Shown here: positions 1-64,000 of the stretch, piece after piece
Layout: the number at the start of each line of letters is the position of its first letter
Position numbering within the stretch: position 1 is the stretch's first letter
NCBI RefSeq assembly: GCF_016894445.1
Contig: NZ_CP056775.1
Coordinates: 2,978,001-3,042,000, forward strand
DNA length: 64,000 bases
Direction: 5' to 3'
Source: Dyadobacter sandarakinus
GTDB lineage: Bacteria > Bacteroidota > Bacteroidia > Cytophagales > Spirosomataceae
Made by a program: the position numbers and the translations under genes
Notes under the pieces: model-generated
What the model was told of the DNA's origin: nothing
Database searches by the model: none
What the model saw: only the letters and a program-made list of their open reading frames with translations

Positions 1-603
1 TATCACAGCATTGGTTTTGTAAACGACAAGATCGAGCGGAATTACTACTTCTTTGTCGATATTCTGAAAGAAGGTGTCATGCTTTTCGATTCTGGAAAAT
101 TCACCTTATCTGAGCCAAAAGATCTTAATCCGACTCAACGAGTTGAAAAATCGACTGAGGAATTTGAGCATTGGTTCAAATCTGCTTTACACTTTTTAGA
201 AGCTTACGAGATTTTCGTTACAAAGGGTGAGACTGATGTAGACTATTATAAAATCTCAGCATTTCAACTTCATCAAGCCACTGAAAGATTTTATGCAGCG
301 ATTTTGCTCGTCTTCACCGACTACAAGCCAAGAATCCATGACATTGAGATACTGGGAAATCAGGTCGTTAAGCAACACGCCGAGCTCGCGAGTGTCTTTC
401 CAATGTATACCGAGGAGGAGAAGCGGCTGTTTTTGCTTCTCAAAAAGGCGTATATAGATGCGAGGTATAACCGGAATTACAAGATTGAGAAGTCGGAGTT
501 GGAGTTTTTGGGGAGTCGGGTGGCTTTGTTGAGAGATTTGACGGAGCGGATTTGTCGAGAGCGGATTCGGCTTCTTGGTCCCGAGTTTTACCCAAAATCT
601 TAA
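1..603 (+). CDS. Nucleotidyltransferase-HEPN protein, 5' end outside the window
   Basis: The frame is open from the first base, so the true start lies to the left; an internal ATG at 79 is not the start. The first 27 visible residues (HSIGFVNDKIERNYYFFVDI, then KEG and DSG) look like the end of an MNT-type nucleotidyltransferase domain, and the remaining 174 residues form an alpha-helical HEPN-like domain. The end of that domain carries DARYNRNY, which resembles the R-x4-6-H/Y motif of HEPN proteins. Proteins of this class are often cargo of Bacteroidota mobile elements and can act as toxin-antitoxin or nucleotide-transferring units. The actual activity is inferred. Two further HEPN-like genes follow directly. 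Confidence 0.7.
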   Translation, partial: YHSIGFVNDKIERNYYFFVDILKEGVMLFDSGKFTLSEPKDLNPTQRVEKSTEEFEHWFKSALHFLEAYEIFVTKGETDVDYYKISAFQLHQATERFYAAILLVFTDYKPRIHDIEILGNQVVKQHAELASVFPMYTEEEKRLFLLLKKAYIDARYNRNYKIEKSELEFLGSRVALLRDLTERICRERIRLLGPEFYPKS

Positions 604-647
604 TTTGGGAGTAATAGCTTTAATAAACCTCAAATTTATTCAATTTA

Positions 648-1220
648 ATGGCTAATATCATTTCAAACAATTTAAAAGAACGCTTTATCGATGCAAAGCT
701 GGAATTTGTTAGAGAGAATGACGATGGAAAACATCGCCTGGTTTACGCATATTTTGGGCTTGCGATCTATTATGCCCAATGCCTGGAAGAAGAATTTTCC
801 TTGATGTTATGGACGAATCGTATCATTAATAATAAACCATCTTCGAAAGAGGATGTTGAGGCGATTAACGCTGAAATGGATAAGTCAAAAAAAACTATGG
901 GACAATTAATAAATGAAGTAAAGAAAGCTTACGCCATTCAGAATGGGCATGCTCAATTATTGTCAAATTTATTAGAAAAACGAAATTATTTAGCTCATAA
1001 ATATTTTAAGCTTCATATAGAAAAATTCTATACCGAAATTGGCCAACTAGAAATGATTAACTTTTTTTGCGATTTTATCGACAAAACAATTGAGTTAATA
1101 CAAAATATGAACTCTTATTATCAGTTTCAAGTTCGGCGGCTTGGATTTACTGAATCAAAGATCAGCGAGCTTAAAGAAGTACTTAGACAACAAGAATTGG
1201 AACGAGTTTCAAACTTATAG
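648..1220 (+). CDS. Hypothetical protein with HEPN-like RNYLAH motif
   Basis: This is a 190-residue, mostly helical protein with no signal peptide or membrane segment. It contains EKRNYLAHKYF (about residue 110), an R-x4-H motif in a helix context, as found in HEPN ribonucleases and abortive-infection proteins. It lies 44 bp after a nucleotidyltransferase-HEPN gene and 27 bp before another protein with an R-x4-H motif, all on the same strand. The region is AT-rich compared with the tra genes downstream, which fits acquired cargo. I do not recognise the family; the HEPN assignment rests on one motif and predicted helicity. A role in RNA cleavage or phage defence is only an inference. Confidence 0.55.
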   Translation: MANIISNNLKERFIDAKLEFVRENDDGKHRLVYAYFGLAIYYAQCLEEEFSLMLWTNRIINNKPSSKEDVEAINAEMDKSKKTMGQLINEVKKAYAIQNGHAQLLSNLLEKRNYLAHKYFKLHIEKFYTEIGQLEMINFFCDFIDKTIELIQNMNSYYQFQVRRLGFTESKISELKEVLRQQELERVSNL

Positions 1221-1247
1221 TAATTTGGAATAATTATCGTTAAATAT

Positions 1248-1988
1248 ATGAAACACCAAGACATTAGGCGTCCTCAAAATATAGAATTTAATGATCTAAA
1301 AGTGAGGGTAGAATTATCCGTGCCCACATTTATTTATGACGACGAAGACAATTTGCTCGACATCTTGATCGCACCTACTCTTGTATTACCAGACGGATTC
1401 GAAGGGTTGGTAACTGAACTTCCAATAAGCTCACAAATGTTTGATGAGGATATTTACAAAAATTTTGTTCTCCGAAGTAATAGCATTGCGAGATTAAATC
1501 GACTCGCAGAGTTAAATTTAGACACACTGATAGGTGTTATAGAAAGATACTTCGCAATCCATCCAGTTGATGAAGTTCTGGATAGAAATGCTGACTGTCG
1601 AGTGTTACGAGAGTATAACATACAAGAAAACTTTTCCAAGCTTACATTTGGCAATCTTAGAAACATTCTAAGTTGTATCATTAAAACGGATCCAGATTTG
1701 CAAGTTTTTGAAGGACTTAAATCAAAGGAAGACAGAAAAAACTATACAACGGTTTACAAGAACTACATAGAAGATAGAGACTCTTTTACACATGGAATTT
1801 TGTTCTTTTTGTCGCCAGATTTCATACCGGTGCTAAGAATTAAATCTCAGACAGGTTCATTCAAATATGTTAGTTATGATAAGCCAATTTTTACTGATAA
1901 TTTATTAACTTACAAATATTTAACTTCAATTTTAGATCACATTAACTTATATCTTCAAAGTAAAATTGAGGGCAGTATAGCTGAATAA
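1248..1988 (+). CDS. Hypothetical protein, possible HEPN-like C-terminal half
   Basis: This is a 246-residue soluble protein. The N-terminal part (residues 1 to 90) is rich in beta-type sequence. The C-terminal part is more helical and contains EDRDSFTHG (about residue 176), another R-x4-H pattern of the HEPN type. No signal peptide or membrane segment is seen. It is the third gene of a tight same-strand run and is followed by a truncated SRAP gene on the opposite strand. I do not recognise the family. The motif may be coincidental in this protein, so the functional call stays open. Confidence 0.5.
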   Translation: MKHQDIRRPQNIEFNDLKVRVELSVPTFIYDDEDNLLDILIAPTLVLPDGFEGLVTELPISSQMFDEDIYKNFVLRSNSIARLNRLAELNLDTLIGVIERYFAIHPVDEVLDRNADCRVLREYNIQENFSKLTFGNLRNILSCIIKTDPDLQVFEGLKSKEDRKNYTTVYKNYIEDRDSFTHGILFFLSPDFIPVLRIKSQTGSFKYVSYDKPIFTDNLLTYKYLTSILDHINLYLQSKIEGSIAE

Positions 1989-2021
1989 CCTATCAAAATC
2001 CAGACGGATTGCAGCATAAAA

Positions 2022-2504
2022 TCAAGCAGCCTTTTTTAGTGGATATCGGTACGGATCTAACACCTGAGGCAAATTAGTATCTATCTGGTTGCTGTAAACT
2101 CCATCAATCACCCGATAGGCCGAAAGCTTATCATCAGGATACTGAAAATATGTCAAATCCATAATCTCATTTTCATTCAAACCGGGAATCATCCAGGACA
2201 GTGCAGCGTCACCTTTCAAAATCAGTGGCTGTCGCTTCCCATCGTTATGTATCGCTCCGAGCAAAGGACTCGCGTCCTGCGTGACAATGGCAAAAGTATT
2301 CATACCCTTCCAGGTCGAGTAGATCCCCCCCATAGCGAAAAACTTTTTTTCCAATGGTTTGATGTACCAGGATTCATAATTCTTCTTGTTGTTCAAATCC
2401 GGATAGTGAGGCTCGAAAAATCCCGTACAGAGCACCAGGCAGCGATTGTGATTCGCATACTTCCGGCATGTTAAAAGAAGTGACCATTGACTGCAATCTG
2501 GCAA
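2022..2504 (-). pseudogene. SOS response-associated peptidase (SRAP/YedK) gene, 5'-truncated
   Basis: The homologous part begins near HNRCLVLCTGFFEPHYP and runs to the stop. It contains the GFFE segment, the AIVTQDAS strand and the KRQPLIL stretch typical of SRAP proteins, which bind abasic sites in single-stranded DNA through an N-terminal catalytic cysteine after the initiator Met. That N-terminal portion (MCGRY-type, roughly the first 60 to 70 residues) is missing. The first 15 or so codons of the open frame lie over a truncated tra gene on the other strand and do not look like SRAP. The protein cannot be active as an SRAP. The break point is near 2455 to 2467. Confidence 0.75.
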
Positions 2505-2671
2505 TGACCGACGATGAGCGGGTAAAGCGAATCGAGGCGCTGTATCAGCAAACGCTGTTTAACCTCGCGTTTTCCAAGGCATTTTGTAACGAGTCGGCGG
2601 TACTGGCGGCTGCCAGAATGAAGGAGAAAGAGGATGCGACAACCGGCCGGAGACTGCACGGCATAAATTGA
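2468..2671 (+). pseudogene. C-terminal fragment of a TraI/TerB-like conjugation gene
   Basis: The visible 67 residues contain MTDDERVKRIEALYQQ and end in RRLHGIN. The next gene ends in a clearly related block (MSDDERLSAIDKIHEE up to QLNGIQL), so this is the C-terminus of a paralogue of that gene. The homology starts at about the ATG at 2468, and the sequence just upstream belongs to the SRAP gene on the other strand. The gene therefore lost most of its 5' part in the same event. It could still be translated as a short peptide from 2468, but a function is unlikely. Confidence 0.6.
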
Positions 2672-2676
2672 AAGCA

Positions 2677-3312
2677 ATGAGACATTTATTGATACTTATT
2701 CTATTGGGCACGATGCTTATTTCCCTAAATCGAGCATCAGCCCAGACACCGGAAGTCACTCAGCTAATTCTGAATATCCAGAAGCTAAACCAACTTCGGA
2801 AAATCCTGAAAGAGCTGAAAGCGGGTTATGATATTCTCTTCAAAGGTTACACAACGATCAAGGATATTTCGAAAGGGAACTTCAAGTTGCACGAAGCCTT
2901 TCTGGACGGATTACTGGAAGTGAGCCCAGCCGTAAAACGCTACAAAAGGATTGCCGAGATCATCGACTTTCAACTAAAACTGGTCTCCGAATATAGGGCA
3001 GCGTTCGGCCATTTTCAATCTGGGAAATACTTCAACAAGGATGAACTTGATTATATGGAGCGTGTCTATGCCCGGTTAATCAACCAAAGTTTGAAAAATC
3101 TGGATGCTCTAACTATGGTCGTGACAGCCAAGAAAATGAGAATGTCTGACGATGAACGTCTGTCAGCCATTGACAAAATCCACGAAGAAATGCAGGACAA
3201 GCTTGTCTTCCTGCGTCACTTCAATTCCACCGCGGCAACACTTGGCATGCAACGTGCCAAAGTTTCGGTTGAAGTTGAATCGAGCGCACAGTTAAACGGC
3301 ATCCAGCTCTAA
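2677..3312 (+). CDS. Conjugal transfer protein, TraI/TerB-like
   Basis: This is a 211-residue exported protein with a signal peptide (LLILILLGTMLISLNRASAQ) and a helical mature part. Such proteins stand directly before traJ in Bacteroidota conjugative elements, where they are annotated as TraI, DUF4141 or TerB-like. By position and export the protein is expected to act in the periplasm near the mating-pair channel. I chose the ATG at 2677 because it gives a clean signal peptide; an upstream TTG at 2668 overlaps the previous stop. The gene is first in a close run with traJ, traK, traL, traM and traN. Confidence 0.7.
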   Translation: MRHLLILILLGTMLISLNRASAQTPEVTQLILNIQKLNQLRKILKELKAGYDILFKGYTTIKDISKGNFKLHEAFLDGLLEVSPAVKRYKRIAEIIDFQLKLVSEYRAAFGHFQSGKYFNKDELDYMERVYARLINQSLKNLDALTMVVTAKKMRMSDDERLSAIDKIHEEMQDKLVFLRHFNSTAATLGMQRAKVSVEVESSAQLNGIQL

Positions 3313-3322
3313 TCTCAAAATT

Positions 3323-4444
3323 ATGAATGCATTTAAAAGAGCCGCTTTGATAGCGGTGTTAGCTACCGCTTTGCCCCAACTTTCCTTTGCGCAAGGTTTT
3401 CCGGAACAGATCAACGGCCTGCATAGTGTGCTTGACAAACTCTACGACGAGATGATGCCCATGTGTGCGAAGTTGATTAGCGTCGGACGCGGTATCGCTG
3501 GCTTTGCAGCAATATGGTATATCGCCTCACGGATCTGGCGGCACCTGGCTAACGCGGAGCCGATTGACTTCTATCCGCTTTTCAGGCCATTTGTAATAGG
3601 CTTTGCTATCCTAATTTTTCCGTCAGTTCTGGCCATGATCAACGGCGTCATGTCTCCAGTCGTCCGAGCTACGTCTGCGATGGTCGAAGGATCGAACGAG
3701 GCAATCACTTTGCTGTTGAAGAAGAAAGAAGAGGCGATTATGAAGACTAATGCCTGGCAAATGTATGTCGGCGCAACTGGGAATGGCGATCGGGACAAAT
3801 GGTACAAGTACACGCATGGAAATGAAGATCCATCTGGTGAAGGCATCATGGCAAGTGTTGGCAATGACATCAAGTTTTCAATGGCCAAGGCATCCTACAA
3901 TTTCCGGAATTCCATCAAAGAATGGATGAGCGAAATACTCAGGCTGCTATTTGAAGCGGCGGCACTTTGTATCAACACGCTCCGCACATTTCAATTGATC
4001 GTCCTTGCCATTGTTGGCCCGATTGCATTTGGGATTTCAGTTTTCGATGGTTTCCAACACACGCTCACTGGTTGGATAGCCCGCTACATTAATATCTTTT
4101 TGTGGCTACCTGTCGCCAACATTTTCGGCGCAATCATTGGCAAGATTCAGGAGATGATGCTTACCCTGGATATAAGCCAGGTAGAAGGCTCGGGCGAAAC
4201 TTTCTTTAGCTCCACAGATATGGCTTACCTGATCTTCTTGGTCATTGGCATCGTGGGGTACTTCGCAGTGCCAGCGACGGCCAACTTCATCATTCAGGCG
4301 GGAGGTGGTAATCCATTCCTTTACAAAATTACGACCCTTTTTTCGCAAACCGCCACTGGCTTTGGCAACCGGGCCTTTCCAGCGAGTGGTGGCTTTGGCT
4401 CACTACCGAGAAACACAGCGATACCAAAATCTCAAAACCAATAA
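3323..4444 (+). CDS. traJ: Conjugative transposon protein TraJ (VirB6-like)
   Basis: This is a 373-residue inner-membrane protein with an N-terminal signal-like segment and several membrane helices (about residues 55 to 75, 90 to 110, 220 to 245, 255 to 275 and 300 to 325). It matches the layout of Bacteroidota TraJ or 'plasmid transfer protein', the VirB6/TrbL-type channel component of the type IV secretion system. It starts 10 bp after the TerB-like gene and ends 12 bp before traK, which places it in the tra operon. The C-terminal tail is Gly/Pro-rich. Length and position agree with the family. Confidence 0.82.
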   Translation: MNAFKRAALIAVLATALPQLSFAQGFPEQINGLHSVLDKLYDEMMPMCAKLISVGRGIAGFAAIWYIASRIWRHLANAEPIDFYPLFRPFVIGFAILIFPSVLAMINGVMSPVVRATSAMVEGSNEAITLLLKKKEEAIMKTNAWQMYVGATGNGDRDKWYKYTHGNEDPSGEGIMASVGNDIKFSMAKASYNFRNSIKEWMSEILRLLFEAAALCINTLRTFQLIVLAIVGPIAFGISVFDGFQHTLTGWIARYINIFLWLPVANIFGAIIGKIQEMMLTLDISQVEGSGETFFSSTDMAYLIFLVIGIVGYFAVPATANFIIQAGGGNPFLYKITTLFSQTATGFGNRAFPASGGFGSLPRNTAIPKSQNQ

Positions 4445-4456
4445 CCAAACAATGTT

Positions 4457-5074
4457 ATGTTTACGAAAGCCAAAAATTTGGAAACCGCATTCCGACATGT
4501 GCGCAGCTTTACATTGCTTGTGATCATCGGCTGTATAGGTTTCTGCTGCTTCGCCATCTATAAAAGCTATCAGCTCGTGGATGAAACGCAGGACAAAGTG
4601 TACATCCTGGCAAGCGGAAAAGTGCTCGATGCTTATGCCTCAGAGCGAAAGGAGAACATTCCGGTCGAAGCCCGCGATCATGTTGCCACTTTTCACCGCT
4701 TCTTCTTTACACTCGACCCTGATGACAAAGTGATCCAGTCTAACCTGGTCAAAGCACTGTATCTGGCCGATGGATCTGCGAAAGCCCAGTATGAAAACCT
4801 GAAAGAGTCAGGGTTCTATTCCAGCATTATTTCCGGAAATATCAGTCAGCAGATCAGCGTGGACACAGTCGAAGTTAAAACGAACGATTATCCATACCGC
4901 TTTCACTGCGTAGCATCCCAGCGAATCATCCGATCAACCAGCATTGTCACCCGAAGGCTAGTGACAGAAGGATTTCTCAGAACCGTATCCCGTAGCGACA
5001 ATAACCCTCACGGGTTTCTGATCGAACGCTGGACAACACTTGAAAACAAAGACATCAATGTACAAAACAGGTAA
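4457..5074 (+). CDS. traK: Conjugative transposon protein TraK (VirB8-like)
   Basis: This 205-residue protein starts with the family-typical MFTKAKNLETAFRHVR, followed by a single membrane helix (about residues 20 to 40) and a periplasmic domain. This is the topology of VirB8-type proteins, which organise the type IV secretion channel at the inner membrane. The central FHRFFFTLDPDD segment is characteristic of TraK. It follows traJ and is 3 bp from the small TraL-like gene. Confidence 0.85.
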   Translation: MFTKAKNLETAFRHVRSFTLLVIIGCIGFCCFAIYKSYQLVDETQDKVYILASGKVLDAYASERKENIPVEARDHVATFHRFFFTLDPDDKVIQSNLVKALYLADGSAKAQYENLKESGFYSSIISGNISQQISVDTVEVKTNDYPYRFHCVASQRIIRSTSIVTRRLVTEGFLRTVSRSDNNPHGFLIERWTTLENKDINVQNR

Positions 5075-5077
5075 GCT

Positions 5078-5503
5078 ATGTTTTACAATTTCAATAGGCA
5101 CAAACAGCAAGCCACTGAGTCAAAAGCCGTTCCAATGGAGGAATTGGTAAGAAAATATCGTGAGCACAGAAGAGAATGTCAGCGGCGCTTAACTAGCCGG
5201 ATGATCCGTAAGATGTTCCGAGTGCCAGTCAGCCTGCGGCTACCCATCTTTTTAGCTGCATTGGGATTTGGAGCAGGATACTGCATCAACTTAATCCTGC
5301 CTCATTCTTTCTTACAACAAAGTGAATATTTACTGGCAGAATTAAGGGGCTCTCCCCAAACAATTCATGCGGCGGAGCCAAGCCCAAAGCAACAGGCCTT
5401 CCAGCAGTACCTGGATAGTTTAGAGAGGGCACTGGTCGCAGACAGTTTATTTCAGTCACAGCAAACCATCGAAGATCATGCACCAAAAAGCATACACCCG
5501 TAA
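5078..5503 (+). CDS. TraL-like small membrane conjugation protein
   Basis: This is a 141-residue protein with a basic N-terminal region (about residues 20 to 48), one clear membrane helix (about residues 50 to 70) and a polar tail. It occupies the traL position between traK and traM and overlaps traM by 26 bp, which suggests translational coupling. Sequence conservation in this slot is low across elements, so the TraL label rests on position, size and topology. Confidence 0.6.
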   Translation: MFYNFNRHKQQATESKAVPMEELVRKYREHRRECQRRLTSRMIRKMFRVPVSLRLPIFLAALGFGAGYCINLILPHSFLQQSEYLLAELRGSPQTIHAAEPSPKQQAFQQYLDSLERALVADSLFQSQQTIEDHAPKSIHP

Positions 5504-6785
5504 GTTTTTGCAGCAGCGCAAATTTTACACCTTCCTACCGCTAATCGTTTTGCCTTTTTTAACAATCTTTTTTTGGATGCTGATTCGCAAAAATAATGGG
5601 ACAGCAGCCCAGGGTAACGATCAAAAAGGGTTGATCCTGAAATTGCCGGAAGCATTTTTAAAGGATGACAAAGATTTAAATAAGCTGGGTTATTACAAGA
5701 AAGCCGCCGAGGATTCGGCACGTCTTCGCGATCTCATCGAGAAGGATCCGTATTACCAGGATACTTTACTTGCTTCCAAGACTGGACCGCTAGGAGTACC
5801 ATTAAAAGATTTGGACGGGCCAGGTAAAGGGCGCAGAGCTTCTGGACAGTCTGCTCAGACGGACAGCTCCGAAAAACCAGACCAACAGGTGCATAAAAAG
5901 CTAAAAGAGCTTGACAAAGTTCTTTCGCAAACCAGTAACCCGAAATTTGATTCACAATCAGACAAGCTATCGGAAAGCGAAAAGAAAAACCTAAGCCCTG
6001 AAATGATGCGCTTGGAGCAGATGATGGCAGGATTAGAATTGGAAGAGCCGACAACGGAAGAAGATCCGGAAATAACTGAGCTCAGTGGGATGCTTGACAA
6101 AATCATGCAAATTCAGAATCCGGCCTTGGCTGAGGAAAAGTTAAAAGTGCAATCATTGGCAAATGCAAAGCAAGTTTTTCCAGTGATTGCTGCTGGCGAA
6201 AATGTCAATTACACAGTGCTGACGAGCGCACAACCAGATTCGGATTCTTTACAGAACAGTGTCACCTCAGTGACCGGCTTTTATTCTCTTGATGACCAAC
6301 AGTCAGTTGCCGTAACTCAGAATGCGATTGAAGCTGTCATTGATCAAAATCAGACTTTGGTAACCGGCGCAACGATCAAGCTTAGATTGGCTACCGATGT
6401 TTTCATTGCGGGCAATCGTGTGCTGGCAGGAAGCTTTCTGTATGGAAAGGTCAGTTTAAACCAAGAGCGGTTGCGGGTTAACATCGAGTCGATCAGGTTG
6501 AACAATACCCTGTTACCAGTTGATTTGTCGGTTTACGATATGGACGGCATTGAGGGCATCTACATTCCGGGCGCACTCTCAAGAGATGTCGGCAAGCAAT
6601 CATCTGACCGCGCTATCCAAAGCGTAAATATTCCAATCATTGATCCATCAATCGGTGCCCAGGCTGCCAGCGCCGGGATTGAAGCGGCGAAAACATTCTT
6701 GGGCAGGAAAACCAAACTCATACAAGTTGGTGTGAAAGCTGGTTACAAGGTGCTCCTCAAAGACACTAACGCGAAGTCAATCTAA
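5478..6785 (+). CDS. traM: Conjugative transposon protein TraM (VirB10-like)
   Basis: This is a 435-residue protein with a cytoplasmic N-terminus, one membrane helix (about residues 18 to 37), a long charged and disordered linker (about residues 100 to 230) and a C-terminal beta domain. The C-terminal segment IKLRLATDVFIAGNRVLAG followed by LYGKVSLNQERL is typical of TraM. The architecture is that of VirB10, which spans the envelope and links inner- and outer-membrane parts of the secretion channel. The start lies inside the preceding gene. Confidence 0.85.
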   Translation: MHQKAYTRKFLQQRKFYTFLPLIVLPFLTIFFWMLIRKNNGTAAQGNDQKGLILKLPEAFLKDDKDLNKLGYYKKAAEDSARLRDLIEKDPYYQDTLLASKTGPLGVPLKDLDGPGKGRRASGQSAQTDSSEKPDQQVHKKLKELDKVLSQTSNPKFDSQSDKLSESEKKNLSPEMMRLEQMMAGLELEEPTTEEDPEITELSGMLDKIMQIQNPALAEEKLKVQSLANAKQVFPVIAAGENVNYTVLTSAQPDSDSLQNSVTSVTGFYSLDDQQSVAVTQNAIEAVIDQNQTLVTGATIKLRLATDVFIAGNRVLAGSFLYGKVSLNQERLRVNIESIRLNNTLLPVDLSVYDMDGIEGIYIPGALSRDVGKQSSDRAIQSVNIPIIDPSIGAQAASAGIEAAKTFLGRKTKLIQVGVKAGYKVLLKDTNAKSI

Positions 6786-6813
6786 TTCAATTACGTCCTA
6801 ATCAACTATTATC

Positions 6814-7641
6814 ATGAGAATTTTTCTTCTGTGCCAGCTACTGCTTTGCCCGTTCTTTCAGATGCAAGGCTTCTGCCAGGTTAATGGAACCAGCGTCATT
6901 GATCCCTTCCCACTGGAAGTGACGACAACTAAGACCACCCATCTGATCTTTCCATTCGGGATCAAAACCGTAGACCGGGGAAGCCGCGACATTATCGCTC
7001 AAAAGGCGACTGGAGTCGAGAATATATTGCAAGTAAAAGCTGCGAAAGTTGATTTCGATACGACCAACTTGACAGTTATCACAACCGATGGAAAGCTGTT
7101 TTCATTTTTGGTTGGCTATGCGGATCAGCCGTTATCGCTGAACATTCGAATCAATAGTGCCGCTGTCGATGTTGCAACCTTTGGAAATGGAGATCTCAAT
7201 GATGCCAGGGTAGCTCAGTCAGCACTTTTAGCACAGCGCAATCCAGCGCATAATGTTTCCGTCAAAGACAGATCGTCGCAGTCAGAACTAGTACTGTCAA
7301 GCATTTTTGTCGATGACGATTTGCTACTATACAGAATTGAGCTTTCTAATAACTCTGCATTAAAATACGAGATTGAAAACCTGAGGTTTTTCGTCAGGGA
7401 CAAAAAGTACCGCAAACGAACGGCGATCCAAGAAACTGGGATAACCCTGCTTCATATTCTTGGTGATACCAGTGCTGTCTCACCTCAAACGTCGCAAACT
7501 TTCGTCTTCGTTCTTCCTAAAATGACTATCCCAAACAAAAAATACCTGGCCGTCCAGGTCCAGGAAAAAAATGGGGGTAGACACATGACCCTGAAGGTCA
7601 GAAACCGACACCTTCTTAAAGCCCTTCCAATCCGTCAATAA
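6814..7641 (+). CDS. traN: Conjugative transposon protein TraN (DUF4138)
   Basis: This is a 275-residue exported protein with an N-terminal signal peptide (about residues 1 to 22). The mature part begins with the family-type THLIFPFGIKTVDRGSRDII block, and a second beta-rich domain follows (about residues 145 to 260) with LRFFVRDKK. TraN works with TraM in the outer part of the channel, similar to VirB9. It lies 28 bp after traM and closes the core tra run seen here. Confidence 0.85.
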   Translation: MRIFLLCQLLLCPFFQMQGFCQVNGTSVIDPFPLEVTTTKTTHLIFPFGIKTVDRGSRDIIAQKATGVENILQVKAAKVDFDTTNLTVITTDGKLFSFLVGYADQPLSLNIRINSAAVDVATFGNGDLNDARVAQSALLAQRNPAHNVSVKDRSSQSELVLSSIFVDDDLLLYRIELSNNSALKYEIENLRFFVRDKKYRKRTAIQETGITLLHILGDTSAVSPQTSQTFVFVLPKMTIPNKKYLAVQVQEKNGGRHMTLKVRNRHLLKALPIRQ

Positions 7642-7669
7642 TCATCCAACCAACTAAATTTTAGAAATC

Positions 7670-8464
7670 ATGAATGAAAAAAACTTCGAATATCTGCGCG
7701 ATCAAGTCAAATATTCCGGCTTTGGCGAAGGTCTGGAAAACCAGCTAAAAGAAAACATCAAAAGGCAGCCGCCTGAATTTTCGCTTCAACACCAGGCCAC
7801 GTTCGGCAAAGATGAAGTCAACAGCGCTCTGCACTTCAAGCGTTCGGCCACGACTGATATGTATTTCTTTAATAGCTATATGGCCTCCATGAAACAGGAA
7901 CAGGCGACCGAGAAAATGAACCAGACTTTTTATGTAGGTAAAGACAACAACATTACTTTGAAAGAAGGTTATAACCTGATGAATGGCCGGGCAATCAACA
8001 AAGACTTAACTAATAAAGAAGGAAAGATTTATAATGCCTGGCTTCAAATGGATTTCAAGCAGACGGATAACGCGGGAAACTTCAAACTCAAACAATTTCA
8101 CTCAAACTATGGGTTTGACCTTGAAAAAGAGGTTTCTAAGCATCCTGTCAAGGAGCTCCAAAATACGCAGGACAAATCCAGGCTTCTGGATTCGCTTCAA
8201 AAGGGGAACCGCCAGGCAGTAACTTTTATCGAGAACGGCAATGAGCAGCGCCGCTACATGGAGGCTAACCCGCAGTTTAAATCTGTGACAGTCTATGATG
8301 CCAGCATGCACAAAATCCATAACCGGCAATCTCAGCAGGTACAGAAGTCAAATGCTAACAAGCAGGAACAGAAAAATGGACCGGAGATTGCGGGGGATGA
8401 AGAGAGGGATCACCATTCCGGAAAGAAAGCCAAGAAAGAAAAAGGTATGTCGATAAGCCAATAA
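7670..8464 (+). CDS. Conjugative-element protein, DUF3945-like
   Basis: This is a 264-residue hydrophilic protein. It contains the block MNGRAINKDLTNKEGKIYNA and, later, GNRQAVTFIENGNEQRRYME with QFKSVTVYDASM. Both are typical of DUF3945-type proteins carried by Bacteroidota mobile elements. The C-terminal 50 residues are Lys- and Gln-rich and probably disordered. No enzymatic motif is visible. It follows traN by 28 bp and precedes a small regulator by 3 bp, so it probably belongs to the same transcript. Confidence 0.6.
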   Translation: MNEKNFEYLRDQVKYSGFGEGLENQLKENIKRQPPEFSLQHQATFGKDEVNSALHFKRSATTDMYFFNSYMASMKQEQATEKMNQTFYVGKDNNITLKEGYNLMNGRAINKDLTNKEGKIYNAWLQMDFKQTDNAGNFKLKQFHSNYGFDLEKEVSKHPVKELQNTQDKSRLLDSLQKGNRQAVTFIENGNEQRRYMEANPQFKSVTVYDASMHKIHNRQSQQVQKSNANKQEQKNGPEIAGDEERDHHSGKKAKKEKGMSISQ

Positions 8465-8467
8465 GCT

Positions 8468-8758
8468 ATGGATATTGCAACGCACCTTGACCGGTTTTTC
8501 AGGGACATCAGTGTAGACGCCCGCGTAACAGTGACTCACATTAGCGTCTACGCTGCCATCCTCCAAAGCTTGCGGAGACTGGGAACAGACCATATATCAA
8601 TGTTTGGTTTTGAATTGATGCAGGTCGCTAAAATATCAAGCGGAAAAACGTACTACAAAGCGGTTCGCGAACTCAATGAATTTGGTTATATCAATTATGA
8701 GCCATCATTCAAGAAAAACAAACCAAGCAGAATTTCGCTGCCGGAGTCTAGTTATTAA
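8468..8758 (+). CDS. Small winged-helix-like protein
   Basis: This 96-residue protein has a helical N-terminal half and a C-terminal SSGKTYYKAVRELNEFGYIN block that looks like a recognition helix followed by a wing. It is clearly related to the gene two positions downstream (9050 to 9328): both share the layout HisTyr-rich helix, KTYYK or MTYHK, then L-x-E-x-GYI-x-Y-x-PS. Such small proteins are common in Bacteroidota conjugative elements and probably regulate transfer or excision. The DNA-binding role is inferred from the pattern. Confidence 0.5.
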   Translation: MDIATHLDRFFRDISVDARVTVTHISVYAAILQSLRRLGTDHISMFGFELMQVAKISSGKTYYKAVRELNEFGYINYEPSFKKNKPSRISLPESSY

Positions 8759-8777
8759 TCAACAAAATTTTTGAAAG

Positions 8778-9050
8778 ATGAATATTGAGGTAATAACCAA
8801 GGAAGACTTGCAAGTCCTACGGAGAGAACTGCTTGAAGATCTAAAGCAATTTCTGTCCAGCTCAAAACAAGAACCTAAAAAATGGCTACGGAGCGCTGAT
8901 GTGAGGAAAATGCTGAACATCTCGCCTGGTACGCTACAAAATCTGAGAATAAACGGACAACTAAAACCTAGCAAGATCGGTGGATCATTTTATTATGCAT
9001 TTCAAGACATCCAATTATTGATGCTGGGTGATACAAAACGAACAAAGTGA
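8778..9050 (+). CDS. Helix-turn-helix DNA-binding protein (excisionase-like)
   Basis: This is a 90-residue protein with a coiled N-terminal helix and a MerR/HTH_17-type domain in the C-terminal half (WLRSADVRKMLNISPGTLQ, then NGQLKPSKIGGSFYY). Proteins of this form act as excisionases or regulators in integrative elements and bind DNA near attachment or control sites. Its stop overlaps the next start as TGATG. It sits between two paralogous small winged-helix-like genes. Confidence 0.7.
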   Translation: MNIEVITKEDLQVLRRELLEDLKQFLSSSKQEPKKWLRSADVRKMLNISPGTLQNLRINGQLKPSKIGGSFYYAFQDIQLLMLGDTKRTK

Positions 9051-9328
9051 TGGAAAAATCGATTTCAAAATTTTTCAACCGGATCCTTACAGACCAAAGG
9101 GTCAGGATCTGGCACGTCGGGACTTACGTTGCTCTTGTGCTTCTTTGGGATAAAAACAGACAGTCAAGCCCTTTCCAGGTAAGCCGTAGGACGATCATGC
9201 AACTATCCCGAGCCCGAAGTGCGATGACATATCATAAGTATTTGAAGGAGCTTGAGATGCTCGGCTACATCAAATACTTGCCTTCATATCATCCTAAAAA
9301 AGGAAGTAAGATCTGGCTAGTTGAATGA
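9050..9328 (+). CDS. Small winged-helix-like protein, paralogue of 8468-8758
   Basis: This is a 92-residue protein. I chose the ATG at 9050, which overlaps the upstream stop as TGATG; a GTG at 9047 is also possible. The block MTYHKYLKELEMLGYIKYLP with a following PSYHPKKGSKI is characteristic and matches the gene at 8468. A DNA-binding or replication-control role is likely but not shown by a catalytic motif. Confidence 0.5.
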   Translation: MEKSISKFFNRILTDQRVRIWHVGTYVALVLLWDKNRQSSPFQVSRRTIMQLSRARSAMTYHKYLKELEMLGYIKYLPSYHPKKGSKIWLVE

Positions 9329-9416
9329 AATTCCGTGCAGGCCTGTATCAGATCTTGATCATTCTGCCAACAATCTTCAAATTTGTCTTAATCATTCATT
9401 AATAAATATTAAGGCT

Positions 9417-9671
9417 ATGATTCTAGCATTTGGCATCACGTCGGTGACGATCTATGGAGCGGTTTTGATTTTTGTTGGCGTAGGACTGCGGTTCTTTGTG
9501 GGGCAACGCAGGTTTAGCCGAAGAGGCATTGGGGGGACACAACAATATAGTAGCTACTGGTCGGCAGTTGTAACGTCAACTATGGAAGGTCTGTTGATGA
9601 TTATCTCAGCGTTGGCAATAGTATCAGGGATATTTTTAACCATTATTGAGCTTTTCAACAATCGACAGTAA
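9417..9671 (+). CDS. Small membrane protein of the conjugative element
   Basis: The ATG at 9417 gives an 84-residue protein with two membrane helices (about residues 5 to 25 and 55 to 78) separated by a basic loop. A longer reading from 9321 would overlap the upstream gene and add residues that do not look coding. I see no motif that fixes a function. It is the last plus-strand gene before a strong hairpin. Confidence 0.5.
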   Translation: MILAFGITSVTIYGAVLIFVGVGLRFFVGQRRFSRRGIGGTQQYSSYWSAVVTSTMEGLLMIISALAIVSGIFLTIIELFNNRQ

Positions 9672-9700
9672 ATTAAACTACTATTATCTTAAACAGTTAA

Positions 9701-9744
9701 CCGCCGCGGATGCGAAGCTTCAATCAGCTTCACATCCGCGGCGG
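9701..9744. terminator. Long GC-rich hairpin between convergent genes
   Basis: An inverted repeat pairs CCGCCGCGGATG with CATCCGCGGCGG and continues as GAAGCT with AGCTTC around a short loop. It stands between the convergent small membrane protein gene and the DUF932 gene. There is no long T-tract on either side, so it may act as a bidirectional barrier or be an RNA end protector instead of a classic terminator. Confidence 0.6.
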
Positions 9745-9790
9745 TCGGCTTTGATGATCAAAGGGAAAAGGGGAGACAAGCCCCCCCAAC

Positions 9791-10843
9791 CTAATTGAGA
9801 CTAAGGGCCGCTGACCCAACACGAGCAAATTCGGCGCAAATGTTGAAGGCAGCTTGTGCACGGAGCTGGGCAGTGCCGCCGAGTATTATCGATTTTAGTT
9901 TTGTTTCCTCGTCTTGAAACTTTCTGACATTCTGAAAATAGCCAGTAACAGCATTGTATGCACCGAACAGGGTACCCATCGTGGTGGGCAATTGCTGGGT
10001 TGGATTAGAAAGGGCATATTCATAAACATCCTCGACAATATTTAAAAATTGGGTTGAGAGAGCATTTACTTTCCCATCTTTCAAATTTCCCAACACTTCC
10101 TTATTAGGTGCCATAGCAATCTCAATCAGCTTTTTAAGCTGCGGATCAGCGATTGGCCTTTTTACCCATTGATTGAAAGTTTCGCCAATTTCGTCACTAA
10201 ACCGGCTCGCTATGCCCATCACTTTATGTGCCGTTCTCAACCGTTCAGCAGCGTTGCTAGTGTGCCTGATTTTGACAACATTGGTCATATTTTTCATAGC
10301 CGCATTTAATGTGTTTGCGCAGACAATGCGAATAGGCGTAAATGCAGCTGTAATACTTCCGCTACCGTCGTGGGAAGTTGTCAGGAACAAATATTTTTCA
10401 ATCAAATCGTCATTACCGACCTTGATATATCCAGGCAGTTTAGCAGTAATGAAAATTCGCTCGCCTTTGCCCAACGCCCCGGCTGTTTCATACATGATGC
10501 CATCGCTGCCAATAATGCTATCGAAAAAAGTGAATGCGTCGCGGTTTTGAACAATTTGATAGTCCTTACCTACTACTCCAAGAACAGCATTGTTATCCGT
10601 CCGCATTGTCGCGAAGTAGCCGGGGACTGAAACTACAGGCATATCTTGTCCTTCATTTTTAAGGAGCCTTTCGGTAAAAAGCTTGGTCTTTTCAACTTGG
10701 TAATCTAATCCGGCATGAACGATAGCCTCTCGGCTGTTAGGGTACTGATTGACTATTTCTCCGAGCCCGTGCCAGGCTTTTTCTTTGACAGAAAAAAAGC
10801 TATATCTGTCGGTGTTTTCGTTGAAACTGATGTTGTGAGCCAT
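9791..10843 (-). CDS. DUF932 domain protein
   Basis: This is a 350-residue protein starting with MAHNISFNENT and containing FFSVKEKAWHGLGEIV, the conserved beginning of Bacteroidota DUF932 proteins. The ATG at 10843 was chosen over an upstream ATG at 10918 because the extra 25 residues do not belong to the family. DUF932 proteins resemble phage and plasmid proteins of unknown function and are frequent on conjugative elements. The gene is alone on its strand between hairpins, downstream of the integrase gene in the same direction. Confidence 0.8.
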   Translation of the reverse strand: MAHNISFNENTDRYSFFSVKEKAWHGLGEIVNQYPNSREAIVHAGLDYQVEKTKLFTERLLKNEGQDMPVVSVPGYFATMRTDNNAVLGVVGKDYQIVQNRDAFTFFDSIIGSDGIMYETAGALGKGERIFITAKLPGYIKVGNDDLIEKYLFLTTSHDGSGSITAAFTPIRIVCANTLNAAMKNMTNVVKIRHTSNAAERLRTAHKVMGIASRFSDEIGETFNQWVKRPIADPQLKKLIEIAMAPNKEVLGNLKDGKVNALSTQFLNIVEDVYEYALSNPTQQLPTTMGTLFGAYNAVTGYFQNVRKFQDEETKLKSIILGGTAQLRAQAAFNICAEFARVGSAALSLN

Positions 10844-11032
10844 GATCTTACATGTTAGAAATTGGAAATAACTCTCTTTCTTCTTCCTCTCGCTTCCTTT
10901 AAAATGAATGTTTGACAAAGAAAAAACGAGAAAAAAGAAAGCCCTTCTAACAGTGGCCCTGAATAAGCCAAAAGGAAACGGAATAAGTGCCCGATAGGCT
11001 GGCGGCTGAATTTGCGAAACCTAAAACAATAG

Positions 11033-11070
11033 AAAAGCCGCCATTATGCCGTAAGCTTTTGGCGGCTTTT
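11033..11070 (-). terminator. Intrinsic terminator after the integrase gene
   Basis: The hairpin AAAAGCCGCCA paired with TGGCGGCTTTT lies 65 bp beyond the integrase stop. On the minus strand the second arm runs into T residues, so it should stop integrase transcription before the DUF932 gene. Confidence 0.7.
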
Positions 11071-11134
11071 AATAATCTGCGGAACATAGGGCCACTAGTT
11101 TAGCTGCGCTTTTCCGAGTTTGGTTGTCAAACAA

Positions 11135-12361
11135 TCAAATATGCGTATCCGCCAGTACCTCTTTTAGCTTTCTCATATCATCACCAATTTTCTTGTCAAC
11201 GATCTTGGCATAAAGCTGTGTGGTCTTAATATTTCGATGTCCTAACATTTTCGAAACACTCTCGATCGGAACGCCGTTTGTCAAAGTTACAGTCGTGGCA
11301 AATGTATGCCTCGCAAGATGAAATGTGACCGGTTTCGCAATACCGCACAAATCAGAAATTTCTTTTAGATATGAGTTCATCTTTTGGTTTGATAGAACGG
11401 GTAAGACCCTGTCTTGATTAACACATTGAGGATGCTCATCATATTCTGAGACTATCGACAAAGCCTGAGGCAAAAGTGGTATTCTCGAAGGAGAATCTGT
11501 TTTTTGTCGTTTAATGACTACCCATTTTTCGCCATCACCGCCTTCTACAATCTCCGATCGTTTCAACTTATGTACATCTGCGTACGCCAATCCCGTATAG
11601 CAGCAAAACAAGAAAATATCCCTCACCTGATCCAACCGCCCCTGCCCAAAATCACGGTTGGCTATCAATTGTAATTCTGTGGCCGTCAAAGCCTGTCGGT
11701 CAACTTCGTGCTTGGTCATTTTGTAGGCATGAAATGGATCCCGTGCAATCCATCCTCTTTTTATACATAGCAGAACGATTTTCTTGAAATTTGACAAATA
11801 TTTCATCGTCGTATTGTGGCTGCATTTTCTCACTGTCTTCATCCAGAATTCGTAATCAGCTATGAACTCATAGTCTAATTTTTCGATGGCGAGGTCAGTA
11901 ACTTTATATTTGTATTTGATAAAGTCACGCGTATGCTCAAACGAGGTTTTATACCTTTCGAGAGTCCCGGGAGCATAATCTAGCCCCACAAGTTTGGCCA
12001 TCTTCTCATTGTGCTCCTGAAAAATCTCCAAGATCATCCTTGGCTTAACAGTATTGCCGACAAGCAAATTTTTTACCGACTCAGCGGTAATTTGTCGACC
12101 AGACTCAATTAATTGTCTGTGGACTTCGTAAACTTTCGATTGTAGGGTGTCCAAATAGGCGTTTAGAAGTTTGACATCTTCCTTGACTCCATTCTTCCTC
12201 CCAGCGATGGAATTCCATTTTTCGGGTTCACAGTCCCTTTTGGTACTGATTTCAATCCGTTGACCATCAATCGTCAATCTCATATAGATTGGCAATCCTC
12301 CTTTGACATAGTTGTTGCGTTTCTTAAGGTAAAACAGCAACGTGAAGCTTTTTGATAACAT
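11135..12361 (-). CDS. Tyrosine site-specific integrase of the conjugative element
   Basis: This is a 408-residue integrase with an N-terminal arm-binding domain (residues 1 to 100), a core-binding SAM-like domain (about 105 to 200) and a C-terminal catalytic domain. The catalytic end shows HLARHTFATTV, LGHRNIKTTQLYAKI (Tyr nucleophile) and a Lys in the KRQKTDS turn. The first catalytic Arg is not in its usual place (CYTGLAYADV), as also known for CTnDOT-type integrases. The gene lies 250 bp from an intact tRNA-Ser and reads away from it, as expected for an element inserted at the tRNA 3' end. Confidence 0.9.
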   Translation of the reverse strand: MLSKSFTLLFYLKKRNNYVKGGLPIYMRLTIDGQRIEISTKRDCEPEKWNSIAGRKNGVKEDVKLLNAYLDTLQSKVYEVHRQLIESGRQITAESVKNLLVGNTVKPRMILEIFQEHNEKMAKLVGLDYAPGTLERYKTSFEHTRDFIKYKYKVTDLAIEKLDYEFIADYEFWMKTVRKCSHNTTMKYLSNFKKIVLLCIKRGWIARDPFHAYKMTKHEVDRQALTATELQLIANRDFGQGRLDQVRDIFLFCCYTGLAYADVHKLKRSEIVEGGDGEKWVVIKRQKTDSPSRIPLLPQALSIVSEYDEHPQCVNQDRVLPVLSNQKMNSYLKEISDLCGIAKPVTFHLARHTFATTVTLTNGVPIESVSKMLGHRNIKTTQLYAKIVDKKIGDDMRKLKEVLADTHI

Positions 12362-12456
12362 AGCAATCAGTTTTTTAAGTGATTAAAAATATGACTACAG
12401 CTTATCTAAATCAAGATGTACACGCCGTGAACAGGTTCGTAATTAGCATGTTACGG

Positions 12457-12512
12457 CAGTTCTGGTGAGCACTTTTCTATCTCTCAAATTGCTCACCGAA
12501 CTGCTCACCAAC
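12457..12512. repeat. Inverted and direct repeats near the element end, possible integrase sites
   Basis: CAGTTCTGGTGAGCA (12457 to 12471) is an imperfect inverted copy of TGCTCACCGAACTG (12490 to 12503), and TGCTCACC occurs again at 12502. They stand between the integrase start and tRNA-Ser, where attachment-site binding repeats are expected. The role is inferred from location only. Confidence 0.4.
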
Positions 12513-12552
12513 ATATTGGGATTTTTTGAACATTTTGGCATAGCGCGGAAAG

Positions 12553-12588
12553 AAAAAAAGTCTGCAAATCGTTGATTTGCAGACTTTT
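12553..12588 (-). terminator. Intrinsic terminator downstream of tRNA-Ser
   Basis: AAAGTCTGCAAATC pairs with GATTTGCAGACTTT around a short loop, and the minus strand continues into a T-run. It follows the tRNA-Ser 3' end by 25 bp and should end its transcript. Confidence 0.75.
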
Positions 12589-12612
12589 GATGTGTTTTTT
12601 TATTGATTTCCG

Positions 12613-12697
12613 CAGAGAGAGAGGGATTCGAACCCCCGGACCTGTTACAGTCAACGGTTTTCAAGACCGTCGCAATCGACCACTCTGCCATCTCTCT
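12613..12697 (-). tRNA. tRNA-Ser(TGA)
   Basis: The minus strand folds as an 85-nt class II tRNA. The acceptor arms are AGAGAGA and TCTCTCT, the anticodon arm is ACGGT-CTTGAAA-ACCGT with anticodon TGA, there is a long variable arm, and the T arm carries TTCGAAT. CCA is not encoded. The conjugative element lies on its 3' side, which makes this gene the likely integration target; the gene is intact here. Confidence 0.95.
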
Positions 12698-12765
12698 AAT
12701 TGTTTCGCCGTGTGCGAATCATGGTGCAAAATTAAAAACATTTTGTTCAGGCGCAATACTCTCTA

Positions 12766-14112
12766 CTAAAAATTTGAAGTATGTTCCAAAATACGGATTA
12801 CCGCCGCTTCACTGGTTTGCTCCGACATTTTGTAGCGTTCATCGGAACGAAACCCCATTATCCACATGATATCAGCATTTCCATTTACCAAAACAAACAC
12901 CTCTTCCTTGGCAAACCGGTCCACTTTCATATCGGTCAGCAGGTCACTTACCTTCTTCGTCTTACCGCCCATCCCCAGCGGCGCAAACCGGTCACCCTCT
13001 TTCCACCGACGTACATGAAGCGGAAATATCAGCTTGTTCCAGGGAATGTACAGGGTATGGCTCGTCCGCCCGATCTCGCCGGCCGGGTTCTCCTGTCTTT
13101 TAATGGAAATGCTCCATTTTCCTGCTAAGTACTCAGCCTCCACGTCATTGATGTGCACTTCCAATGTCTGAGAAGAATTTTCTTTTTTCTTAACGATCAG
13201 ATCGTCGCGGTCTACCAGCAGTATATGCGATTGCGATATGAAGGTTTTGCCGGAAAATTCAAGACTGCTGATAATTTGTTGTGATTGGACGTAGGTGAAA
13301 CCCACTTCGTTTAAAACCCACCATAGTCTATATACGTTTTCACTGGCTGTTGTAAGTTGGTATATGGAGATCTTTATTTTGCCCTTCTCTATCCGCACCG
13401 CTGCTGTTTTCCATGCTTCCAGTAATTCCTTTATCAATGCAGTCGCTGAGCGGAGACGATTGGCCGTCTGCAGAAAGGTTGATTGCAATGACGGATTGAC
13501 ACCTTTCATTACCGGTACTACATGGTGGCGGATTTTATTACGATGATATGCATCCGAATCATTCGAGCTGTCGTTTCGCCATACAAGTTTGTTTTCCAAT
13601 GCATATTGCATGATCTCCTCGCGCGAACTATTGATCAATGGCCTTAGCAGCGCGCCATGAACGGGCGCAATCCCCGGCAGTCCCGCTATCCCCGTCCCTC
13701 TCGTAAGATTCAAAAGCGTTGTTTCAAGGACATCGTCCAAATGGTGCCCTGTCACAATCCAGTCCAAAGCCAGCTCCTGCCGAAGACTTTCAAACCATGC
13801 GTACCTGAGTGTACGTGCCGCCATCTGGGTGCTTATACCTTCCGACTTGGCATAGGATTTAATTTCAAAATGTTTTACATAAAACGAAAAACCATACTGC
13901 GCGGAAAGCTCCTGAACAAACAATTCGTCCCCCTCCGACTCCTCCCCCCTCAATCCAAAATTGCAATGCGCTACTACGCTTTGAATTCCCGATTTGTAGA
14001 ATAAATTCGCCAGCACAACAGAGTCTATTCCGCCGCTGACAGTAAGCAGGCAACGTTGTCCCCGAAGGCTGATAGCATATTGGTTAATAAAAGTTAAAAA
14101 TGAATCCAGCAT
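12766..14112 (-). CDS. tilS: tRNA(Ile)-lysidine synthase
   Basis: TilS modifies the wobble cytidine of tRNA-Ile(CAT) to lysidine using ATP, which is essential for AUA decoding. The start at 14112 gives 448 residues beginning MLDSFLTFINQY, with the PP-loop LLTVSGGIDSVVLANL near residue 30, then HCNFGLRGEESEGDE and the TGHHLDDVLETTLLNL segment. C-terminal TilS domains follow. A longer reading from 14307 adds a hydrophobic stretch not found in the family. It is transcribed towards tRNA-Ser and is divergent from the OstA-like gene. Confidence 0.93.
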   Translation of the reverse strand: MLDSFLTFINQYAISLRGQRCLLTVSGGIDSVVLANLFYKSGIQSVVAHCNFGLRGEESEGDELFVQELSAQYGFSFYVKHFEIKSYAKSEGISTQMAARTLRYAWFESLRQELALDWIVTGHHLDDVLETTLLNLTRGTGIAGLPGIAPVHGALLRPLINSSREEIMQYALENKLVWRNDSSNDSDAYHRNKIRHHVVPVMKGVNPSLQSTFLQTANRLRSATALIKELLEAWKTAAVRIEKGKIKISIYQLTTASENVYRLWWVLNEVGFTYVQSQQIISSLEFSGKTFISQSHILLVDRDDLIVKKKENSSQTLEVHINDVEAEYLAGKWSISIKRQENPAGEIGRTSHTLYIPWNKLIFPLHVRRWKEGDRFAPLGMGGKTKKVSDLLTDMKVDRFAKEEVFVLVNGNADIMWIMGFRSDERYKMSEQTSEAAVIRILEHTSNF

Positions 14113-14226
14113 GGCCGAAAAGACGTATTTGACTGTACTTTTGACGTATATAAGTTTGATCTGAAGTCCTTCCGGAAGTGCGGAAAAGTTGTTTGATGTG
14201 GCAAAGGTAAAGAGAAGTAAAGCGAT

Positions 14227-15828
14227 ATGATTCAAAAAAATTACAACATAAAGTGCAACCCTTTTAAACATTTGTGCGTCATCCTTATCAAAGGTAATAT
14301 TTTGCAAAAGGCGTTCTTTGTTTTCATGTTTTTATCTCCTTTCTGGTTCAACGCCAATGTACTAGCTCAAACCAAGAACGAGGATCTTGTGGAAATCCTG
14401 AAATCAGACGAGCTGGAAATCATTAATGAAAATGGTGTGGACTCCAGACGCGTGACAAACGGTGTGTTCAGGCACAAGGGGGCGATGTTGTATAGCAATC
14501 TCGCAATTCAGAACATCAACACGAATGTTATTGAGGCTTTTGGGAATGTAAAGATTGTACAGGGTGATACCGTGACAATCACGGGCGATACGCTTTTTTA
14601 CTATGGAAACACACGCCTGGCGATCGTGAGTGGCAATAAAACGATTATGAAAGATCGTAAACGTACATTGACTACGCGCAAAATTGAATACAATATGGCG
14701 TCGGGTATTGCCAATTACAAGCTGCCGGGACGTACAGTGGACGAAGAAAATATACTTACCAGCAAAGAAGGATTCTACAATACGCAGACGAAGGAATTCA
14801 CATACTACAAGAATGTCAGGCTGGTAAATAAAAAATATACACTTACCACGGATACCCTCCTTTACAACTCCATTACAAAATGGTCATACTTCAACGGAGC
14901 GACCAAAATTGTCAACAAGGATGGGACAGTAACCGGAACCCGGGGCAGGTACAATACCGAATCCGCCGAATCTGCATTCCATAACCGGACCACCGTGGAT
15001 AATGAAACCTACACGCTTACGGCAGATTCGCTGGTAGTGGATGGAAAAAGCAACAACGGGCAAGGAAAGGGCAACGTAGTAATTGTTGCCAAGAAAGACA
15101 AAACAGTACTCAACGGAGATCAGGGATACTACTGGAAAGCCGAAGGTTTTTCTAAAATATTTGGACATGCATACGTGAGAAATGTAGTTTCAGAGGATAC
15201 GCTGTACATCCGGGCGGATACGCTTTATTCGTACGAAAACAAGGTTGACAGCACGCGTAAGCTTGTTGGCCATAAGAATGTTTTTATTTACAAGTCTGAT
15301 TTTCAGGGCAAATGTGATTCGATCAGCTATACTTCGGCCGACTCCGTTATCCGGTTTTTTCAGAAGCCTGTGCTTTGGAGCGACCAGCATTATCAAATGG
15401 AAGCTGACTCGATTACTGCTTTTCTGGTCAACAATGCGATCAACCGCATGCTGCTTAAAAGTAAGTCCTTCGTCATCAGTGAAGACACGCTGGTGCGGCA
15501 GTTTAATCAGGTAAAAGGCAGGACCATCAATGCCTATTTTCAGAAAAATAATCAGCTGAAACAGGTTCTGGTGGATGGTAATGGAGAAAGTGCCTACTAT
15601 GCGATTGATAATAAGAATAAAAGCATTGGATTAAACCGGGTGGAATGCGGAAGAATGAACCTGTTATTTCAGGATAGCAAAGTAAGTCGCATTGCATTCA
15701 TCGGCAAGCCAGACGGCCGCCTCATTCCACCTTCTAAGATCAAACAGACGGAGCGGGAACTGGAAGGGTTTAACTGGCGCATTAAAGACAAGCCGACCAA
15801 AGCAAAAACCATGTGGCAGGAGCCGTAG
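14227..15828 (+). CDS. OstA-like LPS-transport protein (LptA/LptD-N type)
   Basis: This is a 533-residue exported protein. After a hydrophobic N-terminus ending in NANVLAQ it shows repeated beta-strand turns such as GDTVTITGDTLFYYGNTRLA, TLTTDTLLYNSITKWSYFNG and ALVDGKS-like blocks, the pattern of OstA/LptA beta-jellyroll domains. Such proteins carry lipopolysaccharide across the periplasm. The true start could be slightly downstream of 14227, since the signal-like segment begins near residue 28. The C-terminal region is Lys-rich. An LptC gene sits 8 kb away. Confidence 0.8.
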   Translation: MIQKNYNIKCNPFKHLCVILIKGNILQKAFFVFMFLSPFWFNANVLAQTKNEDLVEILKSDELEIINENGVDSRRVTNGVFRHKGAMLYSNLAIQNINTNVIEAFGNVKIVQGDTVTITGDTLFYYGNTRLAIVSGNKTIMKDRKRTLTTRKIEYNMASGIANYKLPGRTVDEENILTSKEGFYNTQTKEFTYYKNVRLVNKKYTLTTDTLLYNSITKWSYFNGATKIVNKDGTVTGTRGRYNTESAESAFHNRTTVDNETYTLTADSLVVDGKSNNGQGKGNVVIVAKKDKTVLNGDQGYYWKAEGFSKIFGHAYVRNVVSEDTLYIRADTLYSYENKVDSTRKLVGHKNVFIYKSDFQGKCDSISYTSADSVIRFFQKPVLWSDQHYQMEADSITAFLVNNAINRMLLKSKSFVISEDTLVRQFNQVKGRTINAYFQKNNQLKQVLVDGNGESAYYAIDNKNKSIGLNRVECGRMNLLFQDSKVSRIAFIGKPDGRLIPPSKIKQTERELEGFNWRIKDKPTKAKTMWQEP

Positions 15829-15906
15829 GTGAAACAGAACAAGTTAGGTGCGCGCAGGCACGATTTTTTACCGATAGAAAATAAAGTTTGCTGTTCGCAC
15901 AATATG

Positions 15907-15939
15907 TTTTGAACATACAATTATTTCTGTATATTTTTG
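15907..15939 (+). promoter_or_regulatory. Bacteroidota-type promoter upstream of the T9SS-sorted protein
   Basis: TTTTG (15907 to 15911) and TATTTTTG (15932 to 15939) are separated by 20 bp and match the -33 TTTG and -7 TAnnTTTG elements of this phylum. Transcription would start near 15945, about 50 bases before the gene. Confidence 0.5.
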
Positions 15940-15995
15940 TAATGTGCACTTATACTGAAAAATGACGTAAAGTGCTGAATTCCTGATAATACGCT

Positions 15996-16607
15996 ATGAA
16001 AAAAACTATACTCTTTTTAATGTTTATCTCGGCTATGATCTCCTTGGATCTTAGTGCTCAGGCAGTGTCGGGAGGCAGCCGCCTGAATATGGCCGGCCAG
16101 AAAAAAGCGGCACAAACAGGCCAAGTTAAATTTTCTGGTCTTGCTTCTGGTATGAGCTACAAGCCGCTGTCGCTTCAAAACCCGGGCGTTCTGAACAATT
16201 TTTATCGCTCAATCCTGTTTTCGACACCTGCTCCGGAAAGCACGGGCGTGAACACATCCGAAGTTGTTGAAAAAACATCTGAAAGAAGAAATATATCTCC
16301 CGAAGGACAGGTCAGGGCTGACGAGCAGCTATATGCAAACGAAAAAATTTCAGTGTCCAATATTTATCCCAATCCTGCCAGCGAGTTTGCTGATGTGGAT
16401 TATAACATTATGTCGAATGTTCGGGATGCAAAGCTGATCATTTACAATGTGCTGGGATCTCAAATGGCAGAACTTCCGCTAAATAAAAGTGGTCGCAAGC
16501 TGCGGGTAAACACAAAGGACATGCCTACCGGACTTTACTTTTACCAATTGTCACTGGATGGTCAGAAGGTAGCTACCAAAAAAATGCTTGTCAGACACCA
16601 GCAATAG
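15996..16607 (+). CDS. T9SS type A sorting domain protein
   Basis: This is a 203-residue secreted protein with a signal peptide (ILFLMFISAMISLDLSAQA) and a C-terminal type IX secretion sorting domain of about 80 residues. The domain starts at ISVSNIYPNPASEFADVDYN and ends with GLYFYQLSLDGQKVATKKML. The middle region is low complexity and shows no enzyme motif, so it may serve a structural surface role. It stands alone between its own promoter and a terminator. Confidence 0.85.
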   Translation: MKKTILFLMFISAMISLDLSAQAVSGGSRLNMAGQKKAAQTGQVKFSGLASGMSYKPLSLQNPGVLNNFYRSILFSTPAPESTGVNTSEVVEKTSERRNISPEGQVRADEQLYANEKISVSNIYPNPASEFADVDYNIMSNVRDAKLIIYNVLGSQMAELPLNKSGRKLRVNTKDMPTGLYFYQLSLDGQKVATKKMLVRHQQ

Positions 16608-16628
16608 GCTTAGATTTAACACTATACA

Positions 16629-16663
16629 GGCTACACATTCGTTATGGATGGTGTAGCTTTTTT
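16629..16663 (+). terminator. Intrinsic terminator
   Basis: GCTACAC (16630 to 16636) pairs with GTGTAGC (16651 to 16657) and is followed by a T-run. It ends the transcript of the T9SS-sorted protein. Confidence 0.75.
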
Positions 16664-16665
16664 AT

Positions 16666-16673
16666 TATCTTTG
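16666..16673 (+). promoter_or_regulatory. -7 element (TATCTTTG) directly before bamD
   Basis: TATCTTTG matches TAnnTTTG and ends 7 bp before the bamD ATG, so the predicted transcription start coincides with or lies within a few bases of the start codon. A clear -33 element is not seen. This suggests a leaderless or nearly leaderless mRNA. Confidence 0.45.
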
Positions 16674-16680
16674 CATTAAT

Positions 16681-17589
16681 ATGCGAAAAAACAGTCCGGC
16701 AAGTTATTTCTTGCAATTCCTCTTCGTTGTTGCGATTACATCATGCAGTAAATTTTCCAAGCTGCAGAAAACCGGTACAGATCAGCAGAAGTATGACGCT
16801 GCCATGGCGTACTACAAAAAGGGTGATTTCTATCACTCCGGCCTGCTTTTCGAAGAGCTTATCCCCCTCCTGAAAGGAAGTACCGAGTCCGAGCTGGCGC
16901 AGTTCTACTATGCATATTCCCAGTACCATCAGGGCCAGTATAACACGAGTCAGTTTTTGTTCAAAAAGTTTTATGATACTTACGCCCGAAGCGATTATGC
17001 GCAGGAAGCGTTGTACATGCATGCTTTTTCACTTTATAAAGATTCCGCACCCTACACACTGGACCAGACCAGCACGCATACTGCCATTGCAGCTATGCAG
17101 GACTTTATCAATACATATCCCGAAAGTCCTTTCCGTGAAGAGTGTACACGCTACATCCTCGACCTGAGGGCCAAGCTGGAAAGGAAAGCCTACGAAAAGG
17201 CAAAGCTTTATCATAAAGTGAGTGACTTTAATATGATGTCGCTGAAATCGGCGGTGATCTCAATTGACAATTTCCGTAAGGACTTTCCTGATTCACAGTT
17301 CAATGAGGAACTTGCCTTTTTGAAAGTGGATTCACAATACAATCTGGCCAGCAACAGTTTTGTTGATAAGCAGAAAGAGCGCTACCAGGAAGTTGTAAAA
17401 TTTTATCAGGAATTGATCGATAAATACCCGACTGGTAAGTACAACCGGGATGCCGAGAAGATGTTCGATGACAGCCAGAAACACCTGGACGTAATCGCGA
17501 AAGTAGAAGTTGAAAAACTTAAGCAAAAAGAAACGCAGCCGGATTCCACCAACAGACCTACCAAGGTGACTACTCCTGCAACTCCTTAG
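16681..17589 (+). CDS. bamD: Outer-membrane assembly lipoprotein BamD
   Basis: This is a 302-residue lipoprotein with signal and lipobox (LFVVAITSCSKF, Cys about residue 22), followed by TPR-type repeats (AMAYYKKGDFYHSGLLFEEL, FYYAYSQYHQGQYNTSQFLF and others up to about residue 260). It is part of the BAM complex that inserts beta-barrel proteins into the outer membrane. The C-terminal tail is Pro/Thr-rich. It is followed by rpoZ after 20 bp. Confidence 0.88.
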   Translation: MRKNSPASYFLQFLFVVAITSCSKFSKLQKTGTDQQKYDAAMAYYKKGDFYHSGLLFEELIPLLKGSTESELAQFYYAYSQYHQGQYNTSQFLFKKFYDTYARSDYAQEALYMHAFSLYKDSAPYTLDQTSTHTAIAAMQDFINTYPESPFREECTRYILDLRAKLERKAYEKAKLYHKVSDFNMMSLKSAVISIDNFRKDFPDSQFNEELAFLKVDSQYNLASNSFVDKQKERYQEVVKFYQELIDKYPTGKYNRDAEKMFDDSQKHLDVIAKVEVEKLKQKETQPDSTNRPTKVTTPATP

Positions 17590-17609
17590 ACAACTGAAAA
17601 CCAACTGAC

Positions 17610-17948
17610 ATGACATTAAACAAGAAAGAAGTGAATATGGCCACCAATCCATCCATTATAACTCGCGATACTGATAAAATCGCGGATGTTACCGGTAACC
17701 TCTACGAATCAGTTTCAGTGATTTCTAAAAGGGCCCGCCAGATTTCAAGCAAAATGAAAGAAGAGCTTAACAACAAGCTTGCTGAATTTGCATCAGGCGT
17801 GGATAACCTGGAAGAAGTATTTGAAAACCGTGAGCAAATTGAAATTTCGAAATTCTACGAAAGAATGCCGAAAGCGGGAAGCATCGCCATTGATGAGTTT
17901 ATCGAGGGAAAAACGTACTTTAACTACCGCGAACAAACCGAAGAGTAG
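17610..17948 (+). CDS. rpoZ: DNA-directed RNA polymerase omega subunit
   Basis: This is a 112-residue protein of the Bacteroidota omega type. Key parts are NPSIITRDTDKIADVTGNLY, SVSVISKRARQISSKMKEEL and the acidic C-terminus with DEFIEGKTYFNYRE. Omega helps assemble RNA polymerase by clamping the beta-prime subunit. The start could also be the ATG at 17637 (MATNPSII). The neighbouring bamD and coaBC genes fit the gene order often seen in Cytophagales. Confidence 0.85.
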   Translation: MTLNKKEVNMATNPSIITRDTDKIADVTGNLYESVSVISKRARQISSKMKEELNNKLAEFASGVDNLEEVFENREQIEISKFYERMPKAGSIAIDEFIEGKTYFNYREQTEE

Positions 17949-17968
17949 TTGAACCAACATCTACGAAA

Positions 17969-18002
17969 GCCAGCTGTAATCTAATTGCAGCTGGTTTTTT
18001 GC
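17969..18002 (+). terminator. Intrinsic terminator after rpoZ
   Basis: CCAGCTG pairs with CAGCTGG (17988 to 17994), followed by TTTTTT. It separates the bamD-rpoZ unit from coaBC. Confidence 0.75.
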
Positions 18003-18077
18003 TTTTTGTAGCAATGCATTCACGATTACTTGATTAACTTTCCTGCCTAATTGATCCATTGAAATCGCATTTCTACA

Positions 18078-19283
18078 TTGAATCTTCAGGGAAAGAAAAT
18101 TCTGCTTGGCGTTTGCGGAAGCATTGCTGCCTATAAAGCTGCCTTGGTGGTACGATTGCTTGTGAAAGCACATGCCGAGGTGAAAGTCATCATGACGGAG
18201 GCGGCAAAGGACTTTATCACTCCCCTCACGCTCTCAGTACTTTCCAAAAATCCGGTATCCAGCCAGTTTGCCAATGAAGACGGCACCTGGAACAACCATG
18301 TTGAGCTGGGCTTTTGGGCAGATGTGATGGTGATTGCTCCGGCAACCGCAAAAGCATTGTCCCGCTGTGCTACCGGTCATTGCGACGATCTGCTCACAGC
18401 GGTTTATCTTTCCGCGAGATGCCCTGTTTTTTTTGCGCCTGCTATGGATCTGGACATGTACCAGCATCCCTCCACCAGGCAAAACATTGCAAATCTGCTT
18501 TCATTTGGCAATTATCTGATCCACCCGGGCGCGGGAGAACTTGCCAGCGGATTATCCGGCGAAGGCCGCCTAGCTGAACCGGAGTCCATTGTATCGCAGC
18601 TCAATGCTTTTTTTTCCCGGCAAACAGTGGCAGCTGGCAAGCGTGTCCTGATCACCGCAGGCCCGACGGTGGAAGCCCTCGATCCGGTTCGGTTTATCAG
18701 CAACCGGTCTTCAGGAAAAATGGGTTATGCAATTGCCGATGCATTTGCAGCCGCGGGTGCACAGGTTACCGTGATCAGCGGCCCTACAGCCGTGAAAGCA
18801 AGTATGGAAAATGTGAATGTGGTTAACGTAAACAGTGCGGACGAAATGCTTGACGCTGCACAGGGCCACTTTGACCAAAGTGACCTGGTTATTTTTGCGG
18901 CCGCCGTGGCAGACTATAAGCCCGCCCATCGCGCTGTGCAGAAGATCAAAAAATCGGAAGAAATGATGAGCCTGGAACTGACACGCACCCCCGACATTGC
19001 GGCTACACTGGGCAAGCAGAAAAAACAAGGTCAGCTGATCATTGGATTTGCACTCGAAACCGAAAATGAGCTGGAACATGCCAGGCGCAAGCTCACTGCC
19101 AAAAACTTTGATTATGTTATCTTAAATTCACTCAACGACCCTGGTGCAGGATTTATACACGATACCAACAAAATTACCGTTATTGACAGGAATGAAAATG
19201 TAAGGCATTTCAGCTTGAAACCGAAAGATGAAGTAGCCTTGGATATCCTGAATATAGTTTTGGAAAAATGGAGCGAAGCATGA
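18078..19283 (+). CDS. coaBC: Phosphopantothenoylcysteine decarboxylase / synthase CoaBC
   Basis: This 401-residue fusion makes 4'-phosphopantetheine from phosphopantothenate and cysteine for coenzyme A. The N-terminal flavoprotein decarboxylase domain (CoaC, about 1 to 175) has KILLGVCGSIAAYKAA, the His of WNNHVELGFWADVMVIAPAT and the PAMDLDMY motif. The C-terminal synthase domain (CoaB, about 185 to 400) has VLITAGPTVEALDPVRFISN and SSGKMGYAIAD. The start codon is TTG; no in-frame ATG could yield the full CoaC domain. It overlaps the next gene by 4 bp (ATGA). Confidence 0.93.
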   Translation: MNLQGKKILLGVCGSIAAYKAALVVRLLVKAHAEVKVIMTEAAKDFITPLTLSVLSKNPVSSQFANEDGTWNNHVELGFWADVMVIAPATAKALSRCATGHCDDLLTAVYLSARCPVFFAPAMDLDMYQHPSTRQNIANLLSFGNYLIHPGAGELASGLSGEGRLAEPESIVSQLNAFFSRQTVAAGKRVLITAGPTVEALDPVRFISNRSSGKMGYAIADAFAAAGAQVTVISGPTAVKASMENVNVVNVNSADEMLDAAQGHFDQSDLVIFAAAVADYKPAHRAVQKIKKSEEMMSLELTRTPDIAATLGKQKKQGQLIIGFALETENELEHARRKLTAKNFDYVILNSLNDPGAGFIHDTNKITVIDRNENVRHFSLKPKDEVALDILNIVLEKWSEA

Positions 19284-20194
19284 TGAAAAAGCTGCTATTG
19301 ACTTGTATCAGCATGTTTGCATGGCAAATCAATGCGATAGGACAGGAATTTCAGTTTACTGTAAACCTGAACTACGAACAACTGGTATCGCAGCAGAAAA
19401 CCGACCCGCAATCCATGGGTCAGCTGCAAACCTACATGAACGATTTTCTGAATAATACCCGGTGGACCAATGATGAGTTCGGGAAAGAGGAGAAGATCAA
19501 GTGCAAGCTCAATGTCAACCTTACCCGCTCGGTAAGTCAGGGAAATTATGAAGGAAATGCGCAGCTGATCGTTTCACGGCCTGTTTATAACTCCAACTAC
19601 GAAACCGTCCTTTTCACGTATGTAGATAAGAACTTCACATTTACATATCTGCCTAATACACAGCTGTACTTTAATGAAAATACCTACACGGAAGAGCTGC
19701 CTTACATCCTTGCATTTTACGCCAATGTAGCTCTGATTTTCGATTATGATTCGTTCAGCAACCTGGGCGGGAGTCCTTATGTTCAAAAGGCATTTAACCT
19801 TGTAAATCAGGCCCGCAACTCGTCACCGGCAAAAAGAGGCTGGGATTCCAATGGTGATTCAAAAAACAGGTATTGGCTGGTAGAGAACTTGATGAGCCAG
19901 CAGTTTACCCCCTTCCGTGAAGGTCTTTACCAATATTACAGGCTGGGGCTTGACGTGGCAACGCAAAATCCGGCAGAGACCCGGACACGCGTACTGGACT
20001 TTCTCAACATTGTACAGGAAGTCGCCAGACTCAGGCCGGCGAGCGTGGTGGTAAACTCTTTTTTTGATGCCAAATCGGAAGAACTGTTCAAGATTATGAT
20101 TGAGGGACAGCAGGAAGAACGTAACCGTGCCTATGCTATACTAACAAGCCTTGATCCTTCCAAAACCCAGCTTTACGAGCGCCTGTCGCTGTAA
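19280..20194 (+). CDS. DUF4835 family exported protein
   Basis: This is a 304-residue protein with a signal peptide (KKLLLTCISMFAWQINAIGQ). Its QEFQFTVNLNYEQLVSQQKT start and the YNSNYETVLFTYVDKNFTF block are typical of DUF4835, a Bacteroidota family usually located directly after coaBC. Function is unknown; a periplasmic or cell-envelope role is likely. The ATG at 19280 overlaps the coaBC stop and indicates translational coupling. Confidence 0.85.
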   Translation: MMKKLLLTCISMFAWQINAIGQEFQFTVNLNYEQLVSQQKTDPQSMGQLQTYMNDFLNNTRWTNDEFGKEEKIKCKLNVNLTRSVSQGNYEGNAQLIVSRPVYNSNYETVLFTYVDKNFTFTYLPNTQLYFNENTYTEELPYILAFYANVALIFDYDSFSNLGGSPYVQKAFNLVNQARNSSPAKRGWDSNGDSKNRYWLVENLMSQQFTPFREGLYQYYRLGLDVATQNPAETRTRVLDFLNIVQEVARLRPASVVVNSFFDAKSEELFKIMIEGQQEERNRAYAILTSLDPSKTQLYERLSL

Positions 20195-20215
20195 GCAGGG
20201 AGTATCTGATAACTT

Positions 20216-20440
20216 ATGAGTAAAAGATTAGTCAGGATTTCTGCCCCCGGCTTTCACGATGCACTTCGCGAACTTCCGCCTATTATGGTCCACGCCGTGA
20301 CCCGCCGGGGAAATTCGGTTTTTGGAAAAATAGAATCGGTACAAGTGGGTGGTATAACCCTGACCGACACCAGATTTCATCAGCATTATTTTGCTTTTAC
20401 CGACCTTTATGAGATTGTGTACGACAAGGTGGAAGCATGA
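20216..20440 (+). CDS. Hypothetical 74-residue protein
   Basis: This is a small soluble protein with a probable beta-barrel-like sequence (RGNSVFGKIESVQVGGITLT). No signal peptide and no known motif are seen. It follows the DUF4835 gene by 21 bp and precedes recN by 104 bp, so it may belong to the coaBC transcript. Codon use looks coding. Confidence 0.55.
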   Translation: MSKRLVRISAPGFHDALRELPPIMVHAVTRRGNSVFGKIESVQVGGITLTDTRFHQHYFAFTDLYEIVYDKVEA

Positions 20441-20544
20441 GGTATGAAAAGGAATTTTGAAATACGAATACGCTGATTATATTCGTACCCAATGGCCAGC
20501 GATGGTAATGGTCGTCGCACACCGGCCGCTTCTCCTATATCAAT

Positions 20545-22200
20545 ATGCTTTCGAATCTGCTGATTAAAAATTACGCGCTCATTAAGCACCTGGAAATGTC
20601 CCCGGATCCCGGCCTAAACATTATCACAGGCGAAACAGGAGCAGGTAAGTCCATTATGCTGGGCGCAATCGGACTGCTTCTGGGCAACCGGGCCGACGTA
20701 AAAGCACTTTATGATAAAAGTGAAAAGTGCGTGATTGAGGGTTACTTTGACCTTTCCGGCTATGACCTGGGTGCCTCCTTCGAGGACGAGAATCTTGATT
20801 TTACAAGTGAATGCATTATCCGGCGTGAAATTTCCGCCCAGGGTAAGTCCCGCGCATTTATCAATGATACACCCGTAAATCTCGACACGCTGAAACGTGT
20901 AGGCGGGCAACTGCTCGATATCCATTCCCAGCACGACTCGGTGATGCTGGGGAACAACGAATTTCAGTTGCAGGTAGTCGATACATTTGCCGGAAACGGT
21001 GAGCTGGTCAGGTCATATTCTGAAAAATACCGGAAATACCAGGATGCCGCAAAGGCTTTTGAACAGCTTAAAAGCAGAGCACATCAACTACGGAAAGAGT
21101 CGGATTATGATACATTCTTGTACCAGGAACTAAGCAATGCCAATTTACGCAGCGGCGAGCAGGAGCAACTGGAACAGGAACTGACACTGCTCGAAAATGC
21201 GGTGGAGATCAAAGAGCGCTTACAACTCGCACATGCCTACCTGGACAGTCCCGAGAATGCAATTTTAGAACTGCTGAAATCGTCAGTCAGTGCGCTCGGA
21301 CAGGCTGCCCGGCTTGTTCCGTCGTACGATGCCTTGCGCGAGCGGGCGCAAAGTGCGCTGATCGAGCTGCGTGACCTTGCTGATGAAATTGACCAGACGA
21401 ATCACGCCGTAGACGTAGATCCGGCGCGGGCCGATATTGTACAGGAACGGCTGAATGCCATTTATACCCTGCTGAAAAAACACCAGGCAAGCGCCGTCGA
21501 GGAACTGATCGCGATTCAGGAGCAACTCGAAGAAAAAATCGGCATTGTACTGAACCTGGATGAAGAACTTGCGAAAGCCGAGAAAGCGGCGCTATCTGCC
21601 CGGGAAGCTATGCTCAAAAGTGCAGCAAACCTGTCCCGCAAAAGGCATCAGGTTACGGCCGCGATCGAAAAACAGATACTGGAACGCCTGATAGAGCTAG
21701 GCATCCCGAATGCTTCCCTTTCGGTGCATATCACTGAAATTGCACCTTCATCACACGGAATTGATTCCGTTTCACTGCTTTTCAGTGCCAATAAGGGTAT
21801 TGCGCCACAAGAATTGAAATTTATAGCATCCGGCGGGGAATTTTCCCGCCTCATGATGGTTATTAAATACATACTGGCCGACAAACGTCAGCTTCCGACC
21901 ATCATTTTTGACGAAATTGATACGGGCGTTTCGGGAGAAATTGCGAAGAAAATGGGTAAAATGATGCAGAACATGTCCGGTAAGCACCAGATTATCGCCA
22001 TCACACACCTTCATCAGATTGCCAGCAACGGAACTGCCCATTACTTTGTATATAAAGATCATTCGTCAGATAAAACGGTCAGCAATATCCGTAAGCTTAC
22101 AATCGAAGAGCGCGTTCAGGAAATAGCGCAGATGATCGGCGGTCACAATCCGTCCCAGGCAGTCCTGACTAATGCGCGCGAAATGATTTTAAAAGAATAG
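20545..22200 (+). CDS. recN: DNA repair protein RecN
   Basis: This is a 551-residue SMC-like ATPase that acts early in repair of double-strand breaks. The N-terminal part has the Walker A motif GETGAGKSIMLGAIGLLLGN (about residue 30), then QLLDIHSQHDS, a central coiled coil (about 150 to 370), and the C-terminal ABC signature IASGGEFSRLMMVIKYIL with Walker B PTIIFDEIDTGVSG and ITHLHQIAS. Length fits the family. Confidence 0.95.
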   Translation: MLSNLLIKNYALIKHLEMSPDPGLNIITGETGAGKSIMLGAIGLLLGNRADVKALYDKSEKCVIEGYFDLSGYDLGASFEDENLDFTSECIIRREISAQGKSRAFINDTPVNLDTLKRVGGQLLDIHSQHDSVMLGNNEFQLQVVDTFAGNGELVRSYSEKYRKYQDAAKAFEQLKSRAHQLRKESDYDTFLYQELSNANLRSGEQEQLEQELTLLENAVEIKERLQLAHAYLDSPENAILELLKSSVSALGQAARLVPSYDALRERAQSALIELRDLADEIDQTNHAVDVDPARADIVQERLNAIYTLLKKHQASAVEELIAIQEQLEEKIGIVLNLDEELAKAEKAALSAREAMLKSAANLSRKRHQVTAAIEKQILERLIELGIPNASLSVHITEIAPSSHGIDSVSLLFSANKGIAPQELKFIASGGEFSRLMMVIKYILADKRQLPTIIFDEIDTGVSGEIAKKMGKMMQNMSGKHQIIAITHLHQIASNGTAHYFVYKDHSSDKTVSNIRKLTIEERVQEIAQMIGGHNPSQAVLTNAREMILKE

Positions 22201-22218
22201 CCTAACGAACATTTTGTA

Positions 22219-22650
22219 ATGAAAAGAATATTACCCCTCCTGCTGATGACAACACTGGCCTGCAGCAACCAGGCCGAGAAAGACAAAGTTGCGGATCTGG
22301 AAGCAGAAGTACTGGCAATCCACGACGAGGTAATGCCGCAAATGGACGCTATCATGTCGCTGAAAGCCAAACTGTCAAAGAAAATTCAGAATATGGACAG
22401 TCTGCAGAATGAAGGTATCAGCAGCAATACGGTTGCCGGAGAACGCATAAAGGCTGTGGATTTGAACCAGAAATTAAGTGACGCTGATAAACTTATGATG
22501 GATTGGATGCATGCGTACCGGGGTGATTCAGCTAAAAAGCTGAAAGGAGCTGAGGCTACTGCCTATTTTGAAAAGGAAAGAGAAAAAATCCTGCAAGTCA
22601 AACAAGTTACATTGAAGTCCGTACAGGACGCAAAAACTTTTTTAGAGTAA
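22219..22650 (+). CDS. Hypothetical lipoprotein with coiled coil
   Basis: This is a 143-residue protein with a lipobox (LLLMTTLACSNQ, Cys about residue 15), followed by helical, Lys/Glu-rich sequence with a likely coiled coil (residues 20 to 65). Related proteins in Cytophagales are often annotated as viral A-type inclusion proteins for their coils only. It lies 18 bp after recN and 7 bp before the SCO gene, which suggests an operon. Role unknown. Confidence 0.6.
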   Translation: MKRILPLLLMTTLACSNQAEKDKVADLEAEVLAIHDEVMPQMDAIMSLKAKLSKKIQNMDSLQNEGISSNTVAGERIKAVDLNQKLSDADKLMMDWMHAYRGDSAKKLKGAEATAYFEKEREKILQVKQVTLKSVQDAKTFLE

Positions 22651-22657
22651 ATAAATT

Positions 22658-23317
22658 ATGTATTTCAAGGTTCACAGGCTCATGCCTTTCCTGCTACTGC
22701 CGGCGCTTGCGATCATGCTATTTTCCTGTGGCGGCTCCGATAATAAGCTCCCGATCTATGGCGAGCGGGATGTGGTTAAAAATAATGCTGAAGGCAAGGA
22801 AGTTACGGATACCATTTACAATACCATTCCGCCATTTTCATTCGTCAATCAAAAAGGAGATACGGTTTCGGAGGCAATTGTTAAAGACAAAATTTACGTA
22901 GCCGACTTCTTTTTTACGAGTTGCCCAACCATTTGCCCGATTATGAAAAGGCAGATGATTAAAGTTTATGATAAAATCAAAGGCAGCCCGGATGTCATGA
23001 TCCTGTCACATACCATTGATCCTGAACATGATACGCCGCAGGTGCTCGATAAGTATGCTACGGACCTGGGGATTACCGGTACCCAGTGGCAATTCCTGAA
23101 CGGGCCGAAGGAGAAGGTGTATGAAATAGGCGAAAAACATTATTTGTCGACACTCAAAGAGGATAAAACCGCAGAAGGAGGCTTCATCCACAGCGGTGCG
23201 TTTGTATTGGTAGACAAAGACAAACGAGTACGTGGCATGTACGACGGCACTACTGACGAAGGCGCGCAGAAGCTGATTGCTGACATTGAAAAGCTACGGG
23301 TAGAGTACAGTAAATAA
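22658..23317 (+). CDS. SCO family copper/redox lipoprotein
   Basis: This is a 219-residue lipoprotein (lipobox IMLFSCGGS) with a thioredoxin-like SCO domain. The copper-binding residues are visible as CPTICPIMKRQM (CxxxC) and a His in GGFIHSGAFVLVDKD. SCO proteins deliver copper to the Cu-A site of cytochrome c oxidase or act in thiol redox. The gene precedes a small cytochrome c by 10 bp, which supports a respiratory role. Confidence 0.88.
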   Translation: MYFKVHRLMPFLLLPALAIMLFSCGGSDNKLPIYGERDVVKNNAEGKEVTDTIYNTIPPFSFVNQKGDTVSEAIVKDKIYVADFFFTSCPTICPIMKRQMIKVYDKIKGSPDVMILSHTIDPEHDTPQVLDKYATDLGITGTQWQFLNGPKEKVYEIGEKHYLSTLKEDKTAEGGFIHSGAFVLVDKDKRVRGMYDGTTDEGAQKLIADIEKLRVEYSK

Positions 23318-23327
23318 CGTCGGTATA

Positions 23328-23741
23328 ATGATAAAAAGAGCATTTTTCTTACTGTTATGCCCGTTTGTTTACGCTTGCCAAAGCAAAGAAGAGCTGAAAA
23401 GTGAACAGTACTTTGCGGAAGGCTACCAGCTTTTTACTACGCATTGTGCAAACTGTCACCAGGCTGATGGAAAGGGAATGTCTAACTTGTATCCGCCCAT
23501 TTCCGGCTCGAATATAATTGCTGGCAAGGCGCAGCTCGCATGCATTATCCGGAATGGAATGCAGGGTACCATTTCGGTAAATGGAAAACCATTTAATCGT
23601 CCAATGCCTGCCAACCCACGCCTGAAAGACCTTGAAATTGCAGAAATTATCACTTACGTGAATATGAAGTGGGGAAAAGACAGCCTGTACACGCCCGTCG
23701 ATCAGGTTACGACTGCACTGGCTGCCTGCAAACCTTACTGA
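23328..23741 (+). CDS. Small c-type cytochrome
   Basis: This 137-residue protein is exported (signal or lipoprotein-type start ending near YACQSK). It carries one haem-binding site CANCHQADGKGM and a likely distal Met in RPMPANPRLKD. The fold is a class I cytochrome c for electron transfer in the periplasm. It follows the SCO gene, and its 3' end overlaps the convergent lptC gene by 7 bp. Confidence 0.85.
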   Translation: MIKRAFFLLLCPFVYACQSKEELKSEQYFAEGYQLFTTHCANCHQADGKGMSNLYPPISGSNIIAGKAQLACIIRNGMQGTISVNGKPFNRPMPANPRLKDLEIAEIITYVNMKWGKDSLYTPVDQVTTALAACKPY

Positions 23742-24322
23742 GGTACTCCGGAAAATTTATACACGCCGGTAGCTTTCCTGAATTTGATACGGGTAAAGTC
23801 CTGCTCTGCATCCATGCCGATAGCATCGGTCACTTCTGCCGTCCTCTTGTTTCTGACGGACAATGCTTTTTCCGTAAATACTTTCCTGGTTCGCGGACTC
23901 CAGAACAACTCCGAAGTGGTCAGTATTTCCTGTGTCTCTGATTTTACAACCCGCACATTTCCTTTTACAATGTACACGTCGGCATTATGGTCGTACCGGC
24001 CAGAGTCGGAGCGCAGCGTAGTTTGTACCGTCCCAAGTGTATCATAGAAGCTGATGTTAATGGTATCCGGGAATACTTTGGATTCATTCTGATAACCAAA
24101 TGAACGTGGTGTCCGTACCACCACCTTGGATTTACCCTGCTCACTGTATTTGACCTCTACGTTGTTGATGATTTCGATAGGTCCCGTATACACAGCACCT
24201 TCTTTATTCGGCTTTTCGGTACACGACTGGAAAAAGACCGAACTCAGTACCATCAAAATACAAAAAGAAGATAAAAATTTATCTTCTTTCCATGCTTGTA
24301 TAAAATCTGACCTGTAATGCAT
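23735..24322 (-). CDS. lptC: LPS export protein LptC
   Basis: This is a 195-residue protein with an N-terminal membrane anchor or lipoprotein signal (LCILMVLSSVFFQSCTEK-like) and a periplasmic LptC domain (SYFDTLGTVQTT-type beta strands, RSDSGRYDHNADVYIVKGNV). LptC anchors the LPS bridge to the inner-membrane transporter. The ATG at 24322 sits just after the stop of the preceding outer-membrane protein gene. The cluster coaX, outer-membrane protein, lptC is known from this phylum. Confidence 0.8.
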   Translation of the reverse strand: MHYRSDFIQAWKEDKFLSSFCILMVLSSVFFQSCTEKPNKEGAVYTGPIEIINNVEVKYSEQGKSKVVVRTPRSFGYQNESKVFPDTINISFYDTLGTVQTTLRSDSGRYDHNADVYIVKGNVRVVKSETQEILTTSELFWSPRTRKVFTEKALSVRNKRTAEVTDAIGMDAEQDFTRIKFRKATGVYKFSGVPQ

Positions 24323-24323
24323 T

Positions 24324-25616
24324 CTAGTCAATTTTCTGTTTCTGGAACCATCTTTCCAACAGGGTAATTCCTAACACCACGCGACCGTATCGCTCGCGTA
24401 TCAAACCTGAGCCGGTACCTCCGCGCTGTCCGCCGACGAAGGCAAACGAAATAAGGTTCTGATAACCCCGGCCCATCGGAAATGTAATTCCCAGGCTCAC
24501 GCTCGCATCCTTTATGTCTCGATTGTTGATCATATAAGGAGTAGATCCATAACTGAAACCTATGCGATAACGTACGATATCCAGATATTTCAGAGAGGTA
24601 AACTTAGGAAGCCACTCGGCACCCACATTAATGCGGCCAACATCACGAAGGTTATCGTCGGCACCAGCAAATCCCCGGTATTGCGACCAGTACTGTCTGT
24701 TATAGTCGGCTGAAATGACAAATTTCAATGGCCACTCGAGACTTGCACCAGCCTGAAACTGATTAGGTGTTTTAAGAATGCCGCCTAAGTTATTCGACAA
24801 TGTATCGGGCTGTAAAACAGGAAAGGAATTCTGGGTAACCTCAAAAGAGGTTGTCTGGTTGGAATTGATATTTGCACCAAAACTATATGCTCCGCCCAGG
24901 TTCAGGTTCACCTTATTTTTTTTCAATGGAACACGTACTGCTGCGCCGGCTCGGAAAGCAATATCCGAGTAGGTTGTACGCTCATTAAGGCTCACCAGGT
25001 AATCTCCCGATCCGGACACGGGAAGTGACACTTCCGTGGCTTTTCTTACGTTTCCAAAAAAGTAGGAAGTTTCGAGACCCAGACTCAGGTATCTATTTAT
25101 TTGTACAGAATTGGTAATGGACGCTTTGTTCAGGCCACCTTTACCGGTGGTGAAATAGTTGGCGATCGCGCCGGTACCCTGTACCTGGCGACTGGTAGAA
25201 TCACCGTAATCCACAAAGCTGTAAGGCTTGATACTCACCCCAATGACCCAGCGCGGATGTACCGGAAAAGCCAGTGAAACATACCCCAGGTTACCGCCCG
25301 CATTCCGCTGGTTACGGCTGCCAGACGTAATATCCTTGTACTGGCCAATAAGACCTATGTCAAGGGTGGTAAACCTGTTACGTACCCATAATGCGGGATT
25401 CAGATTGTTGATCTGAAAGCCGCTTGCGGTACTTACACCCGACTGCCCCATACCGGTATTATCAGAAAACCCCTCTCCGTAAAACTCCCCCATTCCCAGT
25501 GAAGAATATGGCGAATTTCCCAATCCCTGGGCACTTGCTTCCTTATGCAGCCCGAAAAACAAGGAGAGTTGTAAAATGCTTAAAGTGAATAATCTGAATC
25601 TACTGTAAAGAGACAT
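24324..25616 (-). CDS. Outer-membrane beta-barrel protein (FadL-like)
   Basis: This 430-residue protein has a signal peptide ending in KEASAQ. The mature N-terminus GLGNSPYSSLGMGEFY and the alternating beta strands resemble FadL/OmpP1-type barrels, and the last residues form a closing strand. No plug motif for TonB is seen. Its substrate is unknown. It lies between coaX (17 bp overlap) and lptC on the same strand, so the three genes form one operon. Confidence 0.7.
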   Translation of the reverse strand: MSLYSRFRLFTLSILQLSLFFGLHKEASAQGLGNSPYSSLGMGEFYGEGFSDNTGMGQSGVSTASGFQINNLNPALWVRNRFTTLDIGLIGQYKDITSGSRNQRNAGGNLGYVSLAFPVHPRWVIGVSIKPYSFVDYGDSTSRQVQGTGAIANYFTTGKGGLNKASITNSVQINRYLSLGLETSYFFGNVRKATEVSLPVSGSGDYLVSLNERTTYSDIAFRAGAAVRVPLKKNKVNLNLGGAYSFGANINSNQTTSFEVTQNSFPVLQPDTLSNNLGGILKTPNQFQAGASLEWPLKFVISADYNRQYWSQYRGFAGADDNLRDVGRINVGAEWLPKFTSLKYLDIVRYRIGFSYGSTPYMINNRDIKDASVSLGITFPMGRGYQNLISFAFVGGQRGGTGSGLIRERYGRVVLGITLLERWFQKQKID

Positions 25617-26322
25617 TATATGTTAAAATTCTGTTCAGTCCAATTAAAACGAGTTCGGGCACCGCAAAGATGGGTGGTTTCAGGCTACTTTCAAAAAATG
25701 GAGCGTCGCCACCGCATAATACTACGCGCAAATCGGGGTAACTGTGACGATAGCGTGCAATTATTCCTTCCATTTCGGCCTGCACCCCATTCATAACACC
25801 ACTTGAAATAGCGGACCGGGTACTTTTGCCGATGAACGCGGGATTTTTCTCCTCTTCCACCAGCGGAAGCCTCTTAGTGAACGTATGCATAGCCTTAAAT
25901 CGCATTTTCACACCCGGAGAAATCAATCCGCCCTGAAATACGGCCATCTGATCCACGAGATCATAGGTAATGCAGGTACCCATATCAATTACCAGCACGT
26001 TTTCCTGCGGATACAGGTAGTTTGCCCCGGTAGCAGCAGCTATACGATCCGCACCGAGCGTATGCGGGGTGTCGTAATTTTTGGTAACAGGCAGCGGAGT
26101 GTCAGGCGTAAGGCTTAAAATGTTTGAAGGAAGATCAAGTGCATGCACAAACTCTTCGACAGTGGTGCTGACGGACGAAAAAAGTACATGTTCGGGACGC
26201 TGGCTCCGCACTTCGGCGATCATTTCAGCAAATTCCAGGCGTGTCGTATAGCGTAAGAGTTTTTCATTTTCAAACCAGCCGACCTTGGAAAAAGTGTTGC
26301 CGGAATCAATTACTACATTCAT
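25600..26322 (-). CDS. coaX: Type III pantothenate kinase
   Basis: CoaX phosphorylates pantothenate, the first step of coenzyme A synthesis. The 240-residue protein has the ATP-binding start MNVVIDSGNTFSKVGWF, the motif TLGADRIAAATGANYL and the catalytic Asp in VLVIDMGTCITYDLVD with FQGGLISPGVKMRFKAM. Length and motifs match the family. It begins the operon with the barrel protein and lptC. Confidence 0.93.
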   Translation of the reverse strand: MNVVIDSGNTFSKVGWFENEKLLRYTTRLEFAEMIAEVRSQRPEHVLFSSVSTTVEEFVHALDLPSNILSLTPDTPLPVTKNYDTPHTLGADRIAAATGANYLYPQENVLVIDMGTCITYDLVDQMAVFQGGLISPGVKMRFKAMHTFTKRLPLVEEEKNPAFIGKSTRSAISSGVMNGVQAEMEGIIARYRHSYPDLRVVLCGGDAPFFESSLKPPIFAVPELVLIGLNRILTYNVSLQ

Positions 26323-26795
26323 ATTTAATCCAGATCTTTTCGCAAATTTAGAAGGAAAATCGCAATGCAGCCGTGCCGTAAGTTCTTTAAAAGACGCTCA
26401 TTTGCAATAAAATACGTTTTTTCAGGAACTATCATGCTATGTTTTTGAGTTTGTTTTTTGGATGTGAAACTTCAATTACTTACCTTCGTTTCACTAAGTC
26501 CGGTATTGACTTATAAATCCCAAATCCATCTCGCGATAGCTCTCAACGTTATCGAGGTTTTTAAAATCTTGCCGATTTATTGTCTATACTCCAATTTTTA
26601 TAATTGCAAACTTTCAGTTGATCCAACGTAATTTTTAAGATCGAAAGGTCCCTCCCCCGGTGTTTCCTCCTGAAAAACCGCTGTTCTGGTAGCTAAGACC
26701 ATCCGTAATCCTGGATTTTTCAAGGATCGTACTCAATAAAAATTCACAAACACAATGACCATTGGTAAAGTCTTACTTTACTTTTCATTTTTCGT
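26323..26795. other. Intergenic region and probable long 5' leader of rho
   Basis: This 473-bp stretch separates the divergent coaX and rho genes and contains no open frame that looks coding. It has AT-rich stretches with promoter-like TACCTTCG and TATACTCC boxes. A long rho leader would allow autoregulation, but I see no clear attenuator hairpin. Confidence 0.4.
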
Positions 26796-28637
26796 ATGCC
26801 TACAATTGATGAATTGAACATTAAGCTCCTTTCCGAGCTTAGAGAAATAGCAGGTAGTCTTGGGATACCCGATCACAATAAACTCCCAAAAAAAGAATTG
26901 ATTAACAGGATTTTAACGCAACAGGAAGCACCTGCTGCTGCCAATTCGGCACCAGTTGCTACTGATGATGAAGATACTGGGTTAGCAGGCACAGACGAGC
27001 CTAAAAAGAAAAGGGCACGGCGACCTGTAGAACCTACACCGGTTGCTGTAAAGCAAAATAACCTGCGTCAGGGTAAAAACAGGAAAGAAAACCAGGGAAA
27101 TCTGCCCTCGCTTTTTGAGCCGATCGTGGCAGAAGACAGAGCTCCTTCCCACGATGCACATACTTCTGCGGAAAGTAAAGCAGAAAACGGTACTGAACGC
27201 CCTGCTCCTGTACGCGAACGCAGTCCAAACCTCGACTTCCCGGCGGATGTTGATTCGGACAACGATACGCTGAATGATCTTGGAGCTGCCCCTGCACCAG
27301 CACAGGCGGAACCCGAAGCTTCACAGGCACCGGAAGTGTCACCGGAAAAAACAGCTGAGCGAACATCCGAAAATGCTCCGGCAGGACGGGATGACCGCAA
27401 TGCACGTCAGAATAATAATAACCCGAATAATCAGGAAGGAGCCGATCGTCAGCAGAACATTCAGCGCGAAGATCCTTCTTCTAAAATTAAACGCAACTAT
27501 AACAATTACGTCCGCGAATTTGATGGTCTGATCGTCAATGAAGGGGTACTTGAAATCATGCAGGACGGTGGCTACGGCTTCCTGCGCTCTGCGGATTACA
27601 ATTACCTGGCCAGCCCGGATGATATTTATGTATCACCTTCACAGATCAAGCTTTTCGGTCTGAAAACAGGTGATACCGTGAAAGGACAGATCCGTCCGCC
27701 CAAAGAAGGCGAAAAATACTTTGCCCTCCTGCGCGTGGAAACGGTAAATGGTAAAACCACCGAAGAAATCAGGGACCGTATTCCTTTTGAATACCTGACC
27801 CCTCTCTTCCCGGAAGAATGCCTTCGCCTGAGCTCACGTCCGGAGCAATATTCGACACGTATCCTGGATCTGTTTGCACCCATTGGGAAAGGTCAGCGTG
27901 GAATGATCGTTGCCCAGCCAAAAACAGGTAAAACGGTTCTTTTAAAGGAAATTGCAAATGCAATTACCCGCAACCACCCGGAAGTATTCCTTTTGATCCT
28001 GCTGATCGACGAACGTCCGGAAGAGGTAACGGATATGCAGCGGAGCGTACGTGCAGAAGTTATTGCATCGACCTTTGATGAGCAAGCCGACCGTCACGTG
28101 AAAGTGGCGAGCATTGTTTTGGAGAAAGCAAAAAGAATGGTGGAATGCGGTCATGATGTAGTGATCCTACTCGATTCTATCACCCGTCTGGCAAGGGCGT
28201 ATAATACAGTAGTACCTTCGTCCGGAAAAATACTTTCAGGTGGTGTGGATGCCAATGCATTGCACAAGCCGAAAAGATTCTTCGGAGCGGCGCGGAATGT
28301 TGAGAATGGCGGCTCGCTGACGATTATTGCCACAGCCCTGATTGATACAGGTTCCAAAATGGATGAGGTAATCTTTGAAGAATTCAAAGGTACCGGTAAC
28401 ATGGAACTGCAGTTGGATCGGAAGTTGTCCAACAAGCGCGTATTCCCTGCAATTGATGTGATGGCGTCCGGTACACGTCGTGAAGATCTCCTGCTGGATA
28501 AAGAAACACTGAAAAAAGTGTGGATCCTGCGCAAGCACATGTCCGATATGAATGCAATGGAGTCTATGGACTTCCTGCTCGAACATATGAAAGGGACGCG
28601 GAACAATGAAGAGTTCCTCATCTCCATGAACCGGTAA
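26796..28637 (+). CDS. rho: Transcription termination factor Rho
   Basis: This is a 613-residue RNA-dependent ATPase. Domains in order: a Rho_N helical domain (residues 1 to 42), a long low-complexity acidic and Asn/Pro-rich insert (about 45 to 235), the RNA-binding cold-shock-like domain (about 245 to 325, [20 protein letters not shown]) and the ATPase core with Walker [21 protein letters not shown] and Walker [17 protein letters not shown]. The insert is absent from E. coli Rho (419 residues) but is usual in Bacteroidota. Confidence 0.95.
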
Positions 28638-28670
28638 AAAAGAGCCTGAGTAGTTTACTCGGGCTCTTTT
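28636..28670 (+). terminator. Intrinsic terminator after rho
   Basis: AAGAGCCTGAGTA pairs with TACTCGGGCTCTT around a short loop, with T residues at the end. It starts at the rho stop codon. Confidence 0.8.
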
Positions 28671-28745
28671 CTTATACACACAGCTTCGAATAGCCATTTC
28701 CAACTAATCAGCAGGCTTTATTTAGAAAAAACTTTATCACACTAC

Positions 28746-29270
28746 ATGTACAGAACCCGGGTTTTATGGTGGATTCTCCTCATTTTCTGGATGTCCGGAT
28801 CCCTTTACTGGCATGTATTTAAAATAGAGCACTTCTATTTTAATGCCGAGGCACAGCAAACGTCCACTGACTCCACGCCGGTTTATAACAATCTCAGCAT
28901 TAACGGAGAAAATGGTTTTAAGCTGGTTTCAAGAGGAGAAATCAGCTTTGCAAAGTCAGATGATTCCGCAAACTTCGCACCCGTCGTCAAAGAGCTTGAC
29001 TCTCTGGCCATTTACCTGGCTGTGAATCCTTCCAGCCTGGTGACTATTACCGGCTCTTTTCACCCCGACGAAATTAATCCTACCTTGTTCAGAAATCTTG
29101 GACTGGCGCGGGCGGTAAGTGTAAGAAGATTTTTTCTGCGGCGACGCCTTCCCGACTCTATATTCACATTGCGAAGCCGCCTGATACCCGAGCCTGCCAA
29201 CAAGCTGGACTCCATTCATGGCGGCATTGAAATACAAGTAGCTGATACAACATCCAGTAACACACCCTGA
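28746..29270 (+). CDS. OmpA-like domain protein with one N-terminal membrane helix
   Basis: This is a 174-residue protein with a membrane anchor (residues 6 to 24) and a C-terminal OmpA-like peptidoglycan-binding fold (about 70 to 165). The fold shows VNPSSLVTITGSFHPDE and the helix LGLARAVSVRRFFLRRRLPD, where OmpA family proteins have an R-A-x-x-V helix. It probably contacts the cell wall. It is the first gene of a trio with a small membrane protein and a helix-hairpin-helix protein. Confidence 0.6.
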   Translation: MYRTRVLWWILLIFWMSGSLYWHVFKIEHFYFNAEAQQTSTDSTPVYNNLSINGENGFKLVSRGEISFAKSDDSANFAPVVKELDSLAIYLAVNPSSLVTITGSFHPDEINPTLFRNLGLARAVSVRRFFLRRRLPDSIFTLRSRLIPEPANKLDSIHGGIEIQVADTTSSNTP

Positions 29271-29279
29271 TTTCGTCCC

Positions 29280-29462
29280 ATGTCAGACGCCGACCTTACA
29301 AATCCAACTACCCTACTGACTTACCTGATCATGCTGGCTATTTCCGGTTTGCTGGGTTTCCTGGTCCGGTATAGTACAGAGAGTAAAAGATTGACAGAGC
29401 TGAAACAAAGGCTTGTTCGCATCAATAATGAACTGAACAAATACGCAGCGCGGGAAAAATGA
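29280..29462 (+). CDS. Small membrane protein (60 residues)
   Basis: The protein has one membrane helix (about residues 11 to 31) and a basic, helical C-terminal half. It starts 10 bp after the OmpA-like gene and overlaps the next gene by 4 bp (ATGA). The conserved trio suggests a shared cell-envelope function, which is not known. Confidence 0.6.
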   Translation: MSDADLTNPTTLLTYLIMLAISGLLGFLVRYSTESKRLTELKQRLVRINNELNKYAAREK

Positions 29463-29971
29463 CGTACGCAATGCTTACCCACACGCAGGAGGTCGCAATT
29501 TCTACCGGCGTTTTATTGGTCTTGCTTTGTGCAGCTGCATTTGTCGGCTGGATCATGGGAGGCAAGACCGCTGACCAAAAAGTGAACGAGCTCAGTGAAC
29601 TGGTTGAAGTCAAAAAAGCAGCACTGGAAGAGGCCAGGTTAGCTAAAAAGCCAAAAAACGAAGCGATTGTAGCCACTCACGCTTCAAAAGTGGTGTACCC
29701 GGCGGCACCTGAGCCGCATGCACCCGACGACCTGACCATCATTGATGGGATCGGGCCCCGTACGGCCGAACTGCTGAACAAGGAAGGTATACAAACTTTT
29801 GAGCAACTGGCAGAGGCTTCCATTCTGCGGATTGCACGCATCCTGAAAAATGCCGGCCCGAGGTTCCAGGTTCAGGATCCGACGCTCTGGCCCAAACAGG
29901 CCAAGCTTGCGCACGAGAAAAAATGGGAAGAACTGGAAAAGCTGAAAACGCTTCTGATTTCAGGAAAATAG
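29459..29971 (+). CDS. Helix-hairpin-helix domain protein with membrane anchor
   Basis: This 170-residue protein has an N-terminal membrane helix (residues 11 to 33), a charged coiled linker and a C-terminal helix-hairpin-helix domain (DDLTIIDGIGPRTAELLNKE, then GIQTFEQLAEA). This domain resembles the DUF4332 or flap-endonuclease-like region and may bind nucleic acid or protein. No nuclease residues are evident. It overlaps the previous gene. Confidence 0.7.
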   Translation: MTYAMLTHTQEVAISTGVLLVLLCAAAFVGWIMGGKTADQKVNELSELVEVKKAALEEARLAKKPKNEAIVATHASKVVYPAAPEPHAPDDLTIIDGIGPRTAELLNKEGIQTFEQLAEASILRIARILKNAGPRFQVQDPTLWPKQAKLAHEKKWEELEKLKTLLISGK

Positions 29972-29976
29972 ATTTA

Positions 29977-30015
29977 CAAAAAAATCCCGCGCTTCTTTCG
30001 AAGGCGGGATTTTTC
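29977..30015. terminator. Bidirectional terminator between convergent genes
   Basis: AAAAATCCCGC pairs with GCGGGATTTTT, with an inner CTTC-GAAG extension. T-runs are present on both strands, serving the helix-hairpin-helix gene and htpG. Confidence 0.85.
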
Positions 30016-30030
30016 ATAAAATAAAAAGAA

Positions 30031-31869
30031 TTACAAAGTCGCTACGGTTCTTTGGATAAACTGTGTCAGGTCTTTGCCGGATAGCAGACCCTGCGAAAGC
30101 AATGCAAGGTCATATACCTGCTTGGCAAGTGCCTTCTGCTCGTCTTCACTTTCCGTGGTGGAAATACGTCCGATCAGCGGGTGATTTGCATTCAGCGATA
30201 CTGTGTACATCAGCGGCATTTCGCCGAACATTGAGCGCTGCCCCGAGCTCGCCTGCATATCCGTCATGCGGCGCATAAATTCCGGGAATGTGATGACCAC
30301 GGGAAGTTCATCCACCGGCATCGCTTCCACCACGATATGCGCGGTTTTGTTCTCTCCTACTTCCTCAAAAACCTTCTTCACTTTTTCCTGATCATCGGCA
30401 GAAAGAATGCTTTCAAGCGCTACATCCTTTTCAATCAGCTTGTCCAGTGTATCAGCATCCACCCGCTTGATGCTTACTTTTTCAAGCTTTTGCTCCAATG
30501 CGTTGATAAAGTGTGAATCAATGACAGTGCCAAGTTCAAGCACGTCGTAGCTGCGCTTTTTGGCAGATTGTACAAAAGCATCCTGCTTTTTCAGGTCTGT
30601 GGTATACAGCCAGATCTGCGTTTCGTTTTTGTCGGTCTGGTTATCTTTTACCTGCTCACGGTATTCATTGAAAGTAAAATACTTGCCCTCCGTATTTTTC
30701 AGCAGACAAAAATCCTTGGCTTTATCATAAAATTTCTCATCGCTGATAATGCCGTATTTGACAAACAAACCAATGTCATCAAACTTCTTCTCAAAGCCTT
30801 CACGGTCGTTGCGGAAGATTTCAAGCAATTTGTCGGCAACTTTACGGGTAATATACCCATTGATTTTTTTGACATTTCCATCTGCCTGCAGGTAGCTTCT
30901 TGATACGTTCAGCGGAATATCCGGAGAGTCGATCACCCCGTGCAGCAGTTGCAGGAAGTCAGGTACGATATCCTTTACTTCATCTGTAATAAACACCTGC
31001 CGGCTGTACAGCTGGATTTTCTCACGTTGTCCCTGAAAGTCGTTGCGCAGTTTTGGGAAATACAATACGCCCGTCAGGTTAAACGGATAATCCACGTTCA
31101 GGTGGATCCAGAAAAGCGGGTCTTCGCTGAAAGGATAAAGCTCTTTGTAAAAACCCAGATAATCCTCATCGCTCAGCTCCGATGGATTTTTGGTCCAGAT
31201 CGGGCTGGGATTATTTATAATTTTTTCCTCAAACTCAATTTCAATGGGCAGGAACTTGCCATATTTTTCAAGAATACCCCGGAGGCGGTGCTCGTCAAGG
31301 AATTCTTCGGAATCCGGCGCGATGTGCAGGATAATGTCCGATCCGCGGTCTTCGCGCTCGGCTGGCCCCAGTTCAAACTCGGTAGAACCATCGCATTTCC
31401 AGCGTACCGCTTCCGCACCTTCCTTGTACGATCTGGTGATGATCTCCACATCCTCAGCCACCATGTAGGCAGAGTAAAATCCCAGCCCGAAGTGACCGAT
31501 AATGCCTTTATCGCCTTTTCCGTCCTCACCTTTGTCTTTGTACTTTTCTACAAATTCGGTAGCGCCTGAGAACGCGATCTGGTTGATGTATTTTTTAATT
31601 TCGTCAGCCGTCATCCCGATACCCCGGTCACTGATCGTAATGGTTTTGGCTTCCTTGTCGAGCCCGACAGTTACTTTGAGCTCGCCCAGTTCACCATTGA
31701 ATTCTCCGTAAGAAGCGAGTTTTTTGATTTTCTGAGAGGCATCCACCGCATTGGATACCAGTTCTCTCAGGAAGATTTCGTGGTCCGAATACAGGAATTT
31801 CTTAATAATTGGAAAAATGTTCTCAGTGTGAATGCTGAGGTTTCCCTTTTCCTGAATTACTGATTCCAT
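30031..31869 (-). CDS. htpG: Molecular chaperone HtpG (Hsp90)
   Basis: This is a 612-residue Hsp90. The N-terminal ATPase domain shows FLRELVSNAVDASQKIKKLA, TITISDRGIGMTADEIKKYI and GHFGLGFYSAYMVAEDVEII. The middle domain and the C-terminal dimerisation part follow, and the protein has no MEEVD tail, as expected for a bacterial form. It is monocistronic with a shared terminator. Confidence 0.96.
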   Translation of the reverse strand: MESVIQEKGNLSIHTENIFPIIKKFLYSDHEIFLRELVSNAVDASQKIKKLASYGEFNGELGELKVTVGLDKEAKTITISDRGIGMTADEIKKYINQIAFSGATEFVEKYKDKGEDGKGDKGIIGHFGLGFYSAYMVAEDVEIITRSYKEGAEAVRWKCDGSTEFELGPAEREDRGSDIILHIAPDSEEFLDEHRLRGILEKYGKFLPIEIEFEEKIINNPSPIWTKNPSELSDEDYLGFYKELYPFSEDPLFWIHLNVDYPFNLTGVLYFPKLRNDFQGQREKIQLYSRQVFITDEVKDIVPDFLQLLHGVIDSPDIPLNVSRSYLQADGNVKKINGYITRKVADKLLEIFRNDREGFEKKFDDIGLFVKYGIISDEKFYDKAKDFCLLKNTEGKYFTFNEYREQVKDNQTDKNETQIWLYTTDLKKQDAFVQSAKKRSYDVLELGTVIDSHFINALEQKLEKVSIKRVDADTLDKLIEKDVALESILSADDQEKVKKVFEEVGENKTAHIVVEAMPVDELPVVITFPEFMRRMTDMQASSGQRSMFGEMPLMYTVSLNANHPLIGRISTTESEDEQKALAKQVYDLALLSQGLLSGKDLTQFIQRTVATL

Positions 31870-32108
31870 AGTAATTGTGTTTTGATTTATTTAAGTGCTG
31901 GAAAAATTACCTGTTTGCAATACGCGACATAAATATGCGTTCCAAATACAGCTTAAAAGCCTGGTTCTGCCACATTGTCAGAGCATCGTGCAGCATGCAC
32001 GGGATAATCAGTATTTTGGATTGTCAGTTGCTTTTTTGTTAATATTGCGAACCTCAACCAGGCAAAAACTAAAATTCAGTAGCGTTCGGAAGAACCCATT
32101 TCCATCCT

Positions 32109-32660
32109 ATGTATCGTATCAAAAAATTTGTTGCTGTTGCACTGCTTGCGGGCCTCGTATCAGCCTGCACTACCATCAACTCAGTTCCTCTTTCCAACTA
32201 CACCGTCTTTACGGAGGATCTCAGGCGCGATCTGGAGACAGCCGGCATTCCATTGGAGAAAGTACAGTTTTTCAATGACAAGGCAATCAATATCAAACGG
32301 GAAGTTACTAATCCTGACGACATTAAGGTGAACCCGGAAGGCCAGATTACCATGAGCAACGGCAAGAGCATTCAGACGATTAATGTGCTTCCGTTTACGC
32401 CTGGCGTTGCATTGGGGACAGATAATGGTGTGATCAACGTTTCGTGGGACGATACGCAGCAGGATACCAAAGGAATGAAATTCAACCTGAGCGGCCAAAA
32501 TTACTTTCTGGACGTACTTTCTAATAATAAATTCGAGTACAAAGGACGTACGTTCGACCTCCAAAGCGGAAATGGCGCTCGTCTTTTCGTGAAAAAAGAC
32601 CTTTTGAAACAGGTTAAAAATACCCGTGAAACACTGAAAGGCCGGAAAGTCGGACAATGA
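32109..32660 (+). CDS. Hypothetical lipoprotein
   Basis: This is a 183-residue lipoprotein (lipobox LLAGLVSACTTI, Cys about residue 20). The mature part is beta-rich and includes FTPGVALGTDNGVINVSWDD. I do not recognise the family. It stands alone between htpG (divergent) and the TonB-type receptor gene (convergent) and ends at a strong bidirectional hairpin. Confidence 0.55.
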   Translation: MYRIKKFVAVALLAGLVSACTTINSVPLSNYTVFTEDLRRDLETAGIPLEKVQFFNDKAINIKREVTNPDDIKVNPEGQITMSNGKSIQTINVLPFTPGVALGTDNGVINVSWDDTQQDTKGMKFNLSGQNYFLDVLSNNKFEYKGRTFDLQSGNGARLFVKKDLLKQVKNTRETLKGRKVGQ

Positions 32661-32674
32661 TCTTCTTTATATTT

Positions 32675-32712
32675 AAATGAAAAAAGCAGGCTTACGCCTG
32701 CTTTTTTCATTT
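32675..32712. terminator. Bidirectional terminator
   Basis: AAATGAAAAAAGCAGGC pairs with GCCTGCTTTTTTCATTT. The A/T-rich arms provide T-runs on both strands for the lipoprotein gene and the receptor gene. Confidence 0.85.
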
Positions 32713-32727
32713 TATATACTCCGGGGC

Positions 32728-35208
32728 TTACTTTCCGTCCCCGCCCATCACGTCGGTATTGTTGACGGACTTGGTCTTCTTTTTCGGCGCGTCAAAGCTC
32801 ATTTTCCCAATCGCATAATTGAAAGTGATCTTGAAGTTCCTGTTATAAAGCTGCGTACTTCCGGTTTGTGTAAACTGTGCGGAATTAAGGTTTGAGGTAA
32901 ACTTCACGCCTTTGGTCAGGAAGTTTTCAGCTCCGAATCCAATGCTTCCCTTTTTATTGGGCAGATCCTTTTTGAAACCTAGTGAATACATGTAAAAACC
33001 AGTACGCGTACCTTGCAGCTGGATTTCTTTGCCCCGGTAAAAACCGAAAGCCTGCAATCCCCAGCCATGCTGCAGCGAAATCTGCGACATCAGCCTTCCG
33101 CCGTAATTAAAGCCTGAGTTACTCATCATTTCCGAAGTACCCTCTGCATTTACAGCCTGTCCTTCCAGGTAGGTATGCAGGATATCCAGACTTCCGTTCA
33201 GCGTCCATTTGGGCGTCAGGTACACATTGGAAAAAATATTAAAACCATAAGCTTTCTGTGTACCGATATTCTCGAAAGTTGTCACAATGGCACCCTGCAG
33301 GGTATCTATCGCCATTCTCACCTGCGTGATAGAGTTATTGGTCTGCCTTGCAAATGCGGAAACGTTCAGGTAGGTTTTCTTGATATTGGTACTCAAAGCT
33401 AGCTCGAAATTGTCCGTAAGCTCGGGGCTCAATGCAGGGTTACCCGTAGAAATGCTCTGCGGGTTGGACAGGTTCACATTCGGGTTCAGCTGCTGAATAC
33501 CCGGACGCTGGATGCGGCGGTTGTAGGCTGCTTTCAAAGTTGTGCTTGATGAGAGGCTTTTGGAAACATTGATGCTCGGTACCAGATTCCCGTAATCAGG
33601 AATATTGATTTTCCCCTCGCTGCCCAGGTCGGCGCTGATGCCCGTATACTCATAGCGGGTACCTGCCTTGATCGTATATTTATTGGATGTGGTAAGGGTA
33701 TAGGAAGCATAGCCAGCTGCCACATTCTGGTTGTAGTTCAATGCGCCGGAAGGCTGGCGGGGATTAAACACAAATGCTCCGTCTTCTCCGGCCATCAGGT
33801 ACTGGAAATCGCTGTCGACAGTCCTGAAAATACCTTTTGCACCAAATTCAATCAGCTGGTTTTTGCCCAGTGGCGTCTGATAGTCTGTCTGAATCGTTAC
33901 TTCCTGGTTATGGTTCTTGTTTTCGTTTTTCAAACGGCTGCTGACCGATCCTGATTCATTGAGCAGGTCCGTATTGAAATTGTTGGTCAGGCCCGTACGG
34001 CTGTACAAGGTAGAAATGCTCCATTCCTGCTGCGGCTTGAACGTGCGGATATAGTCGATATTGAAATCAACCGTTCCCGACAGATCCTTGCGGTTCACTT
34101 TCCGGTCCGAGATTTCGGTCAATGCATTGTTTTCGTACTGTGAAATCGCAAGATTTTGTTTCTGGATAAAATTGCGTGTACCATAACGCAATCCGGCTGA
34201 TAGTGCCTGGTTTTTACCCAGATCATAATCCCAGCCCAGCGAGTATTGGCCGAAAAGCCCGCGATCCTTTGCATTGGACTGCTGGTGCGTCAAAAAAGCA
34301 TTGCTGCCTGAGTAGGTGGTCTGATCCAGTACCGACTCCGCCTTGTTGTAAAATGCACGTCCGAACCCACCCAGCGTAAATCCCATTTTACCCTTGCGGT
34401 AGCTTCCGTTCAGGCCCAGGTTCGTACCCCTGTTACCCACCCCTGAATCTATGTTCAAGGTAAGGCCCTGCAGGTTGTTCTTTTTTGTAATGATGTTGAT
34501 GATTCCGCCTGACCCTTCGGCGTCATACTTGGCCGAGGGCGACGTAATAACCTCCACGGACTTGATCATGTCCGCAGGAATCTGTTTCAGCGCATCGGCT
34601 ACATTGGCGGCAATGATCGTCGAAGGCTTGTTGTTGATGAGTACCCGGATGTTGGCACTGCCGCGCAGGGATACATTCCCGTCCAGGTCCACAGAAAGCA
34701 TGGGTACCTTGCGCAGCAGGTCGGAGGCATCACCCCCTTTGCTTGTAATATCTTTTTCAGCATTGAAAACCAGCCTGTCGACCTTTTCTTCTACCAACGA
34801 CCTTTCACCGGTGACAGTCACCTCCTGAAGGTTCTGAACACTGGATGCCAGCCCAATATTACCTAGTGCAACATCCTTGCCTTTTTCCACGTGGATACGG
34901 TCGATCACTTTGTCTTTATAACCAATGAACGAGATCAGAAGCTTGTAATCTCCGGGCGCAACCTTCACAATGCTGAACTTGCCTGTTTCATCAGCAGTGG
35001 TACCATCCACAGCCTGATTGTTGTCGAGCTTAAAAAGGGCAACACTGGCAAACTCGATCCCTTTAGCCGCGGTACTATCCAGCACCATACCTGAAATAGT
35101 TGAACTTCCTTTGGATGGATCTCCGGCGGGCGATTGTGCATGAGCGTCCGGGGCTGACATAAATGCAAGCAGAAAGTGGATAGCTGCGAGCAGAAAGCAT
35201 TTTTTCAT
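32728..35208 (-). CDS. TonB-dependent receptor-like outer-membrane protein
   Basis: This is an 826-residue protein with a signal peptide ending in DAHAQ, a CarboxypepD-regulatory-like domain (about 35 to 115, ISGMVLDSTAAKGIEFASVA), a TonB plug domain (about 135 to 225, SDLLRKVPMLSVDLDGNVSL and RGSANIRVLINNK) and a large C-terminal barrel. It belongs to the outer-membrane beta-barrel family of Bacteroidota in which the ligand is usually unknown. No SusD partner is adjacent, so a carbohydrate role is not indicated. Confidence 0.85.
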   Translation of the reverse strand: MKKCFLLAAIHFLLAFMSAPDAHAQSPAGDPSKGSSTISGMVLDSTAAKGIEFASVALFKLDNNQAVDGTTADETGKFSIVKVAPGDYKLLISFIGYKDKVIDRIHVEKGKDVALGNIGLASSVQNLQEVTVTGERSLVEEKVDRLVFNAEKDITSKGGDASDLLRKVPMLSVDLDGNVSLRGSANIRVLINNKPSTIIAANVADALKQIPADMIKSVEVITSPSAKYDAEGSGGIINIITKKNNLQGLTLNIDSGVGNRGTNLGLNGSYRKGKMGFTLGGFGRAFYNKAESVLDQTTYSGSNAFLTHQQSNAKDRGLFGQYSLGWDYDLGKNQALSAGLRYGTRNFIQKQNLAISQYENNALTEISDRKVNRKDLSGTVDFNIDYIRTFKPQQEWSISTLYSRTGLTNNFNTDLLNESGSVSSRLKNENKNHNQEVTIQTDYQTPLGKNQLIEFGAKGIFRTVDSDFQYLMAGEDGAFVFNPRQPSGALNYNQNVAAGYASYTLTTSNKYTIKAGTRYEYTGISADLGSEGKINIPDYGNLVPSINVSKSLSSSTTLKAAYNRRIQRPGIQQLNPNVNLSNPQSISTGNPALSPELTDNFELALSTNIKKTYLNVSAFARQTNNSITQVRMAIDTLQGAIVTTFENIGTQKAYGFNIFSNVYLTPKWTLNGSLDILHTYLEGQAVNAEGTSEMMSNSGFNYGGRLMSQISLQHGWGLQAFGFYRGKEIQLQGTRTGFYMYSLGFKKDLPNKKGSIGFGAENFLTKGVKFTSNLNSAQFTQTGSTQLYNRNFKITFNYAIGKMSFDAPKKKTKSVNNTDVMGGDGK

Positions 35209-35509
35209 GATAGAATAATTTGATAAGGCAGGGCGATGGTGGCGCCATCATTTTGTACAATTCGAATACAAAGGAAATTGAAGACTTCAATAACCGGCGG
35301 GATAATAGATCAGCGGCAGTTTTTTATCTGCGAACAGCCCGTTTCAGACGTGCAATCCTGTGGAATTTCACGACAGTTTTCAGGTGGTATGGTTTTGTTG
35401 GCCGCCAATGCAACCGTCCGCATTTTGTAAAGTAGCCGTTAAGTAGGTACTTTGAATGCCGGCCGGACAACCGGTTTCACTCCGCTTTTCCCCAAAAACG
35501 TTTCTTTAG

Positions 35510-36241
35510 ATGAATGATGTCGCCATTGATTTCAGTAAGGTCCACCAGATCCAGGTTTTCGGGATCACCATTATGGAGCCTTCTACTGTTATTTCGAGCC
35601 TGATGATGACGGTGATATGCCTTTATGCATTTTTTCACCTCAACCGCCTGGGCCGGGCTCACCGGATGTACAAGCAGATCCAGTATTTCTTCTTCTTTAT
35701 GGCTATTGCTACGGCCATCGGCGGTGTGCTGGGCCACGGATTTCTGTACCTGACAGGTCAGCGTGGTAAAATTCCGGGCTGGTTTGCAAGTATGATCGCA
35801 GTGGCACTTTTCGAAAGAGCCGCCATATGGCATATCAAACCATTGCTGCACAAGCGCGGAGGTTTGCTTCTGGGGTGGCTTAACTATGTGGAACTTGCTA
35901 CTTTTTTCATTCTGACCTTTGTTACCCTCAACTTCATCGTTGTCGAGATACATGCATTTTACGGACTGTTCCTGATGCTTACCCTGATTGAAGTTTATGT
36001 TTACAGAAAACGAAAAGATCCTGGCTCCGTCAACATATTCATTGCGACACTCTGGGGTGCCATCGCAGCCGGCCTGCACGCATTGAAGTTCAGTTTTGGA
36101 CCCTGGTTTAATTACAATGATATCAGCCACATTGCGATGGCTACGTCTATCTGGTACTACTACAAAGGGGCGAGAAACATGATCTATTACGGGGATGAAT
36201 TGATTGTACCCGAAAAGGTCGCTGCCGAAGATCGGGACTGA
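35510..36241 (+). CDS. DUF6962-like integral membrane protein
   Basis: This is a 243-residue protein with six to seven membrane helices (about 25 to 42, 57 to 77, 90 to 105, 122 to 140, 143 to 160, 172 to 190 and 200 to 215). Short His- and Tyr-containing turns (HGFLYLTGQRG, HALKFSFGPWFNYNDISHIA) are present. The family is found in Bacteroidota with no assigned function. The gene is single, divergent from the receptor gene and convergent with the peroxiredoxin gene. Confidence 0.6.
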   Translation: MNDVAIDFSKVHQIQVFGITIMEPSTVISSLMMTVICLYAFFHLNRLGRAHRMYKQIQYFFFFMAIATAIGGVLGHGFLYLTGQRGKIPGWFASMIAVALFERAAIWHIKPLLHKRGGLLLGWLNYVELATFFILTFVTLNFIVVEIHAFYGLFLMLTLIEVYVYRKRKDPGSVNIFIATLWGAIAAGLHALKFSFGPWFNYNDISHIAMATSIWYYYKGARNMIYYGDELIVPEKVAAEDRD

Positions 36242-36254
36242 AACCATACTGTAC

Positions 36255-36299
36255 GCCAACAAAAAAGAGGATGCTTGTGGCATCCTCTTTTTTGTTGGC
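36255..36299. terminator. Bidirectional terminator
   Basis: GCCAACAAAAAAGAGGATGC pairs with its near-perfect complement ending in TTTTTTGTTGGC. It separates the convergent DUF6962-like and peroxiredoxin genes. Confidence 0.85.
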
Positions 36300-36313
36300 C
36301 GGTCCAGTCCGGA

Positions 36314-36949
36314 TCATTTGTCAGGCTGGGGCGTGTAGCGCAAATAGGGTTTCACAATGTTCAGCCCTTTTGTAAACTTCTTCTCGGCATCCTCAGTACT
36401 CACCGCCGGTACCACGATTACATCTTCGCCATCGTGCCAGTCTGCCGGCGTAGCCACAGAGTATTTGGCAGTGAGCTGCAATGAATCAATCACCCGCAGA
36501 ATTTCATTGAAATTCCGGCCGGTGGAAGCCGGGTATGTAAGTGTCAGCTTAATTTTTTTATCCGGCCCGATTACAAACACCGACCGTACGGTCGATTTTT
36601 CACTTGCATTGGGGTGAATCATATCGTACAATTCCGCCACTTTGCGACCTTCGTCAGCAATGATCGGGAAATTGACTTCGGTATCATTGATTTCATTAAT
36701 ATCGGGTATCCAGCGGTTATGCGAATCAATGTCATCTACACTGACTGCCAGCACCTTTACACCACGCTTTTCAAATTCTCCCTTCAAAAGTGCCGTCTTA
36801 CCCAGCTCTGTCGTACAAACCGGTGTAAAATCAGCAGGGTGAGAGAACAGAAGACCCCAGCTGCCGCCGAGCCATTCATGAAATTTGATAGGCCCCTGAG
36901 TAGTATTCGCTTCAAAGTCCGGAGCAATATCTCCAAGTCTGAGTGACAT
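36314..36949 (-). CDS. 1-Cys peroxiredoxin (Prx6 type)
   Basis: This is a 211-residue peroxidase that reduces hydrogen peroxide and organic peroxides. The catalytic Cys is in SHPADFTPVCTTELGK (about residue 45), with the typical Arg in the IDSLQ-TAKYSVATPADW region and the C-terminal extension of the Prx6 subfamily. No second resolving Cys in the 2-Cys position is seen. It is cytoplasmic and stands alone. Confidence 0.9.
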   Translation of the reverse strand: MSLRLGDIAPDFEANTTQGPIKFHEWLGGSWGLLFSHPADFTPVCTTELGKTALLKGEFEKRGVKVLAVSVDDIDSHNRWIPDINEINDTEVNFPIIADEGRKVAELYDMIHPNASEKSTVRSVFVIGPDKKIKLTLTYPASTGRNFNEILRVIDSLQLTAKYSVATPADWHDGEDVIVVPAVSTEDAEKKFTKGLNIVKPYLRYTPQPDK

Positions 36950-37146
36950 AGTATTGAATGAATTAAGGTGGATTTTTTAATCTATTAATATACTAGACTA
37001 TAACACAAATGTAAAAATTTAGTTTCAAAATCGGATGCACCAGTGCATTAACCAGCAAGGTATTTCGGCCAAAAACAGCCATCTGACCTCGTCAGCCTGT
37101 GACAATATCTATTTTAACGCCATTTTAAGCCACGTTTAATTGCGTT

Positions 37147-37397
37147 TTAATTGAAGTTATCATCCTTTGGGAAAGGTTGCATGACAATAAAGCCGGGTAC
37201 CGGCATATAATATAACATTTCAGCTATCGGCAGGGTCCCGGAAAGGCCGCATGTTCCGGCGACCAATTTCGCTGGTAGCTCCACATTCAAATAATCAGGT
37301 CTTCCGGCCTGGATGATTGTTACGCCGGAAACAGGATTGGTGACAAGCGTGCCGCTTGCAGATTTTACAATTATAGTTAACCTGTTCGTTTTAGTTG
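37147..37397 (-). other. Open frame without a start codon, possible gene remnant
   Basis: On the minus strand about 83 codons are open between stops. The reading contains TLVTNPVSGVTIIQAGRPDY and MQPFPKDDNFN at its end, with plausible codon use, but no ATG precedes it. It could be the C-terminal remnant of a secreted protein or chance. The rest of the 546-bp gap between the peroxiredoxin and desulfurase genes shows nothing else clear. Confidence 0.25.
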
Positions 37398-37400
37398 ATT

Positions 37401-37436
37401 AAACCATCTCATGCATAAAATGAGATGGTTTTTTGT
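37401..37436 (+). terminator. Hairpin with T-run upstream of the cysteine desulfurase gene
   Basis: AAACCATCTCAT pairs with ATGAGATGGTTT and is followed by TTTTG on the plus strand. No plus-strand gene is seen before it, so it may isolate the downstream operon or end an unrecognised short RNA. Confidence 0.5.
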
Positions 37437-37495
37437 TTAATTTGGTTAAGCAAGAAATGCGCAGGCATCCCGCCCCGCTCCCAACTTTGCCGCCC

Positions 37496-38677
37496 ATGTC
37501 GCTCAAACTTCCCGTATACCTGGACCACAATGCTACTACACCGGTCGATCCGCGTGTTTTACAGGAGATGCTCCCCTACTTTACCGAAAAGTTTGGCAAT
37601 GCAGCCAGCAGGATCCATGCATATGGCTGGGAAGCAGAAGAAGGCGTGGACATGGCACGGGAAAATGTGGCAGCGCTCATCGGTGCCCGACCCAATGAAA
37701 TCGTTTTTACTTCGGGTGCCACTGAGGCCGTCAACCTGGCTTTGAAAGGCATATACGAATCCCTGCAACCCGGCGCCCACATAATTACCGTCGCTACGGA
37801 GCACAAAGCAGTATTGGATACCTGCCGGAAACTTGAAAAAATGGGCGCGGTGGTCACGTACCTGCCGGTACTTCCATCCGGGCTGATCGACCTCCATGTG
37901 CTCGAACAGGCCATAACTCCGCGTACGGTGCTGCTTTCGGTCATGTATGCCAACAATGAAACTGCGGTTATCCAGCCGATCCGGGAGATTGCGGCACTTG
38001 CCCACAAGCATGGCCTGCTGTTTTTTACAGATGCCACGCAGGCAGCAGGGAAAATACCCATTGACGTGCATGCAGACGGCATTGACCTGCTTGCCATGAG
38101 CGCGCACAAAATGTACGGTCCCAAAGGGATCGGGGCATTGTATGTTGGAAAAAAAGTACATCATACACCTGTTATTGCGCAGATCGACGGGGGCGGACAC
38201 GAACGCAGCATGCGCAGCGGCACGCTCAATGTGCCCGGGATCGTAGGCATGGGCAAAGCCGCAGAAATCTGCATGGAGGAAATGAATGCGGAATCAAAGC
38301 GGCTCGCAGCTTTGCGCGACCATTTTGAAGAACAACTACTTGCAATAGAAGGCAGCCGGATCAATGGAAAAGATGCGCCCCGGCTTGCACATGCGACCAA
38401 TATGTCATTTGAAAACATCAATGGGGAAAAACTGATTTTCGCCGCGGGAAGTGACCTGGCTTTTTCAAGAAGCTCTGCATGCTCCTCTGTAACCCTGGAA
38501 CCCAGCCACGTGCTCCGGGCACTCGGACTTTCTGATGAGCTGGTGCATAATTCTTTCCGGTTCAGTTTTGGTCGCTTTTCCACTGAAGAACAGGCAACTT
38601 ATGCCATTAATATCATATCCCGGCTAGTGAAGGAACATCGAGATGAAAGAAATATCGGATATCATAAAATCCTATGA
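37496..38677 (+). CDS. Cysteine desulfurase (NifS/IscS-type)
   Basis: This is a 393-residue PLP enzyme that removes sulfur from cysteine. It starts MSLKLPVYLDHNATTPVD, has the His of ITVATEHKAVLD, the PLP lysine in LLAMSAHKMYGPKGIG and the active Cys in RSSACSSVTLEPSHVLRALG. I used the ATG at 37496 because the family begins there. The gene overlaps an XdhC gene by 35 bp, which suggests that it supplies sulfur for the sulfurated molybdenum cofactor rather than general Fe-S assembly. Confidence 0.9.
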   Translation: MSLKLPVYLDHNATTPVDPRVLQEMLPYFTEKFGNAASRIHAYGWEAEEGVDMARENVAALIGARPNEIVFTSGATEAVNLALKGIYESLQPGAHIITVATEHKAVLDTCRKLEKMGAVVTYLPVLPSGLIDLHVLEQAITPRTVLLSVMYANNETAVIQPIREIAALAHKHGLLFFTDATQAAGKIPIDVHADGIDLLAMSAHKMYGPKGIGALYVGKKVHHTPVIAQIDGGGHERSMRSGTLNVPGIVGMGKAAEICMEEMNAESKRLAALRDHFEEQLLAIEGSRINGKDAPRLAHATNMSFENINGEKLIFAAGSDLAFSRSSACSSVTLEPSHVLRALGLSDELVHNSFRFSFGRFSTEEQATYAINIISRLVKEHRDERNIGYHKIL

Positions 38678-39839
38678 GGCCGCCCGGATCAGCGGCCGGA
38701 AAATGGCACTTGCGACGGTAGTGCATGTAGAAGGCTCCTCCTACCGCCGGCCTGGTGCACGCATGCTCGTTACGGACGATGGCCTGCTTACCGGCGCCAT
38801 CAGCGGCGGCTGCCTGGAAGGCGATGCGCTACGAAAGGCATTGCTGGCCATCAGTCAGGGTAAAAATAAGCTCGTCACATACGATACCACTGACGAGAGC
38901 GACCCGATGCTCGGTGTGCAGCTGGGATGCAATGGCATCGTGCATATTCTGTTTGAACCGATCGACATTGCAAATCCTGAAAACCCCGTAGCATTGCTGA
39001 AAAAGGTAGCGGAAAAAAGACAGTATGCCGTGGTGATAACCCTTTTTGCACTGCATTCCAGAACAGCAGCTCAGCCCGGCACCTGTTTTCTTCAGCTTGA
39101 AAATGATGCTGAATACCAGGCTGTACCCGAGCAAGCCGGCTTGCTGACAGCGGAGGCTACCAGGGCTCGCAACATGAAGCAGTCTGATTTCAGGCAGGTA
39201 GAATTCCGGGGACAGCAATTTACAGCATTTGTCGAGTACCTGGCACCGGCGCCTTCACTGGTGATTGTCGGGGCGGGAAATGATACCATTCCGCTCATGC
39301 AAATGGCCAGCGTTCTGGGATGGAAAATTACGGTGGTAGATGGCCGCCCGGCCCATGCCACGATCCAGCGGTTTCCGACGGCTGACCAGGTGATTGTTGC
39401 ACGGGCAGAGGATGTACTGACGCAGATTGAACCCGACGAGCGTACCTTTTTTACGCTCATGACACACAATTACAACTATGACCTTACCCTGCTGGCAGCC
39501 CTGATCAGGGAAGAAAAATGCCATTACATAGGCGCACTAGGCCCCAAAAAGAAGCTTGAAAGAATGTTTTCCGACCTTGCTGAAAGAAACATTGTTCTGA
39601 CACCCGAACAAAAGAGCAAAATATACGGGCCCATCGGTCTGGACATTGGTGCGGAAACTTCGGAAGAAATTGCGCTTGCTGTCCTGGCAGAAATCAAGGC
39701 GGTACTCGAAGGCAAAAATGGCACCTCGCTCCGGGAGAAAGCTGATACAATACATAGCCGTCATCCGGTTCAGCAGCAGACTTCGGCCAGTAAGGTGAGC
39801 GATTTTGCCTGCGCTATTCAAACTGCTGAATTGTCATGA
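38643..39839 (+). CDS. XdhC/CoxI family molybdenum cofactor insertion protein
   Basis: This is a 398-residue protein with an N-terminal XdhC_CoxI domain (GSSYRRPGARMLVTDDGLLT, GAISGGCLEGDALRKAL) and a C-terminal Rossmann-type XdhC_C domain (LVIVGAGNDTIPLMQMASVL up to GLDIGAETSEEIALAVLAEI). XdhC binds molybdenum cofactor, helps its sulfuration and hands it to xanthine dehydrogenase-type enzymes. It is flanked by a cysteine desulfurase and a MobA-like gene with overlaps on both sides. Confidence 0.9.
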   Translation: MKEISDIIKSYEAARISGRKMALATVVHVEGSSYRRPGARMLVTDDGLLTGAISGGCLEGDALRKALLAISQGKNKLVTYDTTDESDPMLGVQLGCNGIVHILFEPIDIANPENPVALLKKVAEKRQYAVVITLFALHSRTAAQPGTCFLQLENDAEYQAVPEQAGLLTAEATRARNMKQSDFRQVEFRGQQFTAFVEYLAPAPSLVIVGAGNDTIPLMQMASVLGWKITVVDGRPAHATIQRFPTADQVIVARAEDVLTQIEPDERTFFTLMTHNYNYDLTLLAALIREEKCHYIGALGPKKKLERMFSDLAERNIVLTPEQKSKIYGPIGLDIGAETSEEIALAVLAEIKAVLEGKNGTSLREKADTIHSRHPVQQQTSASKVSDFACAIQTAELS

Positions 39840-40429
39840 CCGGGATTATCATCCTTGCGGCGGGCAATTCTTCACGGTTGGGCAAGCCCAAGCAGCTGCT
39901 TCATTTTCGCGGCCAGTCCCTGCTGTCACATATGGTACAGGAAGCTTTGAACGTACAGGAAAAAGTAGTATTTGTAGTGACAGGTGCAAAGCAGGAGCTG
40001 ATTGACGCTGAAATCGGGCAGAAACCCGTTCACCTGATTTACAATCCCGATTGGGAAACGGGCATGGGCTCATCCATTGCTGCCGGGGTTAAGGCACTTT
40101 GCTCCATGTATCCACAACTTCAAGCAGTTATAATTGCAGTGTGCGACCAGCCATTTGTAAATGCCGAACATCTGAAACAGCTGATCGCCACAGCAGAACA
40201 TTCCCCCGAAAATATCATTGCGAGCGCCTATGCAGGTACAATGGGGACACCCGCCCTTTTTCCTAATCTCTTTTTTGACGAACTGAAAGCATTAACCGGA
40301 CAGGAAGGTGCCAAAAAGCTTTTTACCAGACATGCAAGCCAGCTTTCTTCGGTCCATTTTCCCTCGGGCGAAACAGACATCGATACTCACGAGGATTATG
40401 AAAAGTTGTTGAAATCGACGGGTTTGTAG
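39836..40429 (+). CDS. MocA/MobA-like molybdenum cofactor nucleotidyltransferase
   Basis: This is a 197-residue protein with an NTP-transferase fold: IIILAAGNSSRLGKPKQLLH at the N-terminus, then DWETGMGSSIAAGVKAL and VCDQPFVNAEHLKQLI. It resembles MocA, which adds CMP to molybdopterin to form the cytosine dinucleotide cofactor. The 4-bp overlap (ATGA) with xdhC supports a joint role. The molybdenum hydroxylase itself is not in the window. Confidence 0.87.
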   Translation: MTGIIILAAGNSSRLGKPKQLLHFRGQSLLSHMVQEALNVQEKVVFVVTGAKQELIDAEIGQKPVHLIYNPDWETGMGSSIAAGVKALCSMYPQLQAVIIAVCDQPFVNAEHLKQLIATAEHSPENIIASAYAGTMGTPALFPNLFFDELKALTGQEGAKKLFTRHASQLSSVHFPSGETDIDTHEDYEKLLKSTGL

Positions 40430-40458
40430 ATTTGGGACTTGCCTGATACGTACAAAAG

Positions 40459-41202
40459 TCACAGACGGGCCAGTTGCTTCCTGTAATCTTCAAGCATTTG
40501 AATGGATTCCTGAAAATCATCTTCCGCAATCAGCGCCACTGTAAAATCCTTCTTTAATGTGCCTTTGGGTTCGAGCGTGCCTTTTTTGAGATTTTCCAGC
40601 ATTTGGGGTAAACGCTGGCGGGCAATCTGATGTAATTCAAGACTAACCTGAACCTGCTTTTGCGTTTCAGCTACCAGTTTTGAAAATACCTCAGGGTCGG
40701 TTGTCTGCTTCAATGCAGTAAGCCCTTGCAGAATGGTAGCAAACCGGCCGGTTTTGGCAGCAATCAGTTCTTCAACTAAAAACTGCAGTTGCTCGTGTTT
40801 GGATTGATGCAGCAAATCGTATTGATGTAACAAGGAATTGGCATATTTATCGCGGAAGTGCCGGATCAGCACAGTATCACTTTGATGCTCAACTAAAAAC
40901 TTCTTATAAGCAATCCATGCATTTTGCCGTTCCAGGGCATCTGATTTTGCATGCTTGTCAGGAATTGCGATTGGATGAAGGTGATCCAATGTAGCTGCTA
41001 CCTGCGCCTCTTGCTGAAAGTCATTGTCAGTCGGATTATTACCCTGACTGATCCTGTATGTTGGGAAGGCTTTTTCCTGTCCATCATCTTTCCTCGTAAA
41101 ATGGTATTCCATGCCGGGCTTTGTAGTTGCCGGCTCCTTGTCCGTACAACCTGCCAGAAAGATCAATATTCCCGTAACAATCAGGTTTGTTATCATTTTC
41201 AT
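40459..41202 (-). CDS. Hypothetical lipoprotein
   Basis: From the ATG at 41202 this is a 247-residue lipoprotein with lipobox LIFLAGCTDKEP (Cys about residue 18). The mature part is helical and charged, with Gln- and Lys-rich stretches. I do not recognise the family. It is last in a minus-strand run with a small secreted protein and a short helix-turn-helix gene. Confidence 0.5.
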   Translation of the reverse strand: MKMITNLIVTGILIFLAGCTDKEPATTKPGMEYHFTRKDDGQEKAFPTYRISQGNNPTDNDFQQEAQVAATLDHLHPIAIPDKHAKSDALERQNAWIAYKKFLVEHQSDTVLIRHFRDKYANSLLHQYDLLHQSKHEQLQFLVEELIAAKTGRFATILQGLTALKQTTDPEVFSKLVAETQKQVQVSLELHQIARQRLPQMLENLKKGTLEPKGTLKKDFTVALIAEDDFQESIQMLEDYRKQLARL

Positions 41203-41219
41203 AAGTTGATTGGTTTGAG

Positions 41220-41507
41220 CTAAACGTACTGACATCCTATGGCTTGCTGAGCATCACTTATGCTGATATAATAAGATGAAGTACCCAGGTACATGCCATT
41301 CATAAAAAATGACTTGGAAACCAAAGCAGATCCGGATGCAGGGCTGCAACAACCATTCTGAGTACTAAAACTAACTTGCCCATACACGACAAAACCATTA
41401 TCAATTACTGTATCAGCGCCAGTACAAAATATAGCTTTGCCATATAAATTGTAAGTGAACATGGTTGCAATACAGCAACTCAACATGGCCAGTTTGACCT
41501 TTTTCAT
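41220..41507 (-). CDS. Small secreted protein (95 residues)
   Basis: A signal peptide (VKLAMLSCCIATMFTYNLYG) precedes a 70-residue mature part with a CC pair in NGCCSPASGS and two other Cys residues, which could form disulfides. No family is recognised. The next gene (lipoprotein) starts 17 bp downstream, so the two are probably co-transcribed. Confidence 0.5.
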   Translation of the reverse strand: MKKVKLAMLSCCIATMFTYNLYGKAIFCTGADTVIDNGFVVYGQVSFSTQNGCCSPASGSALVSKSFFMNGMYLGTSSYYISISDAQQAIGCQYV

Positions 41508-41630
41508 ATGTTTGAAGTTAGTGTGAAAACCTTTTCTGATCAGCTGCGCAGCTTGTGCAAACTTGATAGGAATTTGTTCACTTTACAACGGAAAAAGTTG
41601 GTCAAAACCGGACAAAGCTGGACAACAGTG

Positions 41631-41789
41631 TTAACCTTTCAGCTGCCGAAGTATTTCGGAGTAAGTATGCGGCGGAATAAGACCTGCTGGCAATGTGATG
41701 TTCATTGCGGAAAGCTTCCGGGAAAGTGTCTTAATGGATATACCAAGCTCAATAGCCAGCTCCTGACGGGTTTTGTAACATTCTTTCAT
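41631..41789 (-). CDS. Short helix-turn-helix protein (52 residues)
   Basis: The minus strand encodes MKECYKTRQELAIELGISIK, then TLSRKLSAMNITLPAGLIPP, then HTYSEILRQLKG. The segment TRQELAIELGISIKTLSRKL is a good helix-turn-helix. It is too short for routine gene calls. An inverted repeat lies 10 bp upstream and may be its operator. It precedes the secreted protein and lipoprotein genes on the same strand, so it may regulate them. The function is inferred from the motif alone. Confidence 0.6.
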   Translation of the reverse strand: MKECYKTRQELAIELGISIKTLSRKLSAMNITLPAGLIPPHTYSEILRQLKG

Positions 41790-41798
41790 TGTATGCGT

Positions 41799-41816
41799 GT
41801 ATAGTTTTACTTATAC
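41799..41816. promoter_or_regulatory. Inverted repeat upstream of the short helix-turn-helix gene
   Basis: GTATAGTTTTACTTATAC has 5-bp arms (GTATA, TATAC) around an AT-rich centre and sits 10 bp before the start codon. It may be an operator for self-control. Confidence 0.35.
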
Positions 41817-41926
41817 AATGATATTAAATTTAGTTAGATCAGGAAATGTACCAGAGATTTATCAACCTTTAAATATCTCACGCAGTTTCAAAATACACTG
41901 AGGCAATTAACTGCCACGGTATGCCT

Positions 41927-41976
41927 GTAAATACGAAAGCAGCCACCCTTCTCAAGGTGCCTGCTTTCGTATTTAC
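41927..41976 (-). terminator. Long inverted repeat after the pentose phosphate operon
   Basis: GTAAATACGAAAGCAG pairs exactly with CTGCTTTCGTATTTAC, with further CCACC-GGTG pairing inside. It lies 21 bp beyond the pgl stop and should end the gnd-zwf-pgl transcript. Confidence 0.75.
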
Positions 41977-41997
41977 GATTAAAAACTTCTTGTAAGA

Positions 41998-42726
41998 TTA
42001 CTTTGTATGCAACCCTGCCGCGGCAGCTTCGTCCACAAACCAGTGCAGCTGTCCGTTTTCAGGACTGATGATCTGTGACGGGTATTTATCTACATCAAGG
42101 TCTCCCTGTAAAACCTGCCGGAGCGTTTCTGCTTTTCCGGCTCCCGCTGCCAGAAACACCACCGCAGCCGACTTATTCACCACGGGGGCAGTGAGGGTAA
42201 TGCGGTGCATATCCTGTGCAGGCAGGAAAAATGAGGTAGCCCAGGCGGATTCCTCATGTACCACGGGCATTCCCGGAAACAAAGAAAGTGTATGGCCATC
42301 ATCGCCCATACCCAGTAGCGTCAGATCGAAAGTCGTTTCCGAATCTGAAAAATAGGATTTCAGTACCTGCTCGTACGCAGCGGCAGACTCCTCGGGCGTA
42401 ATGTCGGTACGCATAACGTGAATGTTTTCCCGGATCACTCCTACCTTATCCAGCAAGGCTTCAAAGCACATTCTGGCATTGTTCCTCTCATCCTCAAAAG
42501 GCACTGCACGCTCGTCACCCCAGAAAAAATGGACTTTTTCCCAGTGAATCAGCTCCTTGTAAGGTGTGGCAGCCAGCAGCGCATACAGCTGTTTGGGCGT
42601 ACTTCCACCGGAAAGTACCAGTGTAAACCTGTCCTGGGTCGTCAGTACGTCGGCAATGTAAGTGGCCATCCACGCAGCCAGGCTTTCGCTAAGCTGCGTG
42701 GAATCTTTTGCAATATGCAGTTTCAT
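41998..42726 (-). CDS. pgl: 6-phosphogluconolactonase
   Basis: This 242-residue enzyme hydrolyses 6-phosphogluconolactone in the oxidative pentose phosphate pathway. Motifs include FTLVLSGGSTPKQLYALLA, VHFFWGDERAVPFEDERNN and DLTLLGMGDDGHTLSLFPG, typical of the DevB-type lactonase. It is the last gene of the gnd-zwf-pgl operon, 6 bp after zwf. Confidence 0.93.
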   Translation of the reverse strand: MKLHIAKDSTQLSESLAAWMATYIADVLTTQDRFTLVLSGGSTPKQLYALLAATPYKELIHWEKVHFFWGDERAVPFEDERNNARMCFEALLDKVGVIRENIHVMRTDITPEESAAAYEQVLKSYFSDSETTFDLTLLGMGDDGHTLSLFPGMPVVHEESAWATSFFLPAQDMHRITLTAPVVNKSAAVVFLAAGAGKAETLRQVLQGDLDVDKYPSQIISPENGQLHWFVDEAAAAGLHTK

Positions 42727-42732
42727 AAGCTA

Positions 42733-44241
42733 TCAGTCTGCCGGAGGCAGGTTTATCCAGGTATGTCCGTCCCGCGCAATGAGCGCATCCGCCTCATCGG
42801 GGCCCCATGAATCAGGCGCATAGTTCGGAAAATCCTGCGGACTTCTGCTTTCCCAGGTTTCCAGAATCGGCATGATCACCTTCCAGGCAGCATCTACCTG
42901 GTCATTTCTCATAAACAAGGTTGCATCACCCTCCATCACATCCAGCAGCAGTGTTTCGTATGCCTCGGGTGCATGGTCACCGGCTACTGCGTCATAATCA
43001 AAGGTCATTTCCACCGGATCCAGCGTCATCGTTTGTCCGGGGCGCTTGGCCTGAAAGCGGATACTGATATCCATATCCGGCTGAATACTGATCGTCAAAC
43101 GGTTGGAACGCCAGGTTTCGGCAGCTTCGCTTGGAAACGCATAGTGCGGAGCAGCTTTAAACTGAAGGGTAATATGCGTCGCTTTCTGGTTGAGGTACTT
43201 TCCGGTTCTCACATAAAAAGGTACACCCTGCCAGCGCCAGTTATCAATGTAGAACTTGGCAGCAGCAAATGTTTCTGTATTGGAATGCGGGTCAACCCCC
43301 TCCTCGTGACGGTAGCTTACTACCTTTTCACCCTTTTTCCAGCCTCCTGCATACTGGCCGCGTACGGCAAAGTCGTGCACCTGATCCTTCGTAATCGGCC
43401 GGATCGCATTGAGCACATCCACCTTTTTATTCCGGATTTCATTGGCGTCAAAGGATACCGGCGGCTCCATCGCGATCATACAGAGTATCTGCAGAATATG
43501 GTTTTGCACCATATCGCGCAAAGCACCCGCATGCTCAAAGTACCCGCCACGGCCTTCCAGCCCGACACTTTCTGCGGCAGTGATCTGAATATGGTCAATG
43601 TAGTTACGATTCCATAGTGGCTCAAACAATGCATTTGCAAAGCGCAGTGCCAGAATGTTCTGTACGGTTTCTTTTCCGAGGTAATGATCAATCCGGAAAA
43701 TCTGCTCTTCCGTAAACATGCTCGAAAGCAGCTGATTGAGCTCGTGCGCACTTTGCAGGTCGTGACCGAATGGTTTTTCAACCACAATGCGTGCAGTACC
43801 GCGGTCTGAGCAAATCTGTAATGCACCCAGCTTCTGCGCAATGGAAGGTACCAGCTGCGGAGCTACTGCCAGGTAGAATATCACATTGGGATGAACTCCC
43901 CACTCTTCCTCCTTGGCTTTCACCAGATCGGTGATCAGGTGATAGGCTTCGGCATCGTCCCCGTCCATCTGCAGGTAAGTGACATGCTCGCTGAATTCCT
44001 GCCAATGCCCGTTGAGCTTGCCTTTCCGGCGTGAAAACTTGGTTACGCCATCCAGCAGGTGCGTGCGGTATGCATCATTGGAATACGGACTGCGTCCGAT
44101 CCCGGCGATGGCAAACTTTTCGGGCATCCACTGGTCCAGGAAAAGATTATATAAAGCAGGAGTAAGTTTCCGGTAATTGAGATCGCCGCTTCCACCAAAG
44201 ATAAATAGTACCGAGGCAGGCGGGCGTTTGTTGGTTTGCAT
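42733..44241 (-). CDS. zwf: Glucose-6-phosphate 1-dehydrogenase
   Basis: This is a 502-residue NADP-type dehydrogenase. The nucleotide site is LFIFGGSGDLNYRKLTPALY, the substrate site is FRIDHYLGKETVQNILALRF with the catalytic His, and EKPFGHDLQSAHELN is present. I used the ATG at 44241 because the upstream 9 residues overlap gnd and do not belong to the family. It lies between gnd and pgl on the same strand. Confidence 0.94.
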   Translation of the reverse strand: MQTNKRPPASVLFIFGGSGDLNYRKLTPALYNLFLDQWMPEKFAIAGIGRSPYSNDAYRTHLLDGVTKFSRRKGKLNGHWQEFSEHVTYLQMDGDDAEAYHLITDLVKAKEEEWGVHPNVIFYLAVAPQLVPSIAQKLGALQICSDRGTARIVVEKPFGHDLQSAHELNQLLSSMFTEEQIFRIDHYLGKETVQNILALRFANALFEPLWNRNYIDHIQITAAESVGLEGRGGYFEHAGALRDMVQNHILQILCMIAMEPPVSFDANEIRNKKVDVLNAIRPITKDQVHDFAVRGQYAGGWKKGEKVVSYRHEEGVDPHSNTETFAAAKFYIDNWRWQGVPFYVRTGKYLNQKATHITLQFKAAPHYAFPSEAAETWRSNRLTISIQPDMDISIRFQAKRPGQTMTLDPVEMTFDYDAVAGDHAPEAYETLLLDVMEGDATLFMRNDQVDAAWKVIMPILETWESRSPQDFPNYAPDSWGPDEADALIARDGHTWINLPPAD

Positions 44242-44252
44242 ATGACGACTGT

Positions 44253-45665
44253 TTATTGTTGTCCCCACTCCGTATGGAAAGTGCCGGGGATATCGATTCG
44301 TTGATAAGTATGCGCTCCAAAGTAATCGCGTTGCGCCTGGATCAGGTTGGTAGGCATCCGGCCGGTCCTGTAAGCATCAAAATACGCAAGAGCTGACATA
44401 TGACCTGCTGCTGCTGTTCCCGAGTTAGCTGCAAAAGTGACCAGGGCGCGCATATTCTCTTCCTTCGATTTAACGAGTGCAGCTACGTCTTGGTTCAGCA
44501 GAATGTTGGACAATTCCGGCGATTGCTGATATGCAGTTGTGAAAACTTCGAGCAGGGAAGAACGAATAATACAACCGCCACGCCATACACTCACGACTTC
44601 GGGCAATGGAATTTCCATAGCCAGGTCCTTGGAAGCCTGGAAAAGCATGGCCAGTCCCTGTGCATAGGCCAGGATCGTTGAAAACAACAATCCGTCATGT
44701 ACAAGCGGAAGCAGCTCATCCAGCGTGAGGATACTTTTGCTCTCATCACCATAAATCTGTGCGGCAGCTTCACGCTCCTCTTTATAACCCGACAATGTCC
44801 GCATGGCTACCGCGGTGTCGATCACCGGCACGGCCACAGGCAGCTCCATTGAATCCTGGGACGTCCATTTGCCGGTACCTTTGGAACCCGCTTTATCAGA
44901 TATTACATCTACGAGGTCAGCGCCGGATTTTTCGTCTTTTTGTAAAAAAATTTCAGAGGTAATCTCAACCAGGAACGATTGCAGGTCACCTTCATTCCAC
45001 TGCCTGAAAACTTCATGAAGCTGGGCATTGGTCGCACCGGCCGATTTGAGCAATGCATAACATTCACTGATCAGCTGCATGATGGCGTACTCGATCCCGT
45101 TATGTACCATTTTGACATAATGTCCGGCACCTTCCCTGCCCAGGTAGGCCACGCAGGGGGTTCCGTTCACCTTGGCAGCGATTGCTTCGAGCATGGGACG
45201 TACGTTCTGATAGGCTTCCTGGTCACCGCCGGGCATAATACTCGGCCCGGTACGTGCACCTTTCTCACCACCCGAAACACCAATACCCATGAAATGGATA
45301 TTCTTGTCACGCAGGTACTTAACCCTTCTGAGGGTGTCTGTATAATGTGAGTTACCGCCATCAATGACCACATCGCCTTCGTCCAGCAAAGGGAGCAATG
45401 AGGCAATCACATCGTCCACCGGCTGACCCGCAGGTACCAGCATCATTACTTTCCGGGGACGTTGTAAAAGCTGTATCATCTGCGCAAGCTCGCCTACACC
45501 TTTCACCGTAGTACCTGCCGAGGCCGACGATTCAAGTGCCGCGTTTTTGGCAGCATCCTTGTCAAAACCGATTACGGAAAAACCGTGGTCGGCCATATTC
45601 AGCAACAGGTTCCTCCCCATTACCCCAAGGCCGATCATTCCAAAGTCGAATGCATTATCTGACAT
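44253..45665 (-). CDS. gnd: 6-phosphogluconate dehydrogenase, decarboxylating
   Basis: This 470-residue enzyme converts 6-phosphogluconate to ribulose 5-phosphate. The N-terminal Rossmann motif is IGLGVMGRNLLLNMADHGFS, the substrate site GVSGGEKGARTGPSIMPGG is clear, and the catalytic Lys lies in GREGAGHYVKMVHNGIEYA. The C-terminal helical domain includes DAYRTGRMPTNLIQAQRDYF. It is first in the pentose phosphate operon. Confidence 0.95.
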   Translation of the reverse strand: MSDNAFDFGMIGLGVMGRNLLLNMADHGFSVIGFDKDAAKNAALESSASAGTTVKGVGELAQMIQLLQRPRKVMMLVPAGQPVDDVIASLLPLLDEGDVVIDGGNSHYTDTLRRVKYLRDKNIHFMGIGVSGGEKGARTGPSIMPGGDQEAYQNVRPMLEAIAAKVNGTPCVAYLGREGAGHYVKMVHNGIEYAIMQLISECYALLKSAGATNAQLHEVFRQWNEGDLQSFLVEITSEIFLQKDEKSGADLVDVISDKAGSKGTGKWTSQDSMELPVAVPVIDTAVAMRTLSGYKEEREAAAQIYGDESKSILTLDELLPLVHDGLLFSTILAYAQGLAMLFQASKDLAMEIPLPEVVSVWRGGCIIRSSLLEVFTTAYQQSPELSNILLNQDVAALVKSKEENMRALVTFAANSGTAAAGHMSALAYFDAYRTGRMPTNLIQAQRDYFGAHTYQRIDIPGTFHTEWGQQ

Positions 45666-45844
45666 AGTAGTAAAGTCTAAAATAAAGTCACCTGCAATAT
45701 TAAGGGAATTTGGGTTCCAGATGAGGTTTTAGGGATTTTTGTTGGAAGAAGCGGATAAAATATCAATACCGCGATTTTAGATGTACAGAATAACTTCTAT
45801 ATTTATACTGTCAAACATTTTGTAGTATTTGTAAACGAAGTTCT

Positions 45845-46357
45845 ATGCCTACCACCACAAATTATCAGCCTACCCTCAGCAAGGCACCTGTCAGGGAATA
45901 TGATGTAATCCGCCTGAAAGCGCCCATGCAGGTTTTTACAATACTGCCTGAAAAATTCCTGGACCCTGAACGTCCCTATTCGCTCAGGCGTGTAGTGCGG
46001 CTTGTGGCCGTAGGTGACCCGATCCAGAACCCGGCGGAAATAGCCCGGCTGAGAGGAAAAGTACAGGGAGAGATCGAAAAGATCCTTGAAATGCCGGGAT
46101 TGAGCTACTCTGCCGATCTGGTATCGAGCTTTGTAAATTACGTTCTGCCTGAAGTTTCAGCGGATACGTTCACAGTGCCTGAGGGAGAGTACCTGGTCAT
46201 GCGCGCGAGTGAGGATGCGCTTGGGGCCACCGAGATCATCGCCCGCAAGTTTGATAAAGATCATTTTCAGGAAAAGCTGGTGGTCAGCTTTCTGCTCGGA
46301 TCGGGCAGGCCGGGCAGCATTGCGGGTGTAGAAGTGGTGAAAAATTTGTTTGAGTAA
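45845..46357 (+). CDS. Hypothetical 170-residue protein
   Basis: This is a soluble protein without signal peptide or membrane helix. It contains LRRVVRLVAVGDPIQNPAEI and LVVSFLLGSGRPGSIAGVEV. I do not recognise the family. The gene is single; it is divergent from gnd and convergent with a glycosyltransferase-like gene. Confidence 0.5.
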   Translation: MPTTTNYQPTLSKAPVREYDVIRLKAPMQVFTILPEKFLDPERPYSLRRVVRLVAVGDPIQNPAEIARLRGKVQGEIEKILEMPGLSYSADLVSSFVNYVLPEVSADTFTVPEGEYLVMRASEDALGATEIIARKFDKDHFQEKLVVSFLLGSGRPGSIAGVEVVKNLFE

Positions 46358-46368
46358 TTATCCGTACT

Positions 46369-47211
46369 CTATTTTTGAAGAATCCAGTTTTTAACCCGTT
46401 TGAAAATATCGTCCTTCCTCGGCCGCTCCCTGCCGTCGTGCGTCAGCTCGTGATTGTAATGGTAAAGGAGTTTTTGCACGTAGTTGTCATCCGCTTCCGA
46501 TTGGTTGGGGAGCTTATTTACAAAATGCAGGAATTCCTCATTAAACATGCCATTCAGCGAAACCGTGTGAAAATTGCTCCTTTCCGCCAGTTCCAGGTTT
46601 TCGTTAATGGGCGCTGAATGGTTTTGTGAAAAATAGTCGATGTGGTGGATCACCGGATCGGCCTTTTTCAACCTTTTACTTCCCCTGTTTTCATTGCGCC
46701 ACGGATTTTCACCTTTCGGAAGCTGGTCAATGAGGAAGTTCCGGTTCCAGAGCGTAACCTGGTGCGACATCAAATAGCGTGACCTCGCATTGTCAAGAAC
46801 CGATACGTTGAAGCCATGCAGGTACTCATCTGTTTTTTTGGTCTGGTAAATGTCTGCACTATGCAGCTTCACCTGCCGGTAATTATGCGTTTGAACCAAA
46901 GCAAAAAGATTATTGAAAAAAGCGGCGCTGATTGGTTTTGTAAACCATACATCTTCTTGTAAATAAAGCACATAATCCTCGCGGATCTCATTTTTGAGCA
47001 GGTAGGCGAGCCGGTCCGACCACTCCCCTTTTCCCGACCTGATATTCTGAAATCCATTGAGCTGCACATGGAGCTCCTCCGTGGCAAAGTAAAGGTTGCA
47101 CTGCGTTGAAAAATCCCAATACTGGCTGAAAATGGATTCAAAGCCTTTAAATAACAATTGGTATCTGTCACATGCGTGCACCAGCAGGGCTACGTTCGTA
47201 TTCTTCAACAT
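46369..47211 (-). CDS. Glycosyltransferase-like protein
   Basis: This is a 280-residue soluble protein that starts VALLVHACDRYQLLFKGFES and has a YVLYLQEDVWFTKPI block resembling the acidic metal-binding region of GT-A glycosyltransferases. HSADIYQTKK and IHHIDYFSQNHS follow. The sugar donor and acceptor are not predictable. It may act in surface polysaccharide synthesis. The call rests on the fold-like pattern. Confidence 0.45.
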   Translation of the reverse strand: MLKNTNVALLVHACDRYQLLFKGFESIFSQYWDFSTQCNLYFATEELHVQLNGFQNIRSGKGEWSDRLAYLLKNEIREDYVLYLQEDVWFTKPISAAFFNNLFALVQTHNYRQVKLHSADIYQTKKTDEYLHGFNVSVLDNARSRYLMSHQVTLWNRNFLIDQLPKGENPWRNENRGSKRLKKADPVIHHIDYFSQNHSAPINENLELAERSNFHTVSLNGMFNEEFLHFVNKLPNQSEADDNYVQKLLYHYNHELTHDGRERPRKDDIFKRVKNWILQK

Positions 47212-47401
47212 ACAGCGTTAGTTCAGCTTCACTTCCATTCCTGATATTAGGCCGAAAGTTACAAAGTTTTGAACAGCCCGGTTTGTTTAAAACACTTGTG
47301 AGGCTTTAAACAGAAGCCTGCTACATTATCCGGATGCCTTACTCAGACTCTGGCGCCCCTGAAAATCAGGTCCATTGAAAGATTATTTTTTAAGACTGGG
47401 C

Positions 47402-47923
47402 TTAAACAAGCACCTTTCTCATCATCACGTCGGTTTGCTCATCTTCACCAAACCTGAAAATGTGCTTACTGAATGCAGTAAACCCGTTTTTTTCATAAAA
47501 CCGTATGGCTTTTGCATTTTCCTCCCACACGCCCAGCCAGAGAGACGACACCTTTTTATCCTCCGCCATGCTGAGTGCTTTTTCGTACAGCAGCTGGCCG
47601 ATTCTTTTACCATGATAAGCATGTTTCACATAAATCCGCTCAATTTCCAGTGAGTCGTCTTCGTGCAACTCCGTTTGCGCCTTTCCTGCATTCAGTTTCA
47701 GGTAGCCGATCACCTGCTCACCTTCATGGGCAACAAAAAACCATGAATCCGGATTACTTAACTCTGCTGCAAGCTTCGTATCGCTGAAATTTTCGGCCAG
47801 GTACTGCTGCATGTCAGCCTCGGTATTCGATCCTACAAAGGTTTCAAAGAAAGTTTCCCTGGCAATTTGCTGTACTGCGGCCAGGTCCGCCAGACCAGCT
47901 TCGGTGATTGTTATCGGTTCCAT
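47402..47923 (-). CDS. GNAT family N-acetyltransferase
   Basis: This 173-residue protein carries the GNAT core: EQVIGYLKLNAGKAQTEL, the acetyl-CoA loop RIYVKHAYHGKRIGQLLYEK and LWLGVWEENAKAIRFYEKNG. It transfers acetyl groups to an amine or peptide substrate that cannot be identified. It lies 20 bp downstream of the Gdx exporter gene's stop end on the same strand, so it may share that transcript. Confidence 0.85.
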   Translation of the reverse strand: MEPITITEAGLADLAAVQQIARETFFETFVGSNTEADMQQYLAENFSDTKLAAELSNPDSWFFVAHEGEQVIGYLKLNAGKAQTELHEDDSLEIERIYVKHAYHGKRIGQLLYEKALSMAEDKKVSSLWLGVWEENAKAIRFYEKNGFTAFSKHIFRFGEDEQTDVMMRKVLV

Positions 47924-47943
47924 TTTTCGGAGATTGACTATTT

Positions 47944-48255
47944 TCAGGAAAGCTTCATAAGTATAAGTCCGGCTGTAATCAGCAGAGCCGACGCAATACG
48001 CAGGGTATTAACCGGTTCACCAAGCACCAGTATTCCCACCAGGAATGCACCTACGGCACCTATTCCTGTCCAAACCATGTAAGATGTACTGAGCGGCAGG
48101 GTACGCATTGCGAGCGCAAGCAGACCAAAGCTGGCCATCATGGCTATAATGGTAATGCACGTAGGAACAAGCCGGGTAAAACCTTCAGACTGCTTCATGA
48201 AGTAGGCCCAGACGATTTCGAGCAGGCCTGCAAAAAAGAGATAAATCCAGGACAT
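47944..48255 (-). CDS. Small multidrug resistance exporter, Gdx/SugE type (guanidinium)
   Basis: This is a 103-residue, four-helix membrane protein that exports guanidinium. The start MSWIYLFFAGLLEIVWAYFM has the conserved membrane Glu, and KQSEGFTRLVP, SFGLLALAMRTLPLSTSYMV and GAVGAFLVGILVLGEPVN are typical of the SugE branch. I used the ATG at 48255; a longer reading would run through the riboswitch. Two ACGG-loop hairpins upstream indicate guanidine control of this gene. A GNAT gene follows on the same strand. Confidence 0.9.
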   Translation of the reverse strand: MSWIYLFFAGLLEIVWAYFMKQSEGFTRLVPTCITIIAMMASFGLLALAMRTLPLSTSYMVWTGIGAVGAFLVGILVLGEPVNTLRIASALLITAGLILMKLS

Positions 48256-48273
48256 ATGGGTGACCTTTTTAGG

Positions 48274-48318
48274 CCGGGCCGTCCCGGTTCGGTTCCCACA
48301 GCGGGGAGGCCGTCCTCC
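48274..48318 (-). promoter_or_regulatory. Guanidine-II (mini-ykkC) riboswitch before the Gdx exporter
   Basis: On the minus strand two 5-bp hairpins with identical ACGG loops follow each other: GGAGG-ACGG-CCTCC (48318 to 48305) and CCGGG-ACGG-CCCGG (48287 to 48274), joined by a 17-nt linker. This is the defining structure of the guanidine-II riboswitch, where the two ACGR loops kiss when guanidine binds. The second hairpin ends 18 nt before the ATG and can control the ribosome site. Confidence 0.9.
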
Positions 48319-48332
48319 TGCATTGAAAAGAA

Positions 48333-48363
48333 AAACCACCTGCAAAATCGTTGCAGGTGGTTT
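48333..48363 (-). terminator. Terminator downstream of the tRNA-Ala remnant
   Basis: AAACCACCTGCAA pairs with TTGCAGGTGGTTT around AATCG, and the minus strand continues into TTTT. It ended the original tRNA-Ala transcript and stands 14 bp before the riboswitch. Confidence 0.75.
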
Positions 48364-48367
48364 GAAG

Positions 48368-48409
48368 TGGAGAATATCGGATTCGAACCGACGACCTCTT
48401 GCATGCCAT
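48368..48409 (-). other. 3' fragment of tRNA-Ala(GGC), attachment end of the second element
   Basis: The minus strand matches tRNA-Ala from the anticodon loop (ATGGCAT, anticodon GGC) to the discriminator A, with the T arm GTCGG-TTCGAAT-CCGAT and acceptor strand ATTCTCC. At 48410 the match stops: the 5' strand of the anticodon stem and everything before it are missing. This is the duplicated 3' end left by integration into tRNA-Ala; the full tRNA should lie at the other end of the element, outside the window. Confidence 0.8.
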
Positions 48410-48570
48410 CCAGATTTTTGAGGATTTTTTGTATATTTGATTTTTATAAAAAACAGCCTAAGATATTGAATATAAGTTAGTTAATTGAGTTTCTTTAAGT
48501 TTGCTTAATTATCCTTAGACAAGAAATGTTCGACCTATGTTCGACCTAATTTTGATCAAAATATGCACTG

Positions 48571-49806
48571 ATGGCACTCTCAACCAAGTTCATCCTAGCT
48601 TCCAAAGTTAACGATTCGTGCGAGTATCCGATAATGCTCCGAATCATTATTGATCGTAAGAACCAGTTAGTCAGCACAAAGAAGAGCTGTAAACAAGAAA
48701 ATTGGTTAGTTAGTCAACAGCAAGTTGCCCGCGGCCACCCTAAGCATCAGGAGATCAATTTACTACTGAGAACAATAGTCTCTGAGCTAGATTTCCTGAT
48801 CATTTCAGAAGGAAAAAAAGGTCGGAAGCCAACATTCGACGAAATGAAAACTGTGGTACGTAGTTTGACTGGCGCAACGAAAGAACCAGAGAGCAAATCA
48901 CTTTTTAAGCTCTTTGAAGACCATATTTCTCTGCTCAATCAGCAAAACCGGATTGGCTATGCGGACACCTTTAAATTTACGCTGAGTAGCTTGAAAGGGT
49001 TTGTGAAAAACAAAGACCGAGATCTTCTATCTATCAATCTAAATTTTCTGAAGAAATATGAAGAATACTTGATGGAGCGCGGATGCGCTATTACGACAAG
49101 AAGTGTTTATCTAAGAACCTTCAGAACCATGTGGAAGGTGGCAATCCGGGAAAAATATTGTCCCGAAGCTCACTACCCTTTCAAAGAGCTCGCATTTGGT
49201 AAATACAATAACCCTAGAACCAAAAAAAGAGCGATTCAAAAATCGCAGATTGATCAAATTTCAGCCCTGGAGATCGATCCAATAAATGATACTCTCATTA
49301 ATTCACGTAATTACTTCCTTTTCAGTTTTTATTGCCGAGGAATCAATTTTACGGATCTTGCGAGTTTGAAATGGGATAACATTGTTGATGACGAACTCGA
49401 ATATATCAGATCGAAAACCAAGGAAGAATTTCGCTTTAAGCTCCATCCCGAAGCTATGCGGATCCTTGATTTTTACCGAAACCTTCGAGGCAATAGCGAT
49501 GCGGGCTACATCTTTCCAATATTGTACAAAAGACACGACAGCATACAGTCGATCAGATATAGAAAGCAGAAGATTCGAACGCGAGTTAACAAGGACTTAC
49601 AAGAATTAGGTGCCGCCTTAGGCATTCAGAAGACCCTGACTACTTACGTGGCCCGACATTCATATGCAACCACACTCCGGAGAAACGGAGTATCCAAGGA
49701 GAATATAGGCAGATCATTGGGACATGACAGCTTAAAAACAACTGATATTTATCTGGAAGACATCGGGGATCCAATTTTGGATGATCTGATCAACTCAACA
49801 CTTTGA
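48571..49806 (+). CDS. Tyrosine integrase of the mobilizable element
   Basis: This is a 411-residue integrase with an N-terminal arm-binding part, a SAM-like core domain (about 110 to 205) and a catalytic domain. The catalytic residues are visible as FYCRGINFTDLASLKWDNI (Arg), ARHSYATTLRRNGVSKENI, SLGHDSLKTTDIYL (His, Tyr). Its start lies 160 bp from the tRNA-Ala remnant, as expected for an element inserted at that tRNA. The next gene starts 4 bp downstream, which suggests coupling. Confidence 0.9.
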   Translation: MALSTKFILASKVNDSCEYPIMLRIIIDRKNQLVSTKKSCKQENWLVSQQQVARGHPKHQEINLLLRTIVSELDFLIISEGKKGRKPTFDEMKTVVRSLTGATKEPESKSLFKLFEDHISLLNQQNRIGYADTFKFTLSSLKGFVKNKDRDLLSINLNFLKKYEEYLMERGCAITTRSVYLRTFRTMWKVAIREKYCPEAHYPFKELAFGKYNNPRTKKRAIQKSQIDQISALEIDPINDTLINSRNYFLFSFYCRGINFTDLASLKWDNIVDDELEYIRSKTKEEFRFKLHPEAMRILDFYRNLRGNSDAGYIFPILYKRHDSIQSIRYRKQKIRTRVNKDLQELGAALGIQKTLTTYVARHSYATTLRRNGVSKENIGRSLGHDSLKTTDIYLEDIGDPILDDLINSTL

Positions 49807-49810
49807 ACGC

Positions 49811-50878
49811 ATGTATTTTTTCAATTTGCCAGGCTTCGATCCTGATCTCGGTATAAACCTGGACGATCAGGGACGTTTTCCGTACCTAAGATTCGTGGAT
49901 CATGTTTTTCACAGAGGAAACGTAGACTACCTATCTCGCAACTTCCAGTTCGAGAACATTGCTGATAAAGCAGCGCCACCAGTCTTTCTCAGTGAACCGA
50001 ATCTCACTGCCATTTTCGACCCGAAAGACCGGAAGAATATCATCGTAGACCATCATAGCCCAATCTCGGAGTCTTATGCCGACGAACTGAGAACGGAATT
50101 TGAAAAAGGGTACTTCGACGCGGTGAATGAGTATCCACAACAAATAGTCTCCATTCTCTATAATCCTGACAACGAAAGCAAAATCGCTCATTTGGAGCAA
50201 TTCATTGAATTTTGCTCCTATCATTTATACTTCGAAGGATTTGCTGTTCCATCCTGTATATACACGCTCGGATTCATTCAGGCTTACCTTGTGCGAGCGT
50301 GTGGCGATAGAGTAAATGCGCTTCGCCTGGCTAAGCACCAACATCGGGTTGTGGCACAGAAGCAAAAATTACCAGTAGCCGATTTGCAAACGAAAGGGCC
50401 GGAGCGGATTCCGCTGGACTATGCGGTTGATGAAATCATAGCCATGTGGTTGATCCTGGTAGATGCGTGGAAATGTAGGGCAGTGGGCTCGATTCAGGTT
50501 TTTACCAGTGAAGAGGAAGTATTGCAGCTCTTAGGGATGATGTTTGAAGAAAAAGGAGGCAGACTTCCGAGACCTGAACACAAGTACTTTGAAATGCCTC
50601 CCGGAAACTATGAGAGAGTTTTAAACCTGCTCATGCATGCCACCTATAAGCTGAATACAGATAGAAACAATATTGGGCTTGACAGATACTGTCAATTGCT
50701 GCTCGATACATTTTCGTGCTACTCGAAAACGAAGCTGGAAAGCCTTCGCAGTAACATCAATAAAGCACGTGGCAACATCGTGCAGAGCATTGGTAATCTG
50801 ACTGACAGCCCGCATTCTAAAAATGTTTTGAAAACATTAAGGAAAATAAACGAGTACGGCGTCGGCGACCTGACTTAG
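49811..50878 (+). CDS. Hypothetical 355-residue protein coupled to the integrase
   Basis: This is a soluble protein with no signal peptide, membrane helix or known catalytic motif. The N-terminal region contains YLRFVDHVFHRGNVDYLSRN and the C-terminal third is helical. A short segment (FTSEEEVLQLLGMMFEEKGG) resembles the C-terminal modules of RteC-like regulators of Bacteroidota elements, but the similarity is weak. The 4-bp gap to the integrase points to joint expression. Role unknown; regulation of integration or excision is one possibility. Confidence 0.5.
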   Translation: MYFFNLPGFDPDLGINLDDQGRFPYLRFVDHVFHRGNVDYLSRNFQFENIADKAAPPVFLSEPNLTAIFDPKDRKNIIVDHHSPISESYADELRTEFEKGYFDAVNEYPQQIVSILYNPDNESKIAHLEQFIEFCSYHLYFEGFAVPSCIYTLGFIQAYLVRACGDRVNALRLAKHQHRVVAQKQKLPVADLQTKGPERIPLDYAVDEIIAMWLILVDAWKCRAVGSIQVFTSEEEVLQLLGMMFEEKGGRLPRPEHKYFEMPPGNYERVLNLLMHATYKLNTDRNNIGLDRYCQLLLDTFSCYSKTKLESLRSNINKARGNIVQSIGNLTDSPHSKNVLKTLRKINEYGVGDLT

Positions 50879-50944
50879 TCAACTTCATATTGTTTTTCCC
50901 CGATTTTCTAGCCTTGCTTTGCCCATCACCAAAACGCAAAAGGG

Positions 50945-51244
50945 ATGAGCACAACAGTTCTAGTTTCGATGAACGATCAGCAATTATCAGAGTTGATTGA
51001 GTCTTCACTGCGCCGGGTTTTAGAGTCAAAACCGGAGGCTGCCGCCGATACCAGTGACACTTTGCTTGACACCAAGGAGGCGGCACGCCTGACAAAATAC
51101 AAGGAGACTTCCATTTATGGGCTGGTGAAAAGAAAGAAGATCCCGTTCTGCAAAATGGAAGGCAAGTTGCTCTTTTCACGCAAAGAGCTTCTGGAATGGA
51201 TTGCCAACGGTCAGCAGAAAATCGAAGGTAGCCATGAAAGATAA
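50945..51244 (+). CDS. Helix-turn-helix DNA-binding protein (excisionase-like)
   Basis: This 99-residue protein has a C-terminal HTH_17-type domain (LLDTKEAARLTKYKETSIYG, then KIPFCKMEGKLLFSRKEL). Such proteins act as excisionases or as regulators of replication genes in mobile elements. Its 3' end overlaps the helicase start. Confidence 0.75.
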   Translation: MSTTVLVSMNDQQLSELIESSLRRVLESKPEAAADTSDTLLDTKEAARLTKYKETSIYGLVKRKKIPFCKMEGKLLFSRKELLEWIANGQQKIEGSHER

Positions 51245-52439
51245 TCCGGTTTACCTACGCATTGGGACCAGTTACTTTAAGAAAGTCAACCGGCCATTAT
51301 CTTCCGGCGACACGATTTCCTCATTAATTCCCTGGTCTGCTGAATGCATCCGATTGGATCACAGCCGGGACTATTTGAAAGACCGGGTGGATTGCTTCGA
51401 CGGATTTTGTTTTGTGCCGAGCCACTTGGACTACCAACAAAAGGTCGGCGGGTTCTACAATCGCTACCAGCCATTCCAGCATGAGACGCGGCACGGCGAT
51501 GCCTCGGTAATATTCCAATTCCTAGGCCACATTTTCGGCGAACAGATCGAGATGGGTTATGATTACTTCAAAATCCTGCTCGAACGTCCTACCCAAATCC
51601 TGCCGATCCTGTGCCTGGTCAGCGAGGAGCGTGGAACCGGAAAGACCACGTTTCTGCATTTTGTCAAATCCATTTTCGGCGAAAACATGACAATCAACAG
51701 CAATGAGGATTTCCGTTCCAACTTCAACATCGAATGGGCGCAGAAACTGGTCATCGGCGTGGACGAAACGTTCTTGGATAGAAAGGAGGATTCGGAGCGG
51801 ATCAAGAATCTGAGCACGGCCAGGTTTTACAAAGTTGAGGCAAAAGGCCATGACCGGCAGGAAGTGGAATTTTTCGGAAAATTCGTTTTGTGTAGCAACA
51901 ATGAAGATCATTTCATCATCGCCGAGCCCGGGGAAATCCGGTACTGGGTGAGAAAGGTGCCACCACTAAAATCAGAGAACCACCACCTGCTTGCCCAGCT
52001 ACGGGCCCAGATCCCGTTCTTTCTGCATTTTCTGGTGAGCCGTGACTTCGTTCATCCCAGTAAAACAAGAATGTGGTTTACCGCTGATCAAATTGCAACA
52101 CCTGCATTGAAAAAGCTGCTGAACCAAAATCGGAATAAGCTGGAAGTGGAGATCGCCCATATCCTGCTGACGATCGCAGACGAAAAGGAGCTGGACGAAA
52201 TCCGGTTTTGCACCGGCGATGTCCAGGACTGGCTCAATAAAAAGCACATCCGTTTCAAAGACCTCTCACAGATCAAGCGGATCCTGCAAAATGCCTGGAA
52301 GTTGAGCCCGGCGAGTAATTCACTGACTTACCCGCAATACAAATTTTTAACCGAAGGTTCCATCTTCGAGCAGACCGGCAAGGGCAGGTTCTATACCCTA
52401 TCCCGAAGACTTATAAATGAGCTCAACGAATTGCCCTAA
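51234..52439 (+). CDS. Primase-helicase family protein (DUF5906-like)
   Basis: This is a 401-residue replicative helicase-type protein. The Walker A motif is CLVSEERGTGKTTFLHFVKS (about residue 125 to 144), followed by a Walker B-like LVIGVDETFLDRKE and a sensor-type FVLCSNNEDHFII. It should unwind the element's origin. I used the ATG at 51234 inside the previous gene. It precedes the iteron array and the toprim gene. Confidence 0.8.
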   Translation: MKDNPVYLRIGTSYFKKVNRPLSSGDTISSLIPWSAECIRLDHSRDYLKDRVDCFDGFCFVPSHLDYQQKVGGFYNRYQPFQHETRHGDASVIFQFLGHIFGEQIEMGYDYFKILLERPTQILPILCLVSEERGTGKTTFLHFVKSIFGENMTINSNEDFRSNFNIEWAQKLVIGVDETFLDRKEDSERIKNLSTARFYKVEAKGHDRQEVEFFGKFVLCSNNEDHFIIAEPGEIRYWVRKVPPLKSENHHLLAQLRAQIPFFLHFLVSRDFVHPSKTRMWFTADQIATPALKKLLNQNRNKLEVEIAHILLTIADEKELDEIRFCTGDVQDWLNKKHIRFKDLSQIKRILQNAWKLSPASNSLTYPQYKFLTEGSIFEQTGKGRFYTLSRRLINELNELP

Positions 52440-52443
52440 TTTT

Positions 52444-52621
52444 TGATGCTTTGATGCGCATCATATTTAATTAATTGATTAATAAATAATTACAGCGCAT
52501 CAAAATCCGCATCAACGCGCATTAATCCCAAAATAGCGATGCGGCCCCTGATGCATTTTGATGCTTTTCTGATGCGGACATAAATAGCTAAAAACCAATC
52601 AGTTATAGGTTCTCCGCATCA
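52444..52621. repeat. Iteron-like array, candidate replication origin of the element
   Basis: The hexamer TGATGC or its complement GCATCA occurs nine times in 178 bp (at 52444, 52452, 52458, 52497, 52509, 52549, 52559, 52570 and 52616). The pair at 52452 to 52463 forms the palindrome TGATGCGCATCA. An AT-rich segment (52464 to 52493) lies between them. Location between helicase and primase genes supports an origin function. Confidence 0.65.
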
Positions 52622-52657
52622 ATTCATCAATTTTTTCACGTTCAAACCCCAGTAATT

Positions 52658-53587
52658 ATGACTTGCGAGCAAGCCAAAGAGATACCTATCATCGAGCTTC
52701 TCAGAAGCTGCAATATTCAGCCCGACCATATTCGCGGAAGTGATCACTGGTACCTGTCACCATTCCGGAAAGAGAACACGCCTTCATTCAAAGTGAACAC
52801 TAGGTTGAACCTCTATTTTGATCACGGGAGCGGTCAGGGAGGCGATATTATCGATCTGGGCAAGAAGCTTTATGAATGCGATACCAAAGAGCTACTGCGG
52901 AAATTGGAGTCAGGAAATTTTTCCTTTCACCAGCAACCGGGCTTAGAAAGGCTACTGCATATACGCCAAAGCATTATCCCAGCAGATAACCAGGACGGCA
53001 TCCAAGTTACGGCTATCAAGGATTTAGGTAGCACCCCCGCGATTAGCAGATACCTGGAATCCCGCGCCATAGACCTTGCTGTAGCCAGGAAATTCTTGAA
53101 GGAGATTTACTATGATGTTGGAGGCAAAAGTTACTTCGCTGCCGGGTTTGAGAATAGGGCTGGCGGCTATGAATTGCGGAGCCAATACTTCAAAGGGTCT
53201 ACATCTCCCAAGGACATCACGCATATCCAAAATGTGGCAAAGTCGGTTTGCGTGCTGGAAGGGTTTATCGATTTCCTCTCCCTGCTTTCACAGCGAAAAC
53301 CGGAGCCTATCCTGAGTGATTTCCTGATCCTGAATTCAGTCGCCCTGGCGGATCGGGCAATCAGCATCGCCAAGAACTATGAAAACGTGTTCATCTATCC
53401 AGACAATGATCCAGCCGGTCGGAAGGTGATCGAAACATTTCAGAAAGCCGGCATCGAGCCAGTTGATCTCTCACACAGCTACCGGCAATATAAGGATCTC
53501 AATGAGATGCTGATGGCAGAAAAGATACCGGAGAATTCGCTCAAAAAGCAACAGATATACAAGAGGTCCCGGGGGATAGGCTTTTAA
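52658..53587 (+). CDS. Toprim domain primase-like protein
   Basis: This 309-residue protein has an N-terminal region related to the CHC2 zinc domain of primases (LSPFRKENTPSFKVN, NLYFDHGSGQGGDIIDLGKK) in which the zinc ligands are replaced, and a toprim domain (about 185 to 275, SVCVLEGFIDFLSLLSQ, NVFIYPDNDPAGRKVIETFQ). It belongs to the primase-like proteins common on Bacteroidota mobilizable elements. It starts just after the iteron array. Confidence 0.8.
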   Translation: MTCEQAKEIPIIELLRSCNIQPDHIRGSDHWYLSPFRKENTPSFKVNTRLNLYFDHGSGQGGDIIDLGKKLYECDTKELLRKLESGNFSFHQQPGLERLLHIRQSIIPADNQDGIQVTAIKDLGSTPAISRYLESRAIDLAVARKFLKEIYYDVGGKSYFAAGFENRAGGYELRSQYFKGSTSPKDITHIQNVAKSVCVLEGFIDFLSLLSQRKPEPILSDFLILNSVALADRAISIAKNYENVFIYPDNDPAGRKVIETFQKAGIEPVDLSHSYRQYKDLNEMLMAEKIPENSLKKQQIYKRSRGIGF

Positions 53588-53599
53588 GTGTCTTTTACT

Positions 53600-53660
53600 A
53601 GCAAGTTTGTGTTTTCGCTTCGCAAAAACCCGTCCGGCTGCGCTCGGACTCAAACTTGCT
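53600..53660. repeat. Three-way-junction inverted repeat, candidate oriT
   Basis: AGCAAGTTTG (53600 to 53609) pairs exactly with CAAACTTGCT (53651 to 53660). Inside are two smaller hairpins: GTTTTCGCTTCGCAAAAAC (53611 to 53629) and GTCCGGCTGCGCTCGGAC (53632 to 53649). It stands 48 bp before mobC, the usual place for the relaxase nick region. A terminator role for the toprim gene is the alternative. Confidence 0.55.
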
Positions 53661-53708
53661 TTTTCTCCCGGTGGTCGCAAAAGAGGACAATAACAGACTT
53701 GAAATGAT

Positions 53709-54086
53709 ATGGAAGAGGGTGTAGAGAAAAGTCAAAGGTTCAAGAAATCCAGGGGCGGCAGGCCTCCCAAGAAGGTCAAGCGAAGCAGCCAACTGATGGT
53801 CAGGTTGACAGAAACGGAGCGGTTCCTGATCGACTCAAAAGCCAAAGATGCGGGCCTCAAACCAAGCGCCTGGATCAGGCAGGCTGCAAACAAAGCGAAG
53901 GTCATCGCGAGGCTATCGCCGGGCGATGCATCGGTACTCCGGATGCTGGCAGGGCTGGCCAATAACCTCAATCAGCTGATGCGATTTGCGAATATGCAAG
54001 GGCTGCTACATGATGTGACCCGGTCCAGAAAACTCATCTCCGATATTGACGATCTAGTACAAAAACTCAGAAGCGATGATCGGTAA
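53709..54086 (+). CDS. mobC: Mobilization accessory protein MobC
   Basis: This is a 125-residue basic protein with a ribbon-helix-helix-like N-terminal part (RSSQLMVRLTETERFLIDSK) and a MobC-type C-terminal helix region (ANNLNQLMRFANMQGLLHDV). MobC binds oriT and helps the relaxase open the strands. It overlaps the relaxase gene by 11 bp. Confidence 0.88.
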   Translation: MEEGVEKSQRFKKSRGGRPPKKVKRSSQLMVRLTETERFLIDSKAKDAGLKPSAWIRQAANKAKVIARLSPGDASVLRMLAGLANNLNQLMRFANMQGLLHDVTRSRKLISDIDDLVQKLRSDDR

Positions 54087-55014
54087 AGTGATAGTCGGGA
54101 GCAGCTTCTCCGGGGCTGTCAAGTACATTGTCCAAAAGCAACAGGCCAAAGTGCTGGGTGGGGAAGGTATACGTTTAATGAACGTCAAATCGATGGTGGA
54201 TGATTTCAATATGCAGCGCATGCTTAATCCCGAGCTCGGCAAAGCGGTCGGTCACCTGGTACTAAGTTGGAGCCAGATGGATGCGCCCAAACTCTCTGAA
54301 AAAATCCTGATGGAAAGGGCTAAACAGTACCTGGAAAAAATGAAAATCCAGGATACCCAGTACCTGGTCGTCGAGCACCGGGATACAAAACACCCGCACA
54401 TCCACATACTTTATAACCGGGTCGATAACTCCGGCCGCTCGATTTCGGACAAGTTCCAACGACGGCTAAACCAGAAGGTTTGTAAGGAAATGACCTTGGA
54501 GCACGGCTACCACCTGGCAAAGGACAAATCGCAGGTGAACCGCCAGCAGCTTAAAGGCGCTGACAAAATCAGATACGAGCTTTCCGACACGATCCAGCGG
54601 GCCAGCAAATTTGCGTCCAGCTGGGGAGAGCTTGAAACGGTGCTGGCATCGAAGGATATCCGGTTGATTTACAAATACAAGTCCGGCACGCAGCAAGTAG
54701 AAGGGATCAGTTTTGAGAAAGATGGGATGGTTTTTAAAGGATCAAAGGTTGACCGGAGCCTGAGTTATGGCCGGTTGAACAATACTATAAGCGCCAATTC
54801 GCGAAGGCAGTTTCGGGGAATATCAACGGTTAACACTGGCACAAAGATGAATATTCCCACCACCAAATCAGCTCAGGTCACTGTCGCTGAGCAACCAAGC
54901 TCTGAACCGGACCTGATAGATACGCTGCTATCCCCTGTACATCAAAACGACCCTGAACAAATCAGACAACAACAGATCAAAAAACGTAAAAAATCCCGCG
55001 GATTACACTTATGA
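54076..55014 (+). CDS. Relaxase / mobilization nuclease
   Basis: This is a 312-residue relaxase of the MobA/VirD2 (PF03432) family. The metal-binding three-His motif is visible in VVEHRDTKHPHIHILYNRVD, followed by SGRSISDKFQRRLNQKVCKE. A candidate catalytic Tyr lies in the N-terminal region (AVKYIVQKQQAKVLGGEGI). It nicks oriT and leads the strand into a recipient using a conjugation system supplied in trans. The C-terminal part is Gln/Lys-rich. Confidence 0.9.
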   Translation: MIGKVIVGSSFSGAVKYIVQKQQAKVLGGEGIRLMNVKSMVDDFNMQRMLNPELGKAVGHLVLSWSQMDAPKLSEKILMERAKQYLEKMKIQDTQYLVVEHRDTKHPHIHILYNRVDNSGRSISDKFQRRLNQKVCKEMTLEHGYHLAKDKSQVNRQQLKGADKIRYELSDTIQRASKFASSWGELETVLASKDIRLIYKYKSGTQQVEGISFEKDGMVFKGSKVDRSLSYGRLNNTISANSRRQFRGISTVNTGTKMNIPTTKSAQVTVAEQPSSEPDLIDTLLSPVHQNDPEQIRQQQIKKRKKSRGLHL

Positions 55015-55601
55015 AACAGATAGAAGAAAAGTTGGACAGCATTGAAGAGGTGCTCACAATCCTGATAAAGAAAGTTTCCGGATTGGAAAACCTGCATTAT
55101 GAGAAAAAGGAAGTTAAGGCATCAAGTGACCCGGTGCTCGCAGAAATCAGGGATAGTGTTTCTAAAATGCCGTCTGGACATCTGATGCTATCTGAGATTT
55201 ATCGACTACGAAAAAGCATTGACGAGATTTTTGGTGATCTTGTTCATAAGAGCGCTGTTAGCATGAATTGGAGGTCAGGCGGTCTCCTACTCGCAGCATC
55301 CGTTCTGCTTATCATGGCCACTTGCGGGGTCATTGCCTTGAAATTCATTTCCAATGAGAATGAACAATTAAAACACATGAGTATTAAGTACACCTCGGCG
55401 CAGGAATTGGAGCCTGAACTATTCACTTGGCTTGATAGCCTTTATTTACAAAAGCGATATTGGCCAGTGGATTCACTAAGGCTTATGCGCCGACCTATGC
55501 ACAAAAGATCTAACCCCAATATATCAACAGACAAAAAAAAAGGTAGGCCAATACGAAGAATGAGACAACTGTGTAAATCTGCTATCGGGGCAGGCAGCTA
55601 A
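55011..55601 (+). CDS. Hypothetical protein with coiled coil and membrane helix
   Basis: This is a 196-residue protein with an N-terminal coiled coil (MKQIEEKLDSIEEVLTILIK), one membrane helix (about residues 90 to 110) and a basic C-terminal tail. It overlaps the relaxase gene by 4 bp (ATGA), so it is translationally coupled. Proteins of this layout follow relaxases on many Bacteroidota mobilizable elements; a role in docking to the host type IV system is possible but not shown. Confidence 0.55.
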   Translation: MKQIEEKLDSIEEVLTILIKKVSGLENLHYEKKEVKASSDPVLAEIRDSVSKMPSGHLMLSEIYRLRKSIDEIFGDLVHKSAVSMNWRSGGLLLAASVLLIMATCGVIALKFISNENEQLKHMSIKYTSAQELEPELFTWLDSLYLQKRYWPVDSLRLMRRPMHKRSNPNISTDKKKGRPIRRMRQLCKSAIGAGS

Positions 55602-56098
55602 AGCCCAATAGCCAAAATCCTCAAGTCGTTTTTACTCTCTAATAAAAATTATGTAAACCCCTATATATCATATATTTAACATGCACTCAAAGATGAGTGA
55701 TAAATTAGAGGCAACTTTAAGACAAGAATCCATAATAGCATGCAAATCTCGCCTAAAACCAAAATATTTTCGATATTACCCACTAGCAATATAATGGTCT
55801 ATCAACCCTCAAATTCAATTCTATACCCTAGTGAGCACAATACAGTACACAATTCCAACCAATAAATTACTGCTTCAAAAAATCGTTCTTGACTGGATCA
55901 ACAAATGTCCAAAATCCAAAGTAGCAATTATTACATAATTATTGGTTGGTGATACAAAAATCCTGCCTCAACTTCACTTCTGCCATTTATCCATGCGTAA
56001 GCTATTAGAGTTGGTACGATTTTATCGGTCTAGCTAGCTTCGCTCACATTACATTCACCAAGAATGTGTGGATACAGTGATCTAAACATTTGCAAACA
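55602..56098. other. AT-rich gene-free stretch between mobilization genes and sulfur module
   Basis: These 497 bp show no open frame with coding character on either strand. The composition is AT-rich with short palindromes (for example CCAATAA and TTATTGG parts near 55858 and 55938). It separates the plus-strand mobilization operon from the minus-strand sulfur genes. No tRNA or tRNA fragment is present here. Confidence 0.5.
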
Positions 56099-56320
56099 AT
56101 GGAAACGCTAAATTTCAAGACCAGCATAAAAGATAAAGAGGGCGTCACCGTAGTGACACCCTTTCTAAATAATTTGAAGCATGTAGATGGTTGGAACATC
56201 GATCTTTCCGACTCTGACAAGCTGCTTACAGTCCAAACTACCGACAACAGGATTGGAGAAAATGTTATCGAAGCAGTTATTCAGGCCGGATTTAGCGCGG
56301 AGGCGGTTGGAAGGCCGTAA
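56099..56320 (+). CDS. Small HMA-fold-like protein without the metal Cys pair
   Basis: This 73-residue protein resembles heavy-metal-associated domains in length and strand order (METLNFKTSIKDKEGVTVVT, then WNIDLSDSDKLLTVQTTDN and VIEAVIQAGFSAEAV), but the metal-binding CxxC loop is replaced by KDKEG. It therefore probably does not bind copper in the usual way. The start is ATG 56099; TTG 56090 is also in frame. It is convergent with the AcfC-like gene, with no gap. Confidence 0.55.
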   Translation: METLNFKTSIKDKEGVTVVTPFLNNLKHVDGWNIDLSDSDKLLTVQTTDNRIGENVIEAVIQAGFSAEAVGRP

Positions 56321-56321
56321 C

Positions 56322-57062
56322 CTATTCCCAACCCCAACGCTGAAATACCCGATGCCCTGCCGAACTTCTTAGAAAATCCAGGAAGCGTTTGCCGTCGGGA
56401 CCGTCCTTGCCTTTCAATGTCAAAGCAATAGGGGTACCTCTAAAAACTGTGGCCTGATTTGGGATTTCGATCAATTGGGTGATTTCCTTCAATGGAAAAT
56501 GCCATGTTTTATATGTAATCCAAGCGTCGTAAGTCGTGTCCGATTTCCAGGCTTCGATACCCAGGGCGGTGTTCGAGAATGAAGATTTGATATTGTGCTG
56601 TATTCCGGCGATCACATCGAATTTGCCAGCAATGTCCTCCCACATCCCCAACTGTCCAGCTCCATTCACGTCCAATAGCCTGACACCCGGTTTGGCCAGA
56701 TCAACAAACATCTTAATTTTCTTAGGGTTCCCTGGGCGAACCAGAATTGCTGCACTGCGCTTGTAAAGCTCAATTCTGGTTGTCTCATCCAGCAGCCCCC
56801 GATGATCAGCAGCAAATTGCGTGAGCATATACTCGGAGCCACCAAATACAACGTCAGCATCTTTTTTGGCCCTTTCTATCCATTTAGTTTCAGGGCCAGA
56901 ATTAACTACGACAGGTATTCGAGTTTCTTTCGAGAAAATATCCGCACATTCCTTTATCGCTGCCGAAGGCCCGCCCGGACCGTATACAAATAGGGTATCA
57001 GTTTGCGGATAAGCTTGATTGGCTAGCAGCAGAAAACCTATGATATGAACCAAATTTCTCAT
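56322..57062 (-). CDS. AcfC-like periplasmic solute-binding protein
   Basis: This is a 246-residue exported protein with a signal peptide ending in NQAYPQ. The mature part has the type 2 binding-protein fold: FVYGPGGPSAAIKECADIFS, PVVVNSGPETKWIERAKKDA and DVVFGGSEYMLTQFA. It is related to accessory colonization factor AcfC and sulfate- or molybdate-type binding proteins. No ABC permease or ATPase gene is nearby. It is last in a minus-strand sulfur-linked run. Confidence 0.75.
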   Translation of the reverse strand: MRNLVHIIGFLLLANQAYPQTDTLFVYGPGGPSAAIKECADIFSKETRIPVVVNSGPETKWIERAKKDADVVFGGSEYMLTQFAADHRGLLDETTRIELYKRSAAILVRPGNPKKIKMFVDLAKPGVRLLDVNGAGQLGMWEDIAGKFDVIAGIQHNIKSSFSNTALGIEAWKSDTTYDAWITYKTWHFPLKEITQLIEIPNQATVFRGTPIALTLKGKDGPDGKRFLDFLRSSAGHRVFQRWGWE

Positions 57063-57067
57063 CGCGA

Positions 57068-57991
57068 CTATTTGTTTAAATCGGTAAAACCATACTTGTG
57101 GTAAATTTCCCTGGCCTTAGCGCTCACCAGAAAATCCATAAAATCTGACGCCGCTTTGGGATGCGGCGCTTCCCGCAGTTTACCTGCCATGTAAGTTGCT
57201 TCAATATTCTCGCTATCCGGAATGCTGACCAATTCCAACGGATGTCCGATCATCTTTTGGTAGAACGCCTCTGAGTACCAAACCGGACCTGCCTGGGATT
57301 GTCCATAAAGTATTCTCATGGGAGTCTGCCGATGGTGGATCTGCGTTAAAAATGTAGTTTTCGCGGCTACCTTTTCTTTCATTATTTGCTCTTTCAGTGC
57401 TTGGCCGCCTGCTTTTACATAAGCGTCTTCAATCCGTTTTCCGATACCTTCCCACTCTGGATTTGGCATACTTACTTTTACATCGCTACGCCCCAGGTCT
57501 TTAAGTCCCTTTATATTGAGCGGATTCCCTTTTTGCACCATGATTGCTAACTTATTTCCGGCATACGCCTCGGTCCGGTTGAAAAGCGGAGCGAACTCTT
57601 CGATGCGCGTTTTCCCTGCTGTATATACATCCGGCTTATGTGATATGTGCATGTTACCGATCGTAATTGAGCCTTCTTTAATTTGTTTGGCCAATATCCC
57701 GGGCGGCAAAGTCTCCGCAAATATCCTGTTATAGGCAGGATATGCCTTTTTGAACTCTGCCAGTAATTCGTCAATGACCATGAATTGATTACCAGCGAAA
57801 AATATCGTCAGTTCCGGGTCTGTTATATCGCCATATAAGTCTGGTACATTGTCAATTCCTTTCACGGTAAATTGCAGGCCGTCTGTTGGGGGTTTATTCC
57901 ACGGCGGATCGAAGTTGTGCTCCTGTGCTTTTGCTTGATTATCAATCATGATACTGATTGTTAATATGATCAAAATGATGTAGTTTCTCAT
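57068..57991 (-). CDS. Periplasmic substrate-binding protein (ModA-like)
   Basis: From the ATG at 57991 this is a 307-residue exported protein with a signal peptide ending in QAKAQ. The fold pattern (ELTIFFAGNQFMVIDELLAE, GSITIGNMHISHKPDVYTAG, NKLAIMVQKGNPLNIKGLKD) matches molybdate/tungstate or oxyanion binding proteins. It lies 5 bp before the AcfC-like gene and 11 bp after DsrE. As no transport partners are visible, it may sense or present an oxyanion such as sulfate or thiosulfate; this is inferred. Confidence 0.7.
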   Translation of the reverse strand: MRNYIILIILTISIMIDNQAKAQEHNFDPPWNKPPTDGLQFTVKGIDNVPDLYGDITDPELTIFFAGNQFMVIDELLAEFKKAYPAYNRIFAETLPPGILAKQIKEGSITIGNMHISHKPDVYTAGKTRIEEFAPLFNRTEAYAGNKLAIMVQKGNPLNIKGLKDLGRSDVKVSMPNPEWEGIGKRIEDAYVKAGGQALKEQIMKEKVAAKTTFLTQIHHRQTPMRILYGQSQAGPVWYSEAFYQKMIGHPLELVSIPDSENIEATYMAGKLREAPHPKAASDFMDFLVSAKAREIYHKYGFTDLNK

Positions 57992-58002
57992 AGTGCTTGA
58001 TG

Positions 58003-58464
58003 TTATGGATGGACGATGGCCCATCCTTGTTGTTGCCGAATAATAATTTCCCCGTTTCCACTGGGTACATAGGAGATGAAATCAAAAAGTTCGTCCTTGC
58101 TGATTTTCCTCTCACGCATTGTGTTCTCGCATTCAGCCAGTATGACCCCGCGTTCTTGCAATACTTTCAGCTGTGTTTCGTAGGGCTGATCTTTCCTGAA
58201 CACGGTTACCCCGCCGCCATGCGCGACAAGCTCTACTTCCAGTTTTCCTTTTAACCGCGGATCATCCAGGGCATTCATGATATTCTTCATCGTCGCCTTA
58301 ATCACCTTTTCGTCATCGCTGTTAAGCTGGTATACCACTTTGTAGGATTTTTTATCGGCGGTCGCCCCGTGAAAATCGGCTGGGTTGACGGGCTTGTTCT
58401 GGGCGATTGCTGCTGCTGTAACAAACATTGACGCAGCGAATAGCATTGTTTTGAGCATTTTCAT
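58003..58464 (-). CDS. Periplasmic DsrE family protein
   Basis: This is a 153-residue protein with a signal peptide (LFAASMFVTAAAIAQNKPV) and a DsrE/DsrF-like fold: KVVYQLNSDDEKVIKATMKN, LEVELVAHGGGVTVFRK and a Cys in GVILAECENTMRERKISKDE. DsrE proteins carry sulfur as a persulfide on this Cys. An exported form next to a TsdA-like cytochrome suggests sulfur handling in the periplasm. Confidence 0.8.
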   Translation of the reverse strand: MKMLKTMLFAASMFVTAAAIAQNKPVNPADFHGATADKKSYKVVYQLNSDDEKVIKATMKNIMNALDDPRLKGKLEVELVAHGGGVTVFRKDQPYETQLKVLQERGVILAECENTMRERKISKDELFDFISYVPSGNGEIIIRQQQGWAIVHP

Positions 58465-58501
58465 TTGGTTTGGTTTTTAAAAGGTTATGATACGATTTAC
58501 A

Positions 58502-59545
58502 TTATTTACTTTCTTTTTTTGCTTTTGAAATTGGCTCGAAAGGCCCGAGTTTGTGCTGTTTCTGCGAAAAACCATCAGCATAAGGTGCGAACGGAAAATC
58601 GATGGGTTTTTTACTGATATCTACCCAGTCGCTGCTCTGGTCTTTGTGAGGGCGAGGCTGAGAATTGACGAACGCAGCAAGGTCCCAGGCTTCTTTATCG
58701 GTCAACAGCTTGTTTTCATAACTCGCGCCGAAGGGCATGTTGTTCACAACATAACCTGCAAAGGAAGAAACCCTGTAGAGCCCCGCTCCGTCGTTGTAGC
58801 TATTTTTGCCCCAAAGCGGGGGATAGACGTAAGCGTTTTTCTCGGGGTTTAATATTCCTTCCCCGTTGACGCCATGACAACTTTCGCATTTTGCTTGATA
58901 AATCAGACTACCGTTTTTTGGATCTGCCGCTCTGTCCAGATAAGCAAGTTTTTCCAAACCCGTTCCTTTGGGCGTTTCCCCCTTGGGTGTATCTTTTTCA
59001 AGCCATTTCATATAAGCCATCATTGCGGTCATTTCCCTGCTGGCACTGTCGGGTTTTGTTCCATTCAGACTCCTTTCAAAACAATCCGAAATCCGTTTGA
59101 TCACCGTTTCTTTGGTGCCTGAACGCGCCCTGAACTTTGGATAGGTGCTATATACAGCAGCGTAGTTGTTACCCATAATTTTTGTCCCTGCATCCAGGTG
59201 GCAATTCTGGCAATTCATGCCGTTGCTGATCTGCATTACTTTGCCTTTTGGCCCCAGGTACTCCGCTGTGTGTACAATCAGCTCACGCCCGTACCGGATT
59301 AAATCACCTTGTTCATTCTTGGGGATATCTGATGTGTCTGGTGCCTGCCACATTTTTGCTCTGGGTTGCGATACTTTGGTGGTTGCATCCATAGCGGCAA
59401 TTTTTTCAGGTGGCTTTACTAATTCTTGAAAATACCCTGGTGCACAAATTAATGCTATCAGAAAGAGCAGCAGGCATGAGACAATGGTAATCAAGATTTT
59501 AAGCAGGTTACTGAGTAAGGCCAGTGTTTTCTGTATCTTTTCCAT
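58502..59545 (-). CDS. Dihaem cytochrome c, thiosulfate dehydrogenase (TsdA)-like
   Basis: This is a 347-residue protein with an N-terminal membrane anchor (about 15 to 35) and two haem sites, CQNCH (about residue 110) and CESCH (about residue 220). The first domain has NGMNCQNCHLDAGTKIMGNN, YSTYPKFRARSGTKE and RISDCFERSLNG; this Cys, 39 residues after the haem His, stands where TsdA has a haem-ligating Cys. The enzyme would couple thiosulfate and tetrathionate. It follows a DUF2892 gene and precedes dsrE. Confidence 0.8.
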   Translation of the reverse strand: MEKIQKTLALLSNLLKILITIVSCLLLFLIALICAPGYFQELVKPPEKIAAMDATTKVSQPRAKMWQAPDTSDIPKNEQGDLIRYGRELIVHTAEYLGPKGKVMQISNGMNCQNCHLDAGTKIMGNNYAAVYSTYPKFRARSGTKETVIKRISDCFERSLNGTKPDSASREMTAMMAYMKWLEKDTPKGETPKGTGLEKLAYLDRAADPKNGSLIYQAKCESCHGVNGEGILNPEKNAYVYPPLWGKNSYNDGAGLYRVSSFAGYVVNNMPFGASYENKLLTDKEAWDLAAFVNSQPRPHKDQSSDWVDISKKPIDFPFAPYADGFSQKQHKLGPFEPISKAKKESK

Positions 59546-59563
59546 TGGGTCTGGCTGGTGTTG

Positions 59564-59803
59564 TCAGTGAAATTGTAATGCTTGTTTGGCCACGGGAATT
59601 TCGATGTGACGGTAGCGCTGCCATAAATACTTAATGGGACAAAAGCTTGTCATTGCTGTCACCAGCAGATAGTAGGCCGCCACGAGGAGATAAATGATCA
59701 GTCCTGGAAAATACAGCAGGAAAGGCAGCCACATCATCACGCACAACCTCAAAATTGTTTCAAAGAGTGTGACATTTAACGGAAGTTCATGGGTCGTTTT
59801 CAT
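59564..59803 (-). CDS. DUF2892-type small membrane protein
   Basis: This is a 79-residue protein with two membrane helices (about 15 to 32 and 34 to 52) and a Cys in the loop TSFCPIKYLW, like the membrane part of YgaP-type rhodaneses. It lies 18 bp before the TsdA-like gene on the same strand and probably belongs to its operon. Confidence 0.65.
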   Translation of the reverse strand: MKTTHELPLNVTLFETILRLCVMMWLPFLLYFPGLIIYLLVAAYYLLVTAMTSFCPIKYLWQRYRHIEIPVAKQALQFH

Positions 59804-59890
59804 CTTGAAAATGGTTAAGTTTTTGGCCTATTGCCATTACAAAGATGAGGGGTAAGCTGCCGTCAAAGAAATCGTAAAAAGTGATCTGTG

Positions 59891-59905
59891 ATAACCTCAG
59901 GTAAT
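59891..59905. promoter_or_regulatory. Near-palindrome upstream of the TsdA operon, possible LysR site
   Basis: ATAACCTCAGGTAAT has 7-bp arms with one mismatch around a central C and fits the T-N11-A pattern of LysR-type sites. It lies between the LysR gene and the operon beginning with the DUF2892 gene, 88 bp before its start. Confidence 0.35.
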
Positions 59906-59944
59906 ATAAAATCAACACGAGATGAGTAAAAATCCTATTTTGAA

Positions 59945-60838
59945 TTACTTTTTGTGATGAACAGCGAAGTTCATGAATAACTCAGCGAGGCCATCCGGTT
60001 GGCCATGGAGCGTGGCAAAGTGAAAAGCCCTTTCTATTGAAAAGCCTTCGATGTCGATCACACGGCACTGGTTGTGGGATAGCTCATCCAAAATGGAATG
60101 GATGGAAAGGAAGGCGGCACAGGGCGCATTCTGTATGTATCTTTTGATACTCTCACTCCCTGCCAGCTGCATTTGTTTGTTCAGGTCCGATAATGAGACC
60201 CCCTTCTCTTTCAATGCGTAGGCAATCACCTCCAAGGTACCCGAGCCCGGCTCTCTGAGGATGATAGGGATGCGGGCCAGCTCAGCAAGTGTGATTGTCC
60301 CATTTTTGGCAATGGTGCTCCGGGCACTGGTGACCAGGACAATTTCATCATTCAGAAATGGTGCATAATGTATCTTAGGATCACGTGATCTTCCTTCGAT
60401 GATGCCTATATCGATTTGCTTCTCGGTTAAGGCCAGCTGGATCTGGTCGGTATTCTTGATTACCAATGAGACCTCGATTTCCGGAAAGCGGTTATGAAAA
60501 GCCGCCAGCAACGATGGCAAAACATATTGGGCAACGGTGGTGCTGGCCCCAATCCTTAGCATGCCACTATTTTCATTATTCAGCGCATTGATTTCAAATT
60601 CAAGTGCGCGGTAAATCTCAAAGATCTGCTCCGTTCGCGCAAGCAACAGCTCGCCCGCGCGTGTCAGCTTGATTTTTGTACCGTTCCGGTCAAAAACCTT
60701 GGTTTTTAGCTGCGCTTCAAGTTCGCGAATATGTTTTGTGATTGCTGGCTGGGTAATGAAAAGCTCATCTGCCGCTTTTGTGAAGTTGAGCCGCTTGGCA
60801 ACAGTATGAAAAACCCGAAGGCGAAAATCAAAATTCAT
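59945..60838 (-). CDS. LysR family transcriptional regulator (CysB/CysL-like)
   Basis: This is a 297-residue protein with the N-terminal winged helix (FHTVAKRLNFTKAADELFIT, QPAITKHIRELEAQLKTKVF) and a periplasmic-binding-like effector domain (about 90 to 295). It regulates neighbouring genes in response to a small ligand, here probably a sulfur compound because it lies between sulfur genes. It reads in the same direction as the module. Confidence 0.88.
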   Translation of the reverse strand: MNFDFRLRVFHTVAKRLNFTKAADELFITQPAITKHIRELEAQLKTKVFDRNGTKIKLTRAGELLLARTEQIFEIYRALEFEINALNNENSGMLRIGASTTVAQYVLPSLLAAFHNRFPEIEVSLVIKNTDQIQLALTEKQIDIGIIEGRSRDPKIHYAPFLNDEIVLVTSARSTIAKNGTITLAELARIPIILREPGSGTLEVIAYALKEKGVSLSDLNKQMQLAGSESIKRYIQNAPCAAFLSIHSILDELSHNQCRVIDIEGFSIERAFHFATLHGQPDGLAELFMNFAVHHKK

Positions 60839-60890
60839 AGTAATAGGCGGGGTGGGATCAAGACTTTCTAACCTTATAGTCTATGAGCTG

Positions 60891-61502
60891 TCACTTAAAA
60901 AAATGTGTAAAAACAAAGCTCTGTACTGAACCAAACGGCGTAACATGATCGGAAATGACGCTTTGCTTAATCTGAAAATCATCATTAAAAAATAATTCCA
61001 ATGATTCGAGATTATATCTTCTCACCGGCAATCCGCTGCACATTGTGGGGCCATTTTCAGAGAAGGTGCCGATGATCAAATCCTTATCCACAAACTCGCT
61101 GACGATATCCTTATACTTTTTAATATCCTGGGTTTCTGTCAAAAAATGAAAAGTTGCCCGGTCGTGCCATAACATGTAGGGCCGGGCGGGAGCAAAATCG
61201 AGGATGTTGCACACGATCCATTTTATCTTTTCTGCCCGTTCCCTAAGTCGTTTTCTCGCCCTGTCAATGGCCGCACTGGAAATATCCAGAACGGTCAAAT
61301 CCGAATAGCCTTCGCTGAGCAGATTTTCGATCAGTGCGGCATCGCCGCCTCCGATATCGATGATCGCATCTGTCTTTGTGATGCCGGTGGACTTTATCAG
61401 CGAAAGCGAGGGCTCAGGCAGGCTTTGCGACCAGCTCAACTGGTCTGGCCCTTTGGATAAGTAAGTGTTGTCCCAATGGCGTTGAAGTGTGTTGTCCATC
61501 AT
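60891..61502 (-). CDS. Class I SAM-dependent methyltransferase
   Basis: This is a 203-residue protein with the SAM-binding motif AIIDIGGGDAALIENLLSEG, then LTVLDISSAAIDRARKRLRE and the motif WHDRATFHFLTETQD. It starts LQRHWDNTYLSKGPDQLSWS, typical of a small family of uncharacterised methyltransferases, some of which act on thiols or metalloids. It directly abuts the DUF202 gene, with a 1-bp overlap at 61502. Confidence 0.85.
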   Translation of the reverse strand: MMDNTLQRHWDNTYLSKGPDQLSWSQSLPEPSLSLIKSTGITKTDAIIDIGGGDAALIENLLSEGYSDLTVLDISSAAIDRARKRLRERAEKIKWIVCNILDFAPARPYMLWHDRATFHFLTETQDIKKYKDIVSEFVDKDLIIGTFSENGPTMCSGLPVRRYNLESLELFFNDDFQIKQSVISDHVTPFGSVQSFVFTHFFK

Positions 61503-61891
61503 CAGGTTGTCTTAATCAGATAAATAATGAGTAGTACGCTGGCCAAAAAGATCACTGCCGTCATCGATTTTATTAAAAGGGAGGACTGATAGTATTGCCC
61601 CTGTTCCAACTGCTTTTTTGTATTCATATAACGGACATAGGAAAATAGCGTTGTCAGCGCCCCCAAGCTAACCAGCAACACGCCGATAACAGGCGAATAA
61701 CCCGTGGAATGTACTTGTGATTTGCTTCCTAACGCAGCCGCAATTTGCCGAACGAACAACGAGAACTTGACAACAACGAAACCAAACCCCATGATACCGA
61801 TGCTGGTCCGGACCCATGCCAGAAAGGTCCTTTCGTTGGCAAGGTGATCCCCCGCATTCTTCTTGTGATCATTGAAAGGCCTGTTTTCCAT
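61502..61891 (-). CDS. YidH family (DUF202) membrane protein
   Basis: This 129-residue protein has the conserved start NDHKKNAGDHLANERTFLAW followed by VRTSIGIMGFGFVVVKFSLF, and three membrane helices (about 25 to 47, 64 to 84 and 104 to 124). DUF202 proteins are of unknown function and frequently stand in sulfur or stress clusters. It is 5 bp after the rhodanese fusion gene. Confidence 0.85.
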   Translation of the reverse strand: MENRPFNDHKKNAGDHLANERTFLAWVRTSIGIMGFGFVVVKFSLFVRQIAAALGSKSQVHSTGYSPVIGVLLVSLGALTTLFSYVRYMNTKKQLEQGQYYQSSLLIKSMTAVIFLASVLLIIYLIKTT

Positions 61892-61896
61892 ATAAT

Positions 61897-63264
61897 TCAG
61901 GATACTATTGATTGTTTGCTAAACTCCTTCACAAAATCACCAATATCAAAAACCTGTACCTGACCATTAAGTAATGCAGCAATCAATGAGCTTCCGACTG
62001 CACTTCTATACCCTGAGGCGCAATGAACCGCGATTGGTTTGTCAAGTGGAACTAACCCTATTTTTTCACGTATGTCGGCAAGGGGAATAGAAATGCTGCT
62101 TTCAAAAATTTTATCTTCAGCAGCTTCCGAAAGGTTTCTTACGTCGATAATGGAATACTTATTTTGATTCTGACGGAAGTGTACTTTATCCAGAAGTGGT
62201 GTTTGCAGCGGCGCAGGCCCCGCCACAAATGCTGATTTGATGGCTGGTTCGTATCCGATGGATGCCGTGCGCTCAATTAGCCTTTCTAAAACCTGCCAGG
62301 AGTCTCCGGTTAGGTAGAATGTTTCTTCTGGCTTGATGATACTTCCCAGCCAGGTCTCAAACTTCTTTCCATCCATCATGTTGACCGAATTGGGCAAATG
62401 TCCCTCTTTAAAAATTCGTTCATCACGGGTATCGATGATCAGAATGTTATCTTCCAAGCGATTTTGAGGCTCCGTCGTTAGGTTAATTCTCTTTACACCT
62501 TCGAGACCGGGTTTGAAATGCGCAGCACCTTTTTTATTAAGTGCAACATCGAACGGAAAATAGACGGGGATAAAAGGCTGGTCTGACGTAAGTCTTTGGA
62601 TAAAGTCCTCTTTGGTCATTTCTTGTAATGACCAGTTTGTAAGTTTCTCCTGCCCGATCGTGCTGCTGTTTGCATCGCTAAGCGCTTTTCCACAAAGTGT
62701 CCCTGCACCATGGGCCGGATAAAGCACAACAGCGTCGTCCAGGGTGAGAATCTTTTCGCGCAGAGAATCGTACATCTTCGTTGCGAGTTTCCCCCGCTGA
62801 CTGCTGGCATCACTATCCGATTCCCTCAGATCCGGACGGCCACAATCCCCAATAAACAGCGTATCCCCGCTGAAAATGGCCTTGGCGATGCCATTGTGCT
62901 CCAAAACAATTGAAATACTATCCTCGGAGTGCCCGGGGGTGTTCAAAGGTTTCAGCACAATCTTTCCAAACGAAAGCGAACTGCCATCATCGAAAGGGAT
63001 ATGGTCATAGCTTGCCCCGGTGTGGGCACTTGCGTAAATTGGAGAACTTGTTGTCTGACTGATTTCCAAGTGACTGCTGACGAAATCAGCATGTGAATGG
63101 GTTTCTATTACTGCAATGATCACTGCGCCATTCTGTGCAGCAAAATCGTAATATGGCTGCGGGTTCCGGGCTGGATCAATTAATACGACTTTGCTCTCAC
63201 ATTCGCTCAAAATAGCATAGCTGTAATGCGAAAGATATTGATCTTCAAATTGATGGATTTTCAT
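61897..63264 (-). CDS. Metallo-beta-lactamase-rhodanese fusion (persulfide dioxygenase-like)
   Basis: This is a 455-residue fusion. The N-terminal metallo-beta-lactamase domain (1 to 245) has VIETHSHADFVSSHLEI, NTPGHSEDSISIVL and FSGDTLFIGDCGRPDL, as in persulfide dioxygenases. Two rhodanese domains follow: the first (about 270 to 350) has IIDTRDERIFKEGHLPNSV without an active Cys, the second (about 365 to 450) has the active loop VHCASGYRSAVG. It oxidises or transfers persulfide sulfur. Confidence 0.9.
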   Translation of the reverse strand: MKIHQFEDQYLSHYSYAILSECESKVVLIDPARNPQPYYDFAAQNGAVIIAVIETHSHADFVSSHLEISQTTSSPIYASAHTGASYDHIPFDDGSSLSFGKIVLKPLNTPGHSEDSISIVLEHNGIAKAIFSGDTLFIGDCGRPDLRESDSDASSQRGKLATKMYDSLREKILTLDDAVVLYPAHGAGTLCGKALSDANSSTIGQEKLTNWSLQEMTKEDFIQRLTSDQPFIPVYFPFDVALNKKGAAHFKPGLEGVKRINLTTEPQNRLEDNILIIDTRDERIFKEGHLPNSVNMMDGKKFETWLGSIIKPEETFYLTGDSWQVLERLIERTASIGYEPAIKSAFVAGPAPLQTPLLDKVHFRQNQNKYSIIDVRNLSEAAEDKIFESSISIPLADIREKIGLVPLDKPIAVHCASGYRSAVGSSLIAALLNGQVQVFDIGDFVKEFSKQSIVS

Positions 63265-63312
63265 GATTCTCTTTTTTATTTCAAAAATGTAAAATCTAAT
63301 GTTGAGGAAGGA

Positions 63313-63726
63313 TTAGTGAGGTAACCATCGCCTGACCAGGCCATACAAGAATGTTCCGGCCAATGCCCCCGATATCACGATCAGCATCGACCAATAACCA
63401 AACCCCAGGTTTACGAACATAGGTCCCGGACAAGCCCCGGTCAACGCCCATCCCAAACCAAAAATGATACCCCCGAGCAAATACCGTAGCCAACGGCCGG
63501 TTTTGTCGTGAAATGTGATTGGATTGCCGCTGTAATCTTTAATGTGATAACGTTTGATCATAAAGACGGCGACAATGCCGACCAATAGCGCTGTACCGAT
63601 TATGCCGAACATATGAAATGACTGAAAGCGGAACATTTCCTGAATCCTGTACCAGGAGACGGCCTCGGATTTAGCCATCACTATGCCAAAAAGTACTCCG
63701 GTAACTATAAATTTTAAAGCTTTCAT
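63313..63726 (-). CDS. YeeE/YedE family transporter half (DUF6691)
   Basis: This is a 137-residue protein with four membrane helices and the conserved Cys motif GWALTGACPGPMFVNLGFGY. It is one half of a YeeE/YedE-type thiosulfate/sulfur transporter. The ATG at 63726 overlaps the upstream half by 4 bp; a longer reading has no family match. It precedes the rhodanese fusion. Confidence 0.85.
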   Translation of the reverse strand: MKALKFIVTGVLFGIVMAKSEAVSWYRIQEMFRFQSFHMFGIIGTALLVGIVAVFMIKRYHIKDYSGNPITFHDKTGRWLRYLLGGIIFGLGWALTGACPGPMFVNLGFGYWSMLIVISGALAGTFLYGLVRRWLPH

Positions 63727-64000
63727 AACTTGAAAAGAACAGGAAAAATAAGGTGGGTCATGGCAAGCCCGCCAATGAAAAAACCCACCACTGCGATCAG
63801 GGACGGAATTTGAAGGTTTGATAGCCCGCTGATTGCGTGACCTGATGTACATCCACCTGCATATCTGGATCCAAATCCAACCAGCACGCCGCCAGCCAAA
63901 AGAAGCAGAATTGTTTTTGGAGACGATAGAATTTGACGGCCGAATAGCTGATCAGGGTTCAGGCCCCCATCGAAGCTTATGCCAAGTTTATGCAAATCGG
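63723..64000 (-). CDS. YeeE/YedE transporter, C-terminal part, cut by window end
   Basis: The visible 92 codons read NPDQLFGRQILSSPKTILLL, VGFGSRYAGGCTSGHAISGL and SLIAVVGFFIGGLAMTHLIF. The Cys in GGCTSGH is the conserved sulfur-relay residue. The first part of the gene (roughly 90 to 100 residues with two membrane helices) lies beyond base 64000; the TTG at 63995 is not the likely start. Together with the DUF6691 half it imports thiosulfate or related sulfur. Confidence 0.85.
   Translation of the reverse strand, partial: DLHKLGISFDGGLNPDQLFGRQILSSPKTILLLLAGGVLVGFGSRYAGGCTSGHAISGLSNLQIPSLIAVVGFFIGGLAMTHLIFPVLFKL

Follow-up and report, generated by a model that had tools for sequence, protein, structure and literature searches.

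The DNA analysed here, referred to as the window, is a stretch of 64,000 nucleotides of the genome of Dyadobacter sandarakinus, a member of Spirosomaceae (Bacteroidota). In the region of interest, a gene for a Gdx-type exporter is preceded by a guanidine-II element and followed by a gene for a GNAT acetyltransferase, and on the other side of the leader lies the end of an integrated element. Read directly on the minus strand, the leader has the order GCAGGAGGACGGCCTCC-CCGCTGTGGGAACCGAA-CCGGGACGGCCCGG-CCTAAAAAGGTCACCCAT-ATG, and the features of the region are the following:

47402..47923, minus strand: PaiA-like GNAT acetyltransferase (PF00583; NCBIfam PaiA 177.8 bits, below the cut-off of 250)
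47944..48255, minus strand: gdx (SMR family, Gdx type), 103 aa, intact (PF00893, SugE and Gdx-Clo match)
48262..48275, minus strand: predicted expression-platform hairpin P3, GGCCT-AAAA-AGGTC (register conserved and covarying in relatives)
48274..48321, minus strand: guanidine-II (mini-ykkC) aptamer, RF01068 (cmscan 33.6 bits, gathering 32)
48274..48287, minus strand: P2 hairpin, CCGGG-ACGG-CCCGG (from the sequence)
48288..48304, minus strand: linker CCGCTGTGGGAACCGAA between P1 and P2, 17 nt (from the sequence)
48305..48318, minus strand: P1 hairpin, GGAGG-ACGG-CCTCC, 5 bp (from the sequence)
48333..48364, minus strand: terminator-like inverted repeat in the 3' flank of tRNA-Ala, with about 11 nt between its end and the aptamer
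48365..48409, minus strand: 3' part of tRNA-Ala(GGC), the 45-bp att core and one end of the element, with two copies in the genome
48571..49806, plus strand: tyrosine integrase of the element adjoining gdx (PF13102, PF00589, PF17293)

The first two nucleotides of P3 in the window are the 3' end of P2, and 18 nt separate P2 from the start codon of gdx (ATG at 48255, minus strand). A previous sequence-only reading of this DNA had described two 5-bp hairpins with ACGG loops and a 17-nt linker, standing 18 nt before the gene, and all these figures are correct on the minus strand. The same reading had assigned the structure to the guanidine-II class, and the covariance-model search that it called for bears this out: the match, from 48321 to 48274, covers all 48 positions of the RF01068 model and exceeds the gathering score by 1.6 bits, with an E-value of 0.0058 against the 4227 families of the Rfam scan and of 1.3e-4 genome-wide. 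It is the sole RF01068 match in the 6.07-Mb genome, and a control search of 14 genomes returned matches in E. coli and Caulobacter. The traits by which membership in RF01068 is judged are all found in the window copy, namely a score at or above gathering, two ACGR-tetraloop hairpins, the position in a gdx leader, and conservation with the gene. Despite the thin score margin, the identity holds because the paired hairpins recur in the leaders of the gdx lineage, as described below. As a refinement, identical ACGG/ACGG loops are atypical for guanidine-II. Judged by sequence and conservation, the window element truly belongs to the guanidine-II riboswitches, an established class, and it is predicted to bind guanidine. 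P3, the loss of the Shine-Dalgarno motif, the pairing of gdx with GNAT, the absent promoter, and the neighbouring mobile element had escaped the sequence-only reading.

Regarding the gene, its earlier assignment to the SugE/Gdx group of the SMR family is borne out by PF00893 (E 1.2e-27 in the domain search), by SugE as the best NCBIfam model (117.3 bits, with the next family at 71.4), and by Gdx-Clo (6wk5, E 2e-27) as the closest solved relative. "Gdx-type" is the safe wording, because the score is below the equivalog cut-off of the SugE model (126 bits) and the protein belongs to a sub-lineage with the helix 1 motif WAYFMKQSEGF, the corresponding motif in E. coli and other Gdx proteins being WA(I/V)GLKYxxGF. 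All of the Gdx-Clo residues E13, W16, S42, Y59, and W62 are kept, and what the Glu, Trp, Ser, and Tyr-switch residues do has been described (PMC9574504). Substitution rates (dN about 0.11, dS above 1) indicate strong purifying selection on the window gdx. By family and active-site residues, its product is a Gdx-type exporter, for which guanidinium export is predicted.

The GNAT gene starts 20 nt after the end of gdx, has an open reading frame, and is presumed to be the second gene of the gdx operon. A GNAT gene is also directly downstream of gdx in about 14 further leaders of the Spirosomaceae gdx lineage, the pair being kept in Dyadobacter and in further genera (L109; L111, L122, L125), and is adjacent to gdx in none of the alphaproteobacterial loci. 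Its presence beside gdx has a precedent, because the guanidine-IV and Gd4v motifs control GNATs that acetylate canavanine and agmatine, respectively (PMC9788692). These systems resemble the window in that a GNAT acetyltransferase is controlled by a guanidine-type riboswitch, and differ from it in that the window GNAT is PaiA-like and presumably shares an operon with gdx under guanidine-II, which brings a GNAT acetyltransferase into connection with guanidine-II control.

To place the element in its family, 222 Spirosomaceae genomes were searched with the protein, and close relatives of the window gdx, taken as those above 130 bits, after which the scores fall to about 74 bits, occur at 46 loci in 45 genomes. 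The sequence-only reading had made its identification depend on the hairpins being kept before gdx in related species, and P1 and P2 are indeed present in 43 of the 46 distinct leaders of this lineage, all of which were read by inspection; at least 22 distinct leaders are above RF01068 gathering. Counts from Rfam alone (7 of 59 relatives, all 7 of the same genus, and 3 of 395 genomes of the phylum) were rejected as a measure of distribution, being a severe under-count. They miss many aptamers because several (L113, L094, L111, L115, L130, and L108) reach no more than 27.8-31.7 bits, and because three (L112, L121, and L131) of 20 scanned leaders gave no entry with E-values up to 3. On this comparative evidence, gdx genes of this lineage in Spirosomaceae are usually preceded by the predicted guanidine-II aptamer. 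It is missing before a gdx of the same lineage in three leaders (L011/L095, from Dyadobacter CY323; L128; L137), which are apparent natural losses within the family.

Comparison of the leaders thus gives good support for guanidine-II control across an entire family of Bacteroidota, of which the public model detects only a part. A 2025 review describes the class mainly from Proteobacteria (PMC12186494), in accord with what the sequence-only reading had stated, and among the papers accessible to our literature search none reports guanidine-II from Bacteroidota. The riboswitch class itself is known; what appears to be new is its family-wide distribution, the covarying platform that is probably free of a Shine-Dalgarno (SD) motif, and the linked GNAT gene. 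Outside Spirosomaceae, the phylum sample contained two guanidine-II matches before Gdx genes, with 46.1 and 42.8 bits (L139 and L140; genomes G161 and G243), and the Gdx leaders sampled from other Bacteroidota gave no Rfam match. The two have in common with the window an RF01068 match before a Gdx gene, but their Gdx lineage is unrelated (42-45% identity) and their linker is E. coli-like, and therefore they probably represent separate acquisitions.

Some leaders depart from the usual hairpin forms. A five-base AACGR loop in P1 (GGAGG-AACGR-CCTCC) occurs in L112, L131, L132, and in L030 from Hydrocarboniphaga, and one P2 loop reads ACGC (L121). In Persicitalea jodogahamensis (L022, the same as L114), three extra P2-like hairpins of 14 nt, with the loops AAGA, ATGA, and AAGA, are arranged head-to-tail between P2 and the start codon, from 2886 to about 2980.

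The window copy has peculiarities of its own. Its P1 loop is ACGG, where nearly all relatives have ACGA (Dyadobacter sp. Leaf189, for instance, has ACGA/ACGG loops); its linker is one nt shorter than in the relatives; and its P2 closes with C-G in place of the U-G wobble found in most of them. For E. coli constructs, a KD of 264 uM was reported for ACGG/ACGG versus 59 uM for ACGA/ACGA, about fourfold weaker, and GG variants were called rare (PMC9300104). A perfect Bacteroidota -7 element, TAnnTTTG, is found upstream of P1 in 32 of 43 leaders versus 1.8 expected in shuffles. Between tRNA-Ala and the window aptamer, the best match to this element has 4 of 6 positions, and the nearest perfect one is 282 nt upstream, within the integrase gene, with none within 280 nt.

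The cassette with gdx is located between the tRNA-Ala mobile element and gnd. The integrated element is about 25.3 kb long (G000:C1 3026365-3051744, i.e., from window position 48365 to past the end of the window), and the copies of its att core are at C1:3026368 and 3051703, the second of which, beyond the window, holds the intact tRNA-Ala(ggc). Repeats like that at 48333..48364 follow tRNA-Ala in several relatives. In Dyadobacter CY323, gnd is about 1.3 kb from tRNA-Ala, on the same side and with no gdx in between, and in other relatives gdx is distant from tRNA-Ala(GGC) or on a different contig; therefore the window cassette was probably relocated into an integration hot spot, which is what this tRNA-Ala(GGC) looks like in the genus. 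The hot spot is suggested by similar element-like ends (GTTCGACCTATGTTCGACCT), which several relatives have at the same tRNA-Ala(GGC).

With these features, the window copy could be read as a decaying or unregulated relic, whose promoter and best loop disappeared when it moved beside tRNA-Ala, and any transcription of its gdx would then be read-through out of the element. The promoter that most relatives have is missing nearby, the P1 loop and the short linker deviate, and the terminator-like repeat and the element are directly upstream, all as such a reading would have it; against this, both gdx and GNAT frames are open, gdx is selected to stay intact, P1, P2, and P3 are all perfect, and P2 is closed by C-G in place of the prevailing wobble, so that we consider a relic unlikely.

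The leaders contain two further structures in addition to P1 and P2. The linker of the relatives forms a mini-hairpin, CCC-N5-GGG, of 3-4 bp (3.7 bp observed vs 2.1 +/- 0.13 in shuffles), which is covariant as CTC/GAG in L133 and L134 and weakened to CCG/TGG in the window copy. The other is P3, which, with at least 5 bp and starting exactly two nt inside the 3' arm of P2 (offset -2), is found in 29 of 41 distinct Spirosomaceae leaders and is missing in the other 12. Dinucleotide shuffles give 3.9 +/- 1.7 (maximum 9 in 200 runs), and a hairpin of this type is found in only 0-6 leaders at each of eleven other registers. The arms of P3 covary (GGCCT/AGGTC, GACCT/AGGTC, GATCG/CGGTC, GATCA/TGATT, GACTT/AAGTC, GGCCA/TGGTC), with 18 distinct arm pairs fully paired, where re-dealt arms give 85%, and the summed MFE is -132.8 vs -49.4 +/- 9.1. 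In alphaproteobacterial gdx leaders, P3 is strong too, with 6.0 bp vs 3.7 +/- 0.14.

In Spirosomaceae, P3 covers the stretch immediately before the AUG, and an SD-like motif is present in 4 of 42 leaders, versus 44 of 48 in Alphaproteobacteria, where the Shine-Dalgarno is usually within P3. Bacteroidetes naturally lack SDs, and initiation is tuned by the structure of the mRNA (PMC6847099). The energies computed for the window RNA, -18.3 kcal/mol for the P2-full and -17.4 kcal/mol for the P3-full state, are nearly equal, as a switch would need; P2 and P3 overlap by two nt only, and the unconstrained MFE fold of the window leader with 30 coding nt is unlike either drawn state.

The leader of E. 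coli gdx (sugE) resembles that of the window in having, immediately ahead of a Gdx exporter gene, two GC-rich ACGR-loop hairpins joined by a short linker. In contrast, it has ACGA/ACGG loops, no linker mini-hairpin, the SD-like motif CCGGAG, and no P3 overlapping P2, whereas the window has ACGG/ACGG loops, a P3, and no SD. The likeness to the guanidine-II-like gdx leaders of Alphaproteobacteria (Kordiimonas, Paracoccus, Hyphomonas, Sphingobium) includes P2 (CGGGACGRCCCG), the P3 overlapping it, in most of them a linker mini-hairpin made of a C-run and a G-run, and an exporter of the WAYFMKQSEGF subfamily with about 60-72% identity; the difference is the Shine-Dalgarno that they contain.

Switching could also follow the model published for E. 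coli, in which the linker between P1 and P2 acts as an anti-Shine-Dalgarno that ligand binding pulls off the region before the AUG (PMC9300104, PMC9094411). The complementarity of the linker to the leader is slightly above that of shuffles (5.26 bp vs 4.65 +/- 0.15), but the SD that it would mask is nearly absent in Spirosomaceae, the linker has a conserved and covariant mini-hairpin of its own, and the signal of P3 is far sharper and locked to one register, which makes control of this kind quite unlikely here. That the hairpins arose by chance or are a protein-binding repeat, and no riboswitch, is hardly credible, for although the motif is small, its score is barely over gathering, and the hairpin pair was judged suggestive of protein binding by early authors (PMC2864571), it is kept throughout the leaders of one gdx lineage with its ACG loop trimers, and the class has been crystallised with guanidinium (PMC5486947).

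Regarding the origin of the riboswitch and its gene, the sequence-only reading had held that a Bacteroidota host would mean a wider range of the class or a transfer, a view now supported by protein identities and by a tree. Identity of the window Gdx reaches 72% with alphaproteobacterial proteins, but only 42-54% with the Gdx of other Bacteroidota. In the tree, which has 106 columns and a weak backbone, the Spirosomaceae proteins form a single group (support 87/84) within a subfamily that is otherwise almost wholly from Proteobacteria; this subfamily is split from the E. coli Gdx at 100/95, and the Gdx of other Bacteroidota lie across a 99/95 branch. Constraining all Bacteroidota to a single clade costs 45.8 log-likelihood units with an AU p of 0.087, so that the constraint is not rejected and we grade transfer as likely, not proven. 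The leaders agree with a joint transfer of switch and gene, because the linker mini-hairpin and P3 are common to Spirosomaceae and Alphaproteobacteria, and neither was seen in the leaders of E. coli, L139, or L140. The most likely course is a single acquisition, in which the ancestor of Spirosomaceae received switch and exporter together from Alphaproteobacteria.

We are rather confident of the overall reading, in which a true guanidine-II riboswitch of the gdx-GNAT operon, most likely brought in jointly from Alphaproteobacteria, would work as a translational ON switch based on P3. When guanidine is absent, P3 would capture the last two nt of P2 and keep the initiation region closed. When guanidinium is bound, the loops of P1 and P2 would kiss and P2 would close fully, reclaiming the two shared nt and leaving P3 with 3 of its 5 bp; ribosomes would then start on gdx, leading to export of guanidinium. 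Since Bacteroidota ribosomes do not rely on the SD, the P3 of Spirosomaceae would work by keeping the initiation region itself buried. A more specific proposal, which we regard as evenly balanced, is that a P3 that once sequestered the SD was retained after the move from Alphaproteobacteria to Bacteroidota and the loss of the SD, and that SD-independent initiation is now controlled purely by occlusion of the start region. The locus offers a natural test case for how a translation-level riboswitch operates without Shine-Dalgarno pairing, and for the question of whether a platform can persist once the motif that it masked is gone.

Among the alphaproteobacterial gdx leaders, 32 of 48 combine the canonical P2 (CGGGACGRCCCG) with a conserved first-hairpin loop, for example CCACGT or CAACGT, in place of ACGR. 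These hairpins (in L025, L031, L033, L038, L050, L081, and others) are about 45-100 nt before gdx, retain the ACG trimer, and score below the Rfam cut-off in the loci tested; they may represent guanidine-II with a variant P1 and changed binding. In a Sphingomonas clade (L057, L059, L060, L068, L070, L075-L078, L084, L089), the leaders are without the aptamer and the start of gdx overlaps or abuts an apparent upstream gene. A record named Bacillus sp. 2B10 (L085) carries the gdx and leader of a Sphingomonas clade, and is probably contaminated or misnamed.
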